DNA of 64,000 bases. Origin: Bryobacterales bacterium (GTDB lineage Bacteria; Acidobacteriota; Terriglobia; Bryobacterales; Bryobacteraceae). The translations under genes and the position numbers were made by a program. Positions within the stretch are counted from its first letter, which is position 1. Each line of letters starts with the position of its first letter. Shown here in pieces: positions 1 through 64,000 of the stretch. The DNA lies in the NCBI GenBank assembly GCA_003163855.1, contig PLRJ01000068.1, positions 22,878-86,877 of the forward strand. Direction: 5' to 3'. The notes below the pieces were generated by a model. That model was given only the letters and a program-made list of their open reading frames with translations, was not told the origin of the DNA and searched no databases.

Positions 1-171
1 CAGGATTATGGCGTCTACGTTGCCAAAGCCGGGGTAGCGAACCGGGTCACCTTTGTCATTGATCAGTCGGGAAAAATCGACTTCATTGAGTTCGGTGGAG
101 ACGCGATGAAGATTCTCGGCGCGGGCGATGCCTGCAGCCGCTTAGCGCACAAAGCAGCTGGCAGCAAATAA
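1..171 (+). CDS. Peroxiredoxin (AhpC/TSA-type), C-terminal end only
   Basis: The window opens inside this gene; 56 codons and a TAA stop remain. The peptide begins with a YGVY segment, followed by RVTFVID and a GKI stretch. This matches the C-terminal beta strand pair of AhpC/TSA peroxiredoxins, where a VFVID..G.I block follows the active-site domain. The catalytic cysteine lies outside the window, so the subclass cannot be told. The family reduces hydrogen peroxide and organic peroxides with thioredoxin-like donors. The downstream gene is convergent and ends 2 nt away. Confidence 0.7.
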   Translation, partial: QDYGVYVAKAGVANRVTFVIDQSGKIDFIEFGGDAMKILGAGDACSRLAHKAAGSK

Positions 172-173
172 GC

Positions 174-818
174 TTAACTCGCCTGCCATTTCGCCAAGTC
201 ACCGATATAGCCTTCCGCCGCCGCCAAACTGTGGCCACCAATATCCCGCATCATCCGTTGGATAAAAGGTGCGCGTTGCAACCGGCCGTTACATCTTTTC
301 GACAGCTGATACAACAGCAGCGCCAGCGCCATCCCAAACAAGACATTCGCTGCCAGCCATGCTGCGCTAAAAAGTGTGTTCACGACAACCACCGCGAACG
401 GCGCCCACATCACCACGCCCGCCAGCACTCCCCATTGCGTCAACCTTATTCGCACCATCCGCAGCTTCTCAAGCTGCTTTTGGATGGCTGCCACAGGCCC
501 GTCGTAATCAACCTGCTGTGCCTCAGCGACTACCCGAATCGTCCCAGCCATCATACTGATGGCATATAGATCGCAGGCGACGCCCATCGCGACCATTCGC
601 CAAGCCCCCCAATGGGAGTAAATGAAGCTCCCGAGCCACATCACTATCGCGAGCCATCCCGCTGTTTCCAACCCTGCGAACAATTTCATCCGGCGCAGGG
701 CCGAGCGCGACTTGTTCAGCTTCGCCGTCTCCAACATCCGCCGGTTCAAAAGTAAAATCTCATCCAGCTTCTTATCGTGTTCGGCCCACTTGGCCTTGTA
801 TTCATCCAAATCGAACAT
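174..818 (-). CDS. Membrane protein encoded after an ECF sigma factor
   Basis: A 214-residue protein with a charged N-terminal stretch of about 45 residues (many Lys, Arg, Glu), then four probable membrane helices at roughly residues 48-68, 75-93, 128-148 and 152-170, and a basic C-terminal tail. The gene starts 9 nt after the sigma factor stop codon on the same strand. The cytosolic N-terminal region plus membrane helices, and the position, are those expected of a sigma-factor partner (anti-sigma-like regulator). No zinc-binding HxxxCxxC motif of ZAS anti-sigma factors is visible, so the regulatory role is inference from position only. Confidence 0.75.
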   Translation of the reverse strand: MFDLDEYKAKWAEHDKKLDEILLLNRRMLETAKLNKSRSALRRMKLFAGLETAGWLAIVMWLGSFIYSHWGAWRMVAMGVACDLYAISMMAGTIRVVAEAQQVDYDGPVAAIQKQLEKLRMVRIRLTQWGVLAGVVMWAPFAVVVVNTLFSAAWLAANVLFGMALALLLYQLSKRCNGRLQRAPFIQRMMRDIGGHSLAAAEGYIGDLAKWQAS

Positions 819-827
819 GTCTTCTCC

Positions 828-1361
828 TTACTGCTTTACTTGCTTCAACTGCTGTTTCAAACGGCTGATCTTTGTAGCCACGTTAGTCTCACTGATGCCC
901 AGCACCTGAGCCGTCTCCGCATAGCTGTTGCCATCCAGATAGAGCATTACCAATGCCTTGTTCAAAGGATCCAAACGATCGATAAATTGATAAAGAACCT
1001 GCAACTCGTCCGATGGCCCGGTGGTTGAATCGACTGCCTTGAGAAGTTGCTCTTCATCCGAAAGGACATATCTTTTTCTTGTACTCTCGCGACGATAGGT
1101 GGAGATGGCCACGTTCAGCGCAATGCGGTACATCCAGGTGGAGAACTGCACGCGGCCGTCGAACGACGCAAACGACCGCCACAGTTGAGCCACAATTTCC
1201 TGTGCCACATCTTCGCGGTCTTGCCGGCTCTTCGAATACAAGTTGGCGACCTTATACAGGATCTTCTTGTGCTTGTTCAGCAGGGTTTCGAAGCGCTCTT
1301 GTTGTTTTGAAGTAATTCCCACGCCCAAACTGTTATTCGCAGCAGCGGCGTGCGAAATCAC
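828..1361 (-). CDS. ECF-type RNA polymerase sigma factor
   Basis: 177 residues, usual length for the extracytoplasmic-function sigma-70 group, which directs RNA polymerase to a small set of promoters. Region 2 is seen around residues 45-95 (DREDVAQEIV followed by FSTWMYRIALNVAI, the -10 recognition and core-binding part). Region 4 is around residues 125-175, with a helix-turn-helix YAETAQVLGISETNVATKISR. The start is GTG at 1361, only 3 nt after the stop of the upstream SNF2 gene, so translational coupling is likely. The next gene encodes a membrane protein that may be its regulator. Its target promoters cannot be read from this window. Confidence 0.9.
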   Translation of the reverse strand: MISHAAAANNSLGVGITSKQQERFETLLNKHKKILYKVANLYSKSRQDREDVAQEIVAQLWRSFASFDGRVQFSTWMYRIALNVAISTYRRESTRKRYVLSDEEQLLKAVDSTTGPSDELQVLYQFIDRLDPLNKALVMLYLDGNSYAETAQVLGISETNVATKISRLKQQLKQVKQ

Positions 1362-1364
1362 ACC

Positions 1365-4300
1365 CTAAAACGGCTCGAAGAGCGCTTCGAGATCCGCTTC
1401 GGTAAGCGCTACGGCTGGTTTGCCCGCCTGCTGGAGAATACTCTCCGCCAGCGCGCGTTTTCTGGCCTTCAACTGATCCATCTTTTCTTCAATGGTCTGG
1501 CTGGCAACCAGGCGATAAACAAAAACAGGCTTGTCCTGGCCAATTCGATAAGCGCGATCGATCGCCTGTTCTTCCACGGCCGGATTCCACCACGGATCGT
1601 AAAGAATAACGGTGTCGGCGGCGGTAAGATTAAGCCCCACCCCACCCGCCTTCAGACTGATGAGAAAGACATCCGTCGCGCCAGCCTGAAACTGCTCAAT
1701 CTCCTTCTTGCGGTCCCTGGTCTCGCCGGTCAGGACACTGAACGGGATCTTCAGATGTTCAATCTTCTCCCTGATCAGGTGGAGCATGGAGGTGAACTGC
1801 GAGAACACGATGATCTTGCGGCCCTCGGCCAGCAGGGAATCGAGCATTTCCATCAGCCGGCCGAGTTTAGCCGAAGGCACGGCCGATTTGGCGTCTACTG
1901 CTCCGGCGATTTTCAACAGCCTCGGATCGCAACAAACCTGCCGTAATTTCAGCAAGGCTTCCAGGATAATGATGTGGCTCTTGGAGAAACCCTTGGCCGC
2001 GATGGCGTCGCGAACCTTTTTATGCATCGACAGCCGAATTGAGTCGTAGAGATCGCGCTGCCTATCGTCGAGGATGATGGTTTCGGTAATCTCGGACTTC
2101 GGAGGCAGTTCGGAGGCGACCTCGCGCTTGGTCCTGCGAAGCAGGAACGGCTTTACCCGACGGGCCAGAATATCGGAGCGTTCCGCATCCGAGTGCTTCT
2201 CAATGGGCGAACGCCAATTGCGTGAGAAGCCGCTTTTGTCACCCAGATAGCCGGGGTTTACGAAGCTCATCAGCGACCATAACTCGCCCAAGTGATTCTC
2301 CATGGGGGTGCCGGTCAGACAGAAGCGGTGCTTGGTCTTGAGATCGCGGATGAGTTGCGTAGTGGCGGCGTTTGGATTTTTGATCGTCTGGGCCTCGTCC
2401 AGGATGGCCATGTGCCATTGCTGCTCCATCAACACGGCATGGTCGCGCGCAATCAGGGGATAGGTGGTAAGAACAATATCGTTCTGTTCAATCTCAGCGA
2501 AGCGTTGCTTGCGCGCGGCGCCATGCAGGACCAGAACGTTCAATTCCGGCGCGAATCTGCGCGCTTCGTTCTGCCAGTTGGTAATGAGGCTGGTGGGAGC
2601 GACAATCAGTGCCGGTTTGTCCAGGCGTCCTTCCGCCTTTTCGAGCGCCAGAATAGCCAGGATCTGCACGGTTTTGCCAAGGCCCATGTCATCCGCAAGA
2701 ATGCCGCCCAATCCAGCCTCGCGCAGCAGGTTCAGCCAAGCCACGCCCTGCGATTGGTACGGCCGCAAAGAGGCCTTGAAAGTAGCAGGCAGCGGCAGTA
2801 GCGAAGCCGCATCGGCGCCCCTTGAATTGAGCGTGCGCACAAGGTTTCGCAGGTTCTGCGAACCTTTGAAGGCAACCCCCTCGTGGTTCTGCAGGGAAGA
2901 CAGCAAGGCTGTTTCCGCCTTCGACATGCGCAGGCGGCCGTTCTTGCCGATGACTGCGCCTCCCACCGTGAGTTCGTGCAGGGCGAGAATCACCGGCAGG
3001 AAACGTTTGGCGGCCAGTGCCAGATGACGTCCGTCTTGCATCGGGACATAGAAGTCCTCATCACTTTCCGCCAGTTCGGCGATCGCGTCCGGTTCCAAGC
3101 CATTCGTGAGTACGAGATTGGCCAAGTACGGAGCCAAATCCAACTGTTCACCGTCCACTTGAACGCCCAAGCCCAGTTCAAACCAGTCAAGCTGACTGGT
3201 TTCGAAGAGCTCGGTGTCTAAATCGCCGGCCGGTTTCGCCAGCCGGTAAGGGAAGTCGTCGTCAATCCGGATGCCGAAGCCGTCTTCCTGGAGAACGGGA
3301 ACATCTTTGGCAAGAAAGTCGAGCCAATAGCTAGGATCGGCAAAGGCAAAATCGTGGAAATTAGCCGGACTAATGAGGCCGAAGAACTCGCGAGCGAAAC
3401 GCAGATCGAGCGAGCGGAGCTTGTCCACCGCCAACTTTTCACGGCTGGGATGGCGGCGCGCCTGGTAAAGCTGGTTTTCAATCAGCGCTTCCATGACCGG
3501 CCTGGTCTCAGAGAAGGGAACATCAATGGGGCCGTAGCGAAAAGCCAGCCTCGCCACCGGCAAATCGGCTGAAGCAGAGCGGCTGAATGGCCCTAGAGCG
3601 TTCTTCATGAGCATCAGCCGCAGTACTGGCGTGGGAGCTTCGTTCAACGCAATCGGCGGAGCCAATGGTTTCGGAATCAGGTTGGAGGCTGCCGGGATAT
3701 GGCGGCCTAGCGTGCGGCTCACTTGTTCGACGTGCGCAGGCGCAATGGCCGGAGCGTTCAAAAGACGGTGTGAAAGTTGGCGCGGCAAGGGCAGGCTGAC
3801 TTCGCCTACGAGCGAACGTTCGGCATCAACATAAACAGGCGGTTCGGCATTCAGCGCAATTGCACCTTCCACTTTAAGAACTGGCCGCATGCCTTTGCTG
3901 TCAGGCATGATCCACTCGATCTGTCCTTGCCGTATCTCGCCCATCTGCAGCGGCTCGCCGGCTGGTTTCAGCCAGTAGGCGCGGCCTGTTTCAATGATGC
4001 TCTTGAGCAGGTTTAGCGAATTGATGGAGTAAAAGCTGTGATTGTAGCCGCCTCGCGATGCAAGCAGGCTCTGGCAGATCTCACTATCGGATTGTCGAAA
4101 ATAACGGGGAAAATCTCCTGAATAGGAGTTGTAAAGCGCCGGCCGCGAAATGGAATTTGAGAACAAGCCACTTTTCAGAACACGTGCACAGATGAGTTCG
4201 ACCGCCAGGTGCGGCGCCGAGTTCGGCGTTTCGCGCGAGGTGATCAAGTAGAGCAGCCGCTGGTTGATTTCGGGCGGATATCCATCTCCGCGGGCACTTT

Positions 4301-4778
4301 GGGTGAACTGATCCAGCCAGGTCTTTACCTCATATGGAAGCGGAGACGCCGGCAACACCGGCGCTGGCACCAAAGGCGCAGCTTGGATGGGAGCTGGCTT
4401 TGCCGGCTCAGCGGCAGCAGACTGGGTCTTGCTCAAAGCCTCCAGTAAAACGGCGGCCACGTGCTTACAATTACTGCCCATTGGGCAAGAGCAAAGACCC
4501 TTAATCTGTACGCCGCCACCGATCTCGCGAACCAGTGTGATGCTTTGCTGGTAAGGCTCCTCTCTTGATCCCTCTACCGCACCTGTAATGGACGTCCGAT
4601 TGGGGCTGACATAAAGATCGGTGACGCGGCCCTCCTGCTGATAGCTCTTGCCGCGACTAAAGGCGTTAAGGCCCAGGTGATTACGAATCAGGTTAAGCGA
4701 GATAAAAGAAGAAAGTACGGGCGCTTCGAGTTGGTTTGGGGAATCAGGATTACCGTCATCGAACAGGCGAGTTTGCAT
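1365..4778 (-). CDS. SNF2-family helicase with SWIM zinc finger
   Basis: 1137 residues. An N-terminal SWIM zinc finger (CSCPMGSNCKH, about residue 95) is followed by a long region of unassigned fold and then a complete SNF2/Rad54-like ATPase in the last 450 residues. Visible motifs: Walker A DDMGLGKT, motif II DEAQ, motif III LTGTPMEN, and the C-terminal lobe with GGVGLNLTAADTVI and the arginine-finger motif AIDRAYRIGQ. Such proteins translocate on double-stranded DNA and remodel protein-DNA complexes; the bacterial RapA/HepA-like SWIM members are poorly characterised. The gene is followed with almost no gap by an ECF sigma gene, suggesting one transcript. No Shine-Dalgarno is obvious before the ATG. 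Confidence 0.93.
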   Translation of the reverse strand: MQTRLFDDGNPDSPNQLEAPVLSSFISLNLIRNHLGLNAFSRGKSYQQEGRVTDLYVSPNRTSITGAVEGSREEPYQQSITLVREIGGGVQIKGLCSCPMGSNCKHVAAVLLEALSKTQSAAAEPAKPAPIQAAPLVPAPVLPASPLPYEVKTWLDQFTQSARGDGYPPEINQRLLYLITSRETPNSAPHLAVELICARVLKSGLFSNSISRPALYNSYSGDFPRYFRQSDSEICQSLLASRGGYNHSFYSINSLNLLKSIIETGRAYWLKPAGEPLQMGEIRQGQIEWIMPDSKGMRPVLKVEGAIALNAEPPVYVDAERSLVGEVSLPLPRQLSHRLLNAPAIAPAHVEQVSRTLGRHIPAASNLIPKPLAPPIALNEAPTPVLRLMLMKNALGPFSRSASADLPVARLAFRYGPIDVPFSETRPVMEALIENQLYQARRHPSREKLAVDKLRSLDLRFAREFFGLISPANFHDFAFADPSYWLDFLAKDVPVLQEDGFGIRIDDDFPYRLAKPAGDLDTELFETSQLDWFELGLGVQVDGEQLDLAPYLANLVLTNGLEPDAIAELAESDEDFYVPMQDGRHLALAAKRFLPVILALHELTVGGAVIGKNGRLRMSKAETALLSSLQNHEGVAFKGSQNLRNLVRTLNSRGADAASLLPLPATFKASLRPYQSQGVAWLNLLREAGLGGILADDMGLGKTVQILAILALEKAEGRLDKPALIVAPTSLITNWQNEARRFAPELNVLVLHGAARKQRFAEIEQNDIVLTTYPLIARDHAVLMEQQWHMAILDEAQTIKNPNAATTQLIRDLKTKHRFCLTGTPMENHLGELWSLMSFVNPGYLGDKSGFSRNWRSPIEKHSDAERSDILARRVKPFLLRRTKREVASELPPKSEITETIILDDRQRDLYDSIRLSMHKKVRDAIAAKGFSKSHIIILEALLKLRQVCCDPRLLKIAGAVDAKSAVPSAKLGRLMEMLDSLLAEGRKIIVFSQFTSMLHLIREKIEHLKIPFSVLTGETRDRKKEIEQFQAGATDVFLISLKAGGVGLNLTAADTVILYDPWWNPAVEEQAIDRAYRIGQDKPVFVYRLVASQTIEEKMDQLKARKRALAESILQQAGKPAVALTEADLEALFEPF

Positions 4779-4931
4779 CAGGAGCGTTGTTTCATTGTCT
4801 ACTGAAATCGTATCCTTTGCTGGCGAATTGATATGCCACTGATGAGAGCGGTTAGAAAGTTGACATAATACTGGTTATCGGCCTCTTGTCTTTACCGGGG
4901 TGAAGCCAAGCGGCGCTGAGCGCCAGATGGA

Positions 4932-5780
4932 TCAGTTGGCCGACTGATGAAATCGAATCCGGTCCGGGCCTATCAGCGCGCGGGGCCCACGGATTACCAA
5001 GCCTACTGAGGCGTAGACGGATGGCCGCAGCCCTGCGATAGTATGCCCGGCTTCGGCATCAATTTGCACGTGCTTGCCAAGACTCTTGTAACAGCCCATG
5101 TCGGCTACGACCTCGCTGCCCAATCCTCGCGCAATGGTGGTTCGAAAAGTCTCGGCGAAAACGCCGACGGGCTTGAAGCTTCGAGTCAGCCATAGTCCCT
5201 CGCCAGAACTAAATAAGCGTCCTTGCGCGTCGGTTACCGAAGCGTAATTGAAGTTCGCCACCAAGCTGAACTTCCTGGGTAGATCTTTGTCGGCTGCGAC
5301 TGTGAAATAGGGATCGTAGCCGCCACTTGTGAAAGGCGAATTCCTTGATGGGAGGGACAAACCGCCGATCAGCGAAACTTCCGGCACAGGGCCATGTTCA
5401 GATTGCCGAACCATGCGGAGCTTTGCTCCCAATACATAGTCATTGCCGCCTGTGAATTTCTTCCTTTGGCCGTCGAACCGAAGCGATTGCTGCCATTCGT
5501 ATCCGACCGTGGAAAAGCGGAGTTCGAACGCCTTCGTGATGCCGAAGCGAACCATTGCTTGCGGTGCCGCAAAGGTCTTGAAACTTGTTCCGCTTATCCG
5601 GGCCCACTCGTAGGTATAGCCCTGTTCCAGCTGCAGTACACCAAGGCCGACGGGAGCGCTAGGAATAGAGAAACCAGGCCGTTCCGTAGATAGGTCCGGC
5701 AGATCGTCGGCAGGAAGATAACTCCCCGTTAGCAATAGGAAAGGCACTAAGACGCGTATTGATCGCATAAACTGTCTCAT
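4932..5780 (-). CDS. Outer-membrane beta-barrel protein (phenol MetA-like transporter family)
   Basis: About 282 residues from the ATG at 5780; an ATG at 5768 is equally possible, and an upstream in-frame ATG at 5855 would put the signal peptide internally. The N-terminus has a clear signal peptide (MRSIRVLVPFLLL core). The mature start, DLSTERPGFS, followed by alternating amphipathic strands (LELRFSTVGYEWQ, VSLIGGLSLP, YDPYFTVAADKDLP), is typical of the outer-membrane family annotated as MetA-pathway-of-phenol-degradation or putative transporter. It should sit in the outer membrane; the cargo is unknown. A GGCGC-TGA-GCGCC hairpin lies just after the stop (4911-4923) but has no T-run. Confidence 0.7.
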   Translation of the reverse strand: MRQFMRSIRVLVPFLLLTGSYLPADDLPDLSTERPGFSIPSAPVGLGVLQLEQGYTYEWARISGTSFKTFAAPQAMVRFGITKAFELRFSTVGYEWQQSLRFDGQRKKFTGGNDYVLGAKLRMVRQSEHGPVPEVSLIGGLSLPSRNSPFTSGGYDPYFTVAADKDLPRKFSLVANFNYASVTDAQGRLFSSGEGLWLTRSFKPVGVFAETFRTTIARGLGSEVVADMGCYKSLGKHVQIDAEAGHTIAGLRPSVYASVGLVIRGPRALIGPDRIRFHQSAN

Positions 5781-5937
5781 CGGCAGAGTTGCGAATCTGC
5801 TCGTACAAATACCCGCGTGAAGTTGACTTTTGATAAGCCCATCCCGATTCGCCATGGCGAGCGGTCGTGCCGCTTGGTCAGACTAGCGGCTGAACACAGC
5901 ACAGCTACCTAGCGGGTCTGCGGACTAGTTCCTCCCT

Positions 5938-7776
5938 TCAATCCTGAAACGGAACGAAGTCGCGGTCGCGAGAGTCGGACTCTCCCGTGTTCGTATCCAG
6001 TCCGATAGTCGGACCGGCATAGGTTACAGCCCGATCCATCCTGGTGAGGCTGGTTGTCAGCGCGTGAGCTTTGGTGGCGCGTTGCAGAGGCTGTTTCTTG
6101 AAGGCAGGCTTTAGAGCGACAGAGCTGCTATCGTGACTACCGCCATGCGGCCTGCGATCCGTCTTAAAGAATCTGATGGATGACAGCAGCGACTCGGCTT
6201 GCGTAGCAAGTTCGTCGGATGTGGAAGCCATCTGTTGCGAGGCGCTGGCATTCTGCTGGATAACCTGGTCCAGTTGCTGCATAGCTTTGTTTATCTGGTC
6301 TGTGCCGGTACTTTGTTCGCTGCTGGCTGCCGAAATTTCCCGCACCAGTTCGGCGGTTTTGCGAATATCGGGAACCAGTTTGGCTATTAAAACACCCCCA
6401 CTTTCTGCCGTTTTGACACCCTCAATGGTCAAGCGACTGATTTCAGCAGCGGCTGTTTGGCTGCGCTCAGCCAGTTTCCGCACTTCCGAAGCGACGACGG
6501 CAAAGCCTCTGCCATGTTCCCCTGCGCGCGCGGCTTCTACTGCTGCGTTTAAAGCCAGCAGATCCGTTTTGCGAGCAATCTCTTCGATGATGGTGATCTT
6601 TTCGGCGACTTTCTTCATCGCATCTACAGTGCGGTTCACAGCATCACCGCTAGCCTTGGCGTCTTCCGATGCCATAGAAGCAATCTTTTCGGTCTGGCGT
6701 GCATTGTCCGCGTTCTGCTTAACACTGGCTGACATTTGTTCAATCGCCGCAGTGCTCTCCTCAGCGGCCGCGGCCTGCTCGGCGGCTCCCTGAGACAGTT
6801 GCTGCGCGGTGGCGCTCATTTCTTGACTGCCGGAAGCTACGTTTGTCGAGGCGCCAGTTACCTCGTGCACGGTCTTGCGCAGGCTCTCCAGCATTTGGAT
6901 CAATGCAATACCCAGCGAATCTTTGTCCGATAGCGCTTTTGCCTCCACGGTAAGATCCCCTTCGGCTATGCTGGCGGCTACCTCCGACAGCGCCCTGAGG
7001 TTTCCAACCATCTGGTTCAGCGCTGCCAGCATCTCTCCCAATTCATCTTTGGAGACAACGTTCATATGGTGGGACAAATCGCCGGCCGACACATAGCGGA
7101 CGAACTGTACGGCCTCGGCAAGCGGTCTGGTCAAGCTCCTGATAACGAATATTGAGATTCCAATTGCGAGAAGAATACCGACCGAGACGCTAGTAATAAT
7201 GCCGGTACGTGCGCCGCTAACCACTTGGATGATGGCTTTCGAGTCCTCCGCAGCAATGTTCTGGTTAAATGTCACCTCGGCCTCAGTCGCCTTTACGTAT
7301 TCGTCTTCCACATCCTTTAGCCGGGTGGAAGCAAGCTCAAGTGCTTGCCTGTTTGTGGCCGCCGTGTTCAGTCTGCTAAGCCTTAGGACCTCATCGCCCA
7401 GTTTCCAAAACGCAGACCGTTCTGTCTGCATAACGGCGAAAAGGCGGCGGTCCTCATCATTGCTGAATAAGCCTTCGTATTTGGTGAAAAAGGCGTCAGT
7501 ATGTGCGCGCATCTCGGTGATTTGCTTGTCGAGCTCGGCCATACGGCTGGCATCCGTGCTCACCGCGTGCAGGAGCACCAGCGAGTAGCCCGCTTTGACA
7601 GAGGCCTTGATTTCCGAAATGACGCTGACGCTCGGTAAAGAGTTCTCAGACACTTCGATGGAGGCTTTGTTAATGTTTGAGATTTGAGCGTAAGACAGTA
7701 TTCCCAGGGCTGCAGTCAACATCGTGATTACGGCAAATCCGGCCGCAACGCGTGTCCCAATCTTCCAGTTGTTCAT
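5938..7776 (-). CDS. Methyl-accepting chemotaxis protein
   Basis: 612 residues. TM1 is at about residues 10-32, a periplasmic four-helix-bundle-like sensor at 33-188, TM2 at about 189-212, and a HAMP linker at 213-265. The cytoplasmic signalling domain (about 300-540) carries the conserved hairpin tip [22 protein letters not shown] and [17 protein letters not shown], which bind CheA and CheW. Family role: sense a ligand and control the CheA kinase. No CheR/CheB-binding pentapeptide (NWETF-type) ends the protein. No che or flagellar genes are nearby, so it is an orphan receptor here. A possible sigma-28-like promoter lies upstream (see the 7777-8131 entry). Confidence 0.95.
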
Positions 7777-8131
7777 AAGGTACGACTTTTCTTTCTCATT
7801 TCTTCGTGACTCTTGAGCGTTTCTACTCTGCTTCGAAAGGACCGCCAGTAAGCGCCCCGCCTAGAGAGCTAGCGAGTTCCTTTCCCCTGACGGCGCGCAG
7901 TGCCCTTTTTACTTGTCACTTTCTAGTCGGCTAAAACTTGAAATAGTCTTAGCCCTAAAGCAAGGAATTCGACATTCTGCGCCGCCAGCAGGTATCTTTC
8001 AACGACTTGAAGTTGCCGGCGAACAGGCTCTATCCGCGGGTTCTTTCCGGTAATTGCTCTCTGCAAGTAATTCTCTGAGTGAGAAACTTCACTGTTCGGC
8101 TCTACTGAACAAATTATGAAAATTCTTAAAT
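7777..8131. other. Intergenic region between receptor gene and STAS-like gene
   Basis: About 355 nt without a convincing gene. On the minus strand, rc of 7944-7951 (TAAGACTA), a 12-nt spacer and rc of 7924-7931 (GCCGACTA) resemble the sigma-28 (FliA) promoter used for chemotaxis receptors, although the usual spacer is 11 nt and only about two thirds of positions match. If used, the receptor mRNA would have a leader of about 140 nt. Nothing else stands out. Confidence 0.3.
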
Positions 8132-8563
8132 ATGGCGTGTAGCATACGCCCGAGGAACGTCATCCATAACCTTGAACCACTTATCTCCGACTGCAATGAC
8201 GAGGACATTTTGACACTACGAATTTTCGATAGAGCTGAGGAATTTCGGATCGAAATCTCGGGAAGGTTCTCTGCCTCTGCAGTGGCAGACGCAGCAACTG
8301 CCTGGAAACAGGCACTTAACGTCAACACTCCGAGGCGCATCAGCGTTGATATAACTGAAATGACTGGTTACGATCCGGCAGGCTGTGCGCTTTTGCGCGA
8401 AATGCAAAGGCATGGCACGCATATGGTTGCGGCAACGCCTCGCTCGCTGGTGTTTTTGGATCAGATATCGGCTCCGCAGCGTGTGCAAGGACCATCTTTA
8501 GTAACCAGGAAGGCCAAACCGGAAATTTCCACACAGCTGCGGCCTATCGCCGCGGGGCAATAA
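8132..8563 (+). CDS. STAS-like small cytosolic protein
   Basis: 143 residues with no signal peptide. The core (about residues 28-110) reads ILTLRIFDRAEEFRIEISGRF, then RISVDITEMTGYDPAGCALLREM and HMVAATPRSLVFLDQI. The alternating strand/helix pattern, with a central VDITEMTGYDPAGCALL block, resembles STAS/anti-sigma-antagonist folds, where a Ser or Thr in that loop is phosphorylated; here the loop has Thr and Tyr. The family assignment is by eye and uncertain. There is no Shine-Dalgarno at the ATG, so a start further in (near 8213) is possible. The neighbouring genes do not suggest a pathway. Confidence 0.5.
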   Translation: MACSIRPRNVIHNLEPLISDCNDEDILTLRIFDRAEEFRIEISGRFSASAVADAATAWKQALNVNTPRRISVDITEMTGYDPAGCALLREMQRHGTHMVAATPRSLVFLDQISAPQRVQGPSLVTRKAKPEISTQLRPIAAGQ

Positions 8564-8607
8564 GCACCAACGTCTAATCGATAGATGAAGGAACCTGGAG
8601 CGGGTTC

Positions 8608-9777
8608 ATGACATCCTATGGTGTCATGAGCCCGAATTTTGTTTATCACCCGACCCGCCGCGGTTTTCTAAGTACTCTTGCGGCGGCGTCCAGCGGGGCG
8701 GCGCTGTGGGCCCAGGACAACTCCCCCACGTTTTCAACCAGCGTCAAAGTCATCAACATCTTTGCGACGGTGCGCGACAAAGATGGCAAGATCATTCCGA
8801 ATCTAACAAAAGACGACTTTACTTTATCTGAAGATGGCCGGCCCCAGGAAATCAAGTATTTCACGCAACAAACTGATCTTCCGCTGATTCTAGGGTTGCT
8901 GGTGGACACCAGCGGCAGCGAACGGCGTAATATCCCCACTGAGCGGGATGCCAGTTACAAATTTCTGGAGAAAGTGATGAGGCCTGAAAAGGACAAGGCT
9001 TTCCTCATTCACTTTGACCGGGAAGTGGAGCTATTGCAGGATCTGACGTCTTCCCGTCCGCGGTTGGAAAAGGCGCTGGATCTACTGCAGGTTGCGCAAC
9101 CGCAGCAGCAGGCCGGCAACGGTAACGATCCCAATGGAGGCGGTGGGCAAAATGGCGGTGGCTATCCAGGCGGCGGTGGTGGAGGCGGTTGGGGCGGCGG
9201 TGGCATTGGCTTCCCACGCGGCGGTGGTATGGGATATCCCGGCGGGGGTGGCGGCGGCCGCAGAGGCGGCGGTCAACGGCAGGGCGGCCATGGCGGGACA
9301 GCCTTCTACGATGCGGTCTATCTCGCCTCGGATGACGTGCTGAAAACCCAGAAAGGCCGTAAAGCAATTATCATGCTGACCGATGGAGAGGATAACGGCA
9401 GCAAGGAAACCATCTTTTCCGCCATCGATTCTGCGCAGCGCTCCGACGTATTGGGCTACTCGATTCATATTGCCGATGAACAGGGCGGCGGTGGCTTCAG
9501 CATGGGAGGCGGCGGGCGGTATCCCCGCGGCGGCGGGGACCGTCCTGACGGTAAGAAGATACTCAAGCAGATCTCCAAAGCCACCGGTGGCGGGTATTTC
9601 GAGTTCAAGAAATCGCTCGACGACATCTACGCCCAGATTGATGAAGAGTTGCGCAACCAGTACAGCATCGGTTACACATCGGACAAAAAGGAAGGGGATG
9701 GAAGCTTCCGGAAGATTGAGCTTACGGTGAAGAAGAAGGGGCTTATTGTGCAGAGCCGGGATGGGTATTACTCGTAA
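8608..9777 (+). CDS. VWA-domain protein, acidobacterial type, with glycine-rich insert
   Basis: 389 residues. The N-terminus has a twin-arginine-like export signal (RRGFLSTLAAASSGAALWA), so the protein is probably periplasmic or secreted. A short N-terminal beta domain (VKVINIFATVRDKDGK...LTKDDFTLSEDG) precedes a von Willebrand A domain with MIDAS residues DTSGS and TDGEDNGS, the layout of the VWFA-related acidobacterial family. An extremely Gly-rich stretch, about residues 172-232, interrupts the VWA fold between the first MIDAS strand and the MIDAS threonine (GGTAFYDAVY), with a second, smaller glycine cluster near residue 293. The start at 8608 follows an AAGGAA/GGAG signal; ATG 8626 is an alternative. 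The ligand is unknown. Confidence 0.85.
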   Translation: MTSYGVMSPNFVYHPTRRGFLSTLAAASSGAALWAQDNSPTFSTSVKVINIFATVRDKDGKIIPNLTKDDFTLSEDGRPQEIKYFTQQTDLPLILGLLVDTSGSERRNIPTERDASYKFLEKVMRPEKDKAFLIHFDREVELLQDLTSSRPRLEKALDLLQVAQPQQQAGNGNDPNGGGGQNGGGYPGGGGGGGWGGGGIGFPRGGGMGYPGGGGGGRRGGGQRQGGHGGTAFYDAVYLASDDVLKTQKGRKAIIMLTDGEDNGSKETIFSAIDSAQRSDVLGYSIHIADEQGGGGFSMGGGGRYPRGGGDRPDGKKILKQISKATGGGYFEFKKSLDDIYAQIDEELRNQYSIGYTSDKKEGDGSFRKIELTVKKKGLIVQSRDGYYS

Positions 9778-9892
9778 TATTTATTTACAGAACTTGGCCA
9801 ATAACTTTTCCGATAACATCTCCTTCTGTTTCTATACACTCATTTAAAACGAACGCGCCAGTCATGGCTGCCACGCCGCTTAAGCTAAATGG

Positions 9893-12322
9893 GTGCAGCC
9901 TGTCCGGCAAAGTCTTGCCACTCTAGTCGATGATTTCGAACGCCACGGAAACGATACCGCCATCGTTTCTACTCGTGGCGTGCGTGAACATCGCACCTCG
10001 TATCGCCAACTCGCGCACCTGTCGCGCCGTTTCGCGGCCGAACTCGTAAACCGCAATATCAACAAAGGCGACCGCGTCATCCTGTGGGGCGAAAACTCCG
10101 CCGAATGGGTTGCCGCTTTCTTCGGCTGCATCTTACGCGGCGTGTTGCCGGTGCCTTTAGACGCCGCCGGCAGCCTCGCTTTCGCCAAACGCGTCATGAC
10201 CGATGTTTCGCCGCGCCTCCTGGTTGGCGACGACCACAAACTCCAGCAAATTTCCGGTGAACGTCTTCCCTTCTCCCATTTCGAAACCGAGCTAACCTGG
10301 CAAACCGCGCAAGCTTTGTCAGGCCTGCAACCCTCCGACCCCTTACAAATCGTCTTCACCTCCGGAACCACCGGCGAACCCAAAGGCATCGTTCATACCC
10401 ACGGCAACGTTCTTGCCAGCCTCGAACCTATCGAGCGCGAAATGCAAAAGTATATGAAGTTCGAACGGCCCTTCCATCCCATCCGCATCCTGCATACATT
10501 GCCGCTAAGCCACGTCTTCGGTCAGTTCATGGGCCTGTGGACGCCGCCGTTGCTGGCCGCCGAGCTGCACTATGAGAACCGCCTGGTTGCGCATGAACTC
10601 GTCGCCCGCATCCATCGTCAGCGCATCTCGGTGCTGGCGGCCGTTCCCCGGGTGTTGGATCTGATGCAGGCCCACGCGCTGGAACACTTTCCCAATCTGC
10701 GCGCGCGCGTCGAAGCTGCATCCAACATGAACGCCTGGCAACGCTGGTGGCATTTCCGCGACGCTCACCGCGCGCTCGGCTTGAAGTTCTGGGCTTTCGT
10801 CTGCGGCGGCGCATCGCTGTCGCCCAACGGTGAACAGTTCTGGACGCGGCTGGGCTTCGTCGTCGTTCAAGGCTACGGCATGACCGAAACTACCGCGCTG
10901 GTGAGCCTCAATCACCCGTTCCATGCCGCCAGCGGAACCATTGGCCGCGTTCTTCCGGGCCGCGAAGTGAAGCTAAGTGACGACGGCGAGGTCCTGGTCC
11001 GCGGCAGCACCATCGCCAACGCAACCTGGCAGCGCGGCCAAATCGAGCAACAGGACTCGGAATGGCTCGCTACGGGCGATCTGGCCGAATTCGATGCCGC
11101 TGGCAATCTCAAATTTCGCGGGCGCAAGAAAGACGTTATCGTCACGGCCGCCGGTCTCAACATCTATCCGGAAGATCTCGAAGCCGCTCTAAACCGGCAG
11201 CCTGGAGTTAAAGCCAGCGCCGTCATCGAAGCCCAACAGGACACCGGTGCCGAGCCGCTGGCGATGTTACTACTCGCGCCTGATGCGGACGCGCCCTCCA
11301 TCGTCGCGGCCGCCAATGCCGAGCTAGCCGAATTTCAGCAACTGCGCCGCTGGCAAGTGTGGCCGCAAGCGGACTTCCCGCGCACCTCAACCGGCAAAAT
11401 TCTGAAGCGCGAATTAGCGCTGCAAAGCCACAAAGTCAGCAGCGGCGAAGAACTGAATCTCGACAGTCTGGGCCGCGTTGAACTGCAGGCGCAGGTGGAA
11501 CAGCAGTTCGGCGTAAGCCTTAGCGACGAAGCTCTGCAGACCGTTAGAACCCGCGCGGATGTGGATGCACTGGTCCGGCGAGGCGACGTGGCGCCGCCGC
11601 AGCAGCCGCATAGGTATCCCCATTGGCCCTGGAATCCGTTCATGCAGGCAGTCCGCGCGCTCTTCATTGAGATCGTAGCCATGCCCATTCTGCGTTTCCT
11701 CGCTAAGCCAAAGCTGCGACGCGTGCCAGCCGAATGGCCGCACGGCCCGGTGCTGATCGTCTGCAACCACATCACCTCGTACGATGCGCCTTTCGTGCTC
11801 TTCGCCCTGCCTTGGCATTTGCGTCACCGCGTCGCCATCGCCATGTCGGGCGAAATGATGCTCGATTACCGCCGTGGCCGCAATCAAGGCAACTGGTTTT
11901 TGAATCTGCTGGCGCCCATCGCTTATTTGCTTATTACAGGCCTGTTTAATGTTTTTCCTTTGCCGCGTTCCGCCGGATTCCGCGACAGCTTCCGGCACGC
12001 TGGCGAGGCCATTGACCGCGGCTACTGTGTTCTGGTCTTCCCCGAAGGCCATCGTTCTGAAGACGGCAAGCCACAGCCGTTTCGAGCCGGCTCGGGGCTC
12101 CTTTGGAAACAGCTGGGTACGGCTTCCCTGCCCGTGCGGATCGATGGTTTAGGCGAACTCAAGACCTCCGGCCGACGCTGGTTCCGCAGCGGCAAAATCT
12201 CCGTGACGGTGGGCGACCTGCTGGCGGCTGATACCGCCGCGAGTCCAGAGGAACTTACCGAGCGGCTGCGCGCGGCAGTATTTGGGGCCGAGAAACCAAG
12301 CCAATCTATAACGAAAACTTAG
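9893..12322 (+). CDS. Fused AMP-dependent acyl ligase, acyl carrier domain and PlsC-type acyltransferase
   Basis: 809 residues with three domains. Residues about 1-510 are an ANL-superfamily adenylating enzyme: P-loop TSGTTGEPKG, YGMTETT, TGDLAEFD, and a C-terminal catalytic lysine in TSTGKILKRE. Residues about 515-565 form a carrier-protein-like domain with a LDSLGRVEL phosphopantetheine-serine motif. Residues about 575-800 are a PlsC-like acyltransferase with a divergent N[HI]xxxxD block (CNHITSYDAPF) and FPEGHRSEDG. Such a protein could activate a fatty acid, load it on its own carrier and pass it to a lysophospholipid, as Aas does with an opposite domain order. The start is GTG, because the in-frame TAA at 9881 rules out anything upstream; a TAAGCT hexamer ends 6 nt before it. 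Confidence 0.85.
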   Translation: MQPVRQSLATLVDDFERHGNDTAIVSTRGVREHRTSYRQLAHLSRRFAAELVNRNINKGDRVILWGENSAEWVAAFFGCILRGVLPVPLDAAGSLAFAKRVMTDVSPRLLVGDDHKLQQISGERLPFSHFETELTWQTAQALSGLQPSDPLQIVFTSGTTGEPKGIVHTHGNVLASLEPIEREMQKYMKFERPFHPIRILHTLPLSHVFGQFMGLWTPPLLAAELHYENRLVAHELVARIHRQRISVLAAVPRVLDLMQAHALEHFPNLRARVEAASNMNAWQRWWHFRDAHRALGLKFWAFVCGGASLSPNGEQFWTRLGFVVVQGYGMTETTALVSLNHPFHAASGTIGRVLPGREVKLSDDGEVLVRGSTIANATWQRGQIEQQDSEWLATGDLAEFDAAGNLKFRGRKKDVIVTAAGLNIYPEDLEAALNRQPGVKASAVIEAQQDTGAEPLAMLLLAPDADAPSIVAAANAELAEFQQLRRWQVWPQADFPRTSTGKILKRELALQSHKVSSGEELNLDSLGRVELQAQVEQQFGVSLSDEALQTVRTRADVDALVRRGDVAPPQQPHRYPHWPWNPFMQAVRALFIEIVAMPILRFLAKPKLRRVPAEWPHGPVLIVCNHITSYDAPFVLFALPWHLRHRVAIAMSGEMMLDYRRGRNQGNWFLNLLAPIAYLLITGLFNVFPLPRSAGFRDSFRHAGEAIDRGYCVLVFPEGHRSEDGKPQPFRAGSGLLWKQLGTASLPVRIDGLGELKTSGRRWFRSGKISVTVGDLLAADTAASPEELTERLRAAVFGAEKPSQSITKT

Positions 12323-14050
<1,728 letters not shown>

Positions 14051-14060
14051 GGACAGGCTT

Positions 14061-14549
14061 TTAATCCTTCTGTTTCGACTCGCTCAACGTTCGGCGGAGA
14101 ATGGGGAGCGTCGCTAAGTCCTTGTCGCCGGCCAGCTTCTCTTTCAAATCGATCAAAGTCTCGAGCCGAAGTACGCGGATCGCTTGTTCATCCCCAATCC
14201 TCAACTGCCTCGATAGAGGCAACAATGACTCATAGCCTAGACGATCGCCGATGTTTGTAAGCAGGTCTAGCGGGCCGTATTTGGTTACCAAGTTCAAATG
14301 GCCGCTGCCCGTGAGATTGCTGACGTTTGGACGCAATTTACGGTCGGGCTGCATACGGAATATAGCGTCCAACGAATCCAAGGCCGACGATACTCTGTCG
14401 ATATTCGCCGGGGCTTGCGAGAAAACGATATCAACATCGAAGGTATGAACCGGAGCCCCCTGCAAAACGGCGGCAAGTCCACCAACGAGAATAAAGTCCA
14501 CGCGTTCTTCCATCAGTGAACGCAAAATGGCTAATAGACTAGATTCCAT
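14061..14549 (-). CDS. Nucleotidyltransferase-like protein (MNT/AbiEii-type fold)
   Basis: 162 residues. The N-terminal part has the nucleotidyltransferase pattern: FILVGGLAAVLQG, then TFDVDIVFS (D-x-D metal motif), a later hydrophobic strand GPLDLLTNIG, and a C-terminal helix LIDLKEKLAGDKDLATLPIL. These proteins transfer nucleotides to RNA or protein; many serve as toxins in type II/VII toxin-antitoxin pairs, others are housekeeping. The start ATG lies inside the end of an upstream small gene (11-nt overlap), so the two are translationally coupled. This arrangement suggests a two-gene module, but toxicity cannot be judged from sequence. Confidence 0.8.
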   Translation of the reverse strand: MESSLLAILRSLMEERVDFILVGGLAAVLQGAPVHTFDVDIVFSQAPANIDRVSSALDSLDAIFRMQPDRKLRPNVSNLTGSGHLNLVTKYGPLDLLTNIGDRLGYESLLPLSRQLRIGDEQAIRVLRLETLIDLKEKLAGDKDLATLPILRRTLSESKQKD

Positions 14550-14712
14550 TCAGGTCTTGAATCGCCCGAATTTCGTTGATCCTCTTATCCAAAAACCGCA
14601 GACGCTCTTCGGGGGTTAATGACAGCATCCAGCGAATCAGCGTCAGGTCGACGCCTTCGGCATCATAGTCATCCAGCTTTCCACCCGCCTCATCCTCTTC
14701 CTCAATGTTCAA
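14539..14712 (-). CDS. Small acidic partner of the nucleotidyltransferase
   Basis: 57 residues from a TTG start at 14712, directly after the ispG stop codon (14715). The frame is closed upstream by a stop at 14724-14722, and a GAGGT-like ribosome site precedes the TTG. The N-terminus is acidic (IEEEDEAGGKLDDYDAEG), followed by DLTLIRWMLSLTPEERL and a helix ending RINEIRAIQDL. A TPEERL motif with a preceding WML segment is common in small proteins encoded just before nucleotidyltransferases in acidobacterial and related genomes. It overlaps the nucleotidyltransferase by 11 nt. An antitoxin or chaperone-like role is inference from position. Confidence 0.65.
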   Translation of the reverse strand: MNIEEEDEAGGKLDDYDAEGVDLTLIRWMLSLTPEERLRFLDKRINEIRAIQDLNGI

Positions 14713-14714
14713 AC

Positions 14715-15956
14715 TCAGACCTCAACCGTCTCCAGTTTCACCTGCGCGTAGCGGCCCGCTACGTAGCTATCGAGCAAATCGCGAAATTCGGCGACAATAT
14801 GATCGCCGCGCAGCGTTGTCGCCAGCTTGCCATCGATATAAACCGGCGCCACCGGGCTTTCAAACGTCCCTGGCAGCGAAATCCCGATATCGGCGTGCTT
14901 CGATTCGCCGGGCCCATTCACGATGCAGCCCATCACCGCCACCTTCATCTCTTCCACGCCGGTGTACTTCTCACGCCACACCACCATCTGCTCGCGCAGA
15001 TAGTTCTGAATCTGGTCGGCCATGTCCTGGAAAAAGGTGCTGGTGGTGCGGCCGCAACCGGGGCACGCTGCTACTTGCGGCGTGAAACTGCGCAGGTTCA
15101 ACGCTTGCAGCACCTGCTGCGAAACAATCACTTCCTCGGTGCGGTCGCCGTTAGGCAGGGGTGTCAGCGAAGCACGGATTGTATCGCCAATTCCCTGCTG
15201 CAGCAGTACGGAAAGCGCAGCCGTCGTCGCCACAACTCCCTTTGATCCCAGTCCCGCTTCGGTCAGTCCCACATGCAGCGCATAGTCGCAGCGGGCAGCG
15301 AGTTTCTCATACACGTCCACCACGTCTTGAACATTGCTTACCTTGGCGCTGAGAATGATTTTGTCGCGGCCCAATCCATGCCGCTCCGCTGCCGCCGCGC
15401 TGCGCAGCGCACTTTCGACAATCGCCCGGCGCGTTACTTCCATCGCGTCCAGCGGTTCGGCCAGCTTGTTGTTGTCATCCATCATCTGGGTCAGCAGGAC
15501 AGAATCCAGCGATCCCCAGTTGACGCCGATGCGCACGGGCTTGTCGTACTCGACAGCCGCTTCGATCATGACGCGAAAGTTGTCGTCGACTTTCCGGCCG
15601 ATGTTCACATTACCAGGATTGATGCGGTACTTCGCCAAAGCTCGCGCGCATTCGGGATACTTCTTCAGCAGGAGATGCCCGTTGTAATGGAAGTCGCCAA
15701 TAATGGGCACCGTGACGCCGAACGACCGCAGGGTTTGCACGATGGTCGGGACTGCCTGCGCGGCTTCGTCGGTATTGACCGTGACTCGGACCAGTTCGGA
15801 ACCGGCGCGCGCCAGCGCCATAATCTGGTTAACTGTGGATGCTGAGTCCGCCGTGTCGGTGTTCGTCATGGACTGCACCACGATAGGATGACCACCGCCG
15901 ACCATGACTCCTCCGACGTTGACACCGACTGACTTACGACGAGCTAGAACTGGCAT
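14715..15956 (-). CDS. ispG: 4-hydroxy-3-methylbut-2-enyl diphosphate synthase IspG
   Basis: 413 residues, the usual bacterial length (no plant-type insert). It converts methylerythritol cyclodiphosphate to HMBPP in the MEP isoprenoid pathway using a [4Fe-4S] cluster. Evidence: the N-terminal TIM-barrel signature [38 protein letters not shown], and the C-terminal cluster residues CPGCGR and GCIVNGPGE with the ligand glutamate. A TAAAAT hexamer lies 9 nt before the ATG, giving a leader of only a few nucleotides. The small partner gene and the nucleotidyltransferase follow without a gap and may be cotranscribed. Confidence 0.97.
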
Positions 15957-15995
15957 TAGGACTTCATTTTAACAACCTTCCGCCAGCCGCAAATA

Positions 15996-16034
15996 AGTAC
16001 TGTTATGGCGCTGAGATTGAGGCTGAACAGTACT
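15996..16034. repeat. Perfect 9-nt inverted repeat between divergent genes
   Basis: AGTACTGTT at 15996-16004 and its exact reverse complement AACAGTACT at 16026-16034, separated by 21 nt, between ispG and the sedolisin-like gene, which are divergently transcribed. It lies upstream of the TATAGT box of the protease gene. It could be a two-half-site operator or an RNA hairpin. Confidence 0.5.
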
Positions 16035-16064
16035 ACCGGACCTACTACCTAACGCTTAATTTGT

Positions 16065-16070
16065 TATAGT
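16065..16070 (+). promoter_or_regulatory. Probable -10 box for the sedolisin-like gene
   Basis: TATAGT 37 nt before the ATG; the mRNA would start near 16077 and contain an AGGAAAAAGAGGA ribosome site. No clear -35 is seen. Confidence 0.4.
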
Positions 16071-16106
16071 CCATTTACCTACGTAGCTAATAGGAAAAAG
16101 AGGACT

Positions 16107-17372
16107 ATGAAGCGATCTAAGCACTTAAAGATAGCGGCAGCATCGGCAGTATTACTGCTATTCACCTTGCCCGCATCTTCCCAAATAAAGAACAGAATTC
16201 ATATCACGATTCCGGCCTCGAGCACGGAAATCACGAGTGATATCGGGCTAAACGCGCACACCAGCATCCAGATGGCGTTGACCCCGCACCAACTGAATGG
16301 CGCAACAGCCCAACCTGCTGAATTGCCCCCATTTGCCGGCTATTTGTTTGAGACTCCAGCGTCTGCCGCCTGTGTCTACCACCTTGCGTCGCCGCGCGTT
16401 CCCGGATGTAACCCGAATCTGACCACGGTCGATGTGACGGGAGGCAGCAAAGCCATCGCAATTGTCGATGCCTATGACGATCCGAATGCCGCTGCGGACC
16501 TCGCCTTTTTTTCGGCCCAATTCGGCTTGCCCAAACCGAACTTTAGCGTAGTTTACGCCTCTACCAAACCAGCTATCGATCCAACCGGCGGATGGGAAGT
16601 AGAAGAGTCTCTCGACATCGAGTGGGCGCATGCGATGGCGCCGAGCGCAAAGATCTTTCTGGTCGAAGCCAAAACCAATAGCTTTGCCAACTTGTTGGCG
16701 GCCGTTCAGGTGGCCAGCGAGATTGTCGCCTTTGCCGGCGGCGGTGAAGTTTCAATGAGTTGGGGCGGCAGCGAGTTTGCACAGGAGACCGAATACGATT
16801 CGTACTTCACTACTCCGGGCGTGGTGTATACCGCGTCGGCTGGCGATTCTCCTGGTGTCATCTGGCCCGGTGCTTCGCCTAACGTTGTGGCAGCAGGCGG
16901 CACCAGTCTCTCCCGTGACCTGCTGACGGGCATGCTCATAAGTGAGAACACCTGGCAGGATGCGGGTAGCGGCTTCAGTGATTTTGAATCGCGCCCTAAG
17001 TTCCAAAAGTCCATCGAGAGCATTGTAGGACCTTCCCGCGGAGTTCCCGATATGTCTTTCGATTCAAACCCGAATACTGGGGTGTGGGTCTGGGATAGCA
17101 ACCCCATTCCAACCGCAGCAGACGCGGGCTGGTATGTTGTGGGTGGAACCAGCGTCGCCGCTCCGTCGCTGGCCGGCATCATCAACCTTTCAGGTCAGTT
17201 CAGCGCAACCAGTAAGGATGAAAACACCCTCATCTACAAAAGCGCCGCTGCCGGGGTTGGCTTTAAAGACGTCACGTACGGGAACTGCGGTCTCAACATT
17301 TCTGAGTTCACCATGCCCGGCTGGGATTTCTGCACCGGTGTCGGCAGTCCTCGCGGATTGAACGGTAAATAG
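16107..17372 (+). CDS. Secreted sedolisin-like serine-carboxyl peptidase (S53)
   Basis: 421 residues with a signal peptide (KHLKIAAASAVLLLFTLPASS). The catalytic domain begins near residue 110 (AIAIVDAYDDPNAAADL). It shows the Glu and Asp of the S53 triad in EVEESLDIEWAHAMAP, the oxyanion-region SAGDSP, and the serine in GGTSVAAPSLAG. A C-terminal calcium-site-like region follows (FKDVTYGNCG...GWDFCTGVGSP). These enzymes cleave proteins at acidic pH outside the cell. The propeptide is short compared with kumamolisin, so maturation may differ. A strong purine-rich ribosome site precedes the ATG. The next gene is convergent and ends 4 nt away. Confidence 0.85.
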   Translation: MKRSKHLKIAAASAVLLLFTLPASSQIKNRIHITIPASSTEITSDIGLNAHTSIQMALTPHQLNGATAQPAELPPFAGYLFETPASAACVYHLASPRVPGCNPNLTTVDVTGGSKAIAIVDAYDDPNAAADLAFFSAQFGLPKPNFSVVYASTKPAIDPTGGWEVEESLDIEWAHAMAPSAKIFLVEAKTNSFANLLAAVQVASEIVAFAGGGEVSMSWGGSEFAQETEYDSYFTTPGVVYTASAGDSPGVIWPGASPNVVAAGGTSLSRDLLTGMLISENTWQDAGSGFSDFESRPKFQKSIESIVGPSRGVPDMSFDSNPNTGVWVWDSNPIPTAADAGWYVVGGTSVAAPSLAGIINLSGQFSATSKDENTLIYKSAAAGVGFKDVTYGNCGLNISEFTMPGWDFCTGVGSPRGLNGK

Positions 17373-17376
17373 CAGT

Positions 17377-17976
17377 TCAGTAGAGCAACGGCCCGGCCTC
17401 CGCATCCACACTGGCAAGAAATGCCGCCAGTGCTTGCATGCGGGGCCGGGCAAGTTCTTGAGTCTCTGGTAGTTTAATTTTCGGAGGCAGATCTGCCAAC
17501 GCCTGCCGCAGCGACTGTGCCGCGGAGGTAAAGTCTGCAAAGCGCGTATCGCGCCCTACCTTACAGACAGTCCGCAAAATCCCAACCGCTCCGAGTTGCT
17601 CCAGGATATCGGCATCGCGAAGAATGGTTCCTTCCAGGGTTTGCGGTTCATAAGCCGGCTGATGCGTGCGGATAGCTTCCACCACGGCGGGAATTTTATG
17701 CGCCGGGAATCCCATGGCCGCCAGCAGATCGGGCGTTTTCTCCATCGCGTAACTGGTGTTGTTCCATCGCTTCAATTGCTCAAGATCTTCCGGCCTGTGA
17801 CCCGTGAAAACACCAAGGTCGTGAAGCCACACGGCGGCATAAACAACGTCCTCGTCGTATTCCATAGCTCGGCCAATCTGTTGCGTTAGCGCATAGAGAC
17901 GTGGCTGGTGCCCGAATTTTTCGCGCGGTTTTGCCTGTGCTTCGATGTAGTCGGCGAGCGTTTGTCGAAATGACAT
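17377..17976 (-). CDS. HD-domain phosphohydrolase
   Basis: 199 residues. HD metal motif: an H in KFGHQPRLYALT, HD in AAVWLHDLGVFTGH, H in IRTHQP, and D in LRDADILEQLG, matching the H...HD...D arrangement of HD hydrolases. The conserved ILRDADILEQLGAVGI phrase is typical of the short cytosolic HD family of unknown substrate (often called HDIG-domain proteins). It starts 6 nt after the DUF2961 gene on the same strand, so the two are probably cotranscribed. The substrate is not deducible. Confidence 0.85.
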   Translation of the reverse strand: MSFRQTLADYIEAQAKPREKFGHQPRLYALTQQIGRAMEYDEDVVYAAVWLHDLGVFTGHRPEDLEQLKRWNNTSYAMEKTPDLLAAMGFPAHKIPAVVEAIRTHQPAYEPQTLEGTILRDADILEQLGAVGILRTVCKVGRDTRFADFTSAAQSLRQALADLPPKIKLPETQELARPRMQALAAFLASVDAEAGPLLY

Positions 17977-17982
17977 AGCGGC

Positions 17983-19101
17983 CTACAGCTTGATTCCCGG
18001 CCAGCGCCGGTCAACCGTGGCTAGCGGGGGAAAATCGGTCGCGGGTTCCGTCTGATACCAATAGCCGACCGAGTAGAAACAATCGGCCCTGTCATTAGCA
18101 TGACCGTGCTCAATGGTGTGCTTCAAGTAAGAAGTAAAAGCGACCGGATTGTCGGCGTGCCATCGATAGACGCAATAGCGCCCGCCCGCCAGTTCACCGG
18201 TAGTCGATATGAACGGCGCGCCATTGTATAGATGGGCAAACGGAATACTCGCGAAGTCCCAGGCGCCGCAGATGTAGTCCTCGGTGCCTGTGCCCGTGAT
18301 GGCTGGGGATGCCGGATCGTCAATAAAGATCATCTCGTCGCCTTCTCCGAACCAGCCATCGTGATTCTGCACGACGCCCAGCGTTACACCCATCATGTGA
18401 CCGCGTCCGCGTGTCTCAAAGAACACGTAGTTGTTGGCTCCGTCTTTGTTGATCTCGGCTTGCCCGTCAGGCGGCTTAATGGCCTGGTTCGGCGCCGCCT
18501 GCCGGTATTGCGCATGAAAGTAAAGCGCGTTGTCCGGCAGCGAGGGAACAAGTTGATAATCGATGTTGGAATAAAACGAATCTACCGGCTGACTGCCCTG
18601 GTTAGTAACCGTTATGCGCGCCGAGCGTTTGAATGGCATCGCAAAATAACAGTTCAGCGCCTTCACCGACGAGCAGTTCAAGAATGCCGATTGATAGGTG
18701 AAGTACTCACCGAGGTTGAGACCGAAAAAGTCTCCAATAGGAACTTCGACACTAGGCTTCGCCGCACCGTCCCAAAAGATGGATAGCACTAATTCTTTCA
18801 AGTGATGCCGGCTGCGCGCATTGATGGTAAACCAGATGTGCGTGACGATGCCCGGGCCCGTAGCTTGAAAAACCTGTAGTGTCTCGCCCGGCGAGATATG
18901 CCAGAAATCGCGGTTACCTCCCGTTGTATCGAAGCTCGATTGCTTCAGAGTTTTGTAATTCTGCAACAGCGCGTAACTGGGAAGAGCAGGCGGCGTGATG
19001 TTAGTAGACGCGGTTTGCGCTACTGCCTGGCCGGAAGCAAGCAGAGCAGCAGCTCCGGGTAACGAGGTGATGAAGTTTCGTCGACGAGGCGAATCGAACA
19101 T
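17983..19101 (-). CDS. DUF2961 protein, probable secreted glycoside-related hydrolase
   Basis: 372 residues from the ATG at 19101 (an upstream ATG at 19113 is inside the -10 box and less likely). An RRRNFITSLPGAAALLAS segment looks like a Tat-type export signal. The body matches DUF2961: ETLQVFQATGPGIVTHIWFT, LVLSIFWDGAAKPSVEVPIGDFFG, SYLKHTIEHGHANDRADCFYSVGYWYQ. Members are double jelly-roll proteins, some shown to be glycoside hydrolases acting on fructose- or arabinose-containing glycans; the substrate here is unknown. It is followed by the HD gene. Confidence 0.88.
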   Translation of the reverse strand: MFDSPRRRNFITSLPGAAALLASGQAVAQTASTNITPPALPSYALLQNYKTLKQSSFDTTGGNRDFWHISPGETLQVFQATGPGIVTHIWFTINARSRHHLKELVLSIFWDGAAKPSVEVPIGDFFGLNLGEYFTYQSAFLNCSSVKALNCYFAMPFKRSARITVTNQGSQPVDSFYSNIDYQLVPSLPDNALYFHAQYRQAAPNQAIKPPDGQAEINKDGANNYVFFETRGRGHMMGVTLGVVQNHDGWFGEGDEMIFIDDPASPAITGTGTEDYICGAWDFASIPFAHLYNGAPFISTTGELAGGRYCVYRWHADNPVAFTSYLKHTIEHGHANDRADCFYSVGYWYQTEPATDFPPLATVDRRWPGIKL

Positions 19102-19108
19102 GCCGACT

Positions 19109-19114
19109 ATCATA
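19109..19114 (-). promoter_or_regulatory. -10-like TATGAT before the DUF2961 start
   Basis: On the minus strand TATGAT is followed by 7 nt and ATG at 19101; no ribosome site exists between, so the transcript would be leaderless. It overlaps the upstream ATG at 19113. Confidence 0.45.
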
Positions 19115-19387
19115 CGACCTGAACTTCTTAGTATGTGAGTTGGTTTATGTTGAGGGCCCGACGGGTTCGGACCCTCAACCTCGGAGGTAAGGACAACGAC
19201 ACGGATGTGCCGCTGTGCCTTTGATTAGGTTAACTATAACTTGGCATGCGCCTGAACTACAAGCCTTGGTTGACGAAAAATCATCCTAAAGTTGAGGCAT
19301 TGGCCCCGGTAAACACCTCTTAGTTTTGAGAGGCGGGTCGATCTCGCCCTTTGGTTCTATGACTCCAGTACTTTTGTTAGGCCGATG
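19115..19387. other. Intergenic region with tRNA-arm-like hairpins
   Basis: No gene seen in 273 nt. GTTGAGGG 19149-19156 pairs with CCCTCAAC 19172-19179 and encloses GGGTTCGGACCC, which resembles a tRNA T-arm; farther on, GGCGGGTCGATCTCGCC is a second T-arm-like piece. No acceptor stem, D-arm or anticodon arm can be fitted to either, so these are at most decayed tRNA remnants. Confidence 0.3.
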
Positions 19388-20860
19388 TTATCGCTTTGGA
19401 CTACCATCACTACTCGGTAGCGCAACCGGCCTGAGCCAGACACCCAGCAGCTTGCGGTTCCATACCACTCCGCTTCGCGCCCGTTCCTCGAGGGTTGAAA
19501 ACGTGTAGTCGTAGAGCATCGCTCGAATGTAATGTGGCGCACCGCTAGACGGCGATCGGTCAAGCAAAGCCAACACGGTACGATCGTTGAGCAGCAGGCG
19601 GTAAACGAGTCCAGCTACCCAGGGATTACTGCGGTAATTGCCGAGCGCGGCAAACCACATCTGCCAATCTAAGCGAGGTTGATAGGGAGCCACCAACGGC
19701 AAGCCCCGATGCAGATCACCCGGTTTAAAGCGAAAGGAATATTCCGTCCAGGTAGTCTGATCGTCTGAGCCCTCCAGTACGATCTCCGGTCTTGTAGTCG
19801 TCATCACCGCGAATAATCCGTATGAGTTTACAATTTCAAACGGCTCGGTCCACGAAGTAATGCTGCGCAACGGAGTTAGGCGAGAAGGCCAAAGCATTGT
19901 TATAACTTCTATCGCGCCCAGAGCCATGAGCGCCCCCAAGCTCGCGTTTCCCAGCCGCACGGCGCTGGGGTGCGGGGCGCCACTTCTTGGTGGGAAGCCC
20001 CGAAGCAGCATCCCTTGAATGGGTAAGTAAGTGGAGTCATCGAAAATCCAGATACAAAGTGACAGTGTTAGTAAGTTGAAAAATGCATAGTTACCGGTAA
20101 GTAAGATTAGAACTTGCAACAAAATGAAAAGGATCCCGGCCAGATAGCGAAAGCGGCGTGGGCAGAACAACAGGAAAGGCGCCGCGAGTTCGATGACTAA
20201 GGTCGCCGCTGTCATTGAGTCCAGCAGCCATGTCGGTGCGCGATAAAAGTAGTAGGCGAGCGGTGTGGGCAGCGGTTGCGTCATGAAGTGAAACCGCAGT
20301 GCGTGCAGGTTTCTCCAGTTGGGATCGTGCGAGATCAGTTTCACTACGCCCGATTCGAACATCAGTCGAAACAGGAGGAACCGATAAGCCCAGATGAGCC
20401 AAGGGACGCCCGCGAACAGCGCCAGGAAGCCGCACTCCAAGAGCAAGGCGTCCCATTGAAAGCCGGTGAAAGGCTGCCCTGCCGCCACCAAACTCAAATA
20501 TAGGATGTAGCAAGCGGCAGCGGAAGCGCGCGAAAAGAGGCCCGCCACCATCAGCAGCGAAGTTAAGCAGCCGACAACGCAAGCGCCACTAAGGGCCATG
20601 TCGCCGGCATTGAACCAGAACACCGACGGCACATAGTAAAAAGCTTTAACGCCGAAAGCGGCCCGGATAGCCGCCAGCGACTCTGCCGCTGGAGCTACAC
20701 CATGCGACCCGAGCAATCCAGCAACTTGCGGCCAAAGCGAAGCAAAAGCTGCGAGATAGACCAGCCCCAGCAAGCGCAAGAAAAGCGATTCGGTTAATTG
20801 ATGCGCAGGAGGCTGGCGTATTTTACGCCAAAGATTGTTGAAGACCGGAGGGACATTCAT
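19388..20860 (-). CDS. Lipase maturation factor (LMF1)-like membrane protein
   Basis: About 490 residues from the ATG at 20860. The N-terminal two thirds holds roughly nine hydrophobic helices, with the conserved phrases FQWDALLLECGFLALF and FRLMFESGVVKL. The soluble C-terminal part contains NSYGLFAVMTTTRPEIVLEGSDD and RLDWQMWFAALG. Both blocks are signatures of the lipase maturation factor family. In vertebrates LMF1 helps fold lipases in the ER; the bacterial role is unknown, and no lipase gene is adjacent. A TACGAT hexamer lies 8 nt upstream of the ATG, so the leader is very short. The tRNA-Cys gene is divergent. Confidence 0.87.
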   Translation of the reverse strand: MNVPPVFNNLWRKIRQPPAHQLTESLFLRLLGLVYLAAFASLWPQVAGLLGSHGVAPAAESLAAIRAAFGVKAFYYVPSVFWFNAGDMALSGACVVGCLTSLLMVAGLFSRASAAACYILYLSLVAAGQPFTGFQWDALLLECGFLALFAGVPWLIWAYRFLLFRLMFESGVVKLISHDPNWRNLHALRFHFMTQPLPTPLAYYFYRAPTWLLDSMTAATLVIELAAPFLLFCPRRFRYLAGILFILLQVLILLTGNYAFFNLLTLSLCIWIFDDSTYLPIQGMLLRGFPPRSGAPHPSAVRLGNASLGALMALGAIEVITMLWPSRLTPLRSITSWTEPFEIVNSYGLFAVMTTTRPEIVLEGSDDQTTWTEYSFRFKPGDLHRGLPLVAPYQPRLDWQMWFAALGNYRSNPWVAGLVYRLLLNDRTVLALLDRSPSSGAPHYIRAMLYDYTFSTLEERARSGVVWNRKLLGVWLRPVALPSSDGSPKR

Positions 20861-20924
20861 CTCATTCAATCGTAGGCGGTGCGCAGCTTCGCAGCTCGGT
20901 TGCTATGGTATGTTGCAGAAGAGT

Positions 20925-20999
<75 letters not shown>

Positions 21000-21048
21000 A
21001 AATTCAACTCCAGCGGCCTTCCCCACTGGCATCAGCATCACGTGTTTT

Positions 21049-21098
21049 CTTTTCTTGGCGTCTTGGGGCCTTTGCGGGCGATTTCTTTTTCCATCCCG
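21049..21098 (+). repeat. Dispersed intergenic repeat, copy 1 (CTTGGCGTC family)
   Basis: Reads CTTGGCGTCTTGGGGCC, then TTTGCGGGCGATTTC and a pyrimidine run ending ATCCC. A related copy is at 48219-48260 (CTTGGCGTCTTTGCGCCC then GCGAGCGATTTTTATCCC). Both lie between genes. Confidence 0.5.
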
Positions 21099-21168
21099 CA
21101 CAATCCCTGAAGCCAATAGCAGATAATAATTGTTCCTTCCGCGTTTGAAGACCTTGGTGATCTTTATT

Positions 21169-24100
21169 ATGCGAAAACTCGTCTGCTTTCTCCTCTTCTG
21201 TAACCTTTGCTGCGTGCTCGCCAACGAGCCCGAAAAGCCCGCAGCCCCCAAAACTCTTTCCCTAAAGCCCGAACGCGTCATCGACTTCGATACCGACGAA
21301 GGCACATGGCTCTCGCTCGATGTTTCTCCGGATGGAAAGACAATCGTCTTCGAAATGTTGGGAGATCTCTACACTGTTCCCATCACCGGCGGCGATGCCA
21401 AGCCTTTGTTAACCGGAATGGCGATGGAAACCCAGCCTCGTTTTTCTCCCAACGGCAAAGAGATCGCCTTCCTCAGCGACCGCGATGGCGGCGAAAATCT
21501 GTGGGTAATTGATGCCGACGGCACTCACCCGCGCAAGTTAAGCGACGAGCGCCGAACTGAATTTGTTTCCCCCGCCTGGACACCCGACGGTCAGTTTGTA
21601 GTCGTCTCCAAGTCAGGCTCAAACCTGGGAGCGAACGAGCTCTGGATGTATCACCGAGACGGCGCCGGCCCTGGTACGCAGATGACAAAGTCGAAGACCA
21701 AGCCCGATGCGCCGCGCGATGACTGGAATAACGACCTGGGCGCATGCTTCTCGCCTGACGGCAAATTCGTTTACTTTGCTCGCCGAAAGCGCAACTTCAG
21801 CTACAACGTTACTTTCCCGCTTTGGCAACTCGTCCGGCGCAACCTGGTGAGTGGCGACGAAGACACCATCACCAACCTGGCTGGCAGCGCCTTTCGCCCG
21901 CTTGTTTCTCCGAATGGCCAGTATCTGGTGTATGGCACCCGATATGAGCAGCAAACCGCGCTGCGAGTTCGAAATCTCACCACCGGGGACGACCGTTGGC
22001 TGGCATCGTCAGTCCAGCACGACGATCAGGAGTCGCGCGCCACACGCGACTTACTGCCAGGCTATGCCTTCACTCCGGATAGCAGTTCGCTGGTGCTAAA
22101 TTATGGCGGGCACCTCTGGAACTTGCCTGTAAGCGGCACGCAAAAGGACGCCAGACAAATCGCCTTCAAAGCGCACGTTCATTTAGACATTGGCCCTTTA
22201 CTGAAGTTTCCTGGCCGCGTGGACGACAGCAAAAGCGTTCGTTCCCGACTGATCATGGAGCCGGCCTGGTCGCCTGACGGCAAACAGGTCGTCTTCTCTT
22301 CTTTCGGTCACCTGTATAAAGCGGATCGCGATGGCGCCAACGTGGCGCGGCTGACCACTCTTGAAGAAGGCGAATACGAACCTTCGTGGTCGGCGGATGG
22401 CCAGAAGATTGTTTACGTTACCTGGTCATCGGCTGGCGGCGCTATCAAGACTGTGCCAATTGCGGGCGGTACGCCTGCAACCCTCAGCACCACTCCCGCC
22501 TTCTATCGCAATCCGGTTTTTTCACCCGACGGCAAGGACGTCTATGCGCTTCATCTGTCCACCAACCAAAGGTTCGAAATGGAATCGGAGTTTGGACGGC
22601 CACAGGGCGGACTCGACCTCATCAGCTTGCCCGCGGGCGGCGGCGATTGGCATATCATCCTGCCTTCCCGAGGCACTGGCAGGCCTCACTTCGGCCCGGA
22701 GAAGGATCGCATTTACCTCTATGGACCAGCCGGCCTGTTATCCGTACGCAGCGATGGCAGCGATCAACGCACTCTGCTAAAGGTTGTTGGTTCGAATGCG
22801 GACGGCGCTCCTGAGCCTCCTCCTGCAACCGATGTTCGCCTGAACCCCAAAGGCGACATGGCGCTGGTCATGCTCAATCGTGAATTGTGGCTGGTTCCCG
22901 TGCCACACATCGGAGGTACGGCTACCGTTGACCTGGGCAAACCTGGCATCGCGATTAAGCGCCTGACTTTGATTGGCGCCGATTCTCTTGATTGGGGAAG
23001 TAATGGCCGGGAAATTCATTGGTCCGTAGGCGCAACAGCATTTAGTACCGCAACCGACTCTGTGGCATTGAAGGTTGGAGAAGCCGCTAAGAACGCCAGT
23101 GACATCCAGCCTCAAAAAACCGATTTCATCATTGAAGTTCCCAGGGCCAAACCCTCCGGCACCATCGTTCTCAGGGGAGGCACCGCCATCACCATGCACG
23201 GTGATGAAGTGATTCCCAACGCCGATATCGTCATAACTGACAATCGAATCACTGCTATCGGCAAGCACGGCCAGGTGACTCTACCTTCCGGCGCGGCCGT
23301 TAAAGATATTCGCGGAACAACAGTGATGCCCGGCTTAACCGACATCCATGCGCACTGGATGGAAGTCCGGCACAATGTTTTGGATATGAATGCGTGGCCC
23401 ATGCTGGTGAATCTCGCCTACGGAGTCACCTCCGGCCGAGATCCCCAGACTTCCACCAACGACATGTTCGCTTATCAGGACCTTATAGACGCCGGAGTGA
23501 TTCCTGGACCTCGCGCCTACAGCACTGGGCCGGGCATCTTCTCGTACACCGACTTTAAGACTGCGGAAGAAGCGAAACATTATGTCGATTGGTATGCCAC
23601 TTATTACCGAACCAATACCATCAAGTCCTACACGGTCGGAAATCGGCAGCAGCGTCAGTGGGTGATTGAAGCCTCAAAGGCCCTCCACTTGATGCCCACT
23701 ACCGAAGGGGCGCTCGATCTGAAACTCGACATGACGCACGTTATTGATGGCTTCAGCGGCAGCGAGCACGCGCTCCCGATTGTGCCGCTCTATCGCGATG
23801 TGGTGGAACTTTTTGCGCGCAGTGGGGTCACTTATACGCCCACTCTCCTTGTCGCCTATGGTGGCCCATGGGCTGAAAACACCTTCTTCGAAGAGAAAGA
23901 CTGGTATAACGATCCAAAACTGCGGCGTTTCTTCCCTCCGAATGAATTGTGGTTACGAACGTCTCGCCGGCCCTGGTTCCAGGAGCGCGAACAGATCTAT
24001 CCGAAATTGGCTGCGGGGGCGGGAAAAATTCTGGCTGCGGGTGGCAACGTCGGTCTTGGTGGACATGGGCAGTTTCAGGGATTGCAGTGTCACTGGGAAA

Positions 24101-24423
24101 TGTGGGCGCTGGCGTCAGGCGGCATCGCTCCTCACGATGTTCTTAGAATCGCAACCATCAATGGAGCGCGCGCACTAGGTCTCGATCAGGATCTTGGCAG
24201 CCTCGAAGTTGGCAAACTCGCCGACTTACTCGTTCTCGATAAGAATCCTCTCGATGACATTCGCAATACCAATACCATCCGCTACGTGATGAAAAATGGC
24301 GAACTATATGACGGCAATACGCTCAATAAGGTCTTGCCGACGCCCTCCAACTTGCCCGCACTTTGGTGGTGGAACGACCGTCCGGATGGCGCGCCGCTGC
24401 CCGCAACAAAGGGGACCAACTAG
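21169..24423 (+). CDS. Secreted Tricorn-like beta-propeller fused to an amidohydrolase
   Basis: About 1084 residues from the ATG at 21169, chosen because it directly begins a signal peptide (MRKLVCFLLFCNLCCVLA). Residues about 30-640 carry many WD40-like (PD40/TolB-type) repeats such as PRFSPNGKEIAFLSDRDG, PAWSPDGKQVVFSSFG and PSWSADGQKIVYVTW. From about residue 665 a metal-dependent amidohydrolase follows: GGTAITMHGDEVIPNADIVI, VMPGLTDIHAHW (metal HxH), the later GLGGHGQFQG and the C-terminal LGSLEVGKLADLLVLDKNPL. Such proteins are thought to cleave peptides or acyl amides in the periplasm. It heads a plus-strand cluster; the amidase gene follows after 6 nt. Confidence 0.92.
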   Translation: MRKLVCFLLFCNLCCVLANEPEKPAAPKTLSLKPERVIDFDTDEGTWLSLDVSPDGKTIVFEMLGDLYTVPITGGDAKPLLTGMAMETQPRFSPNGKEIAFLSDRDGGENLWVIDADGTHPRKLSDERRTEFVSPAWTPDGQFVVVSKSGSNLGANELWMYHRDGAGPGTQMTKSKTKPDAPRDDWNNDLGACFSPDGKFVYFARRKRNFSYNVTFPLWQLVRRNLVSGDEDTITNLAGSAFRPLVSPNGQYLVYGTRYEQQTALRVRNLTTGDDRWLASSVQHDDQESRATRDLLPGYAFTPDSSSLVLNYGGHLWNLPVSGTQKDARQIAFKAHVHLDIGPLLKFPGRVDDSKSVRSRLIMEPAWSPDGKQVVFSSFGHLYKADRDGANVARLTTLEEGEYEPSWSADGQKIVYVTWSSAGGAIKTVPIAGGTPATLSTTPAFYRNPVFSPDGKDVYALHLSTNQRFEMESEFGRPQGGLDLISLPAGGGDWHIILPSRGTGRPHFGPEKDRIYLYGPAGLLSVRSDGSDQRTLLKVVGSNADGAPEPPPATDVRLNPKGDMALVMLNRELWLVPVPHIGGTATVDLGKPGIAIKRLTLIGADSLDWGSNGREIHWSVGATAFSTATDSVALKVGEAAKNASDIQPQKTDFIIEVPRAKPSGTIVLRGGTAITMHGDEVIPNADIVITDNRITAIGKHGQVTLPSGAAVKDIRGTTVMPGLTDIHAHWMEVRHNVLDMNAWPMLVNLAYGVTSGRDPQTSTNDMFAYQDLIDAGVIPGPRAYSTGPGIFSYTDFKTAEEAKHYVDWYATYYRTNTIKSYTVGNRQQRQWVIEASKALHLMPTTEGALDLKLDMTHVIDGFSGSEHALPIVPLYRDVVELFARSGVTYTPTLLVAYGGPWAENTFFEEKDWYNDPKLRRFFPPNELWLRTSRRPWFQEREQIYPKLAAGAGKILAAGGNVGLGGHGQFQGLQCHWEMWALASGGIAPHDVLRIATINGARALGLDQDLGSLEVGKLADLLVLDKNPLDDIRNTNTIRYVMKNGELYDGNTLNKVLPTPSNLPALWWWNDRPDGAPLPATKGTN

Positions 24424-24429
24424 CCGCTT

Positions 24430-26046
24430 ATGTCACAGTTTTCCCGTCGCCAATGGATTTCAGGCGTTTTCGGTGGAGCAATCGCCGCGCAAATCGCCAC
24501 CGCCGATACTCCGAACGCAGATGATCTGGCCGGTCTTTCGCTAAAACAAGCCTCCGATCAAATACACTCGAAGAAACTCTCTCCGGTAGAACTGACTGAG
24601 GCCTGTCTCGCCCGCATCAAAACTTACAATCCTAAAGTAAATGCGTGGATTACCGTCATGCGCGAACAGGCGCTGGCGCAGGCGAAGGAACTTGAAAAAG
24701 AGCAGGCTGCGGGGCATTTTCGCAGCCCTCTGCATGGCATTCCTATCGGTTTAAAAGACACCATAGATACCCAGGGTGTTCGCACCACAGCCGCCAGCGC
24801 CATTTACGAATATCGCTTCGCACCTGAAGACGCCGAGGTGGTGCGCAAGCTGAAAGCTGCCGGAGCCATCCTGCTGGGCAAGTGCAACATGCACGAATTC
24901 GATGCCGGACCGACCTCCGCCGTCAGCTACTGGGGACCGGTTCGGAATCCCTGGAACCTCGAGCGCGTTCCCGGAGGCCCTTCCGGTGGATCCGCAGCGG
25001 CCTTGGCTATGAACAACTGTTTTGCTGCCTTGGGAACCGACGCCAGCGGCGGTATTCGCGTGCCTGCGGCTTATTGCGGAGTGGTTGGGTTCACGCCAAC
25101 CTACGGACGAGTCAGCATTCGTGGCATCGTGCCTTTCGCATGGTCGCTCGATCACTGTGGCCCCATGACTCGCACGGTAGAGGATGCCGCCCTGGTGCTG
25201 CAGCAGATTGCCGGCTACGATCAGAACGACATCGACAGCGTCGACCGTCCTGTGCCCGATTATTCTGCCGCTATCGGGGCTCCTGTCAAACCATTCCGCC
25301 TGGGCATGGCGGCGCAGTTCTTCGATCATCTGGACGAAGAAGTGGCCCGCGCAATGGACGAAGCCATCACTCTCCTGAGCAAAATGACTAGTGGAATACA
25401 TGAAGTCAGGCTGCCCTCGCTCCTGCGCGCCGGTGTTAATGCCGAAATTGCCGCGTATCACGAAGATGTGAAAGGAGTAAACGGCGGCGGTTACGAACCT
25501 GCGACAGCGCGCGTGTTTCCGGCGACAGCCGACTCCGCCAAGGCAGTGGATTACATCCGCGGCTGGCGCGAATTACAGCTGGTCCGGCGCACCGTGGACG
25601 AAGATGTTTTTCAAAAGCAGGGTATCGACCTGCTGATCGCTCCCACGGTGAGGCGAATGCCTCCGACAATCGAGGAGTCACTGGTTGCGCCTGCCACTGG
25701 CGGCGGCCGTGGCGGAGCGGGCGCCAGTACTGGCGGCGGAACGGCAACTCCGGCTACACCAGGTGGCGGTAATGCAACATCGCGCACCCAACCCGATCTC
25801 GATGAAAACACCCGCCCCTTTAACGGCTATGGATTGCCAGTCATCAGCCTGCCGTGCGGCTTTTCTAAAGACGGCATGCCCATAGGCCTTCAAATCTGCG
25901 GACCAAGGTTCAGCGAGGTCAGTGTCCTTGCGCTGGCTTACGCTTATCAGCAAGCCACCGAGTGGAACAAACGCAAACCAACCCTTCAACCCGACACGAA
26001 AGTGCCCACGCTCTCGAAAGCCGCGTCGGAACAGACCGGAGGATAA
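24430..26046 (+). CDS. Amidase-signature protein lacking both catalytic serines
   Basis: 538 residues. An RRQWISGVFGGAIAA segment suggests Tat export. The amidase-signature fold is clear and the catalytic lysine is present (GLKD, K109). By alignment with the next gene and the family, the cis-serine position 184 is proline (GGPSGGS instead of GGSSGGS) and the nucleophile position 208 is glycine (GTDASGGIR instead of GTDTGGSIR). The 24-residue spacing between these positions matches the family, so the alignment is firm. It has a Gly/Thr-rich insert at about 420-455. It is probably a non-hydrolytic paralogue, or an enzyme using other chemistry. It sits between the amidohydrolase and the intact amidase, with 6-nt and 5-nt gaps. 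Confidence 0.9.
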   Translation: MSQFSRRQWISGVFGGAIAAQIATADTPNADDLAGLSLKQASDQIHSKKLSPVELTEACLARIKTYNPKVNAWITVMREQALAQAKELEKEQAAGHFRSPLHGIPIGLKDTIDTQGVRTTAASAIYEYRFAPEDAEVVRKLKAAGAILLGKCNMHEFDAGPTSAVSYWGPVRNPWNLERVPGGPSGGSAAALAMNNCFAALGTDASGGIRVPAAYCGVVGFTPTYGRVSIRGIVPFAWSLDHCGPMTRTVEDAALVLQQIAGYDQNDIDSVDRPVPDYSAAIGAPVKPFRLGMAAQFFDHLDEEVARAMDEAITLLSKMTSGIHEVRLPSLLRAGVNAEIAAYHEDVKGVNGGGYEPATARVFPATADSAKAVDYIRGWRELQLVRRTVDEDVFQKQGIDLLIAPTVRRMPPTIEESLVAPATGGGRGGAGASTGGGTATPATPGGGNATSRTQPDLDENTRPFNGYGLPVISLPCGFSKDGMPIGLQICGPRFSEVSVLALAYAYQQATEWNKRKPTLQPDTKVPTLSKAASEQTGG

Positions 26047-26051
26047 ACGCC

Positions 26052-27512
26052 ATGACCGATCTGTCCGCACTCACTCTGAAGCAGGCTTCCGCCATGATTC
26101 GCGCGAAAAAAGTTTCGCCCGTCGAGTTGACTGAGGCTTGCCTTGCCAGCATCAAGACCTTCAATCCGAAAACCAACGCCTGGATCACGGTCATGCGTGA
26201 GCAAGCATTGGCGCAGGCACATGCGCTTGAAAAGGAGCAAGCGGCCGGACACTTCCGTAGCCCCTTGCACGGAATTCCCATTGGCTTGAAAGACAATATC
26301 GATGCCGCTGGAGTTCGCACCACCGCAGGCAGCAAGACGCTTGAGGGCAACGTCCCTTTGAACGATGCCGAGGTCACTCGCCGCCTCCGAGCCGCCGGCG
26401 CAGTCCTTATCGGCAAGTGCAACATGCACATCTTCGCTCAGGGAGCCACTTCTGCCGTCAGTTATTTTGGCCCTGTGCGCAACCCCTGGGACTTGGCCGC
26501 CATCGCCGGCGGATCATCCGGTGGGTCTGCCGCTGCCGTAGCCATGGACAACTGCTATGCAGCGCTCGGGACCGATACCGGCGGCTCCATTCGAACCCCA
26601 TCCGCCATGTGCGGCGTGGTAGGTTTCAAGGCCACTTACGGACGAGTCAGCATTCGAGGAATCATTCCGCTCACCTGGTCTCTCGATCACTGCGGGCCCA
26701 TCGCCAGAACCGTCGAAGATGCGGCACTCGTACTGCAGCAGATAGCCGGATACGATCACCTCGATCTGCAGAGCATCGATTATCCTGTTCCGGATTATTC
26801 CACCGCCATTGGAGGCCCCGTCTCGCAATTCCGGATTGGTATCCCGCCCATGTTCTACGACGGGCTCGACACGGAGATTGGGCAGGCGATGGAGGCAGCG
26901 ATCAGTGTACTCGCCCGCCTGACCAAGGGATCCTGCGAGATTCAGATGCCAAACGTTCTAGGTACCGGCGCAGGCAGCGAAGGCGCCGTTTTCCGCGAAG
27001 AACTGGGAAATAGTTTCGTCAGTCCTGAAGGCGCCCCGACTGGCCTTGGTGGGGGCAACGGTGGCGGCGGTCAGCGCGCCGTGGATTACATCAAGGAGTG
27101 GCGCCAATTACGCTTGATGCGCCGCACTGTGGACGCGGACGTCTTCCAGAAGCAAAACATCGATCTGCTGGTAACGCCGACCATTCGCCACTTGCCGTGG
27201 ACGATAGAAGAAGAACTTGGCCGCCTGGCCAACGAGAGACCCCGGCATCCGGAGCCCGGTAACACGCGCTCGCTGGACGACTACGGTCTTCCAACCATCA
27301 CTGTGCCCTGTGGATTTTCCAAGAACGGCTTGCCTATCGGGATGCAGATCAGCGGACCCAACCTGGCGGAACGTAACGTTCTCGCACTGGCCCATGCCTT
27401 TGAGCAGGCAACGGACTGGCATCTGCGCCGGCCCACTCTAACCGCGGATAGTAAGGTGCCTGTTTTATCCAAGGCCGCAGCCGCTCAAACTGGAGAGTCT
27501 TTGACGCGCTGA
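26052..27512 (+). CDS. Amidase-signature enzyme with intact Ser-cisSer-Lys triad
   Basis: 486 residues from the ATG at 26052, preceded by GGAGG 10 nt upstream. The open frame reaches back to 25962, but that part overlaps the preceding gene. The catalytic triad is intact: K80 (GLKDN), S155 (GGSSGGS) and S179 (GTDTGGSIR). It hydrolyses a carboxamide; the substrate is unknown. It lacks the export signal of the preceding paralogue, and the two share long identical stretches (NAWITVMREQALAQA, HFRSPLHGIPIGLKD), so they arose by tandem duplication. Sits 5 nt after that gene. Confidence 0.95.
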   Translation: MTDLSALTLKQASAMIRAKKVSPVELTEACLASIKTFNPKTNAWITVMREQALAQAHALEKEQAAGHFRSPLHGIPIGLKDNIDAAGVRTTAGSKTLEGNVPLNDAEVTRRLRAAGAVLIGKCNMHIFAQGATSAVSYFGPVRNPWDLAAIAGGSSGGSAAAVAMDNCYAALGTDTGGSIRTPSAMCGVVGFKATYGRVSIRGIIPLTWSLDHCGPIARTVEDAALVLQQIAGYDHLDLQSIDYPVPDYSTAIGGPVSQFRIGIPPMFYDGLDTEIGQAMEAAISVLARLTKGSCEIQMPNVLGTGAGSEGAVFREELGNSFVSPEGAPTGLGGGNGGGGQRAVDYIKEWRQLRLMRRTVDADVFQKQNIDLLVTPTIRHLPWTIEEELGRLANERPRHPEPGNTRSLDDYGLPTITVPCGFSKNGLPIGMQISGPNLAERNVLALAHAFEQATDWHLRRPTLTADSKVPVLSKAAAAQTGESLTR

Positions 27513-27539
27513 CAACGGTCTCGATATCATCGAGTTCTC

Positions 27540-29222
27540 ATGTCCCGCACAATATTCGTGCTTTTCGCCTTGCTGGCGCAGACGGCTCTCTTCGGCCAGA
27601 CCGACCCCTGGTGGAAACATGCAGTAATCTACGAAATCTATCCACGCAGTTTCCAGGATTCCAACGGCGACGGCATGGGCGACTTAAATGGCATCACACA
27701 GCGTCTCGACTATCTGAAAGATCTGGGCGTGGACGCCATTTGGATTGCTCCTATCTATCCTTCGCCGCAAATAGACTTCGGCTATGACATCTCCGATTAT
27801 CAGGACATCGATAAGCAATACGGTACGCTAGCCGACTTTGACCATCTGTTAGCCGAAGCGAACAAGCGCAACATCCGCATCGTTATGGATGCCGTCATGA
27901 ACCACACCTCCGATAAACACCCATGGTTCATTGAGTCGGCAAGCTCGCGAACGAATCCGAAGAGCGACTGGTACATCTGGCACGACGGAAAAGGTCCCGG
28001 TAAGCCGCCCAACAACTGGCTCAGCACGTTTGGTCATTCGGCTTGGCAATTCACGCCGGCACGCGATCAATATTACTATCACTACTTCTATATTCAGCAG
28101 CCCGATCTCAACTGGCGCAACCCGGCAGTGGAAAAGGGCATGTTCGATATGCTGCGCTTCTGGCTTGATCGTGGTGTGGCCGGCTTTCGCCTGGATGCCG
28201 TGCCCACTTTGTTTGAAGATCCGTCGCTTCAGAACGAAGAGGTTCTCGGCGGCACCAACAAGTTTGGCGACCCGAACGAAATGACGACGCTGCAGGAGAA
28301 CCTGCCCGAGGTGCATGGCGTCATCAAGCGCATGCGATCAATGGTAAACACCTTTCCCGGCAACCGCGTACTCATCGGAGAAACATACCTGCCCAATGTC
28401 GAAGAATTGGACAAATGGTACGGCGGCGCCAAGCACGATGAACTCCAACTGCCCATGGATATGCAGGTCGGCTTTGAACCTAAGCTCGATCCCAAGGAGT
28501 TTCGCCAGCGCATCAATGACGCCGAAACAAAAATCAACGGCAACCAGCCGTTGTTTGTTTTTGATAATCACGACAATCCCCGCATTGACGCTCGCTACGG
28601 CGACGGCGTACACGACAAAGCTATCAACAAGATGCTGGCCACCATACTTTTTACCACTCGATCGACAGCCCTGATGTACTACGGCGACGAGATCGAGATG
28701 CCGACCACCGAGCCAACCAGTAAGGATCAAGTAAAGGACCCCATAGGAATTACAGGCTGGCCCAAGGAAAAAGGCCGGGATGGCGAACGCACCCCTATGC
28801 AATGGAACACTTCCGTCTCGGCCGGTTTCAGCACCAATCCCCATACTTGGCTCCCGGTCGCGCCCGACTATAAGCGCGTAAACGTAGAAGTGGAATCGAA
28901 ACAGCCGGATTCCGTATTCAATTGGTACAAAAACTTAATTGCCCTGCGCCGCAACAATCCGGCGCTTCACGATGGCACCATGAAGATGCTGGATATCGGC
29001 AATGAACAGGTGCTGGCTTGGACCAGAACCGCGCCTACCGGAGAAGTTGTCGTTGTCGCTTGCAGCTTCAGCCCCACCCCCCAGGTAGTCTCGCTTGAAA
29101 GTGCCCTCGGCGCTGGCAAAACGGCCGCCATTCTTGCGGTGAATGGAACCCAAGCGACATCTGTCAGTTTGAAAGCCATCTCCTTGTCGCCGTATGGCAG
29201 CATTATCGCTCAACTAAAGTAA
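27540..29222 (+). CDS. GH13 alpha-glucosidase, exported
   Basis: 560 residues with a signal peptide (MSRTIFVLFALLAQTALFG). All four GH13 conserved regions are present: DAVMNHTS, GFRLDAVP (nucleophile Asp), IGETYLP (acid/base Glu) and FDNHDNPR. The N-terminal WWKHAVIYEIYPRSFQD is typical of the oligo-1,6-glucosidase/alpha-glucosidase subgroup that cleaves short alpha-glucans. A C-terminal beta domain is seen (about 470-560). It starts 27 nt after the amidase gene. A TATCAT hexamer lies 9 nt before the ATG, so an additional promoter with a 2-3 nt leader is possible. Confidence 0.95.
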   Translation: MSRTIFVLFALLAQTALFGQTDPWWKHAVIYEIYPRSFQDSNGDGMGDLNGITQRLDYLKDLGVDAIWIAPIYPSPQIDFGYDISDYQDIDKQYGTLADFDHLLAEANKRNIRIVMDAVMNHTSDKHPWFIESASSRTNPKSDWYIWHDGKGPGKPPNNWLSTFGHSAWQFTPARDQYYYHYFYIQQPDLNWRNPAVEKGMFDMLRFWLDRGVAGFRLDAVPTLFEDPSLQNEEVLGGTNKFGDPNEMTTLQENLPEVHGVIKRMRSMVNTFPGNRVLIGETYLPNVEELDKWYGGAKHDELQLPMDMQVGFEPKLDPKEFRQRINDAETKINGNQPLFVFDNHDNPRIDARYGDGVHDKAINKMLATILFTTRSTALMYYGDEIEMPTTEPTSKDQVKDPIGITGWPKEKGRDGERTPMQWNTSVSAGFSTNPHTWLPVAPDYKRVNVEVESKQPDSVFNWYKNLIALRRNNPALHDGTMKMLDIGNEQVLAWTRTAPTGEVVVVACSFSPTPQVVSLESALGAGKTAAILAVNGTQATSVSLKAISLSPYGSIIAQLK

Positions 29223-29267
29223 CGTATTTAGGTGTAAGATCAGTATCTCCCTGGAGGCTGATCGGAG

Positions 29268-32192
29268 ATGGCGAGAAACCTGGTCGTTTGCTGTGACGGA
29301 ACTGGCAATGAGTACGGGACTGAAAACTCCAATGTAGTAAAGCTGTACTGGGCGTTATCGGCTCATGAGCAGCAAACTGGTTACTATCACCCGGGCGTCG
29401 GGACCGCCGGAGCCCGAAACGCGTTAACCGCCGCCGGCAAGTGGTGGACCAAAGTCCGTGGCCTGGCCTTCGGTTACGGCTTCTCCGACAACATCGCCGA
29501 CGTGTATGCGTTTCTCATGCGCGAGTACTCACCCGGCGACAAGATTTATATCTTCGGTTTCAGCCGCGGTTCTTACACGGCGCGTGCTCTCTGTGGTCTG
29601 CTGCACATGTGCGGGCTGCTGACGCGCGGTAATGAGGCGTTAATCCCCTATGCTCTTCGGCTGTACAAAGGCAGCGACCCGCAAAAGTTTAAGATCGCGA
29701 AAGGCTTTCGAGAGACCTTTAGCATTGAGTGCAAACCCTACTTTCTGGGATTGTGGGACACGGTCAGTTCCATCGGATGGATTCTGGATCCCATCTTTAA
29801 CGGGCAGGGCCGTCTGCCCTTTACCGCACAATTGCCGGACGTCAGTATCATCCGCCATGCCGTCTCGATAGATGAGCGGCGCGCCTTCTTCCGCCCAAAC
29901 CTTGTCAGTCAATCCGCTACCAACCCGCAAGATTTGAAGCAGGTCTGGTTCGCCGGCGTTCACTCAGATGTCGGAGGCAGTTATCCCGACGCCGAAAGCG
30001 GTTTGTCTCAGACTTCCTTGCGTTGGATGCTCTGCGAGGCAGCCTCAGCCGGAGTGGCTCTTGATCCTGAGAAATATGACGGGGTGTTAGGCGGCAAGTT
30101 TCCCTACATTCCGCCTAACCACTTGGGTAAGCTGCATAAGTCACTCAAGGGATTTTGGCTTTTGGCAGAAGTCTGGCCAAAGCTTCATTACCGCAGAGTG
30201 GAAGTTCCAGGCCAGACCGACCCTGAATGGAAGCGCGGCATTCGGATCAACCTAGGTCGTAAGCGCACGCTCCCGGCGGCCGCTCACGTCCATCAAAGTG
30301 TTCTCGACCGCATGCGCGACGACCCCGGCTACAAACCCAAGCTGCCCGCCGGCTACATTACAGAGCCCCCAAGCGATGGTGAGCTGGTTCCCCGCCCTGT
30401 CGCACCGCAGCCGCCGCCGGTGGTAACTAAACCGCCGCTGCTAAAGCGTCCCAGTGTCATCACGGTCCTGGCAGCGCTGGCTTTGCTGGGTATTTGCACC
30501 GCAGTCATTGCCATCTTCACTATCCATAACAGTCTGGAAGTGCCGGACATTAAGCGCCCCGCCAACGTCGTATTTCTAACCCAGAATTGGACCGAAGAAC
30601 AACGTCAGACTTACTATCACACCGCCCAAGGCAGCGAGCTGTTGCCTTACTCGTGGTTTCTCGCGCTTGAGCAACCGCGCTTAAGCATTACAGGCGCCCC
30701 GCTGTTCAAAGAAGACTCCTACATGCAGGGCTTTGGCTTCATTCCTGACAAACCATACGCCCAGAACCCGGATGCTTTGCCCGTAGGCTTCGCGCGTGAC
30801 GATCGATTTGTAGATCCATACACCGGACAACGAAACGCCGTTCTCGGCATCACCTGCGCGGCTTGCCATACGGGCGAGCTGTTCTATCAGGACAAGGCCA
30901 TTCGCATTGATGCCGGCCCCTCCATGATCGAATTGCAAAAATTCACTGAGGCGTTAGGTCTCGCCGTAACCTGGACTTACTACGATCCCCTGCGCTTCCG
31001 CCGGTTCGCTCATGCCATCCTCGGACCCGACCCTTCCACTGCCGACGAAGCTATCCTGCGCAAGGCGCTGAAATACTATCTCGACACCAGCTTCACCGAG
31101 TTCAAATCGACGCTCCATCTGTTTCCCACTCCCGAAGGTTACGGCCGCACCGATGCACTGGCTCGCATCGGCAATTTTGTTTTTGGCACTGAGTTGAACA
31201 ATCGAAAGAATCTAAAGGTCGCCGATGGTCCCGTAAACTATCCACCTGTCTGGGACACGTCATGGTTCGACTGGGTGCAATACAACGGATCGATTCAACA
31301 GCCCATGGGAAGGAACGTAGGCGAAGCACTAGGTGTGCGTGCCCGGCTTAACATGATCGGTTACCCCGGCACTCAATTCCAGAACACCATTCGCGTCGAA
31401 AATATCAATTCACTTGAGAAACTGCTGGGAGGTGAAGCTCCCGGCAAAGGCGTCTGGTCGCCCAAGTGGCCAGCCGAAATATTAGGCAAGATCGACGAAC
31501 AAAAAGCGCTTCAGGGCAAAGCGCTCTACAACAGTATGTGTATCGGTTGCCACAAGCCACCCATGCTTTCCGAGGAAGGTCAGAAACCCGAGTTTTGGAC
31601 CACCAAAACAGACAGCGCCGCCCCACAGTTCTTCAAAGTAACCTTGATTGACTTACCTGTCATTGGTACTGACCCCAAAGAAGCCCGGAATTTTGCAGAG
31701 CGCCAAGCCGACAGTGGTCCGGTTGGACAAGGAACCATCTCAGCCGCCGACGGGCTCAAGTACATCACACAGAAGATCATTGATCAGGCCTACTCCGATC
31801 TCAATCTTTCTCCGGAACAACGCCAGGCATGGGACGGTTACCGGGGGAATTCCGTCTTGGCGCCGCTCAAGTATAAGGCGCGCCCACATAACGGCATTTG
31901 GGCCACCCCGCCCTATCTGCACAACGGCTCCGTTCCAAACCTTTACGCACTGCTTTCGCCCGTTTCGGAGCGGCCCAAAGTCTTCTATCTCGGAAATAAG
32001 GAGTACGATCCTGTAAGACTCGGTCTCAACACCGAATCGCTGAAAGGCGCCTCCGAGTTTCGCACCAGCCTTCCCGGCAACTCCAACGCCGGGCACGAGT
32101 TCAATGACGGTCCCAAAGGCAACGGCATCATCGGGCGCAAGCTTTCCGAAGAAGAAAGAATGCAGATCATCGAGTACCTAAAAACGCTTTAG
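29268..32192 (+). CDS. DUF2235 hydrolase fused to a membrane-anchored di-heme cytochrome c
   Basis: 974 residues. Residues about 1-345 are DUF2235, an alpha/beta hydrolase-like domain (LVVCCDGTGNEYG, nucleophile-elbow GFSRGSYTARALCG, FAGVHSDVGGSY) known from the T6SS phospholipase effector Tle1 and related proteins. A Pro-rich linker leads to one membrane helix (about 401-424). Residues about 435-974 form a di-heme cytochrome c with CAACH (530-534) and CIGCH (758-762), a QNWTEEQRQTYYHTAQG entry motif and GIWATPPYLHNGS. These resemble the di-heme peroxidase-like/RoxA-type dioxygenase group. The hydrolase part has no signal peptide, so it would be cytosolic and the heme part periplasmic. No frameshift is visible; a GGAGG ribosome site precedes the ATG. 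Confidence 0.9.
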   Translation: MARNLVVCCDGTGNEYGTENSNVVKLYWALSAHEQQTGYYHPGVGTAGARNALTAAGKWWTKVRGLAFGYGFSDNIADVYAFLMREYSPGDKIYIFGFSRGSYTARALCGLLHMCGLLTRGNEALIPYALRLYKGSDPQKFKIAKGFRETFSIECKPYFLGLWDTVSSIGWILDPIFNGQGRLPFTAQLPDVSIIRHAVSIDERRAFFRPNLVSQSATNPQDLKQVWFAGVHSDVGGSYPDAESGLSQTSLRWMLCEAASAGVALDPEKYDGVLGGKFPYIPPNHLGKLHKSLKGFWLLAEVWPKLHYRRVEVPGQTDPEWKRGIRINLGRKRTLPAAAHVHQSVLDRMRDDPGYKPKLPAGYITEPPSDGELVPRPVAPQPPPVVTKPPLLKRPSVITVLAALALLGICTAVIAIFTIHNSLEVPDIKRPANVVFLTQNWTEEQRQTYYHTAQGSELLPYSWFLALEQPRLSITGAPLFKEDSYMQGFGFIPDKPYAQNPDALPVGFARDDRFVDPYTGQRNAVLGITCAACHTGELFYQDKAIRIDAGPSMIELQKFTEALGLAVTWTYYDPLRFRRFAHAILGPDPSTADEAILRKALKYYLDTSFTEFKSTLHLFPTPEGYGRTDALARIGNFVFGTELNNRKNLKVADGPVNYPPVWDTSWFDWVQYNGSIQQPMGRNVGEALGVRARLNMIGYPGTQFQNTIRVENINSLEKLLGGEAPGKGVWSPKWPAEILGKIDEQKALQGKALYNSMCIGCHKPPMLSEEGQKPEFWTTKTDSAAPQFFKVTLIDLPVIGTDPKEARNFAERQADSGPVGQGTISAADGLKYITQKIIDQAYSDLNLSPEQRQAWDGYRGNSVLAPLKYKARPHNGIWATPPYLHNGSVPNLYALLSPVSERPKVFYLGNKEYDPVRLGLNTESLKGASEFRTSLPGNSNAGHEFNDGPKGNGIIGRKLSEEERMQIIEYLKTL

Positions 32193-32200
32193 AACAGCAA

Positions 32201-32240
32201 GAACCGGTGCGCGGAATCCATCCACGCACCGGTTCGTTTT
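32201..32240 (+). terminator. Rho-independent terminator between convergent genes
   Basis: A perfect 11-bp stem, GAACCGGTGCG 32201-32211 with CGCACCGGTTC 32225-32235, and a 13-nt loop, followed by GTTTT. It ends the plus-strand cluster and overlaps the stop of the convergent gene by two bases. Confidence 0.8.
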
Positions 32241-32607
32241 AGCGGAAGCCTTCGCAAGACAACAGATTGCGGTTATTCAAATCCAGGTAATCGCTGTGGC
32301 TGAAATCCACATTGTTCACCACGCAAGCGTCGCCGTCTTCATCCACCAGCTTGATGTCGTAATAGCCGGGTTCCAGATCCACTGTCACTTTCCAGTCCGG
32401 GCTCAGAACTTTCGTCCCTAACCGGTCGTAGCCCCAACGCGTGCTGCTCGACGGTGCGACGAAAAGCCGGCGGATGGTGAAGGTCGAATGATTATAAACA
32501 GTGAAAGTCCGCAGATAATCCTGCGCCGACGCTGTGACAGAGGTTGCAAAGGAGGCCATCAGAAGCACGGCCGAGGTGATTAAGCGATTTTTCAGGTTGT
32601 TGAACAT
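32239..32607 (-). CDS. Small secreted protein of unknown function
   Basis: 122 residues from the ATG at 32607, with an AAGGAG ribosome site 6 nt before it. The signal peptide is MFNNLKNRLITSAVLLMASFA with a likely cut near TASA-QD. The mature part is about 95 residues and beta-rich (TFTVYNHSTFTIRRLFVAPSS, DLEPGYYDIKLVDEDGDAC), with two cysteines near the end. The pattern resembles small periplasmic beta-sandwich proteins of unknown role. No partner is evident; it is transcribed alone. Confidence 0.75.
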   Translation of the reverse strand: MFNNLKNRLITSAVLLMASFATSVTASAQDYLRTFTVYNHSTFTIRRLFVAPSSSTRWGYDRLGTKVLSPDWKVTVDLEPGYYDIKLVDEDGDACVVNNVDFSHSDYLDLNNRNLLSCEGFR

Positions 32608-32687
32608 TTTTTTCTCCTTGTTCTTGCAGGCCGTTCTGCCTGCCACACTAGGAAAGGCGCAAACGAACAGGAGTTTTGCTCAACTAG

Positions 32688-33296
32688 TTAGAATTTCCGG
32701 ATTACCCACGTGGTCATGCAGCGCTGGTTTTGCACGATGGTGGTTTTTAGCGGATCAACCAGTTCGCCGTTCAACTCGCTGGTCAGCTTTTCCAGCATGG
32801 CTGCATCCACCAGAAACCGTTCCGTTCCGTCCGGAAGAAGATACCTGCGCCCTTTCACCCGCTCCACTCGCTTCTCCATCCCGATGGACGAAGCCAGACG
32901 CGCAAAAAGCACGCCGCCGCTTTTCAGCACCCGCCACATGCCGGCTACCATAGCCAGGAACTGCCGCTCGTCTTCAGCAAAATGCAGCACGGCGTTGCTA
33001 AGAACCCAGTCGAAGAAACCATCGGGATGCGGAATGGCTTCCACCCTCCCGACCTGAAATCTGGTTGGTGGAAGCCCGTTCCCCAGCTGAGAAGCCAGTT
33101 GCCTCACCTCGGCAATGCATTGCGGGTCTTGATCGACACCAAAAACGTCGAACCGTTCCCGCAGTAAGTAGACCAGGTTGCGTCCGCCGCCGCATCCGGC
33201 ATCCAGAATCCGCATGCCTGGCAGAATACGGCCCTTCAGAAGCTGGTCGAACAGATAGATGTCTATGTTGCCGAATTGCCCCTGAAGGTTGGTCAA
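32688..33296 (-). CDS. SAM-dependent methyltransferase, class I
   Basis: 202 residues. Motif I ILDAGCGGGRNLVYLL (about 28-43), acidic residue after strand 2 (VFGVDQD), and motif IV region DWVLSNAVLHFAED. The last part, WRVLKSGGVLFARLAS, is the usual strand 5 region. The substrate is unknown. The start is TTG at 33296, immediately after the TAA of the aldo/keto reductase gene, giving tight translational coupling; an alternative start inside cannot be excluded. Confidence 0.88.
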   Translation of the reverse strand: MTNLQGQFGNIDIYLFDQLLKGRILPGMRILDAGCGGGRNLVYLLRERFDVFGVDQDPQCIAEVRQLASQLGNGLPPTRFQVGRVEAIPHPDGFFDWVLSNAVLHFAEDERQFLAMVAGMWRVLKSGGVLFARLASSIGMEKRVERVKGRRYLLPDGTERFLVDAAMLEKLTSELNGELVDPLKTTIVQNQRCMTTWVIRKF

Positions 33297-34166
33297 TTAC
33301 TTCGCTGCATCCTCAATTTCCTGCCATTCGCTGTCACTGAGGTCCACTTCCACCGCGGCCACATTCTCCTCAAGGTGCGCCACCGATGATGTTCCCGGAA
33401 TCGGCAGCATAACCGGCGAACGCCGCAGCAGCCATGCAAGCGACAATTGCGACACGGTTGCTCCATGCTCCTTTGCCACCGCATCCAGTTTGCCGCCCGG
33501 CTGTGCCAGTTTCCCCGCCGCAACCGGAAACCATGGAATAAAGGCGATGTTGTGCCTGGTGCAGTAATCAACCACATCCTCGTGCGCCCGGTCGCCGATG
33601 TTATAACGGTTCTGCACGCTGACAATCTCAACTGTCTTGCGAGCTTTGTCAATCTCGGCCGGCGTCACCTCGCTCAATCCTACGTGACGAATTTTGCCTT
33701 CTGCCTGCAGTTTCTTGATTGCACCCAGCGACTCCTCTACCGGAACCTTGGCGTCAATCCGATGCAGCTGCCATAGATCGATATGGTCCAGTTTCAGCCG
33801 GCGCAGACTCATCTCCACTTGCTGAACCAGATACTCCGGCCGCCCGACGGGCAGCCATTTATTAGGACCTTGTCTGGTTAATCCGGCTTTCGTCGCAATC
33901 ACCACGCCCGGCGCGTAGGGCGCCAGCGCTTCACCTATCAGGCGCTCACTCACCTCAGGCCCATACGAGTCAGCCGTGTCGATGAAGTTCACACCCAGTT
34001 CTACTGCGCGTATCAAAACCTTCTTGGCTGTGTTCGCGTCCTTTGGCTCGCCCCAAATACCCTCGCCCGTAATTCGCATCGCGCCAAATCCCAATCGGTT
34101 TACGGTCAAGTCGCCGCCCAGCGCGAAAGAACCGCCAAGCTTCGCATTCAATGTTGTTGTAGTCAT
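33297..34166 (-). CDS. Aldo/keto reductase
   Basis: 289 residues. The NADPH-dependent AKR barrel is indicated by GFGAMRITGEGIWG, the catalytic Asp/Tyr block NFIDTADSYGPEVSERLIGEAL, the conserved Lys in VIATKAGLTR, the His block IDLWQLHRID, and the C-terminal cofactor segment PVMLPIPGTSSVAHLEENV. It reduces aldehydes or ketones; the actual substrate is not deducible. It starts 49 nt downstream of the MFS transporter gene on the same strand and is coupled to the methyltransferase. Confidence 0.94.
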   Translation of the reverse strand: MTTTTLNAKLGGSFALGGDLTVNRLGFGAMRITGEGIWGEPKDANTAKKVLIRAVELGVNFIDTADSYGPEVSERLIGEALAPYAPGVVIATKAGLTRQGPNKWLPVGRPEYLVQQVEMSLRRLKLDHIDLWQLHRIDAKVPVEESLGAIKKLQAEGKIRHVGLSEVTPAEIDKARKTVEIVSVQNRYNIGDRAHEDVVDYCTRHNIAFIPWFPVAAGKLAQPGGKLDAVAKEHGATVSQLSLAWLLRRSPVMLPIPGTSSVAHLEENVAAVEVDLSDSEWQEIEDAAK

Positions 34167-34215
34167 AAGCTATTGATGGAATTCAAATCCCTTAGGTGCC
34201 AAGCCGTTTTCACCG

Positions 34216-35511
34216 CTACCGCATAGCCGCCAAATCTTCGCCCTTTGTCTCGCGTACCATCAGTAAACCCAACAGCGTCAGCAGCGCCGAGCCGGAAAGA
34301 TAATAACCCACATACGCTAGCCCGTAGTTCTTAGCCAGCCAAGTAGCAATATAAGGAGCGAGAGACGCGCCAAATATCCCGGCAAAATTGAAAGCAAGCG
34401 AACTGCCCGTATAGCGTATCGAGGTTGGAAACAACTCGGAAATCACCGTTCCCACCGGTCCATAAGTCAGGCCCATCAGCGCCAGCCCGATTCCCATCAT
34501 CAACAAGGCGCCGGTTGTACCCGCAACGAAAAGCGGCGCCAGTATCAAACCAAAAATGAAGATGAAAACAGTGACGCCTATCATCACCCGCCGCCGCCCG
34601 CGTTCAGCCATCACAGCCGAGATAGGAATCATCAAGGCGAAGAACGATATGTCGAACAACTGCATCAGCAAAAACTTGCTGCGGCTGAAACCGAGCGCAC
34701 TAGTTCCCCATGACAACGCAAACACCGTCATCAGATAGAACAGAACAAAGGTTGCCAGGCAGACCAGGATGCCCGCCAGCAAAGTTGTGGCGTGACTTCG
34801 GAACACCTCAAGTATAGGTACTTTAACTTGCTCGCCGCGCTCCAGCGCTTCTCGAAAAATGGGCGTCTCCGTAATCGTCAGCCGCACATAGAGGCCCAGA
34901 AACACCAGCACCGCACTAGCCAAAAACGGCAGGCGCCATCCAAAGCGAAAGAACTGAGCGTCAGTAAGCCAGCGCGACAGGACGAGAAACACGCCGCCGG
35001 AAAGAAAGAATCCGATAGGCGCGCCCAGTTGCGGGAACATGCCGTACCAGGCACGTTTGCCCGCAGGAGCATTCTCAATCGCCAGTAACACCGCTCCGCC
35101 CCACTCGCCTCCAAGCCCAAGACCCTGGCCAAACCGGCAAAGCGCAAGCAGTAGTGGCGCTGCCAAACCAATGGAGGTGTATGTGGGTAAAGCGCCAATA
35201 GTCACCGTGGATAATCCCATGGTCAGTAGAGCGAGCACCAGCGTTGTCTTCCGCCCAACCCGATCTCCAAAGTGACCAAACAGCGCCGAACCGATCGGCC
35301 GAGCCAGAAACGCAATCCCGAACGTCGCCAGCGAGGCAAGTGTTGCCGAGGCAGGGTCAGTTTTCGGAAAGAAAAGACGGGGAAAAACCAGTACCGCTGC
35401 CGTGGCGTAAATGTAGAAATCGAAAAACTCTATGGTAGTGCCAATGAGGCTGGCGAACAGCACTTGACGCGGCGAGTTCACCCCGGCCTTGGCCTTGGTT
35501 AGCAAATCCAT
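34216..35511 (-). CDS. MFS transporter, metabolite:H+ symporter (MHS) family
   Basis: 431 residues with twelve hydrophobic segments. The MHS signature is seen: ASLIGTTIEFFDFYIYATAAVLVFP near the N-terminus, the loop 2-3 motif GHFGDRVGRKTTL, and GLGLGGEWGGAVL in helix 4. MHS members import organic acids, sugars or osmolytes by proton symport (for example ProP, KgtP). The substrate is unknown. A TAAGAT hexamer precedes the ATG by 5 nt and there is no ribosome site, consistent with a leaderless transcript. Confidence 0.93.
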   Translation of the reverse strand: MDLLTKAKAGVNSPRQVLFASLIGTTIEFFDFYIYATAAVLVFPRLFFPKTDPASATLASLATFGIAFLARPIGSALFGHFGDRVGRKTTLVLALLTMGLSTVTIGALPTYTSIGLAAPLLLALCRFGQGLGLGGEWGGAVLLAIENAPAGKRAWYGMFPQLGAPIGFFLSGGVFLVLSRWLTDAQFFRFGWRLPFLASAVLVFLGLYVRLTITETPIFREALERGEQVKVPILEVFRSHATTLLAGILVCLATFVLFYLMTVFALSWGTSALGFSRSKFLLMQLFDISFFALMIPISAVMAERGRRRVMIGVTVFIFIFGLILAPLFVAGTTGALLMMGIGLALMGLTYGPVGTVISELFPTSIRYTGSSLAFNFAGIFGASLAPYIATWLAKNYGLAYVGYYLSGSALLTLLGLLMVRETKGEDLAAMR

Positions 35512-35531
35512 GGCTCATCTTACAAAGCTCT

Positions 35532-35984
35532 CTAACTCCCTCTTTTTCTGTAGAGATCTCGAAGCGTGTCGCCAAGCGCTATGAATTCAGCCAGCCCCGG
35601 CGGCTTGGTTAAATACGAATCGGCTTCGGCCGCCTTCATTCGCATCACATCTTCAGGGGACGAGCTCAGGACAACCACTAACATTTTGCAGAGATCCTCT
35701 GAGTTCCGGATGTAGGCGAGGACCTCGGGGCCATCGACAGTCTTCAGGTTCAAGTCGAGGATAACCATGTCCGGGAGCAACTCGTCTTGAAACGGCGCCT
35801 CACCGCGCAGCAGCCGCAACGCAGGCGCTCCGTCGTCAATCACCGTCGGCTGCCCCGTAAAGCCCGCTAACTTCAAAGCCTGCTTCAGCAATAAGACATC
35901 GATTGGATTGTCCTCTACTATTAAGATTCTCGGATTAAGTGGCGGATTACCGTTCTCAAGAACCGACTCGGGTGTCTGTCCCAT
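35532..35984 (-). CDS. Single-domain response regulator
   Basis: 150 residues forming one receiver domain: acidic pair E24 D25 (ILIVEDNPID), phospho-acceptor D77 (MVILDLNL), switch Ser/Thr in VVLSSSP and conserved K127 (YLTKPPG). The spacing and the LKTVDGPEVL loop match the Rcp1-like receivers that work with phytochrome-type histidine kinases. No output domain and no kinase gene is adjacent, so it is an orphan partner. A GGGAGGAA ribosome site precedes the ATG. Confidence 0.92.
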   Translation of the reverse strand: MGQTPESVLENGNPPLNPRILIVEDNPIDVLLLKQALKLAGFTGQPTVIDDGAPALRLLRGEAPFQDELLPDMVILDLNLKTVDGPEVLAYIRNSEDLCKMLVVVLSSSPEDVMRMKAAEADSYLTKPPGLAEFIALGDTLRDLYRKRGS

Positions 35985-36163
35985 CCGATGTTCCTCCCGG
36001 TTGAAGACACTCAGATGAAATCACATCTGCCTCTCGCGCGGCACACTCCCATGCCACTCCGAGGTTTCTTGTTTCTACTTATATCAGCTATTTGAAGCTT
36101 TCCCAAAACCTTCTTTTCAAATCGCCGTTACATACTTCACAGTCACAGTAAAATAACGGCATA

Positions 36164-36709
36164 ATGCAAGTATTGTTAAGCGCGGCTGTTATGCTGCTTA
36201 TTGGCCTCCCAACGCTTGGCCACTCTGGCCCGCTCGGTAAGCTTGAAGATCCCTTTCAATCCGTCGCCAAAGTGCGCGTGCTTCTGTTCGTCAGAACCGA
36301 TTGTCCCATCACCAATCGATATGCTCCTGAACTAAAACGGATAGCAGCCGAATTTCAGAACCAGTCAGTTGAGTTCTGGCTCGTCTACCCCGACAAGAAC
36401 GAAACTCCGCAAGCCATCGAAAAGCACAGGAGCGAATACCAGTTGCCTGGAACTCCCGTTCGCGATCCTGAACAAACGCTGGCAAAAAGAGCGCAAGCCA
36501 CCGTCTCGCCCCAGGCCGCCGTCTTCGATCATGGCGGCCGCTTGCTTTACTCAGGCCGCATTGACGATCGCTACCTCGATTTTGGAAAGAGCCGTCCAGA
36601 ACCTTCCACGCACGATCTCGAACTCGCCATTCGCGCTGTCTTGGCCGGTAAACCAGTGGCCCAGTCGCGAACCAAAGCTATCGGTTGCTATCTTGCCGAC
36701 CTGCGCTAA
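36164..36709 (+). CDS. Exported thioredoxin-fold (redoxin-like) protein
   Basis: 181 residues with an N-terminal signal or anchor (VLLSAAVMLLIGLPTLG). The fold follows the redoxin pattern: VRVLLFVRTDCPITNRYAPEL, where CxxC is reduced to a single cysteine (DCPIT), a predicted strand EFWLVYPDKN, and AVFDHGGRLLYSGRIDDRYL. The conserved late cysteine appears in AIGCYLADL, as in the redoxin-domain proteins of Acidobacteria and Planctomycetes. It could be a peroxidase-like or disulfide-handling enzyme outside the cytoplasm. Transcribed toward the DUF5009 gene, 45 nt downstream. Confidence 0.8.
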   Translation: MQVLLSAAVMLLIGLPTLGHSGPLGKLEDPFQSVAKVRVLLFVRTDCPITNRYAPELKRIAAEFQNQSVEFWLVYPDKNETPQAIEKHRSEYQLPGTPVRDPEQTLAKRAQATVSPQAAVFDHGGRLLYSGRIDDRYLDFGKSRPEPSTHDLELAIRAVLAGKPVAQSRTKAIGCYLADLR

Positions 36710-36741
36710 ACTCAAACGCGCACTGTAAACGCTTTTTCGTG

Positions 36742-36747
36742 TATAGT
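36742..36747 (+). promoter_or_regulatory. -10-like TATAGT before the DUF5009 gene
   Basis: TATAGT ends 7 nt before the ATG at 36755, with no ribosome site between; a leaderless transcript is implied. No -35 is seen. Confidence 0.5.
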
Positions 36748-36754
36748 ACCTGCA

Positions 36755-37990
36755 ATGGCTCCTGCCACAACCATTAGCGAGCGGCAGCGTAACCGCCCCA
36801 TCTTCATCGCAGGAACGCGTCCGCACGGCGCTAGAGTACTGGCCGTTGATGCCTATCGCGGCTTCGTCATGCTGCTTATGATGGCGGAGGTTCTGCACCT
36901 CGCGCACGTGTCTGCTGCTTATCCCGGAAATCTGTTCTGGCGCATCGCCGCTTTCAATCAAACGCATGTCGAATGGGCCGGCCTTTCCCTCCACGACATG
37001 ATTCAGCCGTCATTCTCCTTTCTCGTAGGCGTCGCACTTCCTTACTCCATTGCCAGCCGTATCCGAGTTGGCCAATCGTTCGCGCAGATGCTGGGCCATA
37101 GCGTCTGGCGATCATTGGTCTTGATTGCCCTCGGCATCTTTCTCCGTTCCACCCACAGCGCGCAGACTTACTTCACCTTCGAAGATACACTGACGCAGAT
37201 CGGCCTCGGCTATACATTTCTGTTTCTGCTGGGACTCAAGCCCGAACGCTGGCAGTGGACCGCGCTCGGCTTGATTCTGTTTGGCTACTGGCTCGCCTGG
37301 GCCCTGTATCCGCTACCCGCTCCGGATTTCAATTGGCAAGCGGTCGGCGTACCCGCCAACTGGCCGCACAACTTCAGCGGTTTTGCCGCCCATTGGAACA
37401 AGAACAATAACCTCGGCACCCATATTGATCAGTGGTTTCTGAATCTATTCCCGCGGACGAAGCCGTTCGTTTATAACGGCGGCGGTTACCTTACCTCCAG
37501 CTTCGTTCCTACCCTTGGCACCATGATCCTCGGACTCATCGCCGGTCGTTGGTTGCAATCGGCTGATCCGGAGATCCCGTTCAGGAAATTCATGGTCGCA
37601 GGCGCGCTCTGCATACTGGCGGGAGCCGTTCTTCACTACAGTGGCCTCTGCCCCATCGTCAAACGAATCTGGACGCCAAGCTGGACACTATTTAGCGGCG
37701 GCATCTGTTTCCTTTTTCTAACCGCCTTCTCCTGGTTCATCGACGTGAAAGGTTGGAACAAACCTGCCTTTCCCCTTATCGTCATCGGCAGAAACTCCAT
37801 CACGGCCTATCTGCTGGCCGATCTTTGCGGCGAGTTCATCAGCCAGTCGTTTTACATCCACCTCGGCCACGCGACCTTTCAAATTCTGGGCGGCGGCTTG
37901 GAGCCACTACTACACGGCATGGCCGTCTTACTCACGTTTTGGCTAATCTTGTACTGGATGTATCGACGCGGCATCTTCCTGCGAATCTGA
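36755..37990 (+). CDS. DUF5009/HGSNAT-like membrane acyltransferase
   Basis: 411 residues with about ten membrane helices. The signature [18 protein letters not shown] in the first helix region, followed by [20 protein letters not shown] and the late [15 protein letters not shown], matches the heparan-alpha-glucosaminide N-acetyltransferase-like family (DUF1624/DUF5009). Bacterial members are thought to transfer acetyl groups across the inner membrane onto glycans; the acceptor is unknown. The active-site histidine would be in the LHL or MIQPS regions. It is convergent with the SDR gene, 2 nt apart. Confidence 0.85.
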
Positions 37991-37992
37991 CT

Positions 37993-38736
37993 TTATCCGC
38001 GGCCCACAAGCGGCATCTTCGTGGCCATGATGGTCATGAATTGTACGTTCGCCTCCAGCGGAAGCTTAGCCATGTGAACCACGGCCTCCGCGACATGCCG
38101 AACATCCATGCGTGGTTCTACCATCAACTGACCGTTGGCCTGCGGTACTCCCGCCGCCATTCTTTCTGTCATCTCAGTTGCCGCATTGCCGATATCAATC
38201 TGTCCGCACGCGATGTTGAACGGGCGCCCATCCAGTGATAGCGACTTCGTCAGGCCCGTAATGGCATGTTTCGTCGCCGTGTAAGGCGCTGAATTTGGAC
38301 GCGGAGCCGTTGCCGATATCGAACCGTTGTTGATTATGCGCCCGCCTTGCGGCTGCTGCTTCTTCATCATTCGGAAAGCAGCTTGCGCGCATAAAAACGC
38401 CCCGGTAAGATTCACGTTCACCACGTTTTGCCATTGTTCGAACGTCAATTCGTCCACCGGCACGGCGGGCGCGCCGATACCGGCATTATTGAACAGCACG
38501 TCCAGCCGGCCGAACTCCTGTTCCATTCGCGCGTAAAGAGCCGCTACTGCCTCCGGTTTGCCGACGTCGGTGGGCACTATCAGGCACGTTCCGCCCTTCG
38601 CTTGCTCCGCCGTCGCCGACAACTCCGCCTCGCGCCGTCCCACCAGCACAACCCTGAACTCATTCTCAAGCAAGGCCAGCGCCACAGCCCGTCCAATGCC
38701 ACTGCCCGCCCCAGTTACAACTGCTACCTTTTGCAT
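37993..38736 (-). CDS. Short-chain dehydrogenase/reductase
   Basis: 247 residues. The classical SDR elements are present: nucleotide-binding [20 protein letters not shown], the catalytic Ser in [17 protein letters not shown] followed by YTATKHA (YxxxK). It uses NAD(P)H to reduce or oxidise an alcohol; the substrate cannot be told. A divergent gene for an alkyltransferase-like protein lies upstream, and the 34 nt between them hold a TATACT box readable for that gene. Confidence 0.95.
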
Positions 38737-38770
38737 CGCTTCCTATACTCTCAACCAGCAGAATAAAAAC

Positions 38771-39091
38771 ATGCAGCCCGTCAGCCAGCACATCGCCGCC
38801 ATTCGCTCAACCATCCTGCGCATCCCGAAAGGCAAAGTAGCCACCTATGGCGAAATTGCCGAAGCCGCAGGCTACCCCGGGTATCATCGCCAGGTGGCGC
38901 AAGTGCTTAGCAAATACGGCCATGTGCTGCCCTGGTATCGAGTCATTGGTGCCGGCGGCTTCATCAAAACTCAGCTTGAAACCGCTGCCGACCAGCGTCT
39001 CCGCCTGCAAATGGAGGGCGTCCATTTCCTCGGCCGCCGCGTGGACATGGCCCGTTCCGGCTGGCTCAGTAATAATCGGCGCAGCTCATGA
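38771..39091 (+). CDS. Alkyltransferase-like protein (ATL), MGMT family without active-site Cys
   Basis: 106 residues from the ATG at 38771; the open frame extends further upstream but over the SDR gene. The MGMT C-terminal fold is seen: TILRIPKGKVATYGEIAEAAGYPGY followed by RQVAQVLSKY. The active-site motif PCHRV reads PWYRV, so the alkyl-accepting cysteine is replaced by tryptophan as in ATL proteins. ATLs bind O6-alkylguanine, flip it and hand the lesion to nucleotide excision repair. A TATACT box at 38744-38749 is a likely promoter. Overlaps the 3' end of the small zinc-ribbon gene on the other strand. Confidence 0.87.
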   Translation: MQPVSQHIAAIRSTILRIPKGKVATYGEIAEAAGYPGYHRQVAQVLSKYGHVLPWYRVIGAGGFIKTQLETAADQRLRLQMEGVHFLGRRVDMARSGWLSNNRRSS

Positions 39092-39236
39092 AGTATCCGC
39101 AGCGTTCGCAAATCAGCTTGCACTTCAACTGCTGCAAGCGCTGGTCACAGACCGGGCAGTACAACATCGGCTCTTCAGCAGGTTCTTCCTGCTGCTTCTT
39201 GTCAGCCTCGCGCGCCGTGTTCTCTTCGCTTGCCAC
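39066..39236 (-). CDS. Small zinc-ribbon protein
   Basis: About 56 residues from a GTG at 39236; the start is uncertain (ATG 39167 would give 33 residues, ATG 39278 would give 70). The C-terminal 33 residues hold YCPVCDQRLQQLKCK and ICERCGYFMSC, two CxxC knuckles plus extra cysteines, as in small conserved zinc-ribbon proteins with a CGYFMSC ending. The N-terminal part is a charged Glu/Lys-rich helix. The role is unknown. The 3' end overlaps the ATL gene by 26 nt. Confidence 0.55.
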   Translation of the reverse strand: MASEENTAREADKKQQEEPAEEPMLYCPVCDQRLQQLKCKLICERCGYFMSCADYY

Positions 39237-39267
39237 CCATTCACAGCTTACGCCCTTCAATGCCACA

Positions 39268-40347
39268 ATGGCAGGCATGTGCTTCGCGAAACTGCTGATG
39301 ATCCTTGCCGCCGTGTCACCTCTTTTTGCGGCCGCCACTCCTGCCACTTCACTGCTGGTGCTGGATAAACGCGACACCGCACTTGTTATCGTCGATCCCA
39401 CCTCGCTGCAGATAGTGGCTAAAATGCCCTCTGGCCCTGATCCCCACGAAGTCGCCGTCTCCTCCGATGGCACAACCGCCTACATTTCCAACTACGGCGG
39501 CACCGGCAGCCCTTATCACACCATTTCCGTAGTCGACCTAATCAAACAGAAAGCGCTGCCGCCCATCGATCTAGGCCCCATGCACAGCGCCCACGGACTC
39601 GATTTCGCCGCCGGCAAGCTCTATTTCACCGCCGAAACGAACAAAGTCATCGGCACCTACGATCCCGCCACTAAGAAAATCGACTGGGTGCTTGGCACCG
39701 GACAAAACCGGACTCACATGGTGACAGTCCGCGCTGCCGGCAAACAGATCTTCACCTCGAACGTAAACTCCGACACCATCAGCATCATCGAACCCAACAC
39801 CAGCCCCAACAACTTTGGACCGCCCCCTGGTGGTGGTCCCGGCGGTCCTCCACCTGGTGGTCCGCCTCCCGGTGGCCCGCCCCCAGGTCCGCGCATTCCC
39901 GACTGGCAGGAGACCCCCGTCAAAGTCGGCCAGGGCCCCGAAGGCTTCGACGTCTCGCCCAGCGGCAAAGAACTCTGGGCTGCGAACTCACACGATGGCA
40001 GCATCAGCATCATCGATGTCGCCAGCAAAAAGGTCATTCAGACCATCAATGCGAAGGTAGAAAGCTCAAACCGGCTTAAGTTCACCTTGGATGGAAAGTA
40101 CGCTTTGGTCTCGTCTCTCCGCAACGGCGACTTGGCCATCTTCGACGCGGCCGATCGAAAAGAAATCAAACGTCTGAAGCTGGGGCGAGGAGCCGCCGGC
40201 ATCCTGATGCGGCCCGATAACCAAATCGCCTATGTCGCCTGCTCACCCGACAACTACGTTGCCGTCATCGACTTGAAAACACTCTCCGTCGTAAACAAAA
40301 TCAAGCCTGGACAGGAGCCCGACGGCATGGCCTGGGCCGTTCGCTGA
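39268..40347 (+). CDS. Secreted YVTN-type beta-propeller protein
   Basis: 359 residues from the ATG at 39268 (ATG 39277 possible; the frame is open further upstream but over other genes). A signal peptide is seen (CFAKLLMILAAVSPLFAAATP). Repeated YVTN-like blades include SLLVLDKRDTALVIVDP, TAYISNYGG, NTISVVDL-like DTISIIEPN, GKELWAANSHDGSISIIDVASKKV and QIAYVACSPDNYVAVIDL. A Pro/Gly-rich segment of about 25 residues (from about residue 190) splits two blades. The fold suggests ligand binding or a structural role outside the cell; no enzymatic motif is seen. Confidence 0.85.
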   Translation: MAGMCFAKLLMILAAVSPLFAAATPATSLLVLDKRDTALVIVDPTSLQIVAKMPSGPDPHEVAVSSDGTTAYISNYGGTGSPYHTISVVDLIKQKALPPIDLGPMHSAHGLDFAAGKLYFTAETNKVIGTYDPATKKIDWVLGTGQNRTHMVTVRAAGKQIFTSNVNSDTISIIEPNTSPNNFGPPPGGGPGGPPPGGPPPGGPPPGPRIPDWQETPVKVGQGPEGFDVSPSGKELWAANSHDGSISIIDVASKKVIQTINAKVESSNRLKFTLDGKYALVSSLRNGDLAIFDAADRKEIKRLKLGRGAAGILMRPDNQIAYVACSPDNYVAVIDLKTLSVVNKIKPGQEPDGMAWAVR

Positions 40348-40430
40348 TTGAAGAAATAACTTGTCAAACTCTTAGCCTCCAACACAGCCGACGCACACCG
40401 AAATTCATCTGATTTCAACCAAATTTGCGC

Positions 40431-40436
40431 CATACT
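40431..40436 (+). promoter_or_regulatory. -10-like CATACT before ppk1
   Basis: CATACT (four of six consensus positions) ends 6 nt before the ATG at 40443, with no ribosome site; this places the +1 at the A of the start codon. Confidence 0.4.
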
Positions 40437-40442
40437 CGCATC

Positions 40443-42542
40443 ATGGCTGCGACGCAAATGACTCCCCAAACGGTAGTCTCCATTGGTGATGACGGCGCTC
40501 TGAATGCCGAGCTGAAAGGCACACTGGCGAGTGTCTGGATTGACCGCGACATAAGCTGGCTCGATTTTAACGAGCGCGTGCTCGCCGAAGCCCAGGATGA
40601 ACGCACGCCAATGTTAGAGCGAGCGAAATTCCTCGCCATCTTCACCTCGAACCTCGACGAGTTCTTCATGAAGCGCATCGCCGTCCTGCGCGAAAGCCTC
40701 AGTCCCGACCGCGCTCGCCTCCTGCATGAACTGAATGAAAAGCTGCTGCCCGCGCTGGAAACACAGGCGCGTTGCTTCCGCGACCAGATCGTTCCTGGTC
40801 TGGCCCAGCATCACGTTCATCTCCGCCATTGGGCCGATTTAAGCGACGCGCAGAAGCAAGCCGCCAGCGACCTTTTCGACCAGCAGATCTCCCCCGCCCT
40901 GACGCCGTTGGTCATCAACTCGGCTGAGACGTTCCCCTTCCTGTCCCATCTCTCCACCTCGCTCGTCTTCCCCATTGATGATGAGGACACCGGCGAGCGC
41001 CTTCACGCCCGTGTAAAGGTTCCGACCGGTCTAAAGCAGTGGCTGCAATTGCCCGGTGAAAGCGCCGAATGTGTTTACGTGCGTCTACACGAAGTCGTTG
41101 CGGAGAATCTGGCCAAGCTCTATCCCGGCATGAAAATTGGTCCCGTCTCGCTGGTCCGCCTCACCCGCGATGCCGAAGTCAGCGAATCAGAATCCGAGGA
41201 TTCCAGCGTCTTCGAACAAGTCCGCCAGCAGGTGAAGAAGCGCCGCTTTCAACCCGTTGTGCGCCTGGAATTCACCAAGGGAGTTGACCCCGCCATCCGC
41301 GAACTGCTGCGCCATCATTTCCAATTGCAGCCCTCCGCCATCTACGAAATGCCCGCTGAACTCGACTACACAACACTCTTTGAACTCATGGGCATCGGCA
41401 TCCCCGGCTTGAAAGACCCGCCCTGGACGCCCGTTACTCCGCCCGCTTTGCGCGGCAATCACAGCGACATCTTCGGCGTTATCCGCGCCGGCGATCTGCT
41501 GGTTCATCATCCCTACGAAAGCTTCGATGCCAGTGTCGAGCACTTTGTAGAAGCCGCCGCCAACGATCCTCAGGTCGTCTCGCTCAAGATGACCGTTTAT
41601 CGCGTCGGAGACGATACGCCGTTTGTAAAGTCGCTCATTCGCGCCGCCGAAACCGGCAAACAAGTGGCCTGCGTCATCGAGTTGAAAGCGCGCTTCGACG
41701 AAGAACGCAACCTCCACTGGGCCGCCGAACTCGAGAAAGCTGGAGCCCACGTCACCTTCGGAGTAAAAGGTCTCAAGATTCACGGCAAAACCGCGCTGGT
41801 TGTTCGTAAAGAGGCAACCGGCCTGCGTGCTTACGCCCACATCGGCACCGGCAACTACCACGCGCGCACGGCACATTTGTATGCTGACAACGGCCTCTTC
41901 ACCTGCGATTCCACCATCACGTCCGATGTCGTTGCCCTCTTCCATCACCTAACCGGACACTCGCATCCCACCGAATCCAAAACCCTGCTGGTCGCCCCGC
42001 TCACCATGCGTCCGCGCTTCCTCGCCATGGTCCATCGCGAGATAGAAAACAAGCGCGCCGGCCGCCCCGCTCACATAGTTGCCAAGATGAATCAGTTGGA
42101 AGATCCCGACATGATTGAAGCCTTGAAGGAAGCTTCGTGCGCCGGCGTTCCCGTCGATCTCATCATCCGCGGCTTCTGCTGCCTTAAGCCCGGACTCGCG
42201 GGCGAGACCGAAAACATCAAGGTGCGCTCCCTCATCGGCCGTTTCCTGGAACACTCGCGCGTCTATTATTTCGCCAACGGCGCCGCCAAACCAGGCGACG
42301 GCGAGTTCTTCATCGGATCCGCCGACTGGATGTTCCGCAACTTATCGAAGCGCATCGAAATTGTAACGCCTGTCACCGCCGCCGGACCCAAACAGCGCCT
42401 TACCGAAATTCTGGAAATCTGTCTAATCGACACACGCCAAGCCTGGCAGCTTGGTTCGGACGCCATCTATAGGCGCGTCGAAGGCGATCCCAACGCCATC
42501 GGCGCACATCAGCGGCTAATGGACCTGGCGTCGCGAAGCTGA
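40443..42542 (+). CDS. ppk1: Polyphosphate kinase 1
   Basis: 699 residues from the ATG at 40443 (an in-frame TTG 18 nt upstream is less likely). It makes long polyphosphate chains from ATP. PPK1 hallmarks: DISWLDFNERVLAEA at the N-terminus, FTSNLDEFFMKRIAVLR, the phosphodiesterase-like halves with KGLKIHGKTALVVRKE and GTGNYHARTAHLYAD, and a second catalytic His block IKVRSLIGRFLEHSRVYYF. The length is typical. It is transcribed alone; no exopolyphosphatase or phosphate-regulon gene is adjacent. Confidence 0.97.
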   Translation: MAATQMTPQTVVSIGDDGALNAELKGTLASVWIDRDISWLDFNERVLAEAQDERTPMLERAKFLAIFTSNLDEFFMKRIAVLRESLSPDRARLLHELNEKLLPALETQARCFRDQIVPGLAQHHVHLRHWADLSDAQKQAASDLFDQQISPALTPLVINSAETFPFLSHLSTSLVFPIDDEDTGERLHARVKVPTGLKQWLQLPGESAECVYVRLHEVVAENLAKLYPGMKIGPVSLVRLTRDAEVSESESEDSSVFEQVRQQVKKRRFQPVVRLEFTKGVDPAIRELLRHHFQLQPSAIYEMPAELDYTTLFELMGIGIPGLKDPPWTPVTPPALRGNHSDIFGVIRAGDLLVHHPYESFDASVEHFVEAAANDPQVVSLKMTVYRVGDDTPFVKSLIRAAETGKQVACVIELKARFDEERNLHWAAELEKAGAHVTFGVKGLKIHGKTALVVRKEATGLRAYAHIGTGNYHARTAHLYADNGLFTCDSTITSDVVALFHHLTGHSHPTESKTLLVAPLTMRPRFLAMVHREIENKRAGRPAHIVAKMNQLEDPDMIEALKEASCAGVPVDLIIRGFCCLKPGLAGETENIKVRSLIGRFLEHSRVYYFANGAAKPGDGEFFIGSADWMFRNLSKRIEIVTPVTAAGPKQRLTEILEICLIDTRQAWQLGSDAIYRRVEGDPNAIGAHQRLMDLASRS

Positions 42543-42732
42543 CTATAGATGGTTCATGCAGATAGCCGCATCGGGCTTTGCCAGCGGCCTGATCGCCTCT
42601 TCAAACCCAAAAACTTTGCGAGGTATTTCCAGAGTCGATTCGGCGGCCATCTCCCCTCGTCGAAAACGTTGAACCTGACGCGCTACACTTTCGTCTAATC
42701 GGTCAACCCCAATTAGGAGAAGGCGCAACCGC

Positions 42733-43626
42733 GTGGCACTCAAAATTACCGGACTCTCAAAAACCTACCCGAACGGCGTCAAAGCCCTCAAGAATCTCTC
42801 CCTAACCATCGGCAATAACATGTTCGGCTTGCTGGGTCCGAACGGCGCTGGCAAAAGCACTCTTATGCGGACCGTTGCCACCCTGCAGGACCCCGACACT
42901 GGCGAAGTCTGGCTCGACGATCTCAATGTACTCAAAGACAAGAACGGGGTTCGAAAGGTCCTGGGCTATCTGCCCCAGGAGTTCGGCGTCTATCCAAAAA
43001 TGAGCGCCATCGACATGCTGGAACACCTTGCCGTGATGAAGGGCGTAGCCAGCCGCGGCGAACGCAAAGAGATGGTGGAAGCCCTGCTACAGCAAACCAA
43101 CCTCTGGGACGTTCGCAAAAAAGCTCTCAGCACTTACTCCGGCGGCATGAAACAGCGTTTCGGTATCGCCCAGGCCCTGCTGGCGAATCCAAAGCTGATC
43201 ATCGTGGACGAGCCTACCGCCGGTCTCGATCCCGCCGAACGCAACCGCTTCTTAAACCTGCTAAGTGCCATCGGCCGAAATGTCACCGTCATCCTTTCCA
43301 CCCACATCGTGGAAGACGTCCGCGAACTCTGTCCCCGAATGGCCATCATCAGCAATGGCGAACTGCTGATGGAAGGCGCGCCCTCTGACGCTTTGGAAGC
43401 CTTGCAGGCCAAAATCTGGACCAAAGTGGTTGCTTCCGACGCCGACCTCCAAGCCCTCGCTTCTCAGTTCAACGTTATCTCCACTCATCTCGTCGGCGGC
43501 CTACACGAGGTTCGCATTTTCTCCGAAGACAACCCGGGAGATGGCTTCAAACCCATAAGTGCCGGTCTGGAAGATGTCTATTTCCTCAGCCTGTTCAAAC
43601 AGCAAGCCGCCGCGGCTCGCAACTAA
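42733..43626 (+). CDS. ABC transporter ATP-binding protein
   Basis: 297 residues. Walker A GLLGPNGAGKST (about residue 33), the Q-loop LPQEFG, the signature YSGGMKQRF, Walker B LIIVDEPTAGLDP, and the H-loop STHIVED are all intact. The order and the C-terminal extension of about 70 residues fit the multidrug/ABC-2-exporter type that pairs with an ABC-2 permease. The start is GTG, with AGGAGA 13 nt upstream. The permease-peptidase gene follows after 15 nt, so the two form a transporter. Confidence 0.96.
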   Translation: MALKITGLSKTYPNGVKALKNLSLTIGNNMFGLLGPNGAGKSTLMRTVATLQDPDTGEVWLDDLNVLKDKNGVRKVLGYLPQEFGVYPKMSAIDMLEHLAVMKGVASRGERKEMVEALLQQTNLWDVRKKALSTYSGGMKQRFGIAQALLANPKLIIVDEPTAGLDPAERNRFLNLLSAIGRNVTVILSTHIVEDVRELCPRMAIISNGELLMEGAPSDALEALQAKIWTKVVASDADLQALASQFNVISTHLVGGLHEVRIFSEDNPGDGFKPISAGLEDVYFLSLFKQQAAAARN

Positions 43627-43641
43627 GGGAAATCAGTCAAT

Positions 43642-46600
43642 ATGGCAATGTTTTGGGAATTCTTTTCCTTCGAAGTGAAGTTCAGGCTGAAAAGCATATC
43701 AACTTATGTCTACTTCCTGCTCTGGTTCACGCTGAACTTTCTCTTCGTCTCGGCGCAGGACTTCGGCCCCATGGGCAATGGAAAAGTTCTGTTGAATGGC
43801 CCCTACGCCAATGCCAACTACTGCATGCAGGCTGGCATCTTCGGCATCATCGTTATCGCCGCCATCTTCGGCACCTCCATCCTGCGCGACTTCCAGCGTG
43901 ACACCTATCAACTCCTCTTCACCAAACCCATCTCGAAGTTCGCCTACCTCGGTGGCCGCTGGGCAGGTTCCTTCGTCGCCACAGTAGCCGCCTTCACCGG
44001 CATTCCCATTGGTGAAGTCGCCGGCTCACTTGCCCCGTGGGCCGATCATTCGCGCATCGCCAGCGGCCACCTCTGGTGGTATGTGCAGCCCTTCCTCTCC
44101 ATCACCGTCATCCAGATCTTCTTCCTAGGCTCGCTCTTCTTCTGTGTCGCCGCTCTCACGCGCAAAATCTTCATCGTCTATCTGCAGGGCGTCGCGCTGT
44201 TCATGATCTACATCATCGGCCTCACGGTCTTCAGTGCCACCCGCAGCCTCGAGCACTTCTGGAACGCCATCCTCGATCCCGTCGGCTTCATGCTGCTCGA
44301 CAGCGTCACCCGCTATTGGACCGTCATCGAGAAGAACACGCTGCTGCTCCCCTGGGATGGCGTATTTCTCATCAATCGCCTGCTCTGGGGCGGCGTCGGT
44401 TTCGTCTCACTCGGCCTCGTCTGGGCGCTGTTCCCCATGTCGGTTGAGGCGCTCACCGCCAAAGTCAGCGGCAAGCGCGCCGCCAAAGCGAAACTCACCG
44501 AAGACGACGACATTCGCCCCATTCGCAGCCTGGTCGCCGCCAAATTGCCCAAGGTGAAACAGATCTTCAACTTCTCCACCACCGCCGCGCAGCTATCGTC
44601 TCTTACAAAAATACGCATCCAATACATCCTGCACGAAGTTCCTTTCTGGGCCATCGTGGGTTTGCTTATCGCTTTCGCCATCAACAACGGCCACTTCGCC
44701 GGCCACGTGGGCGGCATCAACGTCTGGCCTGTCACCTACTTGATGGTCCAGGCGGTGGAAGGTTCCGCCACTCTCTTCTTCTACATTGTGGCCACGCTCT
44801 ACGCCGCTGAACTCATCTGGCGCGAACGCGACAGCCGTTTCGACGGCATTCACGATTCCCTCCCCGTCGGCGAAACCACCGATTGGATCAGCAAACTCCT
44901 CGCCCTATGCTTTGTTGAAATTTCGCTGCTGCTTGTCACGGTCTTCTGCGGCGTCCTCATGCAGACTATCGCCGGCTACTATCACTACGAACTCGGCCAA
45001 TACTTCAAGGAACTCTTCGTTATTACCTTCCCCCAGGTGCTCTCCTTTGCTCTGATGGCTATGTTCATCCAAACCGTGGTTGGCAACAAGTTCGTAGGTC
45101 ACGGCATTGTCATCGGCGTCTTTGTCCTGCAGCCGATCGTATTCCGTTATGGCTTCGAAAACACGCTCTATCTGCCCGGCGCAACACCGCCCTACACGTA
45201 CAGCGACATGAATGGTTACGGCCACTTTGTACCGGCGCTCTTCTGGTCCATCACTTACTGGCTCGCCATCATGGCCTTCCTCGGCGTCGTCTCCATCGCG
45301 CTCGCCAGGCGCGGCAGCGACGATAGCTGGCCCGCCCGCTTGCATCAGGCTGCGCGCCGCATGCCGGCGTTAGCTCCCGTCGCCATCCTATTCCTGCTCG
45401 TAGCTGTCGGCAGCGGCACCTGGTACTACTACAACGCCCATGTGCTGAATGAATATATGACGGCCAACATGCGCCGCCAGGCTCAAGCCGATTACGAACG
45501 CGACTTTAAGAAATACAAAAAGTTCCCGCAGCCCAAAGTCACTGCCGTCGAAACCCAGGTCAACATCTATCCGGAGCGCCGTTCCTTCGAATCAACCGGC
45601 TACTACATGCTCCAAAACAAGACCGGCGCGGACATCTCGCAGATTCACATCACTAACCCGATGCAGAGCGTGGAGCAGATCTCCTTCGACCGTCCCTTTC
45701 ATAAAGTGCTGGAAAGTCCACGCGCCTTGTACACCATTTATGCGCTCGACAAACCGCTCACCCCCGGCGAAAGCATGAAGATGGATTTCAAGGTCGGCTA
45801 TGAGACCCATGGTTTCAAGGATGGAAACGAACGCCCCGAACTTGCCTATAACGGAACATTTTTCGACTCTGGCTATTTCCCAACCATCGGCTATGACAAC
45901 AGCGTGGAGATAGGCGACCCTCTGCGCCGCAAAGAACTCCACCTTCCGGTGTTGGAGGATATGGCGCCGCGCGGCGATTCTTACTATCAATACGTCAATC
46001 TCTTCACTGCGTCTTCCGATTGGATCACCTATCACACCGTCGTCAGCACCTCCGCCGACCAGATTGCCATTGCCCCCGGCTACCTGCAAAAGAGCTGGGA
46101 ACAAAACGGCAGGCGCTACTTCGAATACAGCATGGGCAGTGTCAAGATGGCCGATTTCTTCGCCTACCTCTCTGGCCGGTACGCCGTCAAGCATGACAAG
46201 TGGCACAACGTGAATCTGGAAATCTACTACACGCCCGGCCACGAGTTCGACCTCGACGACATGCTGGCATCTTCCAAAGCCGGCCTCGAATATTACGAAA
46301 AGAACTTCGGCCCTTATCAGTTTCAGCAGTACCGCATCATGGAGTTCCCGCGTTATCGCGGGTTCGCCCAATCGTTCCCCAACACCGTCCCTTACTCAGA
46401 AGGCCTAGGCTTCATCGGCCGCATGGAAAAGCCCGACGACATCGACTTCACTTACTTCGTGACCGCGCATGAACTCGGACATCAGTGGTGGGGCCATCAA
46501 TTGATTGGGGGCCAGGTGATCGGCTCGAATATGATGTCGGAAACCCTCGCCGAATACTCCGCCCTGGAAGTGATGGAGAAAAAATACGGCGCCGACAACA

Positions 46601-47262
46601 TGCACAAATTCCTGCGCCACGAACTAGACACCTATCTGCGCGGACGTTCGGGTGAGATCCGCAAAGAGCCGCCGCTAGCCATGGTGCAGCGCGAGCCCTA
46701 TGTCTGGTATCAAAAAGGCGGCTTGGTCATGTACACGCTAGCCAACTACATCGGCGAGGATCGTGTCAACGCCGCCCTGAAGAAATTCCTGCAGGAATAT
46801 GCGCACGCCAACGCCAATGACTCACACTCGTATGCGTACCCCGACACGCGCCAGTTCGTCGCCGCCTTGCGTGAACAAACGCCGCCCGAGATGCAATACC
46901 TCATCACCGACATGTTTGAAAACATCGTCCTCTACGACAATAAAGCCCTCACGGCCACCGTCTCCCCGACCACTGATAAGAAGTTTAAAGTCACTCTAAC
47001 CGTGCAGGCCCGCAAGGCCAAAGCCGACGGCAATGGAGTAGAAACCGGCATGCCCATGAACGACTATGTGGACATCGGAGTTTTCACCGGCAAGAAAGAT
47101 GAGGAGAAGCCGCTTTATCTCGCCAGAGAAAAACTGACGCAGGAGAAACAAACCTTCACCGTTGTTGTAGATAAGATGCCCACCCGCGCCGGCATCGATC
47201 CTTACAACAAACTCGTCGATCGCGTAGCCGACGACAACATCATCGACGTAACGCGGCAGTAA
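43642..47262 (+). CDS. ABC-2 permease fused to a periplasmic M1-type metallopeptidase
   Basis: 1206 residues. The N-terminal half has about twelve hydrophobic helices in two ABC-2-like sets (about residues 15-290 and 320-610). The C-terminal half is an M1 aminopeptidase-like domain with zinc site HELGHQWWGH (H943, H947) and the third ligand Glu in SETLAEYSAL (E967), followed by YQKGGLVMYTLANY. The one-residue-longer spacing to the third ligand is the norm for this ABC-M1 type. Peptides may be cleaved as they are moved, or the peptidase may process a partner. The ATPase gene lies 15 nt upstream. Known from Acidobacteria and Bacteroidetes. Confidence 0.93.
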   Translation: MAMFWEFFSFEVKFRLKSISTYVYFLLWFTLNFLFVSAQDFGPMGNGKVLLNGPYANANYCMQAGIFGIIVIAAIFGTSILRDFQRDTYQLLFTKPISKFAYLGGRWAGSFVATVAAFTGIPIGEVAGSLAPWADHSRIASGHLWWYVQPFLSITVIQIFFLGSLFFCVAALTRKIFIVYLQGVALFMIYIIGLTVFSATRSLEHFWNAILDPVGFMLLDSVTRYWTVIEKNTLLLPWDGVFLINRLLWGGVGFVSLGLVWALFPMSVEALTAKVSGKRAAKAKLTEDDDIRPIRSLVAAKLPKVKQIFNFSTTAAQLSSLTKIRIQYILHEVPFWAIVGLLIAFAINNGHFAGHVGGINVWPVTYLMVQAVEGSATLFFYIVATLYAAELIWRERDSRFDGIHDSLPVGETTDWISKLLALCFVEISLLLVTVFCGVLMQTIAGYYHYELGQYFKELFVITFPQVLSFALMAMFIQTVVGNKFVGHGIVIGVFVLQPIVFRYGFENTLYLPGATPPYTYSDMNGYGHFVPALFWSITYWLAIMAFLGVVSIALARRGSDDSWPARLHQAARRMPALAPVAILFLLVAVGSGTWYYYNAHVLNEYMTANMRRQAQADYERDFKKYKKFPQPKVTAVETQVNIYPERRSFESTGYYMLQNKTGADISQIHITNPMQSVEQISFDRPFHKVLESPRALYTIYALDKPLTPGESMKMDFKVGYETHGFKDGNERPELAYNGTFFDSGYFPTIGYDNSVEIGDPLRRKELHLPVLEDMAPRGDSYYQYVNLFTASSDWITYHTVVSTSADQIAIAPGYLQKSWEQNGRRYFEYSMGSVKMADFFAYLSGRYAVKHDKWHNVNLEIYYTPGHEFDLDDMLASSKAGLEYYEKNFGPYQFQQYRIMEFPRYRGFAQSFPNTVPYSEGLGFIGRMEKPDDIDFTYFVTAHELGHQWWGHQLIGGQVIGSNMMSETLAEYSALEVMEKKYGADNMHKFLRHELDTYLRGRSGEIRKEPPLAMVQREPYVWYQKGGLVMYTLANYIGEDRVNAALKKFLQEYAHANANDSHSYAYPDTRQFVAALREQTPPEMQYLITDMFENIVLYDNKALTATVSPTTDKKFKVTLTVQARKAKADGNGVETGMPMNDYVDIGVFTGKKDEEKPLYLAREKLTQEKQTFTVVVDKMPTRAGIDPYNKLVDRVADDNIIDVTRQ

Positions 47263-47265
47263 CCG

Positions 47266-47691
47266 TCAGCTCGTATGATCCAGCGCGATCATCCACTGCC
47301 CTTTGTGCAATTCGAAAACCAGGCTGAAAAGTCCATGCGCCGGCCCGCCGCCAGCCGCACTCCTCGCCAGATGAAACTCGCCCGTCACCACCGCCACTTC
47401 CTTGTCGAGCGGCCGCACAATTAAATGATCGAAGGTCAACTGCCCCATGGCCTCGCGCGTCCCATAGCTGGTCTTGTAGCGCGCCAGCACCTTTTCCCTG
47501 CCCTGCGAGACTGTCTTACCGACAAACGTGCAGTCTTCCGCATAGGTCGCTACAAAAGTCTCAATGTCGCCACGGTTCCAGGCCTGCACCTGCGCATCCA
47601 ACGCCGCTCTAATCGCCGCCTCTGCCGAAGCCGCCGCATGCGCCGCAAACGGCAGCACCATCGCCATCACCAATACCTGCAATGTTTTCAT
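47266..47691 (-). CDS. Secreted SnoaL/DUF4440-like protein
   Basis: 141 residues. A signal peptide is followed by an NTF2-like fold: AIRAALDAQVQAWNRGDIETFVATYAED, then FVGKTVSQGREKVLARYKTSYG, and the late WMIALDHTS. This is the pattern of DUF4440/SgcJ-like ketosteroid-isomerase relatives, whose activity is rarely known. It is convergent with the permease-peptidase gene, only 3 nt apart. Upstream a TAAGAT hexamer lies 8 nt before the ATG. Confidence 0.82.
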   Translation of the reverse strand: MKTLQVLVMAMVLPFAAHAAASAEAAIRAALDAQVQAWNRGDIETFVATYAEDCTFVGKTVSQGREKVLARYKTSYGTREAMGQLTFDHLIVRPLDKEVAVVTGEFHLARSAAGGGPAHGLFSLVFELHKGQWMIALDHTS

Positions 47692-47731
47692 AGCCGCCTA
47701 TCTTAGCGCGCCTGCTATCATTCGTCACGAA

Positions 47732-48196
47732 GTGCCCATTATTCAACTGGAGACGCTAATCAATGCTCCCATTGAGCGCTGCTTCGATCTCTCCCGCGAC
47801 ATCGAACTGCACATGCAATCGACGGAGCAAACTCGAGAGATCGCGATTGCAGGCGTAACCAAAGGCCTCATCAATTTCGGAGAGGAAGTCACCTGGGAGG
47901 CGACCCACTTTGGCGTTCGTCAACGACTGACAACCAGGATCACCGCATTCAGCCGGCCCTCTCACTTCCGAGACTCATAGGTGAAAGGCGCCTTCCAAAG
48001 ATTCGATCACGATCATTATTTCTCCACAACGGTCGAAGGAAAAACCCTAATGCGAGACGTATTCGACTACACGGCACCCCTCGGATTGCTTGGACTTGTT
48101 GCTGATCGACTCTTCCTGTGCGCCTATATGCGGGCATTTCTGGTCAAGCGCAACAGTCTAATTAAGAACGTGGCCGAGAGACAAGCTGACACTTGA
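47732..48196 (+). pseudogene. SRPBCC-family gene interrupted by an in-frame TAG
   Basis: From a GTG at 47732 the frame encodes a START/SRPBCC ligand-binding fold: IIQLETLINAPIERCFDLSRDI, then GEEVTWEATHFGVRQRLTTRI. At 47978-47980 a TAG stops translation at HFRDS. The same frame continues as VKGAFQRFDHDHYF, then VFDYTAPLGLLGLVADRLFL, to a stop at 48196. Intact relatives read through this point with Gln or Met, so a CAG-to-TAG change would explain it. The rest is well conserved, hence a recent nonsense mutation is likely; a sequencing error or TAG read-through is possible. The intact product would be about 154 residues. Confidence 0.75.
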
Positions 48197-48218
48197 GCAC
48201 GCGGACAATAGCAACCTG

Positions 48219-48260
48219 TTCTCTTGGCGTCTTTGCGCCCTCGCGAGCGATTTTTATCCC
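48219..48260 (+). repeat. Dispersed intergenic repeat, copy 2 (CTTGGCGTC family)
   Basis: TTCTCTTGGCGTCTTTGCGCCC, then TCGCGAGCGATTTTTATCCC, resembling 21049-21098. It lies in the gap left downstream of the DUF433 antitoxin, near the lost toxin gene. Confidence 0.5.
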
Positions 48261-48305
48261 AGTCAGATGACAGCGGAAACTCACAAGCTCGTCCCGGCCA
48301 CCATC

Positions 48306-48329
48306 TCATAACTCGATCAAAATCCGCAT
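48306..48329 (-). pseudogene. Stub of a DUF5615 (PIN-like) toxin gene
   Basis: The DUF433 stop TGA overlaps an ATG by one base (TGATG). The start reads MRILIEL, then TGA. DUF5615 toxins begin MRILIDE and use this same one-base overlap with their DUF433 partner, so this is the 5' remnant. What follows shows no DUF5615 similarity and runs into the dispersed repeat. Confidence 0.5.
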
Positions 48330-48538
48330 CAGACACGCGCCAACCGAAGCTCCTTGCACTCCTCCAAAACTTGGATCGCAAGCTCACGACTCACCGTCGG
48401 GAAGCCCTCCAGGAAGTCGCCCAGCGACTCACCGTGTTCCAGGTAGTCAAACAACGTTTGAACAGGTACCCGCGTCCCTCGGAATACGGGTACTCCATGC
48501 ATTACCTCGGGGTGGCGCGTTATGTTTGCTTCCTGCAT
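48329..48538 (-). CDS. DUF433 antitoxin, toxin partner lost
   Basis: 69 residues. The DUF433 winged-helix signature is clear: ITRHPEVMHGVPVFRGTRVPVQTLFDYLEHGESLGDFLEGFPTVS, here cited in part as PVFRGTRVPVQTLFDYL. DUF433 proteins are antitoxins of type II toxin-antitoxin pairs with DUF5615 PIN-like toxins. The toxin position holds only a 7-codon stub. Nothing else downstream resembles a toxin. The gene begins 16 nt after the GNAT gene stop, so they may be cotranscribed. Confidence 0.88.
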   Translation of the reverse strand: MQEANITRHPEVMHGVPVFRGTRVPVQTLFDYLEHGESLGDFLEGFPTVSRELAIQVLEECKELRLARV

Positions 48539-48553
48539 TATTTTGATTGTCTC

Positions 48554-49030
48554 TCAGGAGCGTGCCGCAGACGAATTAAGCCTTAGGCGCATCAGTAACG
48601 CTGCACCAAACCGCGTCTGAGTTTCCCCAACCATCTCAAAACCACAAGCCAGATAAAAATCCTTCGCATGAGGATTCGCAATAACCATCAATGCCCGACA
48701 TCCTCGCTGACGTCCCACATCAACGCAGTGTTCAACCAGCAACCGGCCAATTCCACGCCGCTGCATTCTCTGTTCGACGAATAGACCATCCAGATCGGCA
48801 TCATCGTCCGCCCGTGGCAGCAACGCCGCGAAACCAACCGCCGCCCCATCCAGTTCCGCCACAAACACATCGCCCGAGACGATCTGTTCCAATGGCAATG
48901 CGATTGCATCGAGATGCGCAATCAGCGCTTCGCGATAGAGCGGATTTTCGAGAGACACCCGCCGTTGCAGTGCTTCAAGTTCAGCTCGCTCAGAACTTAC
49001 CGCCAGCCGAATTATCACCTCACCCGCCAC
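48554..49030 (-). CDS. GNAT-family acetyltransferase
   Basis: 158 residues from a GTG at 49030, with AGGGG 6 nt before it; GTG 49018 is an alternative. The frame is open back to 49165, but that part is antisense to the retron RNA and resembles no GNAT. Acetyl-CoA binding motif A is seen in LDGLFVEQRMQRRGIGRLLVEHC (Q/RxxGxG/A = RRGIGR), and the C-terminal strand-helix unit ANPHAKDFYLACGFEMVGETQT. The substrate is unknown. It is divergent from the retron, so it could be an unrelated gene or a rarely noticed neighbour of it. Confidence 0.85.
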   Translation of the reverse strand: MAGEVIIRLAVSSERAELEALQRRVSLENPLYREALIAHLDAIALPLEQIVSGDVFVAELDGAAVGFAALLPRADDDADLDGLFVEQRMQRRGIGRLLVEHCVDVGRQRGCRALMVIANPHAKDFYLACGFEMVGETQTRFGAALLMRLRLNSSAARS

Positions 49031-49059
49031 AAGCCACCCCTGGTACAACCCGCCCCTGC

Positions 49060-49065
49060 TATCAT
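49060..49065 (+). promoter_or_regulatory. Probable -10 of the retron transcript
   Basis: TATCAT, identical to the hexamer before the GT4 gene at 63553. A start near 49072 would put the first inverted-repeat arm about 3 nt into the RNA. Confidence 0.45.
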
Positions 49066-49074
49066 CCCCTAAGT

Positions 49075-49090
49075 CGGTGGAATGCTCCAA
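49075..49090 (+). repeat. Retron inverted-repeat arm a1
   Basis: CGGTGGAATGCTCCAA. It pairs with 49225-49240 over 16 bp with one G-U wobble (position 49078). G49091 directly follows and is the candidate branching guanosine. Confidence 0.85.
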
Positions 49091-49224
49091 GCCGGCGTTC
49101 ACCAAACCCTCCGGGCAAGGTTGCGCCTCTCCGGGGTTACCCCAGGGAATTTCGATAACTGGCATTTCGTCGCATGAGCCTCACTGCGTTGTCGCGCAGA
49201 ACAGCTCACGCAAGATAAGACTCG

Positions 49225-49240
49225 TTGGAGCATTCCGCCG
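49225..49240 (+). repeat. Retron inverted-repeat arm a2
   Basis: TTGGAGCATTCCGCCG, complementary to 49075-49090. It ends 3 nt before the reverse transcriptase ATG. Confidence 0.85.
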
Positions 49241-49243
49241 CTC

Positions 49244-50563
49244 ATGCCAAACCCCGAACTCTTCAGCGCCCTGGCCCGCAGCTTTCTCGCCGGTGAACAG
49301 ACGCTGGAAGAGGTAGTCGCCCGCGCCAGCCAGACCCTCGGCAAAGCATGGCCCTGGCTTCCTGAAATCGCCGCCCGCTATCTAGCCCAGTGGAGCGGCC
49401 GCACGCGACCCAGACACGCCGCCGTCTTGAACTTCCTGCTCGACGACGCCACTCTCAACGAACACATACTCAAGCTCAAACTCGCCGACTGGTTCACCGA
49501 AGCGCAGCGCATGCAGCCTGCCCCCGCCGCAAAGGACTGGGATGTGCCTCCGATCAAAACGCCCGGCGATTTAGCCGCCTGGCTCGCGCTCGACATCACC
49601 CATCTCGAATGGTTCGCCGACCTGAAAGCGCTCGGTTACAAAATCAAAAACAAGCCGCGCCTCCGCAACTACCGCTATCGCGCCTTGCAAAAGAAAACCG
49701 GCGGCCTGCGCCTGGTCGAATCGCCCAAACCCCGCTTGAAACAAATTCAACGCCACTTGCTATCCGGCATTCTGAACCGCATTCCCATCCACGACGCCGT
49801 CCATGGCTTCCGCACCGGGCGCAGCATCAAAACCTTCGCCGCTCCGCACGCCGGCAAACACATCGTGCTCCGCCTTGATCTGCGCGACTTCTTTCCATCC
49901 ATCGCCGGCGTCCGCGTTCAGACCTTCTTCCGCACCGCCGGTTATCCCGAGGCCGTCGCCGACCTGCTCGGCGGCCTCTGCACCAATGCCACACCGCGCG
50001 ACATCTGGCCGCGCTTTGCCAGCCTCATCGACGCACCCACTCTCAGCGAAGCCGCCACGCAATATGCCCGTCCGCATCTTCCGCAGGGCGCGCCCACGTC
50101 ACCCGCGCTCGCCAATCTCTGCGCCTACCGCTTGGACTCGCGCCTTGCCGGTCTGGCCGCGGCGGCTAACGCCACTTATACCCGTTACGCCGACGACCTT
50201 GCCTTATCCGGTGACGCTTCCTTCGCCGCGCACATTCACAACTTCGCCGCCCACGTCGCTGCCGTCGCTAAAGAGGAAGGCTTCGCCGTGCAGCCTCACA
50301 AGACCCGCATCATGCGCCAGGGCGTGGCGCAGCACTTGGCCGGCCTCACCATCAACCAGCACCCGAACATTCCCCGCGCCGATTTCGATGCACTCAAAGC
50401 AACGCTCACCAACTGCATCCGCTATGGAGCCAGAAGCCAGAACCACTACGGTCATCTCGACTTCCGTGCCCACCTGCAAGGCCGGGTCGCCTTCATCACA
50501 ATGGTCAACCCGGCCAAGGCGCAGCGCCTGCAAAAACTGTTCGATCAGGTCAGATGGGATTAA
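49244..50563 (+). CDS. Retron-type reverse transcriptase with N-terminal extension
   Basis: 439 residues. The first ~150 residues are an extension with no recognised domain. The RT core shows TGGLRLVESPKPRLKQIQ, the catalytic DLRDFFPSI (D212), LPQGAPTSP (Q281) and YADD (315-318). Retron motif X, normally NAxxH, reads FAAPH (198-202); motif Y, normally VTG, reads LAG in HLAGLTIN. It makes branched msDNA from the upstream RNA. Retrons are anti-phage systems in which an effector is held by the msDNA-RT complex; no effector domain or gene is recognised here, as for myxobacterial retrons such as Mx162. No ribosome site is obvious. The end overlaps the convergent Spy-like gene by 14 nt. Confidence 0.93.
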   Translation: MPNPELFSALARSFLAGEQTLEEVVARASQTLGKAWPWLPEIAARYLAQWSGRTRPRHAAVLNFLLDDATLNEHILKLKLADWFTEAQRMQPAPAAKDWDVPPIKTPGDLAAWLALDITHLEWFADLKALGYKIKNKPRLRNYRYRALQKKTGGLRLVESPKPRLKQIQRHLLSGILNRIPIHDAVHGFRTGRSIKTFAAPHAGKHIVLRLDLRDFFPSIAGVRVQTFFRTAGYPEAVADLLGGLCTNATPRDIWPRFASLIDAPTLSEAATQYARPHLPQGAPTSPALANLCAYRLDSRLAGLAAAANATYTRYADDLALSGDASFAAHIHNFAAHVAAVAKEEGFAVQPHKTRIMRQGVAQHLAGLTINQHPNIPRADFDALKATLTNCIRYGARSQNHYGHLDFRAHLQGRVAFITMVNPAKAQRLQKLFDQVRWD

Positions 50564-50954
50564 CGCTAGTCTGGCGCCGATTACGTTCCCGCTCGCGATT
50601 GTCCGCTTGCATCTGGTCATACGCCGCGCGCTGCGTATCGGTCAACACCGCTCGCAGTTTCGCTTCGCTGTCCGACCGAACCGCCTTCATCTTGGCGTGC
50701 GCAACTTTCTTCGACAGCGTGCTGTCACTCTGAATACTGGCAATCTGCTGCTGCCGGTCCGTCAGAATCGGCAGAATCTTACTCTGCTGATCGGCAGTCA
50801 ACGCCAGCTTATTGGTCAGCGTCTTCAACTGCTTGTTCGGGTCCACCGGATGATGCGCCGGTGCTTGAGCGGGTTGATCCTGTACCGGCAGCGCTACAAG
50901 GCTTCCAGCCGCCAGAACAGCGCTCAAGGTAAGGGAGGCTAATCTAAGTTTCAT
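50550..50954 (-). CDS. Small periplasmic Spy/LTXXQ-like protein
   Basis: 134 residues from the ATG at 50954, with GGAGAAGGA before it. The signal peptide is MKLRLASLTLSAVLAAGSLVAL. The mature protein is all-helical and charged: LKTLTNKLALTADQQSKILPIL (an LTxxQ motif), then KMKAVRSDSEAKLRAVLTDTQ (a second LTxxQ). These repeated motifs are those of Spy/CpxP-type periplasmic chaperone relatives, which are common in Acidobacteria. It overlaps the end of the reverse transcriptase gene by 14 nt but is convergent, so it is not part of the retron operon. Confidence 0.8.
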   Translation of the reverse strand: MKLRLASLTLSAVLAAGSLVALPVQDQPAQAPAHHPVDPNKQLKTLTNKLALTADQQSKILPILTDRQQQIASIQSDSTLSKKVAHAKMKAVRSDSEAKLRAVLTDTQRAAYDQMQADNRERERNRRQTSVNPI

Positions 50955-51052
50955 GTTCCTTCTCCACATCTAAAGACGTACCGCCCACGCCCAGGTTTAT
51001 CGCCGCGCCGTTAAACTTCCTTCAACTTCAAAAGCGCACTACCGCGGAAAAC

Positions 51053-51094
51053 CCGGACTGACAGTCTGTACCGGCTTTCCACCGTCCGAAACCT
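51053..51094 (+). repeat. Hairpin-forming dispersed repeat, copy 1
   Basis: GGAAAACCCGG...CCGGCTTTCC can fold; the 3' part AGTCTGTACCGGCTTTCCAC then CGTCCGAAACCT (51063-51094) matches 57509-57540 at 29 of 32 positions. It lies in the gap before the slipin gene. Confidence 0.6.
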
Positions 51095-51150
51095 CTGTTT
51101 CCAGATCCCATCCTCCCGCCAAGTAGTAGTGTTATGGAAGCAAGGAAATC

Positions 51151-51933
51151 ATGCTAGCACTGCTCTCAACCCTCTTACTCTTCATCGGCACAGCCCTCTT
51201 CTTCTACGTACTCTCCTCCATAAAGATCCTGGCCGAGTACGAACGCGGCGTCGTCTTCCGCCTCGGCCGCGTCCTGAGGGAGCCTAAAGGTCCCGGCGTC
51301 ATCCTCATCTTCGCCCCCTTCGACCGCATGGTCCGAACATCCCTCCGCACCGAGGCCATGGAAGTCACCCCGCAGGACGTCATCACCCGCGACAACGTCA
51401 CCGTGAAAGTAAACGCCGTCCTGTACTTCCGCGTGCTCGATCCCATCAAAGCCGTAGTCGAAGTAGCCAACTATATGTACGCCACCAGCCAGCTCGCCCA
51501 AACCACCCTGCGCAGCGTCTTAGGCGAAGTCGACCTCGACGAACTTCTCGCCGGCCGCGAACGCATCAACGCCCGCCTGCAAGGCGCCTTAGATCAGCAC
51601 GCTAACGACTGGGGCATGCAAATCAAGATGGTGGAACTGAAGCAAGTCGATCTCCCCGAACAAATGATCCGCGCCATCGGCCGCCAAGCCGAAGCCGAGC
51701 GCGAGCGCCGCGCCAAAGTCATCCACGCCGAAGGAGAATACATGGCCGCCGAGAAGCTCAGCATGGCCGCCGAGCAGCTCCAACGTCAACCCGCCGCTAT
51801 CCAACTCCGCTACCTGCAAACACTGGTCGAAATAGGCGTCGAGAAAAACACCACCGTCGTCTTCCCCGTGCCGGTGGACATGCTGACGTCGTTGGATAAA
51901 TGGCTCACCAAACAGGCCACGCTGGACTCATAA
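51151..51933 (+). CDS. Slipin (stomatin/SPFH-domain membrane protein)
   Basis: 260 residues. One N-terminal hairpin-like hydrophobic segment ([21 protein letters not shown]) is followed by the SPFH/Band-7 domain: [56 protein letters not shown], and a coiled-coil C-terminal part rich in Ala/Glu ([17 protein letters not shown]). The slipin group is the closest match. SPFH proteins organise membrane microdomains and regulate membrane proteases; a partner NfeD-like gene, often adjacent, is absent here. An AAGGAA ribosome site precedes the ATG. Confidence 0.93.
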
Positions 51934-52055
51934 ACTCGGCGATTCTAATACCGTCGAATTGCCATTTTCGAGCAGGCCGTAATGCCTAAGATGCGTGTCT
52001 AGACACACACTTCCCTTCTTGAACCGCACCTCCGCGCCAGGAGCACCCCGTTATT

Positions 52056-52550
52056 ATGTCTTTCATGTTCCCAAAAGTCTGTCTCGCCTTGGTGTTGAGC
52101 AGTTTCATTGCGTTCGCCGCAGACGATCTTTAGACACTGCATATGAGAAACGGTCGCTTCTGGAGCCAACTGGCGCCAGACGACCCTGTCAAAGCTTTCT
52201 ATGTACTTGGACTACTGGACGGCTGGGAATTGAGAGACCGTGTGCCCGGCGACACTAACACGGACCTTATAGAGGCAATGGCCCCTCGCAGAAACAATTT
52301 GCCAATCGACCTAGCCAAAATGTTGACATTGACTTACGGCGAGGCCGAAAACCTTCGTTTGACGGTTGGATGGGTTGTACTAGGGAGCATGGCCGTAATT
52401 CGCGGCGACACTGATCGCGAAAGAATGCTAGCGGCCCTGAGAAAGTACCTAAGTGAAGTCGAAGCCGGCGATTCTAGGACTAACGGATCGCAATTTTCCG
52501 CCTATGATGTCGTCAAAGTCATTAGTGCACTCAAGCATCAGAAACACTGA
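52056..52550 (+). pseudogene. Secreted-protein gene interrupted by an in-frame TAG
   Basis: The frame starts at ATG 52056 with a good signal peptide (FPKVCLALVLSSFIAFAADD). A TAG at 52131-52133 follows the cleavage region, then the same frame continues from ATG 52143 for 135 residues: NGRFWSQLAPDDPVKAFYVLGLLDGWELRD, ending at 52550. The separation of the two parts is exact in phase. The intact product would be about 164 residues, exported, of unknown function. It resembles a gene that has taken a CAG-to-TAG nonsense change just after its signal peptide. A shorter cytosolic start at 52143 would lack any signal and any ribosome site. Confidence 0.65.
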
Positions 52551-52573
52551 TCACCCATGATTTTTTGAAGCAT

Positions 52574-53137
52574 ATGAAAGACCGCCTTAACCGGTTCCTA
52601 TACGCCTTCCTGGCCCCGCTCGCCCTTCTATCAGGATGCGGTCACGGCAAACAGACTCGCCCGGAGATTGGCACGTTTCCCGATACTTGGGAGTACCCGA
52701 TTAGGCCCGGCATACCACGCGCACAAGTTCACGAGTTGCTTGGGTCCGAGAGTCGCTCCACCCGGGAACTGGAGGAATACCCGCCATCCGGCGTGACGGT
52801 CTGGTTCGACAATAACGATAAGGTCACGAAAGTCGGTTTTGGGGGCGATGCCGGCGCCATCTATGGCAATTCCTCGTTGCAGGTTCCGCTCGCATCTGAC
52901 CGCCCGCTCCTCTTTGGCCTCACCGGACACAGCGGGGAAGCAGACTTTAGACGAGCGCTCGGAACACCTAAGCAAGAGATCGAGGAAGGCGGAAGAGCGA
53001 CAAGAGAACTGCACTGCATCTGGAGGAAGGACGGGTACGTGGTGGACGCTCTTTTCTTGAATGCGGAGCGCCATTCCGCCGGAAAGAATTACCCGCCCGG
53101 GAGCCTCGTCTGGTTCGAGGCTTACCGGGGGCTTTAG
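52574..53137 (+). CDS. Lipoprotein of unknown function
   Basis: 187 residues from the ATG at 52574. The signal peptide ends in a lipobox, LALLSGC, so it should be lipidated at Cys and anchored in a membrane. The mature part shows TWEYPIRPGIPRAQVHELLGSES, then WFDNNDKVTKVGFGG and a second similar unit GTPKQEIEEGGRATRELHCIWRKDG, indicating two related BamE-like or SmpA/OmlA-like small beta/alpha units. This is a weak resemblance. No neighbour informs the function. Confidence 0.7.
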   Translation: MKDRLNRFLYAFLAPLALLSGCGHGKQTRPEIGTFPDTWEYPIRPGIPRAQVHELLGSESRSTRELEEYPPSGVTVWFDNNDKVTKVGFGGDAGAIYGNSSLQVPLASDRPLLFGLTGHSGEADFRRALGTPKQEIEEGGRATRELHCIWRKDGYVVDALFLNAERHSAGKNYPPGSLVWFEAYRGL

Positions 53138-53596
53138 CCAGTTAGCCTGCGGTTCGATGCGGTTTTGGCAATCGGCAGGCGCGCCGTGAATACAGCAATC
53201 TGATCGGTATAATCGCGTCGGTCGCGGTAAGGCAACAACCCTCCCCCGAGATTTCAGTGCGGACCAGAAAATCTTCGTTCCGATTAACAGAGGTGTGAAA
53301 CATGAATTGTTAGACTTTCTCCAACACCTGCTGCTGGTGTTGGCGCACTTAATCGCGGACGGCATCCAAATTCTAGGCAAAGCGCTCCTGGAGCACGTGG
53401 CTAAATAATTATGCTATTAACCAAAGCGAGTCGAGGACCGGCAATGCGGGTGGCTGGGCGCTCTTCGGACCTTTAGAATAGTCGGGGAACATTTCCTGGC
53501 GCTGGAATTCTGGTAAAACACTAACAGTGCCGAGAGCCAGCATCCTCAGGCTTTTGAAAGTCATCCGATTGTTAGTGATCGAAGGAACCTTTACCC
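53138..53596. other. Gap with one consensus -10 box and only doubtful small ORFs
   Basis: About 460 nt. TATAAT at 53208-53213 (plus strand) would start a transcript near 53220 but no clear gene follows, only the 37-codon frame annotated separately. On the minus strand a 51-codon frame (53409-53564, starting MTFKSLRMLALG) is open but unsupported. No repeat or known RNA is recognised. Confidence 0.4.
53295..53408 (+). CDS. Possible 37-residue amphipathic small protein
   Basis: GTG start at 53295 with AGAGG next to it; the product is mostly one amphipathic helix (ELLDFLQHLLLVLAHLIADG, then ILGKALLEHVAK), with regular Leu/Ile spacing. It lies 80 nt downstream of a consensus TATAAT box. The composition suits a small membrane-active or helix-bundle peptide, but no homologue is recognised and the frame could be chance. 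Confidence 0.3.
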   Translation: MKHELLDFLQHLLLVLAHLIADGIQILGKALLEHVAK

Positions 53597-53896
53597 ATGA
53601 ACTCATTACATAACAAAAGACGCAGTGGCCCTTGGATGGCGATGATACAACTCAAGGACCCCGAACAGCAATCGTCCGCGCTGCACTTGATCCCGGTCAA
53701 GATAGAGATTGATCCGTGGGAAGCTGACCATCAAAATGAAGCGCCCTGGCCAAAGGCTCTAACGGGAAGGTTTATTGGGGTTCCGGACCCTTCGCTTCCA
53801 CACAGATTTCTGCTTCGGCTAGGCACCGCCACGTTGTCTCGCGGAGTCCGAACCGGCGTAGAAAATGGCTTCAAGTTGACGCTCGATCAAGAGTGA
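53597..53896 (+). CDS. Small hypothetical protein
   Basis: 99 residues. No signal peptide or membrane helix. The protein contains SGPWMAMIQLKDPEQQSSALHLIPVKIEIDPWEAD and ends with RFLLRLGTATLSRGVRTGVENGF, giving a beta-rich look. No family is recognised. An AAGGAA sequence lies 11 nt before the ATG, which supports translation. Confidence 0.45.
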   Translation: MNSLHNKRRSGPWMAMIQLKDPEQQSSALHLIPVKIEIDPWEADHQNEAPWPKALTGRFIGVPDPSLPHRFLLRLGTATLSRGVRTGVENGFKLTLDQE

Positions 53897-54002
53897 TCGC
53901 CGTCAGAAGCACCCTGACAACTGATGTAGCTTCCCCGCCACGAGGGGCAAAACCTAGAATTCAAAAAGTCTGGCGGCGACTGATTTCTTGTTGACGTTAA
54001 AG

Positions 54003-54020
54003 CCGTCTGCCCCCAGACGG
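54003..54020. repeat. Short perfect hairpin in the gap before the HigA gene end
   Basis: CCGTCTG 54003-54009 and CAGACGG 54014-54020 around a CCCC loop. No T-run follows on either strand. It sits just downstream of the minus-strand HigA gene and could still help end that transcript. Confidence 0.35.
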
Positions 54021-54084
54021 ACTTGTAAAGTCGTGGTTTCGAGGCAACCGCAAGGTAAGCGGTACAGAAACGAAAGCCTTTTTT

Positions 54085-54504
54085 CTACCCCTTTACCAGA
54101 TCTCGCTTCGGCTTCCGCACTTTGGCCTTTCTGCCGAGATTGCGATCAGGCCCTAGATCTCGTTCAACTTCCGGCTGTGGCGCTCTCCTGAGCGCCCTCA
54201 CATCCTCAATAATCTGCTTACCCGCTGCCTGGCGCGCCGTTTGCAAAGCATACTCCTGCTGTAGCGCCATCCAGAATTCCGCACTCATACCAAGGAATCG
54301 TTCCAGGCGCAAAGCAGTATCGGCGGTGACGGAGCGGCGCTCCTTCAGTATCTCGGTAATGCGCGTGACTGGCACCCGCAGGTCAGACGCCAGCTTATTG
54401 GCGGAGAGATCCAAAGGGATCATAAACTCCTCGCGCAACATCTCGCCGGGATGCACTGGCTTCCGCCGAATGTTCCATCCGTTAGAAGGCCTTTCAAGAC
54501 TCAC
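54085..54504 (-). CDS. higA: HigA-type antitoxin (XRE family), toxin partner truncated
   Basis: 139 residues from a GTG at 54504, with AAGGGAG about 10 nt before it. The frame is open back to 54639, but those residues are the antisense of a different frame, not HigA. HigA signature: NIRRKPVHPGEMLREEFMIPLDLSANKLASDLRVPVTRITEILKERRSVTADTALRLERFLG, cited in part as HPGEMLREEF and TADTALRLERFLG. In a HigBA pair HigA binds HigB and represses their operon. It is longer than usual, with a basic C-terminal tail (NLGRKAKVRKPKRDL). Directly upstream only the C-terminal third of a HigB reading frame survives. Confidence 0.87.
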   Translation of the reverse strand: MSLERPSNGWNIRRKPVHPGEMLREEFMIPLDLSANKLASDLRVPVTRITEILKERRSVTADTALRLERFLGMSAEFWMALQQEYALQTARQAAGKQIIEDVRALRRAPQPEVERDLGPDRNLGRKAKVRKPKRDLVKG

Positions 54505-54523
54505 TGTCTGTTCTCCCTTCAAT

Positions 54524-54628
54524 TTAGTGGTAGTCCACAATCTCGACGTCGTACACGCCGTCCGGCTCCCACCGGAAACAAATTCGGAACTGAGGGTTAA
54601 TGCGAATGCTGTGCTGCCCTCTGACCAT
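54524..54628 (-). pseudogene. HigB toxin remnant (C-terminal third)
   Basis: 34 codons, MVRGQHSIRINPQFRICFRW then EPDGVYDVEIVDYH and TAA. This is the C-terminal end of a HigB/RelE-type toxin (usually about 92 residues), ending in the typical VEIVDYH. Upstream the frame holds no HigB sequence and reaches the promoter area of the M16 gene, so about 60 residues are missing. It sits just before higA, the usual toxin-first order. Confidence 0.75.
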
Positions 54629-54702
54629 TTCCGAACCAATCGGCGCTCCTTCTCGTCCTATTACGAGTAAACTGAAAAGACATATTCTCGAAGGAACCCG
54701 CC

Positions 54703-57435
54703 GTGTATCGATCCACTTTATCTATCTGCGCCCTGCTATGTTTACTGCCGCAGCTTTCGCCGTCGCAGGACCTGCCCAAAGGCGTCACCAAGATTGCCTC
54801 CGTCGAAGGCATAACCCAGTACCAGCTGGCCAACGGCCTGCGGCTTCTCGTTTTTCCCGACCCTTCAAAATCCACCATTACGGTGAACGTCACTTACCTG
54901 GTCGGGTCGCGTCACGAAAGCGCGGGCGAGGGCGGCATGGCCCACCTGCTCGAACACATGCTGTTCAAAGGCAGCACCAAGCACACCAACATTCCTCAGG
55001 AGCTGACTGAGCACGGCGCTCGCCCCAACGGCACCACCTCCTGGGATCGCACCAACTACTTTGAGACCTTTCAGGCCTCCGACACCAACCTCAAATGGGC
55101 GCTCGATCTGGAATCCGACCGCATGGTCAACTCCTTCATCAAGCAGGAGGACTTCGACAAGGAATTCTCCGTTGTCCGGAACGAATTTGAATCGGGCGAA
55201 AACAATCCCTTCGGTGTCTTGTTCGAACGAACCATGGCCGCCGCCTACACCGCGCACCCCTACGGCCGCCCTGTCATCGGCAACAAGAGCGATGTCGAAC
55301 ACGTCCCCATGGAAAATCTTCGCGCTTTTTATCACAAGTACTATCAGCCCGATAACGCCGTCGTCACCGTCGCCGGCAAAGTAGACGAGAAGCAGATTGT
55401 CTCGCTGGTGAACGATTACTTCGGCAAAATCCCGCGCCCCACCCGCGTTCTAGTTCCCACTCACACGGTCGAACCCGCGCAGGATGGCGAGCGCATCACC
55501 ACAGTGCGCCGCGTCGGAGATATCCAGGGTGTGTTCGCCGCCTATCATGTGCCTGACGCCGGAAACCCCGACACAGCCGCGCTTGAAGTGCTCGCCGGCA
55601 TCCTCGGTGAACCCTCCTCGGGCCGCTTATACAAGGCGCTGGTGGACAACAAGAAAGCCAGCCAGGTCTTCACCGACGCCATGCAGATGAATGAGCCGGG
55701 CCTGCTGATTGCCGGCGCCATTCTTCGCACCACTGACTCCATAGACAGCGCCAAAGACACCATGCTCGATGTCATTGCCGCAGTCAGTAAGGAACCACCC
55801 AGCAAAGAAGAGGTCGAGCGTTCAAAAACTCGCATCCTCAAGAACATCGATATCTCACTCCGCAACTCAGAGCAAGTCGGTCTCTACCTCAGTGAGTGGC
55901 TCGCCTGGGGCGATTGGCGTCTTCTTTTCCTCGATCGTGATCGCGTCAAAGCCGTTACTCCGGAAGACATCAAGCGCGTTGCCACTGCCTATCTGAAGCC
56001 CTCCAACCGAACCATCGGCGAATTCATTCCCGAAGCCAAACCCGATCGCGCTGAGATTCCCGCCAAGACCGATGTAGCCGCCGCTGTCAAAGACTATAAG
56101 GGAGAAGCCGCCATGGCGCAGGGTGAAGCTTTCGACCCATCTCCGAAAAATATCGAGGCTCGCCTGGAACGATTCACCCTCCCTTCCGGCGCCAAAGTAT
56201 CGCTGCTGAACAAGAAAACTCGCGGCGCCAGCGTCCACGCCGTTATCGCCCTTCATTTCGGAACGGTCGAGAACTTGATGAATAAGGATGTCATCGGCTC
56301 ACTCACCGCCAGTGCACTCATTCGCGGCACCAGGAGCATGAATCGCCAGCAGATTCAGGACAAAATCGACAGTCTGAAAACTCAGCTCGAAATCAGTGGC
56401 TCGGCCACCGGCGTCAACGTCCGCATTGAAACGTCACGCGCTAATCTGCCCGCCGTTCTAGAACTCGCCGGTGAAATTCTGGAACAAGCCACCATCCCCG
56501 ATTCCGAGTTCGAACAGATTCGCAAAGAAGAGCTGACCCAGCTCGAATTCAGCAAGACGGAGCCCCAAGCTCTCGCGCCCGAACGTTTAAGCCGCGCCCT
56601 TTATCCATTCCCCCGCGGCGACGTGCGCAGCACCATGTCCATTGCGGAATCGATGGAAGACATAAACAAGGCCAAAGTGGAAGACGCACGCGAGTTCTAC
56701 AAGACCTTCTATGGCGCCAATCATGCCGACATCGCAGTCGTCGGAGATTTCGACACAGCGGAAGTGAAGAAAACCTTGAACGACGTCTTTGGCTCGTTCA
56801 AGAGCGCAGCCGCCTACGAACGCATCAAGCGCGGCTACCAGAAGATCGCCCCTATCAACGAAACTATCGAGACGCCCGACAAAGCCAACGCCATGTTCAT
56901 AGCTGGTTTGCGCCTGCACGTCAGTGATTCGGACGCCAACTATCCCGGCATGCTGTTCGGCAACTATATGCTGGGCGGCGGTTTTCTCAACTCGCGTCTC
57001 GCCACGCGCATCCGCGTAAAAGACGGCCTTAGTTATGGCATCGGTTCCGTGCTTTCGGCACGCTCCTACGATAAGGATGGGGAGTTTGAGGTCTACGCCA
57101 TCGCCGCCCCGCAAAACGTCGCCAAAGTGGAAGCCGATTTTAAAGAAGAGCTCGACAAAGCGCTGAAAGACGGTTTCACCGCTAAGGAAATCGACGAAGA
57201 CCGCACCGGCTGGCTCCAAGCGCAACAAGTCCGCCGCTCCGACGACGGCGCTTTGTCACAGATACTCGCATCGCATGACCTGGATGGCCGCACGCTGGCC
57301 TGGGACGAAACACTTGAAAGCAAAGTCCGCAGCTTGACCGCGCCCGAAATCACGGACGCCCTGCGGTCCGCCATCGATCCTTCTCAAATCTCCATCGTCA
57401 AAGCCGGCGACTTCAAAAAAGCCGCCGCGAAATAG
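54703..57435 (+). CDS. Periplasmic M16 zinc metallopeptidase, two-domain
   Basis: 910 residues with a signal peptide (LSICALLCLLPQLS). The first M16 domain has the inverted zinc motif HLLEH (GGMAHLLEHMLFKG) and the downstream Glu ligand in VVRNEFESGENNP, so it should be active. The second half (about 490-900) is a related domain without HxxEH, as in pitrilysin-like fused two-domain forms. It probably degrades short peptides in the periplasm. The start is GTG with an AAGGAA site 10 nt upstream; TATTCT at 54683 may be its -10. Followed by a hairpin-forming repeat. Confidence 0.95.
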   Translation: MYRSTLSICALLCLLPQLSPSQDLPKGVTKIASVEGITQYQLANGLRLLVFPDPSKSTITVNVTYLVGSRHESAGEGGMAHLLEHMLFKGSTKHTNIPQELTEHGARPNGTTSWDRTNYFETFQASDTNLKWALDLESDRMVNSFIKQEDFDKEFSVVRNEFESGENNPFGVLFERTMAAAYTAHPYGRPVIGNKSDVEHVPMENLRAFYHKYYQPDNAVVTVAGKVDEKQIVSLVNDYFGKIPRPTRVLVPTHTVEPAQDGERITTVRRVGDIQGVFAAYHVPDAGNPDTAALEVLAGILGEPSSGRLYKALVDNKKASQVFTDAMQMNEPGLLIAGAILRTTDSIDSAKDTMLDVIAAVSKEPPSKEEVERSKTRILKNIDISLRNSEQVGLYLSEWLAWGDWRLLFLDRDRVKAVTPEDIKRVATAYLKPSNRTIGEFIPEAKPDRAEIPAKTDVAAAVKDYKGEAAMAQGEAFDPSPKNIEARLERFTLPSGAKVSLLNKKTRGASVHAVIALHFGTVENLMNKDVIGSLTASALIRGTRSMNRQQIQDKIDSLKTQLEISGSATGVNVRIETSRANLPAVLELAGEILEQATIPDSEFEQIRKEELTQLEFSKTEPQALAPERLSRALYPFPRGDVRSTMSIAESMEDINKAKVEDAREFYKTFYGANHADIAVVGDFDTAEVKKTLNDVFGSFKSAAAYERIKRGYQKIAPINETIETPDKANAMFIAGLRLHVSDSDANYPGMLFGNYMLGGGFLNSRLATRIRVKDGLSYGIGSVLSARSYDKDGEFEVYAIAAPQNVAKVEADFKEELDKALKDGFTAKEIDEDRTGWLQAQQVRRSDDGALSQILASHDLDGRTLAWDETLESKVRSLTAPEITDALRSAIDPSQISIVKAGDFKKAAAK

Positions 57436-57436
57436 C

Positions 57437-57540
57437 GAAAAACCGGGACTGACTGGTTTTTGCCGCCACAACCCGCTTTAAAGCGACAAAGTTCAGCGAC
57501 AAAAACCGAGTCTGTACCGGTTTTCCATCGTCCGAAGCCT
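57437..57540 (+). repeat. Hairpin-forming dispersed repeat, copy 2 (doublet)
   Basis: Two units in tandem: AAAAACC-GGGACTGACT-GGTTTTT near 57440, and AAAACCG 57502-57508 with CGGTTTT 57518-57524. Positions 57509-57540 match 51063-51094 at 29 of 32. These are REP-like units between genes. Confidence 0.6.
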
Positions 57541-57555
57541 TCGGGCGCGCCCTTC

Positions 57556-59106
57556 CTAATGCGCCGGATTCGCTTCCATAAATAGATAGCGATCCCGATG
57601 CTCCTCCGGAATGACGCGCGGCGGAATATCCAGATGCATCACTTCATATCCATCTGACGCCTTATATTGCGGCCAATTCGGAAGACCCTTGCCATTCGGA
57701 TCGCCCCTCTTGGCAAAGTTCGTCCAATACCCCGCCATCAATGCCGACATCTGCCTATCCGACTCGCGCCAATCCAGCTTCTTCCAGTCCAGATCTTCAA
57801 AAACAAACTCGATTTCAGCCGAATGGTAAGCGCCGCGCACATCGTTCGGCGGCGGCTGCACATGCGTGAATAAGTATCGATACACCGGCGCCTGGCCGGT
57901 CGCCGTTTGCGCTTCAATCCACTTCCACGTGGCAAAGGCAATGAAATTATCCCGAGCCAGCGCCGCTGCCGAAGTCTTAGTTTCCTCGGCTGTTGCCGCC
58001 GGATAAAGCTTCAGGAACTCATCCGCCTTATCTCCGTAATGCTTCTGCGCGTCCGCCGCAAAGCTCTCCATCGTGGCTTTCGAAGTGGCCGGAGTTCCAC
58101 CTTCATCCTGATTCCACCCCGCAAGCAATGGCACATGCGCCTGCTTCCCAGCGGCGTAAATGGCCGGCAATGCTTCCGGCAGAAAGTAACCATCAATATT
58201 AGGAGTAAAGCGCGCGCCGCCAGCCGGCTTCAAACTGTCCTTCAGCAATTCATCGGCGGGAATCGCCCGCAATGCCGTTACCGACGCCGCATTAATTGAA
58301 CTGGCAAACGCCGCATCCGCCTTCTCACTTTCCTCAAGCGTCGGCATGGCCAGGCTCGTATTGGAAAAACCAGCGCCGCTCTCACCAATCGCCCCCGCGA
58401 ACAAATCCTTCGACACCGGCGACGCCATCAGGTCACTCACCGCCCACGACCCCGCCGATTCTCCAAAGATCGTCACCTTCTCCGGATTGCCGCCAAAGGC
58501 CTTGATATTCTTCTTCACCCATCCCAGCGCCGCCGCCATGTCCATCAAACCGTAATCGCCCGAGGCATGATGGCTGGAGGCTTGCGTCAACTCCGGATGC
58601 GCAAAAAACCCGAACACGGTCAACCGATAGTTAAGGCTCACCACCACTACGCCCAGCTTGGCCAGGTTCTCGCCATCCTGCCGTGGCTCCGATGCTGCGC
58701 CGGCCACAAAACCGCCGCCATGTATCCAAAACATCACCGGCAGCTTCTGTTTATTCGAAAGGGATGGCGTCCACACATTCAGATACAAGCAGTTCTCGCT
58801 CGGACCTTTGTCGCGAAACACCATGTCCTCGAATAACCGCGCCTGCATGCAGCGCGCGCCGAACTCCGTTGCCTCTAGCGTGCCCTTCCACTTCGCTTCA
58901 GGTTGTGGCGGCTCCCAGCGCAGGTTGCCTACCGGAGGCGCAGCGTAAGGAATGCCTTTGAACGCATAAATCTTCGCCGTTTCGCTGTAGCTTCCTTTAA
59001 GCTTCCCGTCTTGAATCTTCACTTGCGGCTTATCCGCCGCCCACGCAACCGCAGTGCTCACTAACGATAAAGCCGCCGCCAAAGCAGCCCGTTCAACTCG
59101 GAACAT
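57556..59106 (-). CDS. Secreted type-B carboxylesterase
   Basis: 516 residues from the ATG at 59106, which has GGAGAAG before it and begins a signal peptide (ERAALAAALSLVSTAVAWAA). The frame is open further to 59457, but over the next gene. The alpha/beta hydrolase hallmarks are FGESAGSWAV (nucleophile Ser), EDCLYLN-like SENCLYLNVWTP, oxyanion-hole HGGGFVAG, and the His in AYHSAEIEFVF. The order fits carboxylesterase/cholinesterase-type enzymes (COesterase). Substrate unknown. Confidence 0.94.
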   Translation of the reverse strand: MFRVERAALAAALSLVSTAVAWAADKPQVKIQDGKLKGSYSETAKIYAFKGIPYAAPPVGNLRWEPPQPEAKWKGTLEATEFGARCMQARLFEDMVFRDKGPSENCLYLNVWTPSLSNKQKLPVMFWIHGGGFVAGAASEPRQDGENLAKLGVVVVSLNYRLTVFGFFAHPELTQASSHHASGDYGLMDMAAALGWVKKNIKAFGGNPEKVTIFGESAGSWAVSDLMASPVSKDLFAGAIGESGAGFSNTSLAMPTLEESEKADAAFASSINAASVTALRAIPADELLKDSLKPAGGARFTPNIDGYFLPEALPAIYAAGKQAHVPLLAGWNQDEGGTPATSKATMESFAADAQKHYGDKADEFLKLYPAATAEETKTSAAALARDNFIAFATWKWIEAQTATGQAPVYRYLFTHVQPPPNDVRGAYHSAEIEFVFEDLDWKKLDWRESDRQMSALMAGYWTNFAKRGDPNGKGLPNWPQYKASDGYEVMHLDIPPRVIPEEHRDRYLFMEANPAH

Positions 59107-59117
59107 TTTCTCTTCTC

Positions 59118-59432
59118 CTAAAGGACTGCGCCCAGTATGGCGCCCAGCAGCAGCGGACCAATATGCGCAAACGCCAGCGCCAGTCCGCCTGCCGCGGCAA
59201 GAAATCCAACCAGCGGTATAAGCGTCAGAGTCGAGGCAAACAAGAACAGAAAAACGGCAAGCAAAATGCCAGGCAAAATGCACGCAATCAAAGCATTGCC
59301 TAATCCGCCGGCCTTTCGTCCACCCACAAATCCCGCAATCAAAGGCCCGAGGATAGGCAGCCAGAACAGCAAAATAGATAAGACAAAAATCCAGATAACC
59401 GCACTGCCAATGCTGCCCGCTCTCTGCGCCAT
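59118..59432 (-). CDS. Small membrane protein, three or four helices
   Basis: 104 residues, nearly all hydrophobic: helices at about residues 10-35, 45-68 and 72-100 with Gly/Ala-rich segments (GPLIAGFVGGRKAGGLGNALIA). The GFVGGRKAGG motif resembles small membrane proteins of the DUF5518/YtxH-like size class but no family is certain. It starts 11 nt upstream of the esterase gene on the same strand, so it may be cotranscribed. It is divergent from the D-aminoacylase gene, their ends sharing a TATAAT-containing promoter region. Confidence 0.65.
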   Translation of the reverse strand: MAQRAGSIGSAVIWIFVLSILLFWLPILGPLIAGFVGGRKAGGLGNALIACILPGILLAVFLFLFASTLTLIPLVGFLAAAGGLALAFAHIGPLLLGAILGAVL

Positions 59433-59447
59433 GCCATGAGTCTCTCA

Positions 59448-59453
59448 TATAAT
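59448..59453 (+). promoter_or_regulatory. Consensus -10 TATAAT before the D-aminoacylase
   Basis: TATAAT ends 6 nt before a TTG at 59460, which begins a good signal peptide; it also lies inside the alternative frame starting at ATG 59436, so the TTG is favoured. No -35 is seen. Confidence 0.55.
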
Positions 59454-59459
59454 CCAAGC

Positions 59460-61115
59460 TTGACCATTTATTCTCTGCTGCTGTTCCTCCTCGCGCTTCC
59501 CGCGCTGTCGCAGACGCCCTTCGACCTTGTCATCCTAAACGGCCACATCATCGACGGCACCGGTTCGCCCTGGTATTCAGGCGACATCGGCATCCGCAAC
59601 GGCCGCATTGCGGCCATCGGCGTTCTCGCTAACGCGAAAACCACGCTTACCATCGATGCCCATGGCCTGACAGTTGCTCCCGGCTTCATTGACATGCTGG
59701 GCCAGTCCGAAATGTCAATCCTGGTGAATCCGCATGTGCCGTCTAAAATCTTTCAGGGCATCACGACAGAGATAACTGGCGAAGGCGGTTCCGCCGCTCC
59801 TTTGAACGCCGCTATTCTCGCCGCCGACCGCTCTTCGTACCAACACTACGGCATCACGCCCGATTGGACCACCTTCGCCGGATTCTTCGCGCGCCTTGAA
59901 AAGCAAGGCATCGGCATCAATATGGCTAGCTATGTAGGCGCGACGCAAGTCCGCCGCATGGTTATCGGTGACGATAATCGCGCTCCCTCCGCCGCTGAGC
60001 TCGAGCAGATGCGAGCACTTGTCCGCTCTGCCATGCAAGACGGCGCAGTAGGCCTTTCTACCGCGCTGCAATACGCGCCCGCGCCCTACGCCAAAACCGA
60101 CGAACTCATCGCGCTCGCCGCCGAAGCTGCCAAATTCGGCGGCATCTACGCGAGTCACATGCGCAGCGAAGGCGACGCCATTGACGATGCCCTTGATGAA
60201 GCCTTTCGCATTGGACGCGAAGCGCACATTCCGGTTGAGATCTGGCACTTGAAAGCGGCCGGCAAACAAAACTGGGGGCGCATGCCCGAAATCGTCCATC
60301 GCATCGACGCGGCGCGCGCTTCCGGCATCGACGTTGCCGCCGACACCTACGCGTATCCTGCCTGGTTCAACTCCTTCTCGGCCTTCATTCCTCCCTGGGC
60401 GCATGACGGCGGGGACGCCAAAATGGTGGAGCGCCTGAAGGATCCCGCCGCGCGTGCGCGCATTCGCAAAGACATGCTGGACCCACATGCCAAGTGGGAT
60501 AACGAATGGCAGGAGATTCCGGGCCCGGAAGCCATACTGATTAGCGTGGTGCAGAATCCCAAGCTCCTGCCGCTGCAGGGCAAAACCATTGCGCAGGTCG
60601 CTAAGGATCGCGGTAAGGATCCCATCGACACCATTTGCGATCTCTTAGTGGACGATCCCGCCATGTCTGTCGCCGTCTTCGCCATGTCGGAGAAAGACAT
60701 CTCGCTCGCTCTGAAACAGCCCTGGGTCTCTATCGACAACGATTCGCAAGGCACTTCGCCCGATGGTGTGCTAGGCAAAGAGCATCCGCATCCGCGCGCC
60801 TATGGAACCTTCCCGCGCATTCTCCGCAAATACGTGCGAGAAGAATCACTGCTTAGCCTGCCTGAAGCCATCCGAAAATTCAGCGCGCTGCCCGCCCAAC
60901 GCGTCCGCCTCACTGACCGCGGTGTCCTCAAGCAAGGCTTGTGGGCTGACATCGTCATCTTCAATCCGGCCACTATCACCGACGTAGCAACCTTCGAAAA
61001 GCCGAATCAGCTCAGTGTCGGCATGCAATACGTGCTTGTAAACGGCCAGCCTGTCATCGATAACGGAAAAATGACAAATATTTTGCCTGGAAAAGTTCTT
61101 CGAGGCGGAAAATGA
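59460..61115 (+). CDS. N-acyl-D-amino-acid deacylase-like amidohydrolase, exported
   Basis: 551 residues from the TTG at 59460 (ATG 59436 would add eight residues before the signal peptide and lies upstream of the -10 box). The signal peptide is LTIYSLLLFLLALPALSQ. The amidohydrolase barrel shows VILNGHIIDGTGSPWYSGDIGI at the start, metal-binding residues such as VAPGFIDMLGQSE (the usual HxH is reduced to this DMLGQSE, as in D-aminoacylases), YASHMRSEGD, EIWHLKAAG and the late DNDSQGTSPDG. It hydrolyses N-acyl-D-amino acids or dipeptides outside the cytoplasm. The GT4 gene follows after 37 nt. Confidence 0.93.
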   Translation: MTIYSLLLFLLALPALSQTPFDLVILNGHIIDGTGSPWYSGDIGIRNGRIAAIGVLANAKTTLTIDAHGLTVAPGFIDMLGQSEMSILVNPHVPSKIFQGITTEITGEGGSAAPLNAAILAADRSSYQHYGITPDWTTFAGFFARLEKQGIGINMASYVGATQVRRMVIGDDNRAPSAAELEQMRALVRSAMQDGAVGLSTALQYAPAPYAKTDELIALAAEAAKFGGIYASHMRSEGDAIDDALDEAFRIGREAHIPVEIWHLKAAGKQNWGRMPEIVHRIDAARASGIDVAADTYAYPAWFNSFSAFIPPWAHDGGDAKMVERLKDPAARARIRKDMLDPHAKWDNEWQEIPGPEAILISVVQNPKLLPLQGKTIAQVAKDRGKDPIDTICDLLVDDPAMSVAVFAMSEKDISLALKQPWVSIDNDSQGTSPDGVLGKEHPHPRAYGTFPRILRKYVREESLLSLPEAIRKFSALPAQRVRLTDRGVLKQGLWADIVIFNPATITDVATFEKPNQLSVGMQYVLVNGQPVIDNGKMTNILPGKVLRGGK

Positions 61116-61152
61116 AATGCAAACGTAATAAACTCTAGTAGAACTCCTCGTT

Positions 61153-62382
61153 TTGCCTACCACACTGATTTCCCCGCCACGCGTTGCCTTGTTTACCGAT
61201 TCGTTCTTCGAAGCTAACGGTGTGGCAACGCTTAGCAGGCACCTGGTCGAATTCGCCCGTTCGCGCGATTTTCCGCTGCTCATTGTGCGCGGCGGCAACC
61301 AGACCGCTCTCACCCAAGACGGATCTGTCCAAACGCTGGAACTCAAGCGCGGCTTCGCTTCCTTTCCCGTCGATAAAAGTCTCTACTGCGATCCTTTGCT
61401 TACCCGCCATAAGCAGTTGGTGATTGATCACCTGCTCGCCTTTAAACCCGATCTGGTTCACATGACCGGGCCCGGCGATCTTGGCTTTCTCGCTCTGATC
61501 ACTTCGCATAGCATCCGCATTCCTTTGGTCGCTTCATGGCACACCAACCTGCACGAATATCTCGCCCGCCGTTTGGATCGCTTGCTGCGCTTTCTTCCCG
61601 CAAACTTGCGCCATCGCGCCACCTCCGAATTGGAGCGGCATAGCTTGCGCGGGTTGCTGCGCTTTTATCGAACTGCCCGCTATGTTCTAGCGCCGAATCA
61701 AACGCTGGTGAATCTGCTTGAGGCCAGAAACAACCGGCCCGCGTTTCTGATGGCGCACGGCGTGGATCTTTCCGGTTACTCGCCGGCAGAAAAACCCAGC
61801 GCCGACCGTCCTTTTTGCATAGGTTACGTGGGACGTTTAACCACGGAAAAAAACATCCGCTGCCTGGTCGATGTTGAGCAAAAACTTATCGCCGCCGGCG
61901 AAACAAATTATCAGTTCCTGATTGTTGGCGAAGGCGGTCAGCAAGGCTGGCTCCGCCGCAATATGCAGCGTGCGGAGATTGCCGGCGTATTGCGCGGACA
62001 GGAACTCGCAGAGGCTTACCAGCGGATGGATGCTTTTGTTTTTCCATCGCTGACGGACACCTTCGGACTGGTTATTCTGGAGGCGATGGCCTCAGGCGTA
62101 CCGGTAATTCTCGCGCCCGAAACCGGCCGGCGCGTTGGTATTGTCGATGGCTTATCTGGCTTTCTATCGGAAGATTTTGGCGCCAGCGTGCTTCAACTCA
62201 TGCACAATCGCGAAATGCTGCAAGCGATGGCCGCCGCCGCCCGCCAGTTCGCTAAGGCCAATAGTTGGGATGGAGTCTTTGAACAGCTTTATCAGACCTA
62301 CCAAATCGGAATGGGCATTTCCGATACACGCCGTGCCGAACGCGAGCAACTCAGGATAAGAACAGCTTCATTCCGCCAATAG
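61153..62382 (+). CDS. GT4-family glycosyltransferase
   Basis: 409 residues from a TTG at 61153. The N-terminal Rossmann half begins VALFTDSFFEANGVATLSRHLVEFA, and the donor-binding half contains YVGRLTTEKNIRCLVD and the E-x7-E motif region PSLTDTFGLVILEAMASGVPVILAPE. This is typical of retaining GT4 enzymes such as 1,2-diacylglycerol glucosyltransferases. The acceptor is unknown. The last 32 nt overlap the convergent GT4 gene on the other strand. Confidence 0.93.
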   Translation: MPTTLISPPRVALFTDSFFEANGVATLSRHLVEFARSRDFPLLIVRGGNQTALTQDGSVQTLELKRGFASFPVDKSLYCDPLLTRHKQLVIDHLLAFKPDLVHMTGPGDLGFLALITSHSIRIPLVASWHTNLHEYLARRLDRLLRFLPANLRHRATSELERHSLRGLLRFYRTARYVLAPNQTLVNLLEARNNRPAFLMAHGVDLSGYSPAEKPSADRPFCIGYVGRLTTEKNIRCLVDVEQKLIAAGETNYQFLIVGEGGQQGWLRRNMQRAEIAGVLRGQELAEAYQRMDAFVFPSLTDTFGLVILEAMASGVPVILAPETGRRVGIVDGLSGFLSEDFGASVLQLMHNREMLQAMAAAARQFAKANSWDGVFEQLYQTYQIGMGISDTRRAEREQLRIRTASFRQ

Positions 62383-63553
62383 CGGCGCGCTTCACGGCCA
62401 GCATCCACGGCGCCTTCGCATGTTCAGGCTTTTCGGCCAGCGGCATGCGCGTCGCTATCTCGTAAAGCCGGACCAGTTCCTGGGTGGCAACTGCCCAACT
62501 CCATTCCTCAGCTTGTTCGCGTGCCTTCCCTCGGATAGCTGCGCACAAGTGCTTATCTTGAACGGCGCGCTCGGCCACGGTCGCCAAATCTCCGGCCCGA
62601 TCGGGATCGAACAGAAACCCATTGACCTCGTGCCTGACGATATCCGGAATGCCGCCCGCATTCGCGCCAATCACAACCGATCCCGCGGCCATCGCTTCCA
62701 TCAGCACAAGCCCCAGCGTCTCGGTTTTCGAAGGCAGCACCAACGCAGTCGCTGAAGCCATCGCTTCCGCCAGCTTTCGCCCTGTCAGATAGCCTGCAAA
62801 GAACGTGTTGCTGCCGGCAAAGTGAATCCGCAAATTCGTTTCGCTCGGGCCGCCACCCACAATCGCCAGGCACGATCCAGGAATCGCTTCCAGCACATGC
62901 CGCAGCGCTTCAATTCCCTTCTCCGGCGACAACCGACCCACGTAGAGGAACAGCGGACTTTCCGGATGACCGTTGCTCAACCAACCGCGCATATCGTGCG
63001 ATGCAAAGCGCGGATGAAATTCGCCCGTGTCGACTGCTTTGGGCCAGAGCGACAAGCGCTCAATGCCATGCGCACGCAGTTCATCGGCCATCACGGTTGA
63101 TGTACACAGATTGATCTGCGCTTTGTTATGCCTCAACCGCATAATTTTCCACACTAGCGGCTCCAACGCGCTCAGGCCGTAGTAGTGGAGATATTTTGGA
63201 AGCCGCGTGTGATACGAAATCACCAGCGGCAGCTTCAGCACGTCGGCGTAATAGATACCGGCCACGCCCAGGCACGACGGATCGGCCACATGGATCAGGT
63301 TTGGCTTAAAGGCCAGCAATTTGTTCCTGATGGAGGCGCGCGGCAGTGCCAGCGTCAGTTCAGGGTAAAGAGGAAAGCGCGCGCCGCGTAAACCTTCCAC
63401 CTGGGCGCCGTCATGTTCCCTGACACCGCCGCTTGGCGCAAAAACCAGCACCTGGTGGCCGCTTCTCTGCAACTCAGAGATGGTGTTCCGAAGCCTCGTG
63501 ACAATACCGTCGATCTTCGGAAGGAACGTCTCCGTGAACAGAGCAATTCGCAT
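62351..63553 (-). CDS. GT4-family glycosyltransferase
   Basis: 400 residues from the ATG at 63553 (the frame is open to 63652, but those residues precede the family's MRIALFTETFLPKIDG start). GT4 hallmarks: YVGRLSPEKGIEALRHVLE and the donor-site E-x7-E block VLPSKTETLGLVLMEAMAAGSVVIGANAGGIPD. It resembles phosphatidylinositol- or diacylglycerol-type mannosyl/glucosyltransferases. The upstream TATCAT suggests a leaderless mRNA. Its end overlaps the plus-strand GT4 by 32 nt; the pair share an ancestry but their sequences have diverged widely. Confidence 0.94.
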   Translation of the reverse strand: MRIALFTETFLPKIDGIVTRLRNTISELQRSGHQVLVFAPSGGVREHDGAQVEGLRGARFPLYPELTLALPRASIRNKLLAFKPNLIHVADPSCLGVAGIYYADVLKLPLVISYHTRLPKYLHYYGLSALEPLVWKIMRLRHNKAQINLCTSTVMADELRAHGIERLSLWPKAVDTGEFHPRFASHDMRGWLSNGHPESPLFLYVGRLSPEKGIEALRHVLEAIPGSCLAIVGGGPSETNLRIHFAGSNTFFAGYLTGRKLAEAMASATALVLPSKTETLGLVLMEAMAAGSVVIGANAGGIPDIVRHEVNGFLFDPDRAGDLATVAERAVQDKHLCAAIRGKAREQAEEWSWAVATQELVRLYEIATRMPLAEKPEHAKAPWMLAVKRAAIGGMKLFLS

Positions 63554-63559
63554 GAGCCG

Positions 63560-63565
63560 ATGATA
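63560..63565 (-). promoter_or_regulatory. -10-like TATCAT before the minus-strand GT4 gene
   Basis: TATCAT is followed by 6 nt and the ATG at 63553, with no ribosome site. The +1 would be the A of ATG. Confidence 0.5.
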
Positions 63566-63599
63566 CGGGCTGTAACATGAAGCGGCGATGACGAGTCTG

Positions 63600-64000
63600 T
63601 TACGGATTTGCTGGTTTTGACTTCGCCCCGCCGAAATCAAATCTACGCCCAATAATCATCTTCACCAGCAGATGATCTGTCCCATGAGTGACACCCACGC
63701 CGACGCCGAAATTGAACTCCCAGTTGGGGCTGAGATTCAAATCGATGGCCGGAACAATCTGCTGCTGCTGATCGCGCACCGGATCGAACCCGGTTATCGG
63801 CCCGAGGGATCCGTAGTACTCCAAACCAGCGTTGATCTTCTTCGTAAAGTCAAAACCGGCTTTGAAATTGGGAGAAAACACCACTCCCTGCGAGACGCTG
63901 GGTCCATGAAACGAACGGTCGAACGTGGGATTGAAAGCCAGGTACCAGCGGCCCACTTGCTTATCGATAATCGGTCGTATTTCGAGCGTCCACGTATCGG
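63600..64000 (-). CDS. Outer-membrane beta-barrel protein, C-terminal part
   Basis: The gene runs off the window's end; its 5' part is missing, and the frame stays open to the last base. The visible ~133 residues alternate in beta-barrel fashion: DTWTLEIRPIIDKQVGRWYLAFNPTFDRSF, then GFDFTKKINAGLEYYGSLGP, and ELNFGVGVGVTHGTDHLLVKMIIGRRF near the end, cited in part. This resembles putative outer-membrane transporters with a final strand ending in aromatic Phe. A GTG at 63956 is an internal codon, not a start. Function unknown. Confidence 0.7.
   Translation of the reverse strand, partial: DTWTLEIRPIIDKQVGRWYLAFNPTFDRSFHGPSVSQGVVFSPNFKAGFDFTKKINAGLEYYGSLGPITGFDPVRDQQQQIVPAIDLNLSPNWEFNFGVGVGVTHGTDHLLVKMIIGRRFDFGGAKSKPANP

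Follow-up and report, generated by a model that had tools for sequence, protein, structure and literature searches.

We refer to the whole 64,000-nucleotide stretch analyzed here as the window; it comes from the MAG of an acidobacterial soil bacterium, 6.3 Mb in 253 contigs (89% complete, 5.7% contamination). Two neighbouring genes on its forward strand belong to the amidase signature (AS) family. The first, which we call A (24430..26046), encodes a protein of 538 residues that matches the PF01425 Amidase profile over its full length (E 7.7e-110, profile positions 1-445 of 445). The second, B (26052..27512), encodes an AS protein of 486 residues without a signal peptide, and its ATG lies 5 nt after the stop codon of A. 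The earlier note had described A as a paralogue that lost both catalytic serines beside an intact copy, and our rereading of the open reading frame and its translation bore this out. In A, Lys109 (24754..24756) is kept, Pro184 (CCT; 24979..24981) replaces the cis-serine and Gly208 (GGT; 25051..25053) replaces the nucleophilic serine, with the 24-residue spacing between the two positions as described. B, when read from the ATG at 26052, is intact, with the complete triad of Lys80 (26289..26291), the cis-serine Ser155 (TCA; 26514..26516) and the nucleophile Ser179 (TCC; 26586..26588). A also carries a Gly-rich low-complexity insert at residues ~429-452 (25714..25785), the length of which varies among orthologues in the alignment; in the AlphaFold2 model, pLDDT is below 50 for residues 422-458. 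Upstream of A, separated by 6 nt, is a gene for a fusion of a PD40 (TolB-like) propeller and an amidohydrolase (21130-24423). The neighbours of A and B in the window (this fusion, an alpha-amylase and others) were not found beside A-B at other loci, and the idea of conserved operon partners besides A and B was rejected on that ground.

Combining a family-wide search of 237 genomes with a scan of a genome collection, we identified A orthologues (60-74% identical) in 12 genomes from 8 genera, all within one acidobacterial family. The named relatives in the genome-collection scan were Bryobacterales, Solibacteraceae and Candidatus Sulfopaludibacter MAGs. The substitutions seen in the window are conserved among the orthologues: position 184 is Pro in seven and Ala in five, and position 208 is Gly in ten and Ala in two. 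Orthologues with the normal serines, which the earlier note had taken as the sign of a one-off event, were looked for, and none of the 12 has Ser at either position, though most of the codons seen are one nucleotide away from a serine codon. Lys109, on the other hand, is invariant in all 12, as it is across B and the outgroup, and Ser occupies both catalytic positions in the outgroup and in all B proteins available at full length (10/10). Serine-less relatives were also looked for outside the family, where the best matches at class and phylum level are intact (L080-L082, L084), and the search for plasmid copies returned only distant amidases with less than 40% identity. The most economical reading is that the serines would have been lost once, before the radiation of the A clade.

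The window copy of A has a serine, Ser206, two residues N-terminal to the lost nucleophile (TDASGGIR). We rejected it as an alternative, shifted nucleophile, since the orthologues have Gly, Ala, Ser or Asn there. In the A gene of G030 (L045:5899-7554), the GTD motif also has Gly in place of its conserved Asp (GTGAGGGIR).

Pseudogene decay, a single isolated mutation or a fault of assembly could each produce the loss of both serines in the window, and the contig does come from a MAG with the completeness and contamination given above. However, the same loss in 12 independently assembled genomes refutes this explanation, and the reading frames are intact, with omega ~0.15 for A (~0.13 for B; pairwise, NG86), so that we give it next to no credit. 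Over the same genome pairs, dN of A is ~1.2 times that of B, with a correlation of 0.81. By these estimates A is a functional gene under purifying selection. The suggestion of the earlier note that A may have a binding or regulatory role, rather than being a pseudogene, is supported as far as a selected, non-hydrolytic role is concerned: such a role agrees with the conserved loss in 12 species of 8 genera, with purifying selection, and with the export signal in 12/12 orthologues and the near-perfect co-occurrence with B that are described below.

For comparison with A, we took the 130 positions at which B shows no variation and at least 85% of the outgroup amidases agree. All 12 A proteins keep 101 of them. 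Only four of the positions are retained by no A, and all four belong to the catalytic centre: N111, which lies two residues from Lys109, together with A158, S184 and S208. A is therefore altered at this centre and hardly elsewhere among conserved positions. Position 158 (24901..24903) is Asp in 12/12 A, where every B and outgroup protein has Ala. The segment N153-S208 aligns without gaps with FAAH (the FAAH segment was checked against PDB chains), and Asp158 falls on Met191, which contacts the leaving-group amine and lies at the scissile amide (PMC7730713). One reading of this is that A is a rebuilt enzyme, in which Asp158 and Lys109 give the AS fold a new centre for catalysis or ligand activation, beside the intact twin; if true, this would be chemistry undescribed for the AS family. 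The exclusive invariance of Asp158 and its alignment with Met191 speak in favour, but positions 184 (Pro/Ala) and 208 (Gly/Ala) drift, as they should in a site that no longer does chemistry, and a simpler account of Asp158 is a salt bridge burying the orphaned Lys109. We consider a rebuilt enzyme very improbable, and the Lys109-Asp158 salt bridge a plausible reason for the new residue.

AlphaFold2 predicted a confident AS fold for A (pLDDT 82.5, pTM 0.85; for B, 85.9 and 0.90). The best matches of the A model among solved structures are GatA and other AS enzymes, with TM 0.76-0.78 over the query, and Foldseek gave E 3.8e-40 against GatA 3h0l. A therefore shares with AS enzymes such as GatA, malonamidase E2, peptide amidase and FAAH (PF01425) the full-length domain, the GatA-like fold, the lysine and the Gly/Ser-rich region. 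In contrast to them, the whole A clade is without the cis-serine and the nucleophilic serine, and its Asp158 is new. With both serines lost, the hydrolysis mechanism of AS enzymes would be closed to A, and since two of the three defining catalytic residues are missing, A should not be filed as an amidase; annotation pipelines would misname it as such. Loss of catalytic residues across orthologues under purifying selection, together with an active-looking paralogue in 11/12 genomes, is what characterizes a conserved pseudoenzyme, and we conclude from the sequences that A is very probably a pseudoenzyme of this kind, devoid of AS hydrolysis.

In a maximum-likelihood tree, A and B form sister clades (100/99 each) within a joint clade supported at 100/100 (99/100 in an enlarged tree), and the solitary exported amidases of the same bacteria fall outside of it. 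The topology indicates that a single duplication gave rise to both A and B. The two genes are also inherited together: of the 12 genomes with A, 11 have B as well, and no B was found in the genomes without A (237 of the family searched). The genome in which A is present and no B was found, G067, is a MAG of 960 contigs, and in G225 the B gene is split across two contig ends. A and B are in tandem in 8 loci, where the start of B lies from 8 nt before to 17 nt after the stop of A; the overlaps at these junctions include GTGGCTGA and GTGGATAA. In the remaining three genomes (G030, G108 and G049), B is on a different contig from A. Within the genus of the window, the pair occurs in this genome only, a patchy distribution that could reflect horizontal transfer, repeated loss or misbinning of the window contig. 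Residues ~70-110 of A in the window are 93% identical to residues 41-80 of B, compared to a median of 75% to A of other genomes. This stretch is likely an old gene-conversion tract, ending at the catalytic lysine.

The export signals are distributed unevenly between the two genes. A begins with a Tat signal peptide, MSQFSRRQWISGVFGGAIAAQIATAD (24430..24507), in keeping with its earlier description as exported-like. The signal is present in 12/12 A, with R6 and R7 invariant, and a TatC gene was detected in the same genome as the window (E 8.5e-63); thus A has the twin-arginine motif, the hydrophobic stretch and the translocase gene expected for a Tat substrate. Among the 11 B proteins, a Tat signal was found in four: those of G030 and G108, which are unlinked to A, and those of G151 and G198, which are in tandem with it. 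The other seven lack a signal (G000, G041, G049, G053, G065, G124 and G225; the start of B in G225 was taken from the overlap of its frame with the A stop). In the outgroup, 21 of 22 amidases carry a Tat signal, the exception being the GatA-like L001. We also examined another family of the class, in which 7/7 copies from separately duplicated loci retain the signal. These loci include three complete tandem pairs (L086, L087 and L089, in genomes G349, G462 and G404, respectively), which arose by independent duplication and have the serines intact in both copies and a Tat signal on each. Since the signal is near-universal in relatives and is kept by both members of intact tandem pairs, its loss in B appears to go with the presence of a dead, signal-bearing twin.

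The genomes with unlinked genes add to this picture. A promoter-like element (TTGACA - 18 nt - TAAAAC/TACAAC) lies upstream of A in 10/12 genomes, for example before 5899 in L045 and before 4415, on the minus strand, in L053. With ~5 nt between the end of the element and the start codon, the mRNA would be leaderless. The A gene of the window is without this element, and is located 6 nt behind the PD40-amidohydrolase gene. The TTGACA element is also found before the unlinked B genes of G030, G108 and G049. In G030 and G108, the unlinked B has both an A-like promoter layout and an A-like Tat signal, and its first 40 mature residues are closer to A of the same genome than to other B proteins. That these two B genes carry the promoter and signal of the A type argues that B acts outside the cytoplasm; their sequences suggest that B needs export when it does not adjoin A.

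The layers observed are conserved serine loss, purifying selection, co-inheritance, translational coupling and complementary signal peptides. As the best explanation, we propose that an amidase exported by Tat duplicated into A and B in the common ancestor of the lineage. A would have changed its cis-serine to Pro/Ala and its nucleophile to Gly/Ala, and gained Asp158 in the active site, and B would have retained the triad and lost its own export signal in most species. Before export, the two proteins would fold into a joint complex in the cytoplasm, probably a heterodimer descended from a homodimer, and the folded pair would cross the membrane on the Tat signal of A, by hitchhiker export. The result would be a periplasmic amidase in which B alone catalyzes and A is a structural, substrate-binding or regulatory subunit. 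That A works together with B is probable; for Tat co-export of the putative A-B complex, we see the balance as about even, and the full explanation, joining the duplication, a dead A, a putative complex and hitchhiker export, is held with the same measured confidence. Against the explanation, the B proteins of two tandem loci (G151 and G198) carry a Tat signal of their own, B of G049 is signal-less though unlinked from A, G067 has A without a B found, and the A-B sequences include MAGs. For G049 to fit co-export, A and B would have to assemble even when encoded at separate loci.

If a signal-less B were to stay in the cytoplasm, there would be no co-export. In a rival explanation, A would be a stand-alone periplasmic binder or sensor that uses the old substrate pocket, and the signal-less B would hydrolyse the same compound in the cytoplasm once it has been taken up, the two being co-expressed with no contact. 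The Tat signal on A and its absence from B in the window are consistent with such a split between compartments, as is the fact that A keeps the pocket motifs apart from the serines. However, B of G030, G108, G151 and G198 has its own Tat signal, which, together with all close outgroup amidases being Tat substrates, makes the function of B look periplasmic; moreover, translational coupling, as found at 8 loci, is seen more typically in genes for a complex. We regard this alternative as rather unlikely. Finally, A may be a pseudoenzyme that regulates B by allostery or inhibition and has no role in export, which would then matter by chance only. This would account for the co-occurrence and coupling of the two genes, as well as for G151 and G198, where both copies carry Tat signals and a dead A has nonetheless been retained, but leaves unexplained why the signal was lost in 7/11 B and in none of the controls, and so it seems to us improbable. 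Within the co-export explanation that we favour, the same two loci point to a role of A beyond that of an escort.

Hitchhiker co-export by a signal that only one subunit carries is established for HybO-HybC and PaoABC of Escherichia coli (PMC4273604). A and B resemble these systems in that the Tat signal sits on one partner of the operon and the active site on the other, which in 7/11 B, that of the window included, has no signal. Unlike in them, escort and passenger would here be paralogues, of which the escort is catalytically dead; B has or lacks a signal depending on the species, and co-export is proposed from sequence. The effector Tse8 has an AS fold and is reported to act by binding GatCAB, not by amidase activity of the GatA type (PMC12283126). 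It is thus similar to A as an AS-fold protein acting by binding another AS complex, which for A is a proposal, but it is injected by a type VI system, belongs to another branch of the family and is not part of a tandem paralogue pair. Plant Toc64/OM64 also have an amidase-like domain, within a protein-import protein, and its active site is degenerate. In contrast to A, they are eukaryotic, have TPR and membrane domains and lack an active tandem partner. We found no description of a bacterial pseudo-amidase, or of a pseudo-amidase/amidase pair, in the open-licence literature, to which our search was confined and which makes for weak evidence of novelty.

The signal-peptide division of labour, the invariant Asp158, the single duplication behind both copies and the translational coupling go beyond the earlier note. 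The A-B pairs constitute a natural series, in which the split between catalysis and export signal is complete, partial or absent depending on the species, and they open to testing the transition from a homo-oligomeric exported enzyme to a hetero-complex of an active and a dead subunit.

Elsewhere in the window, we noted an odd domain-fusion ORF of 974 residues (29268-32192), with a Tle1-like/DUF2235 domain of phospholipase type (PF09994; residues 3-255), a likely membrane helix, and a RoxA-like cytochrome c region (PF21419; residues 869-906).
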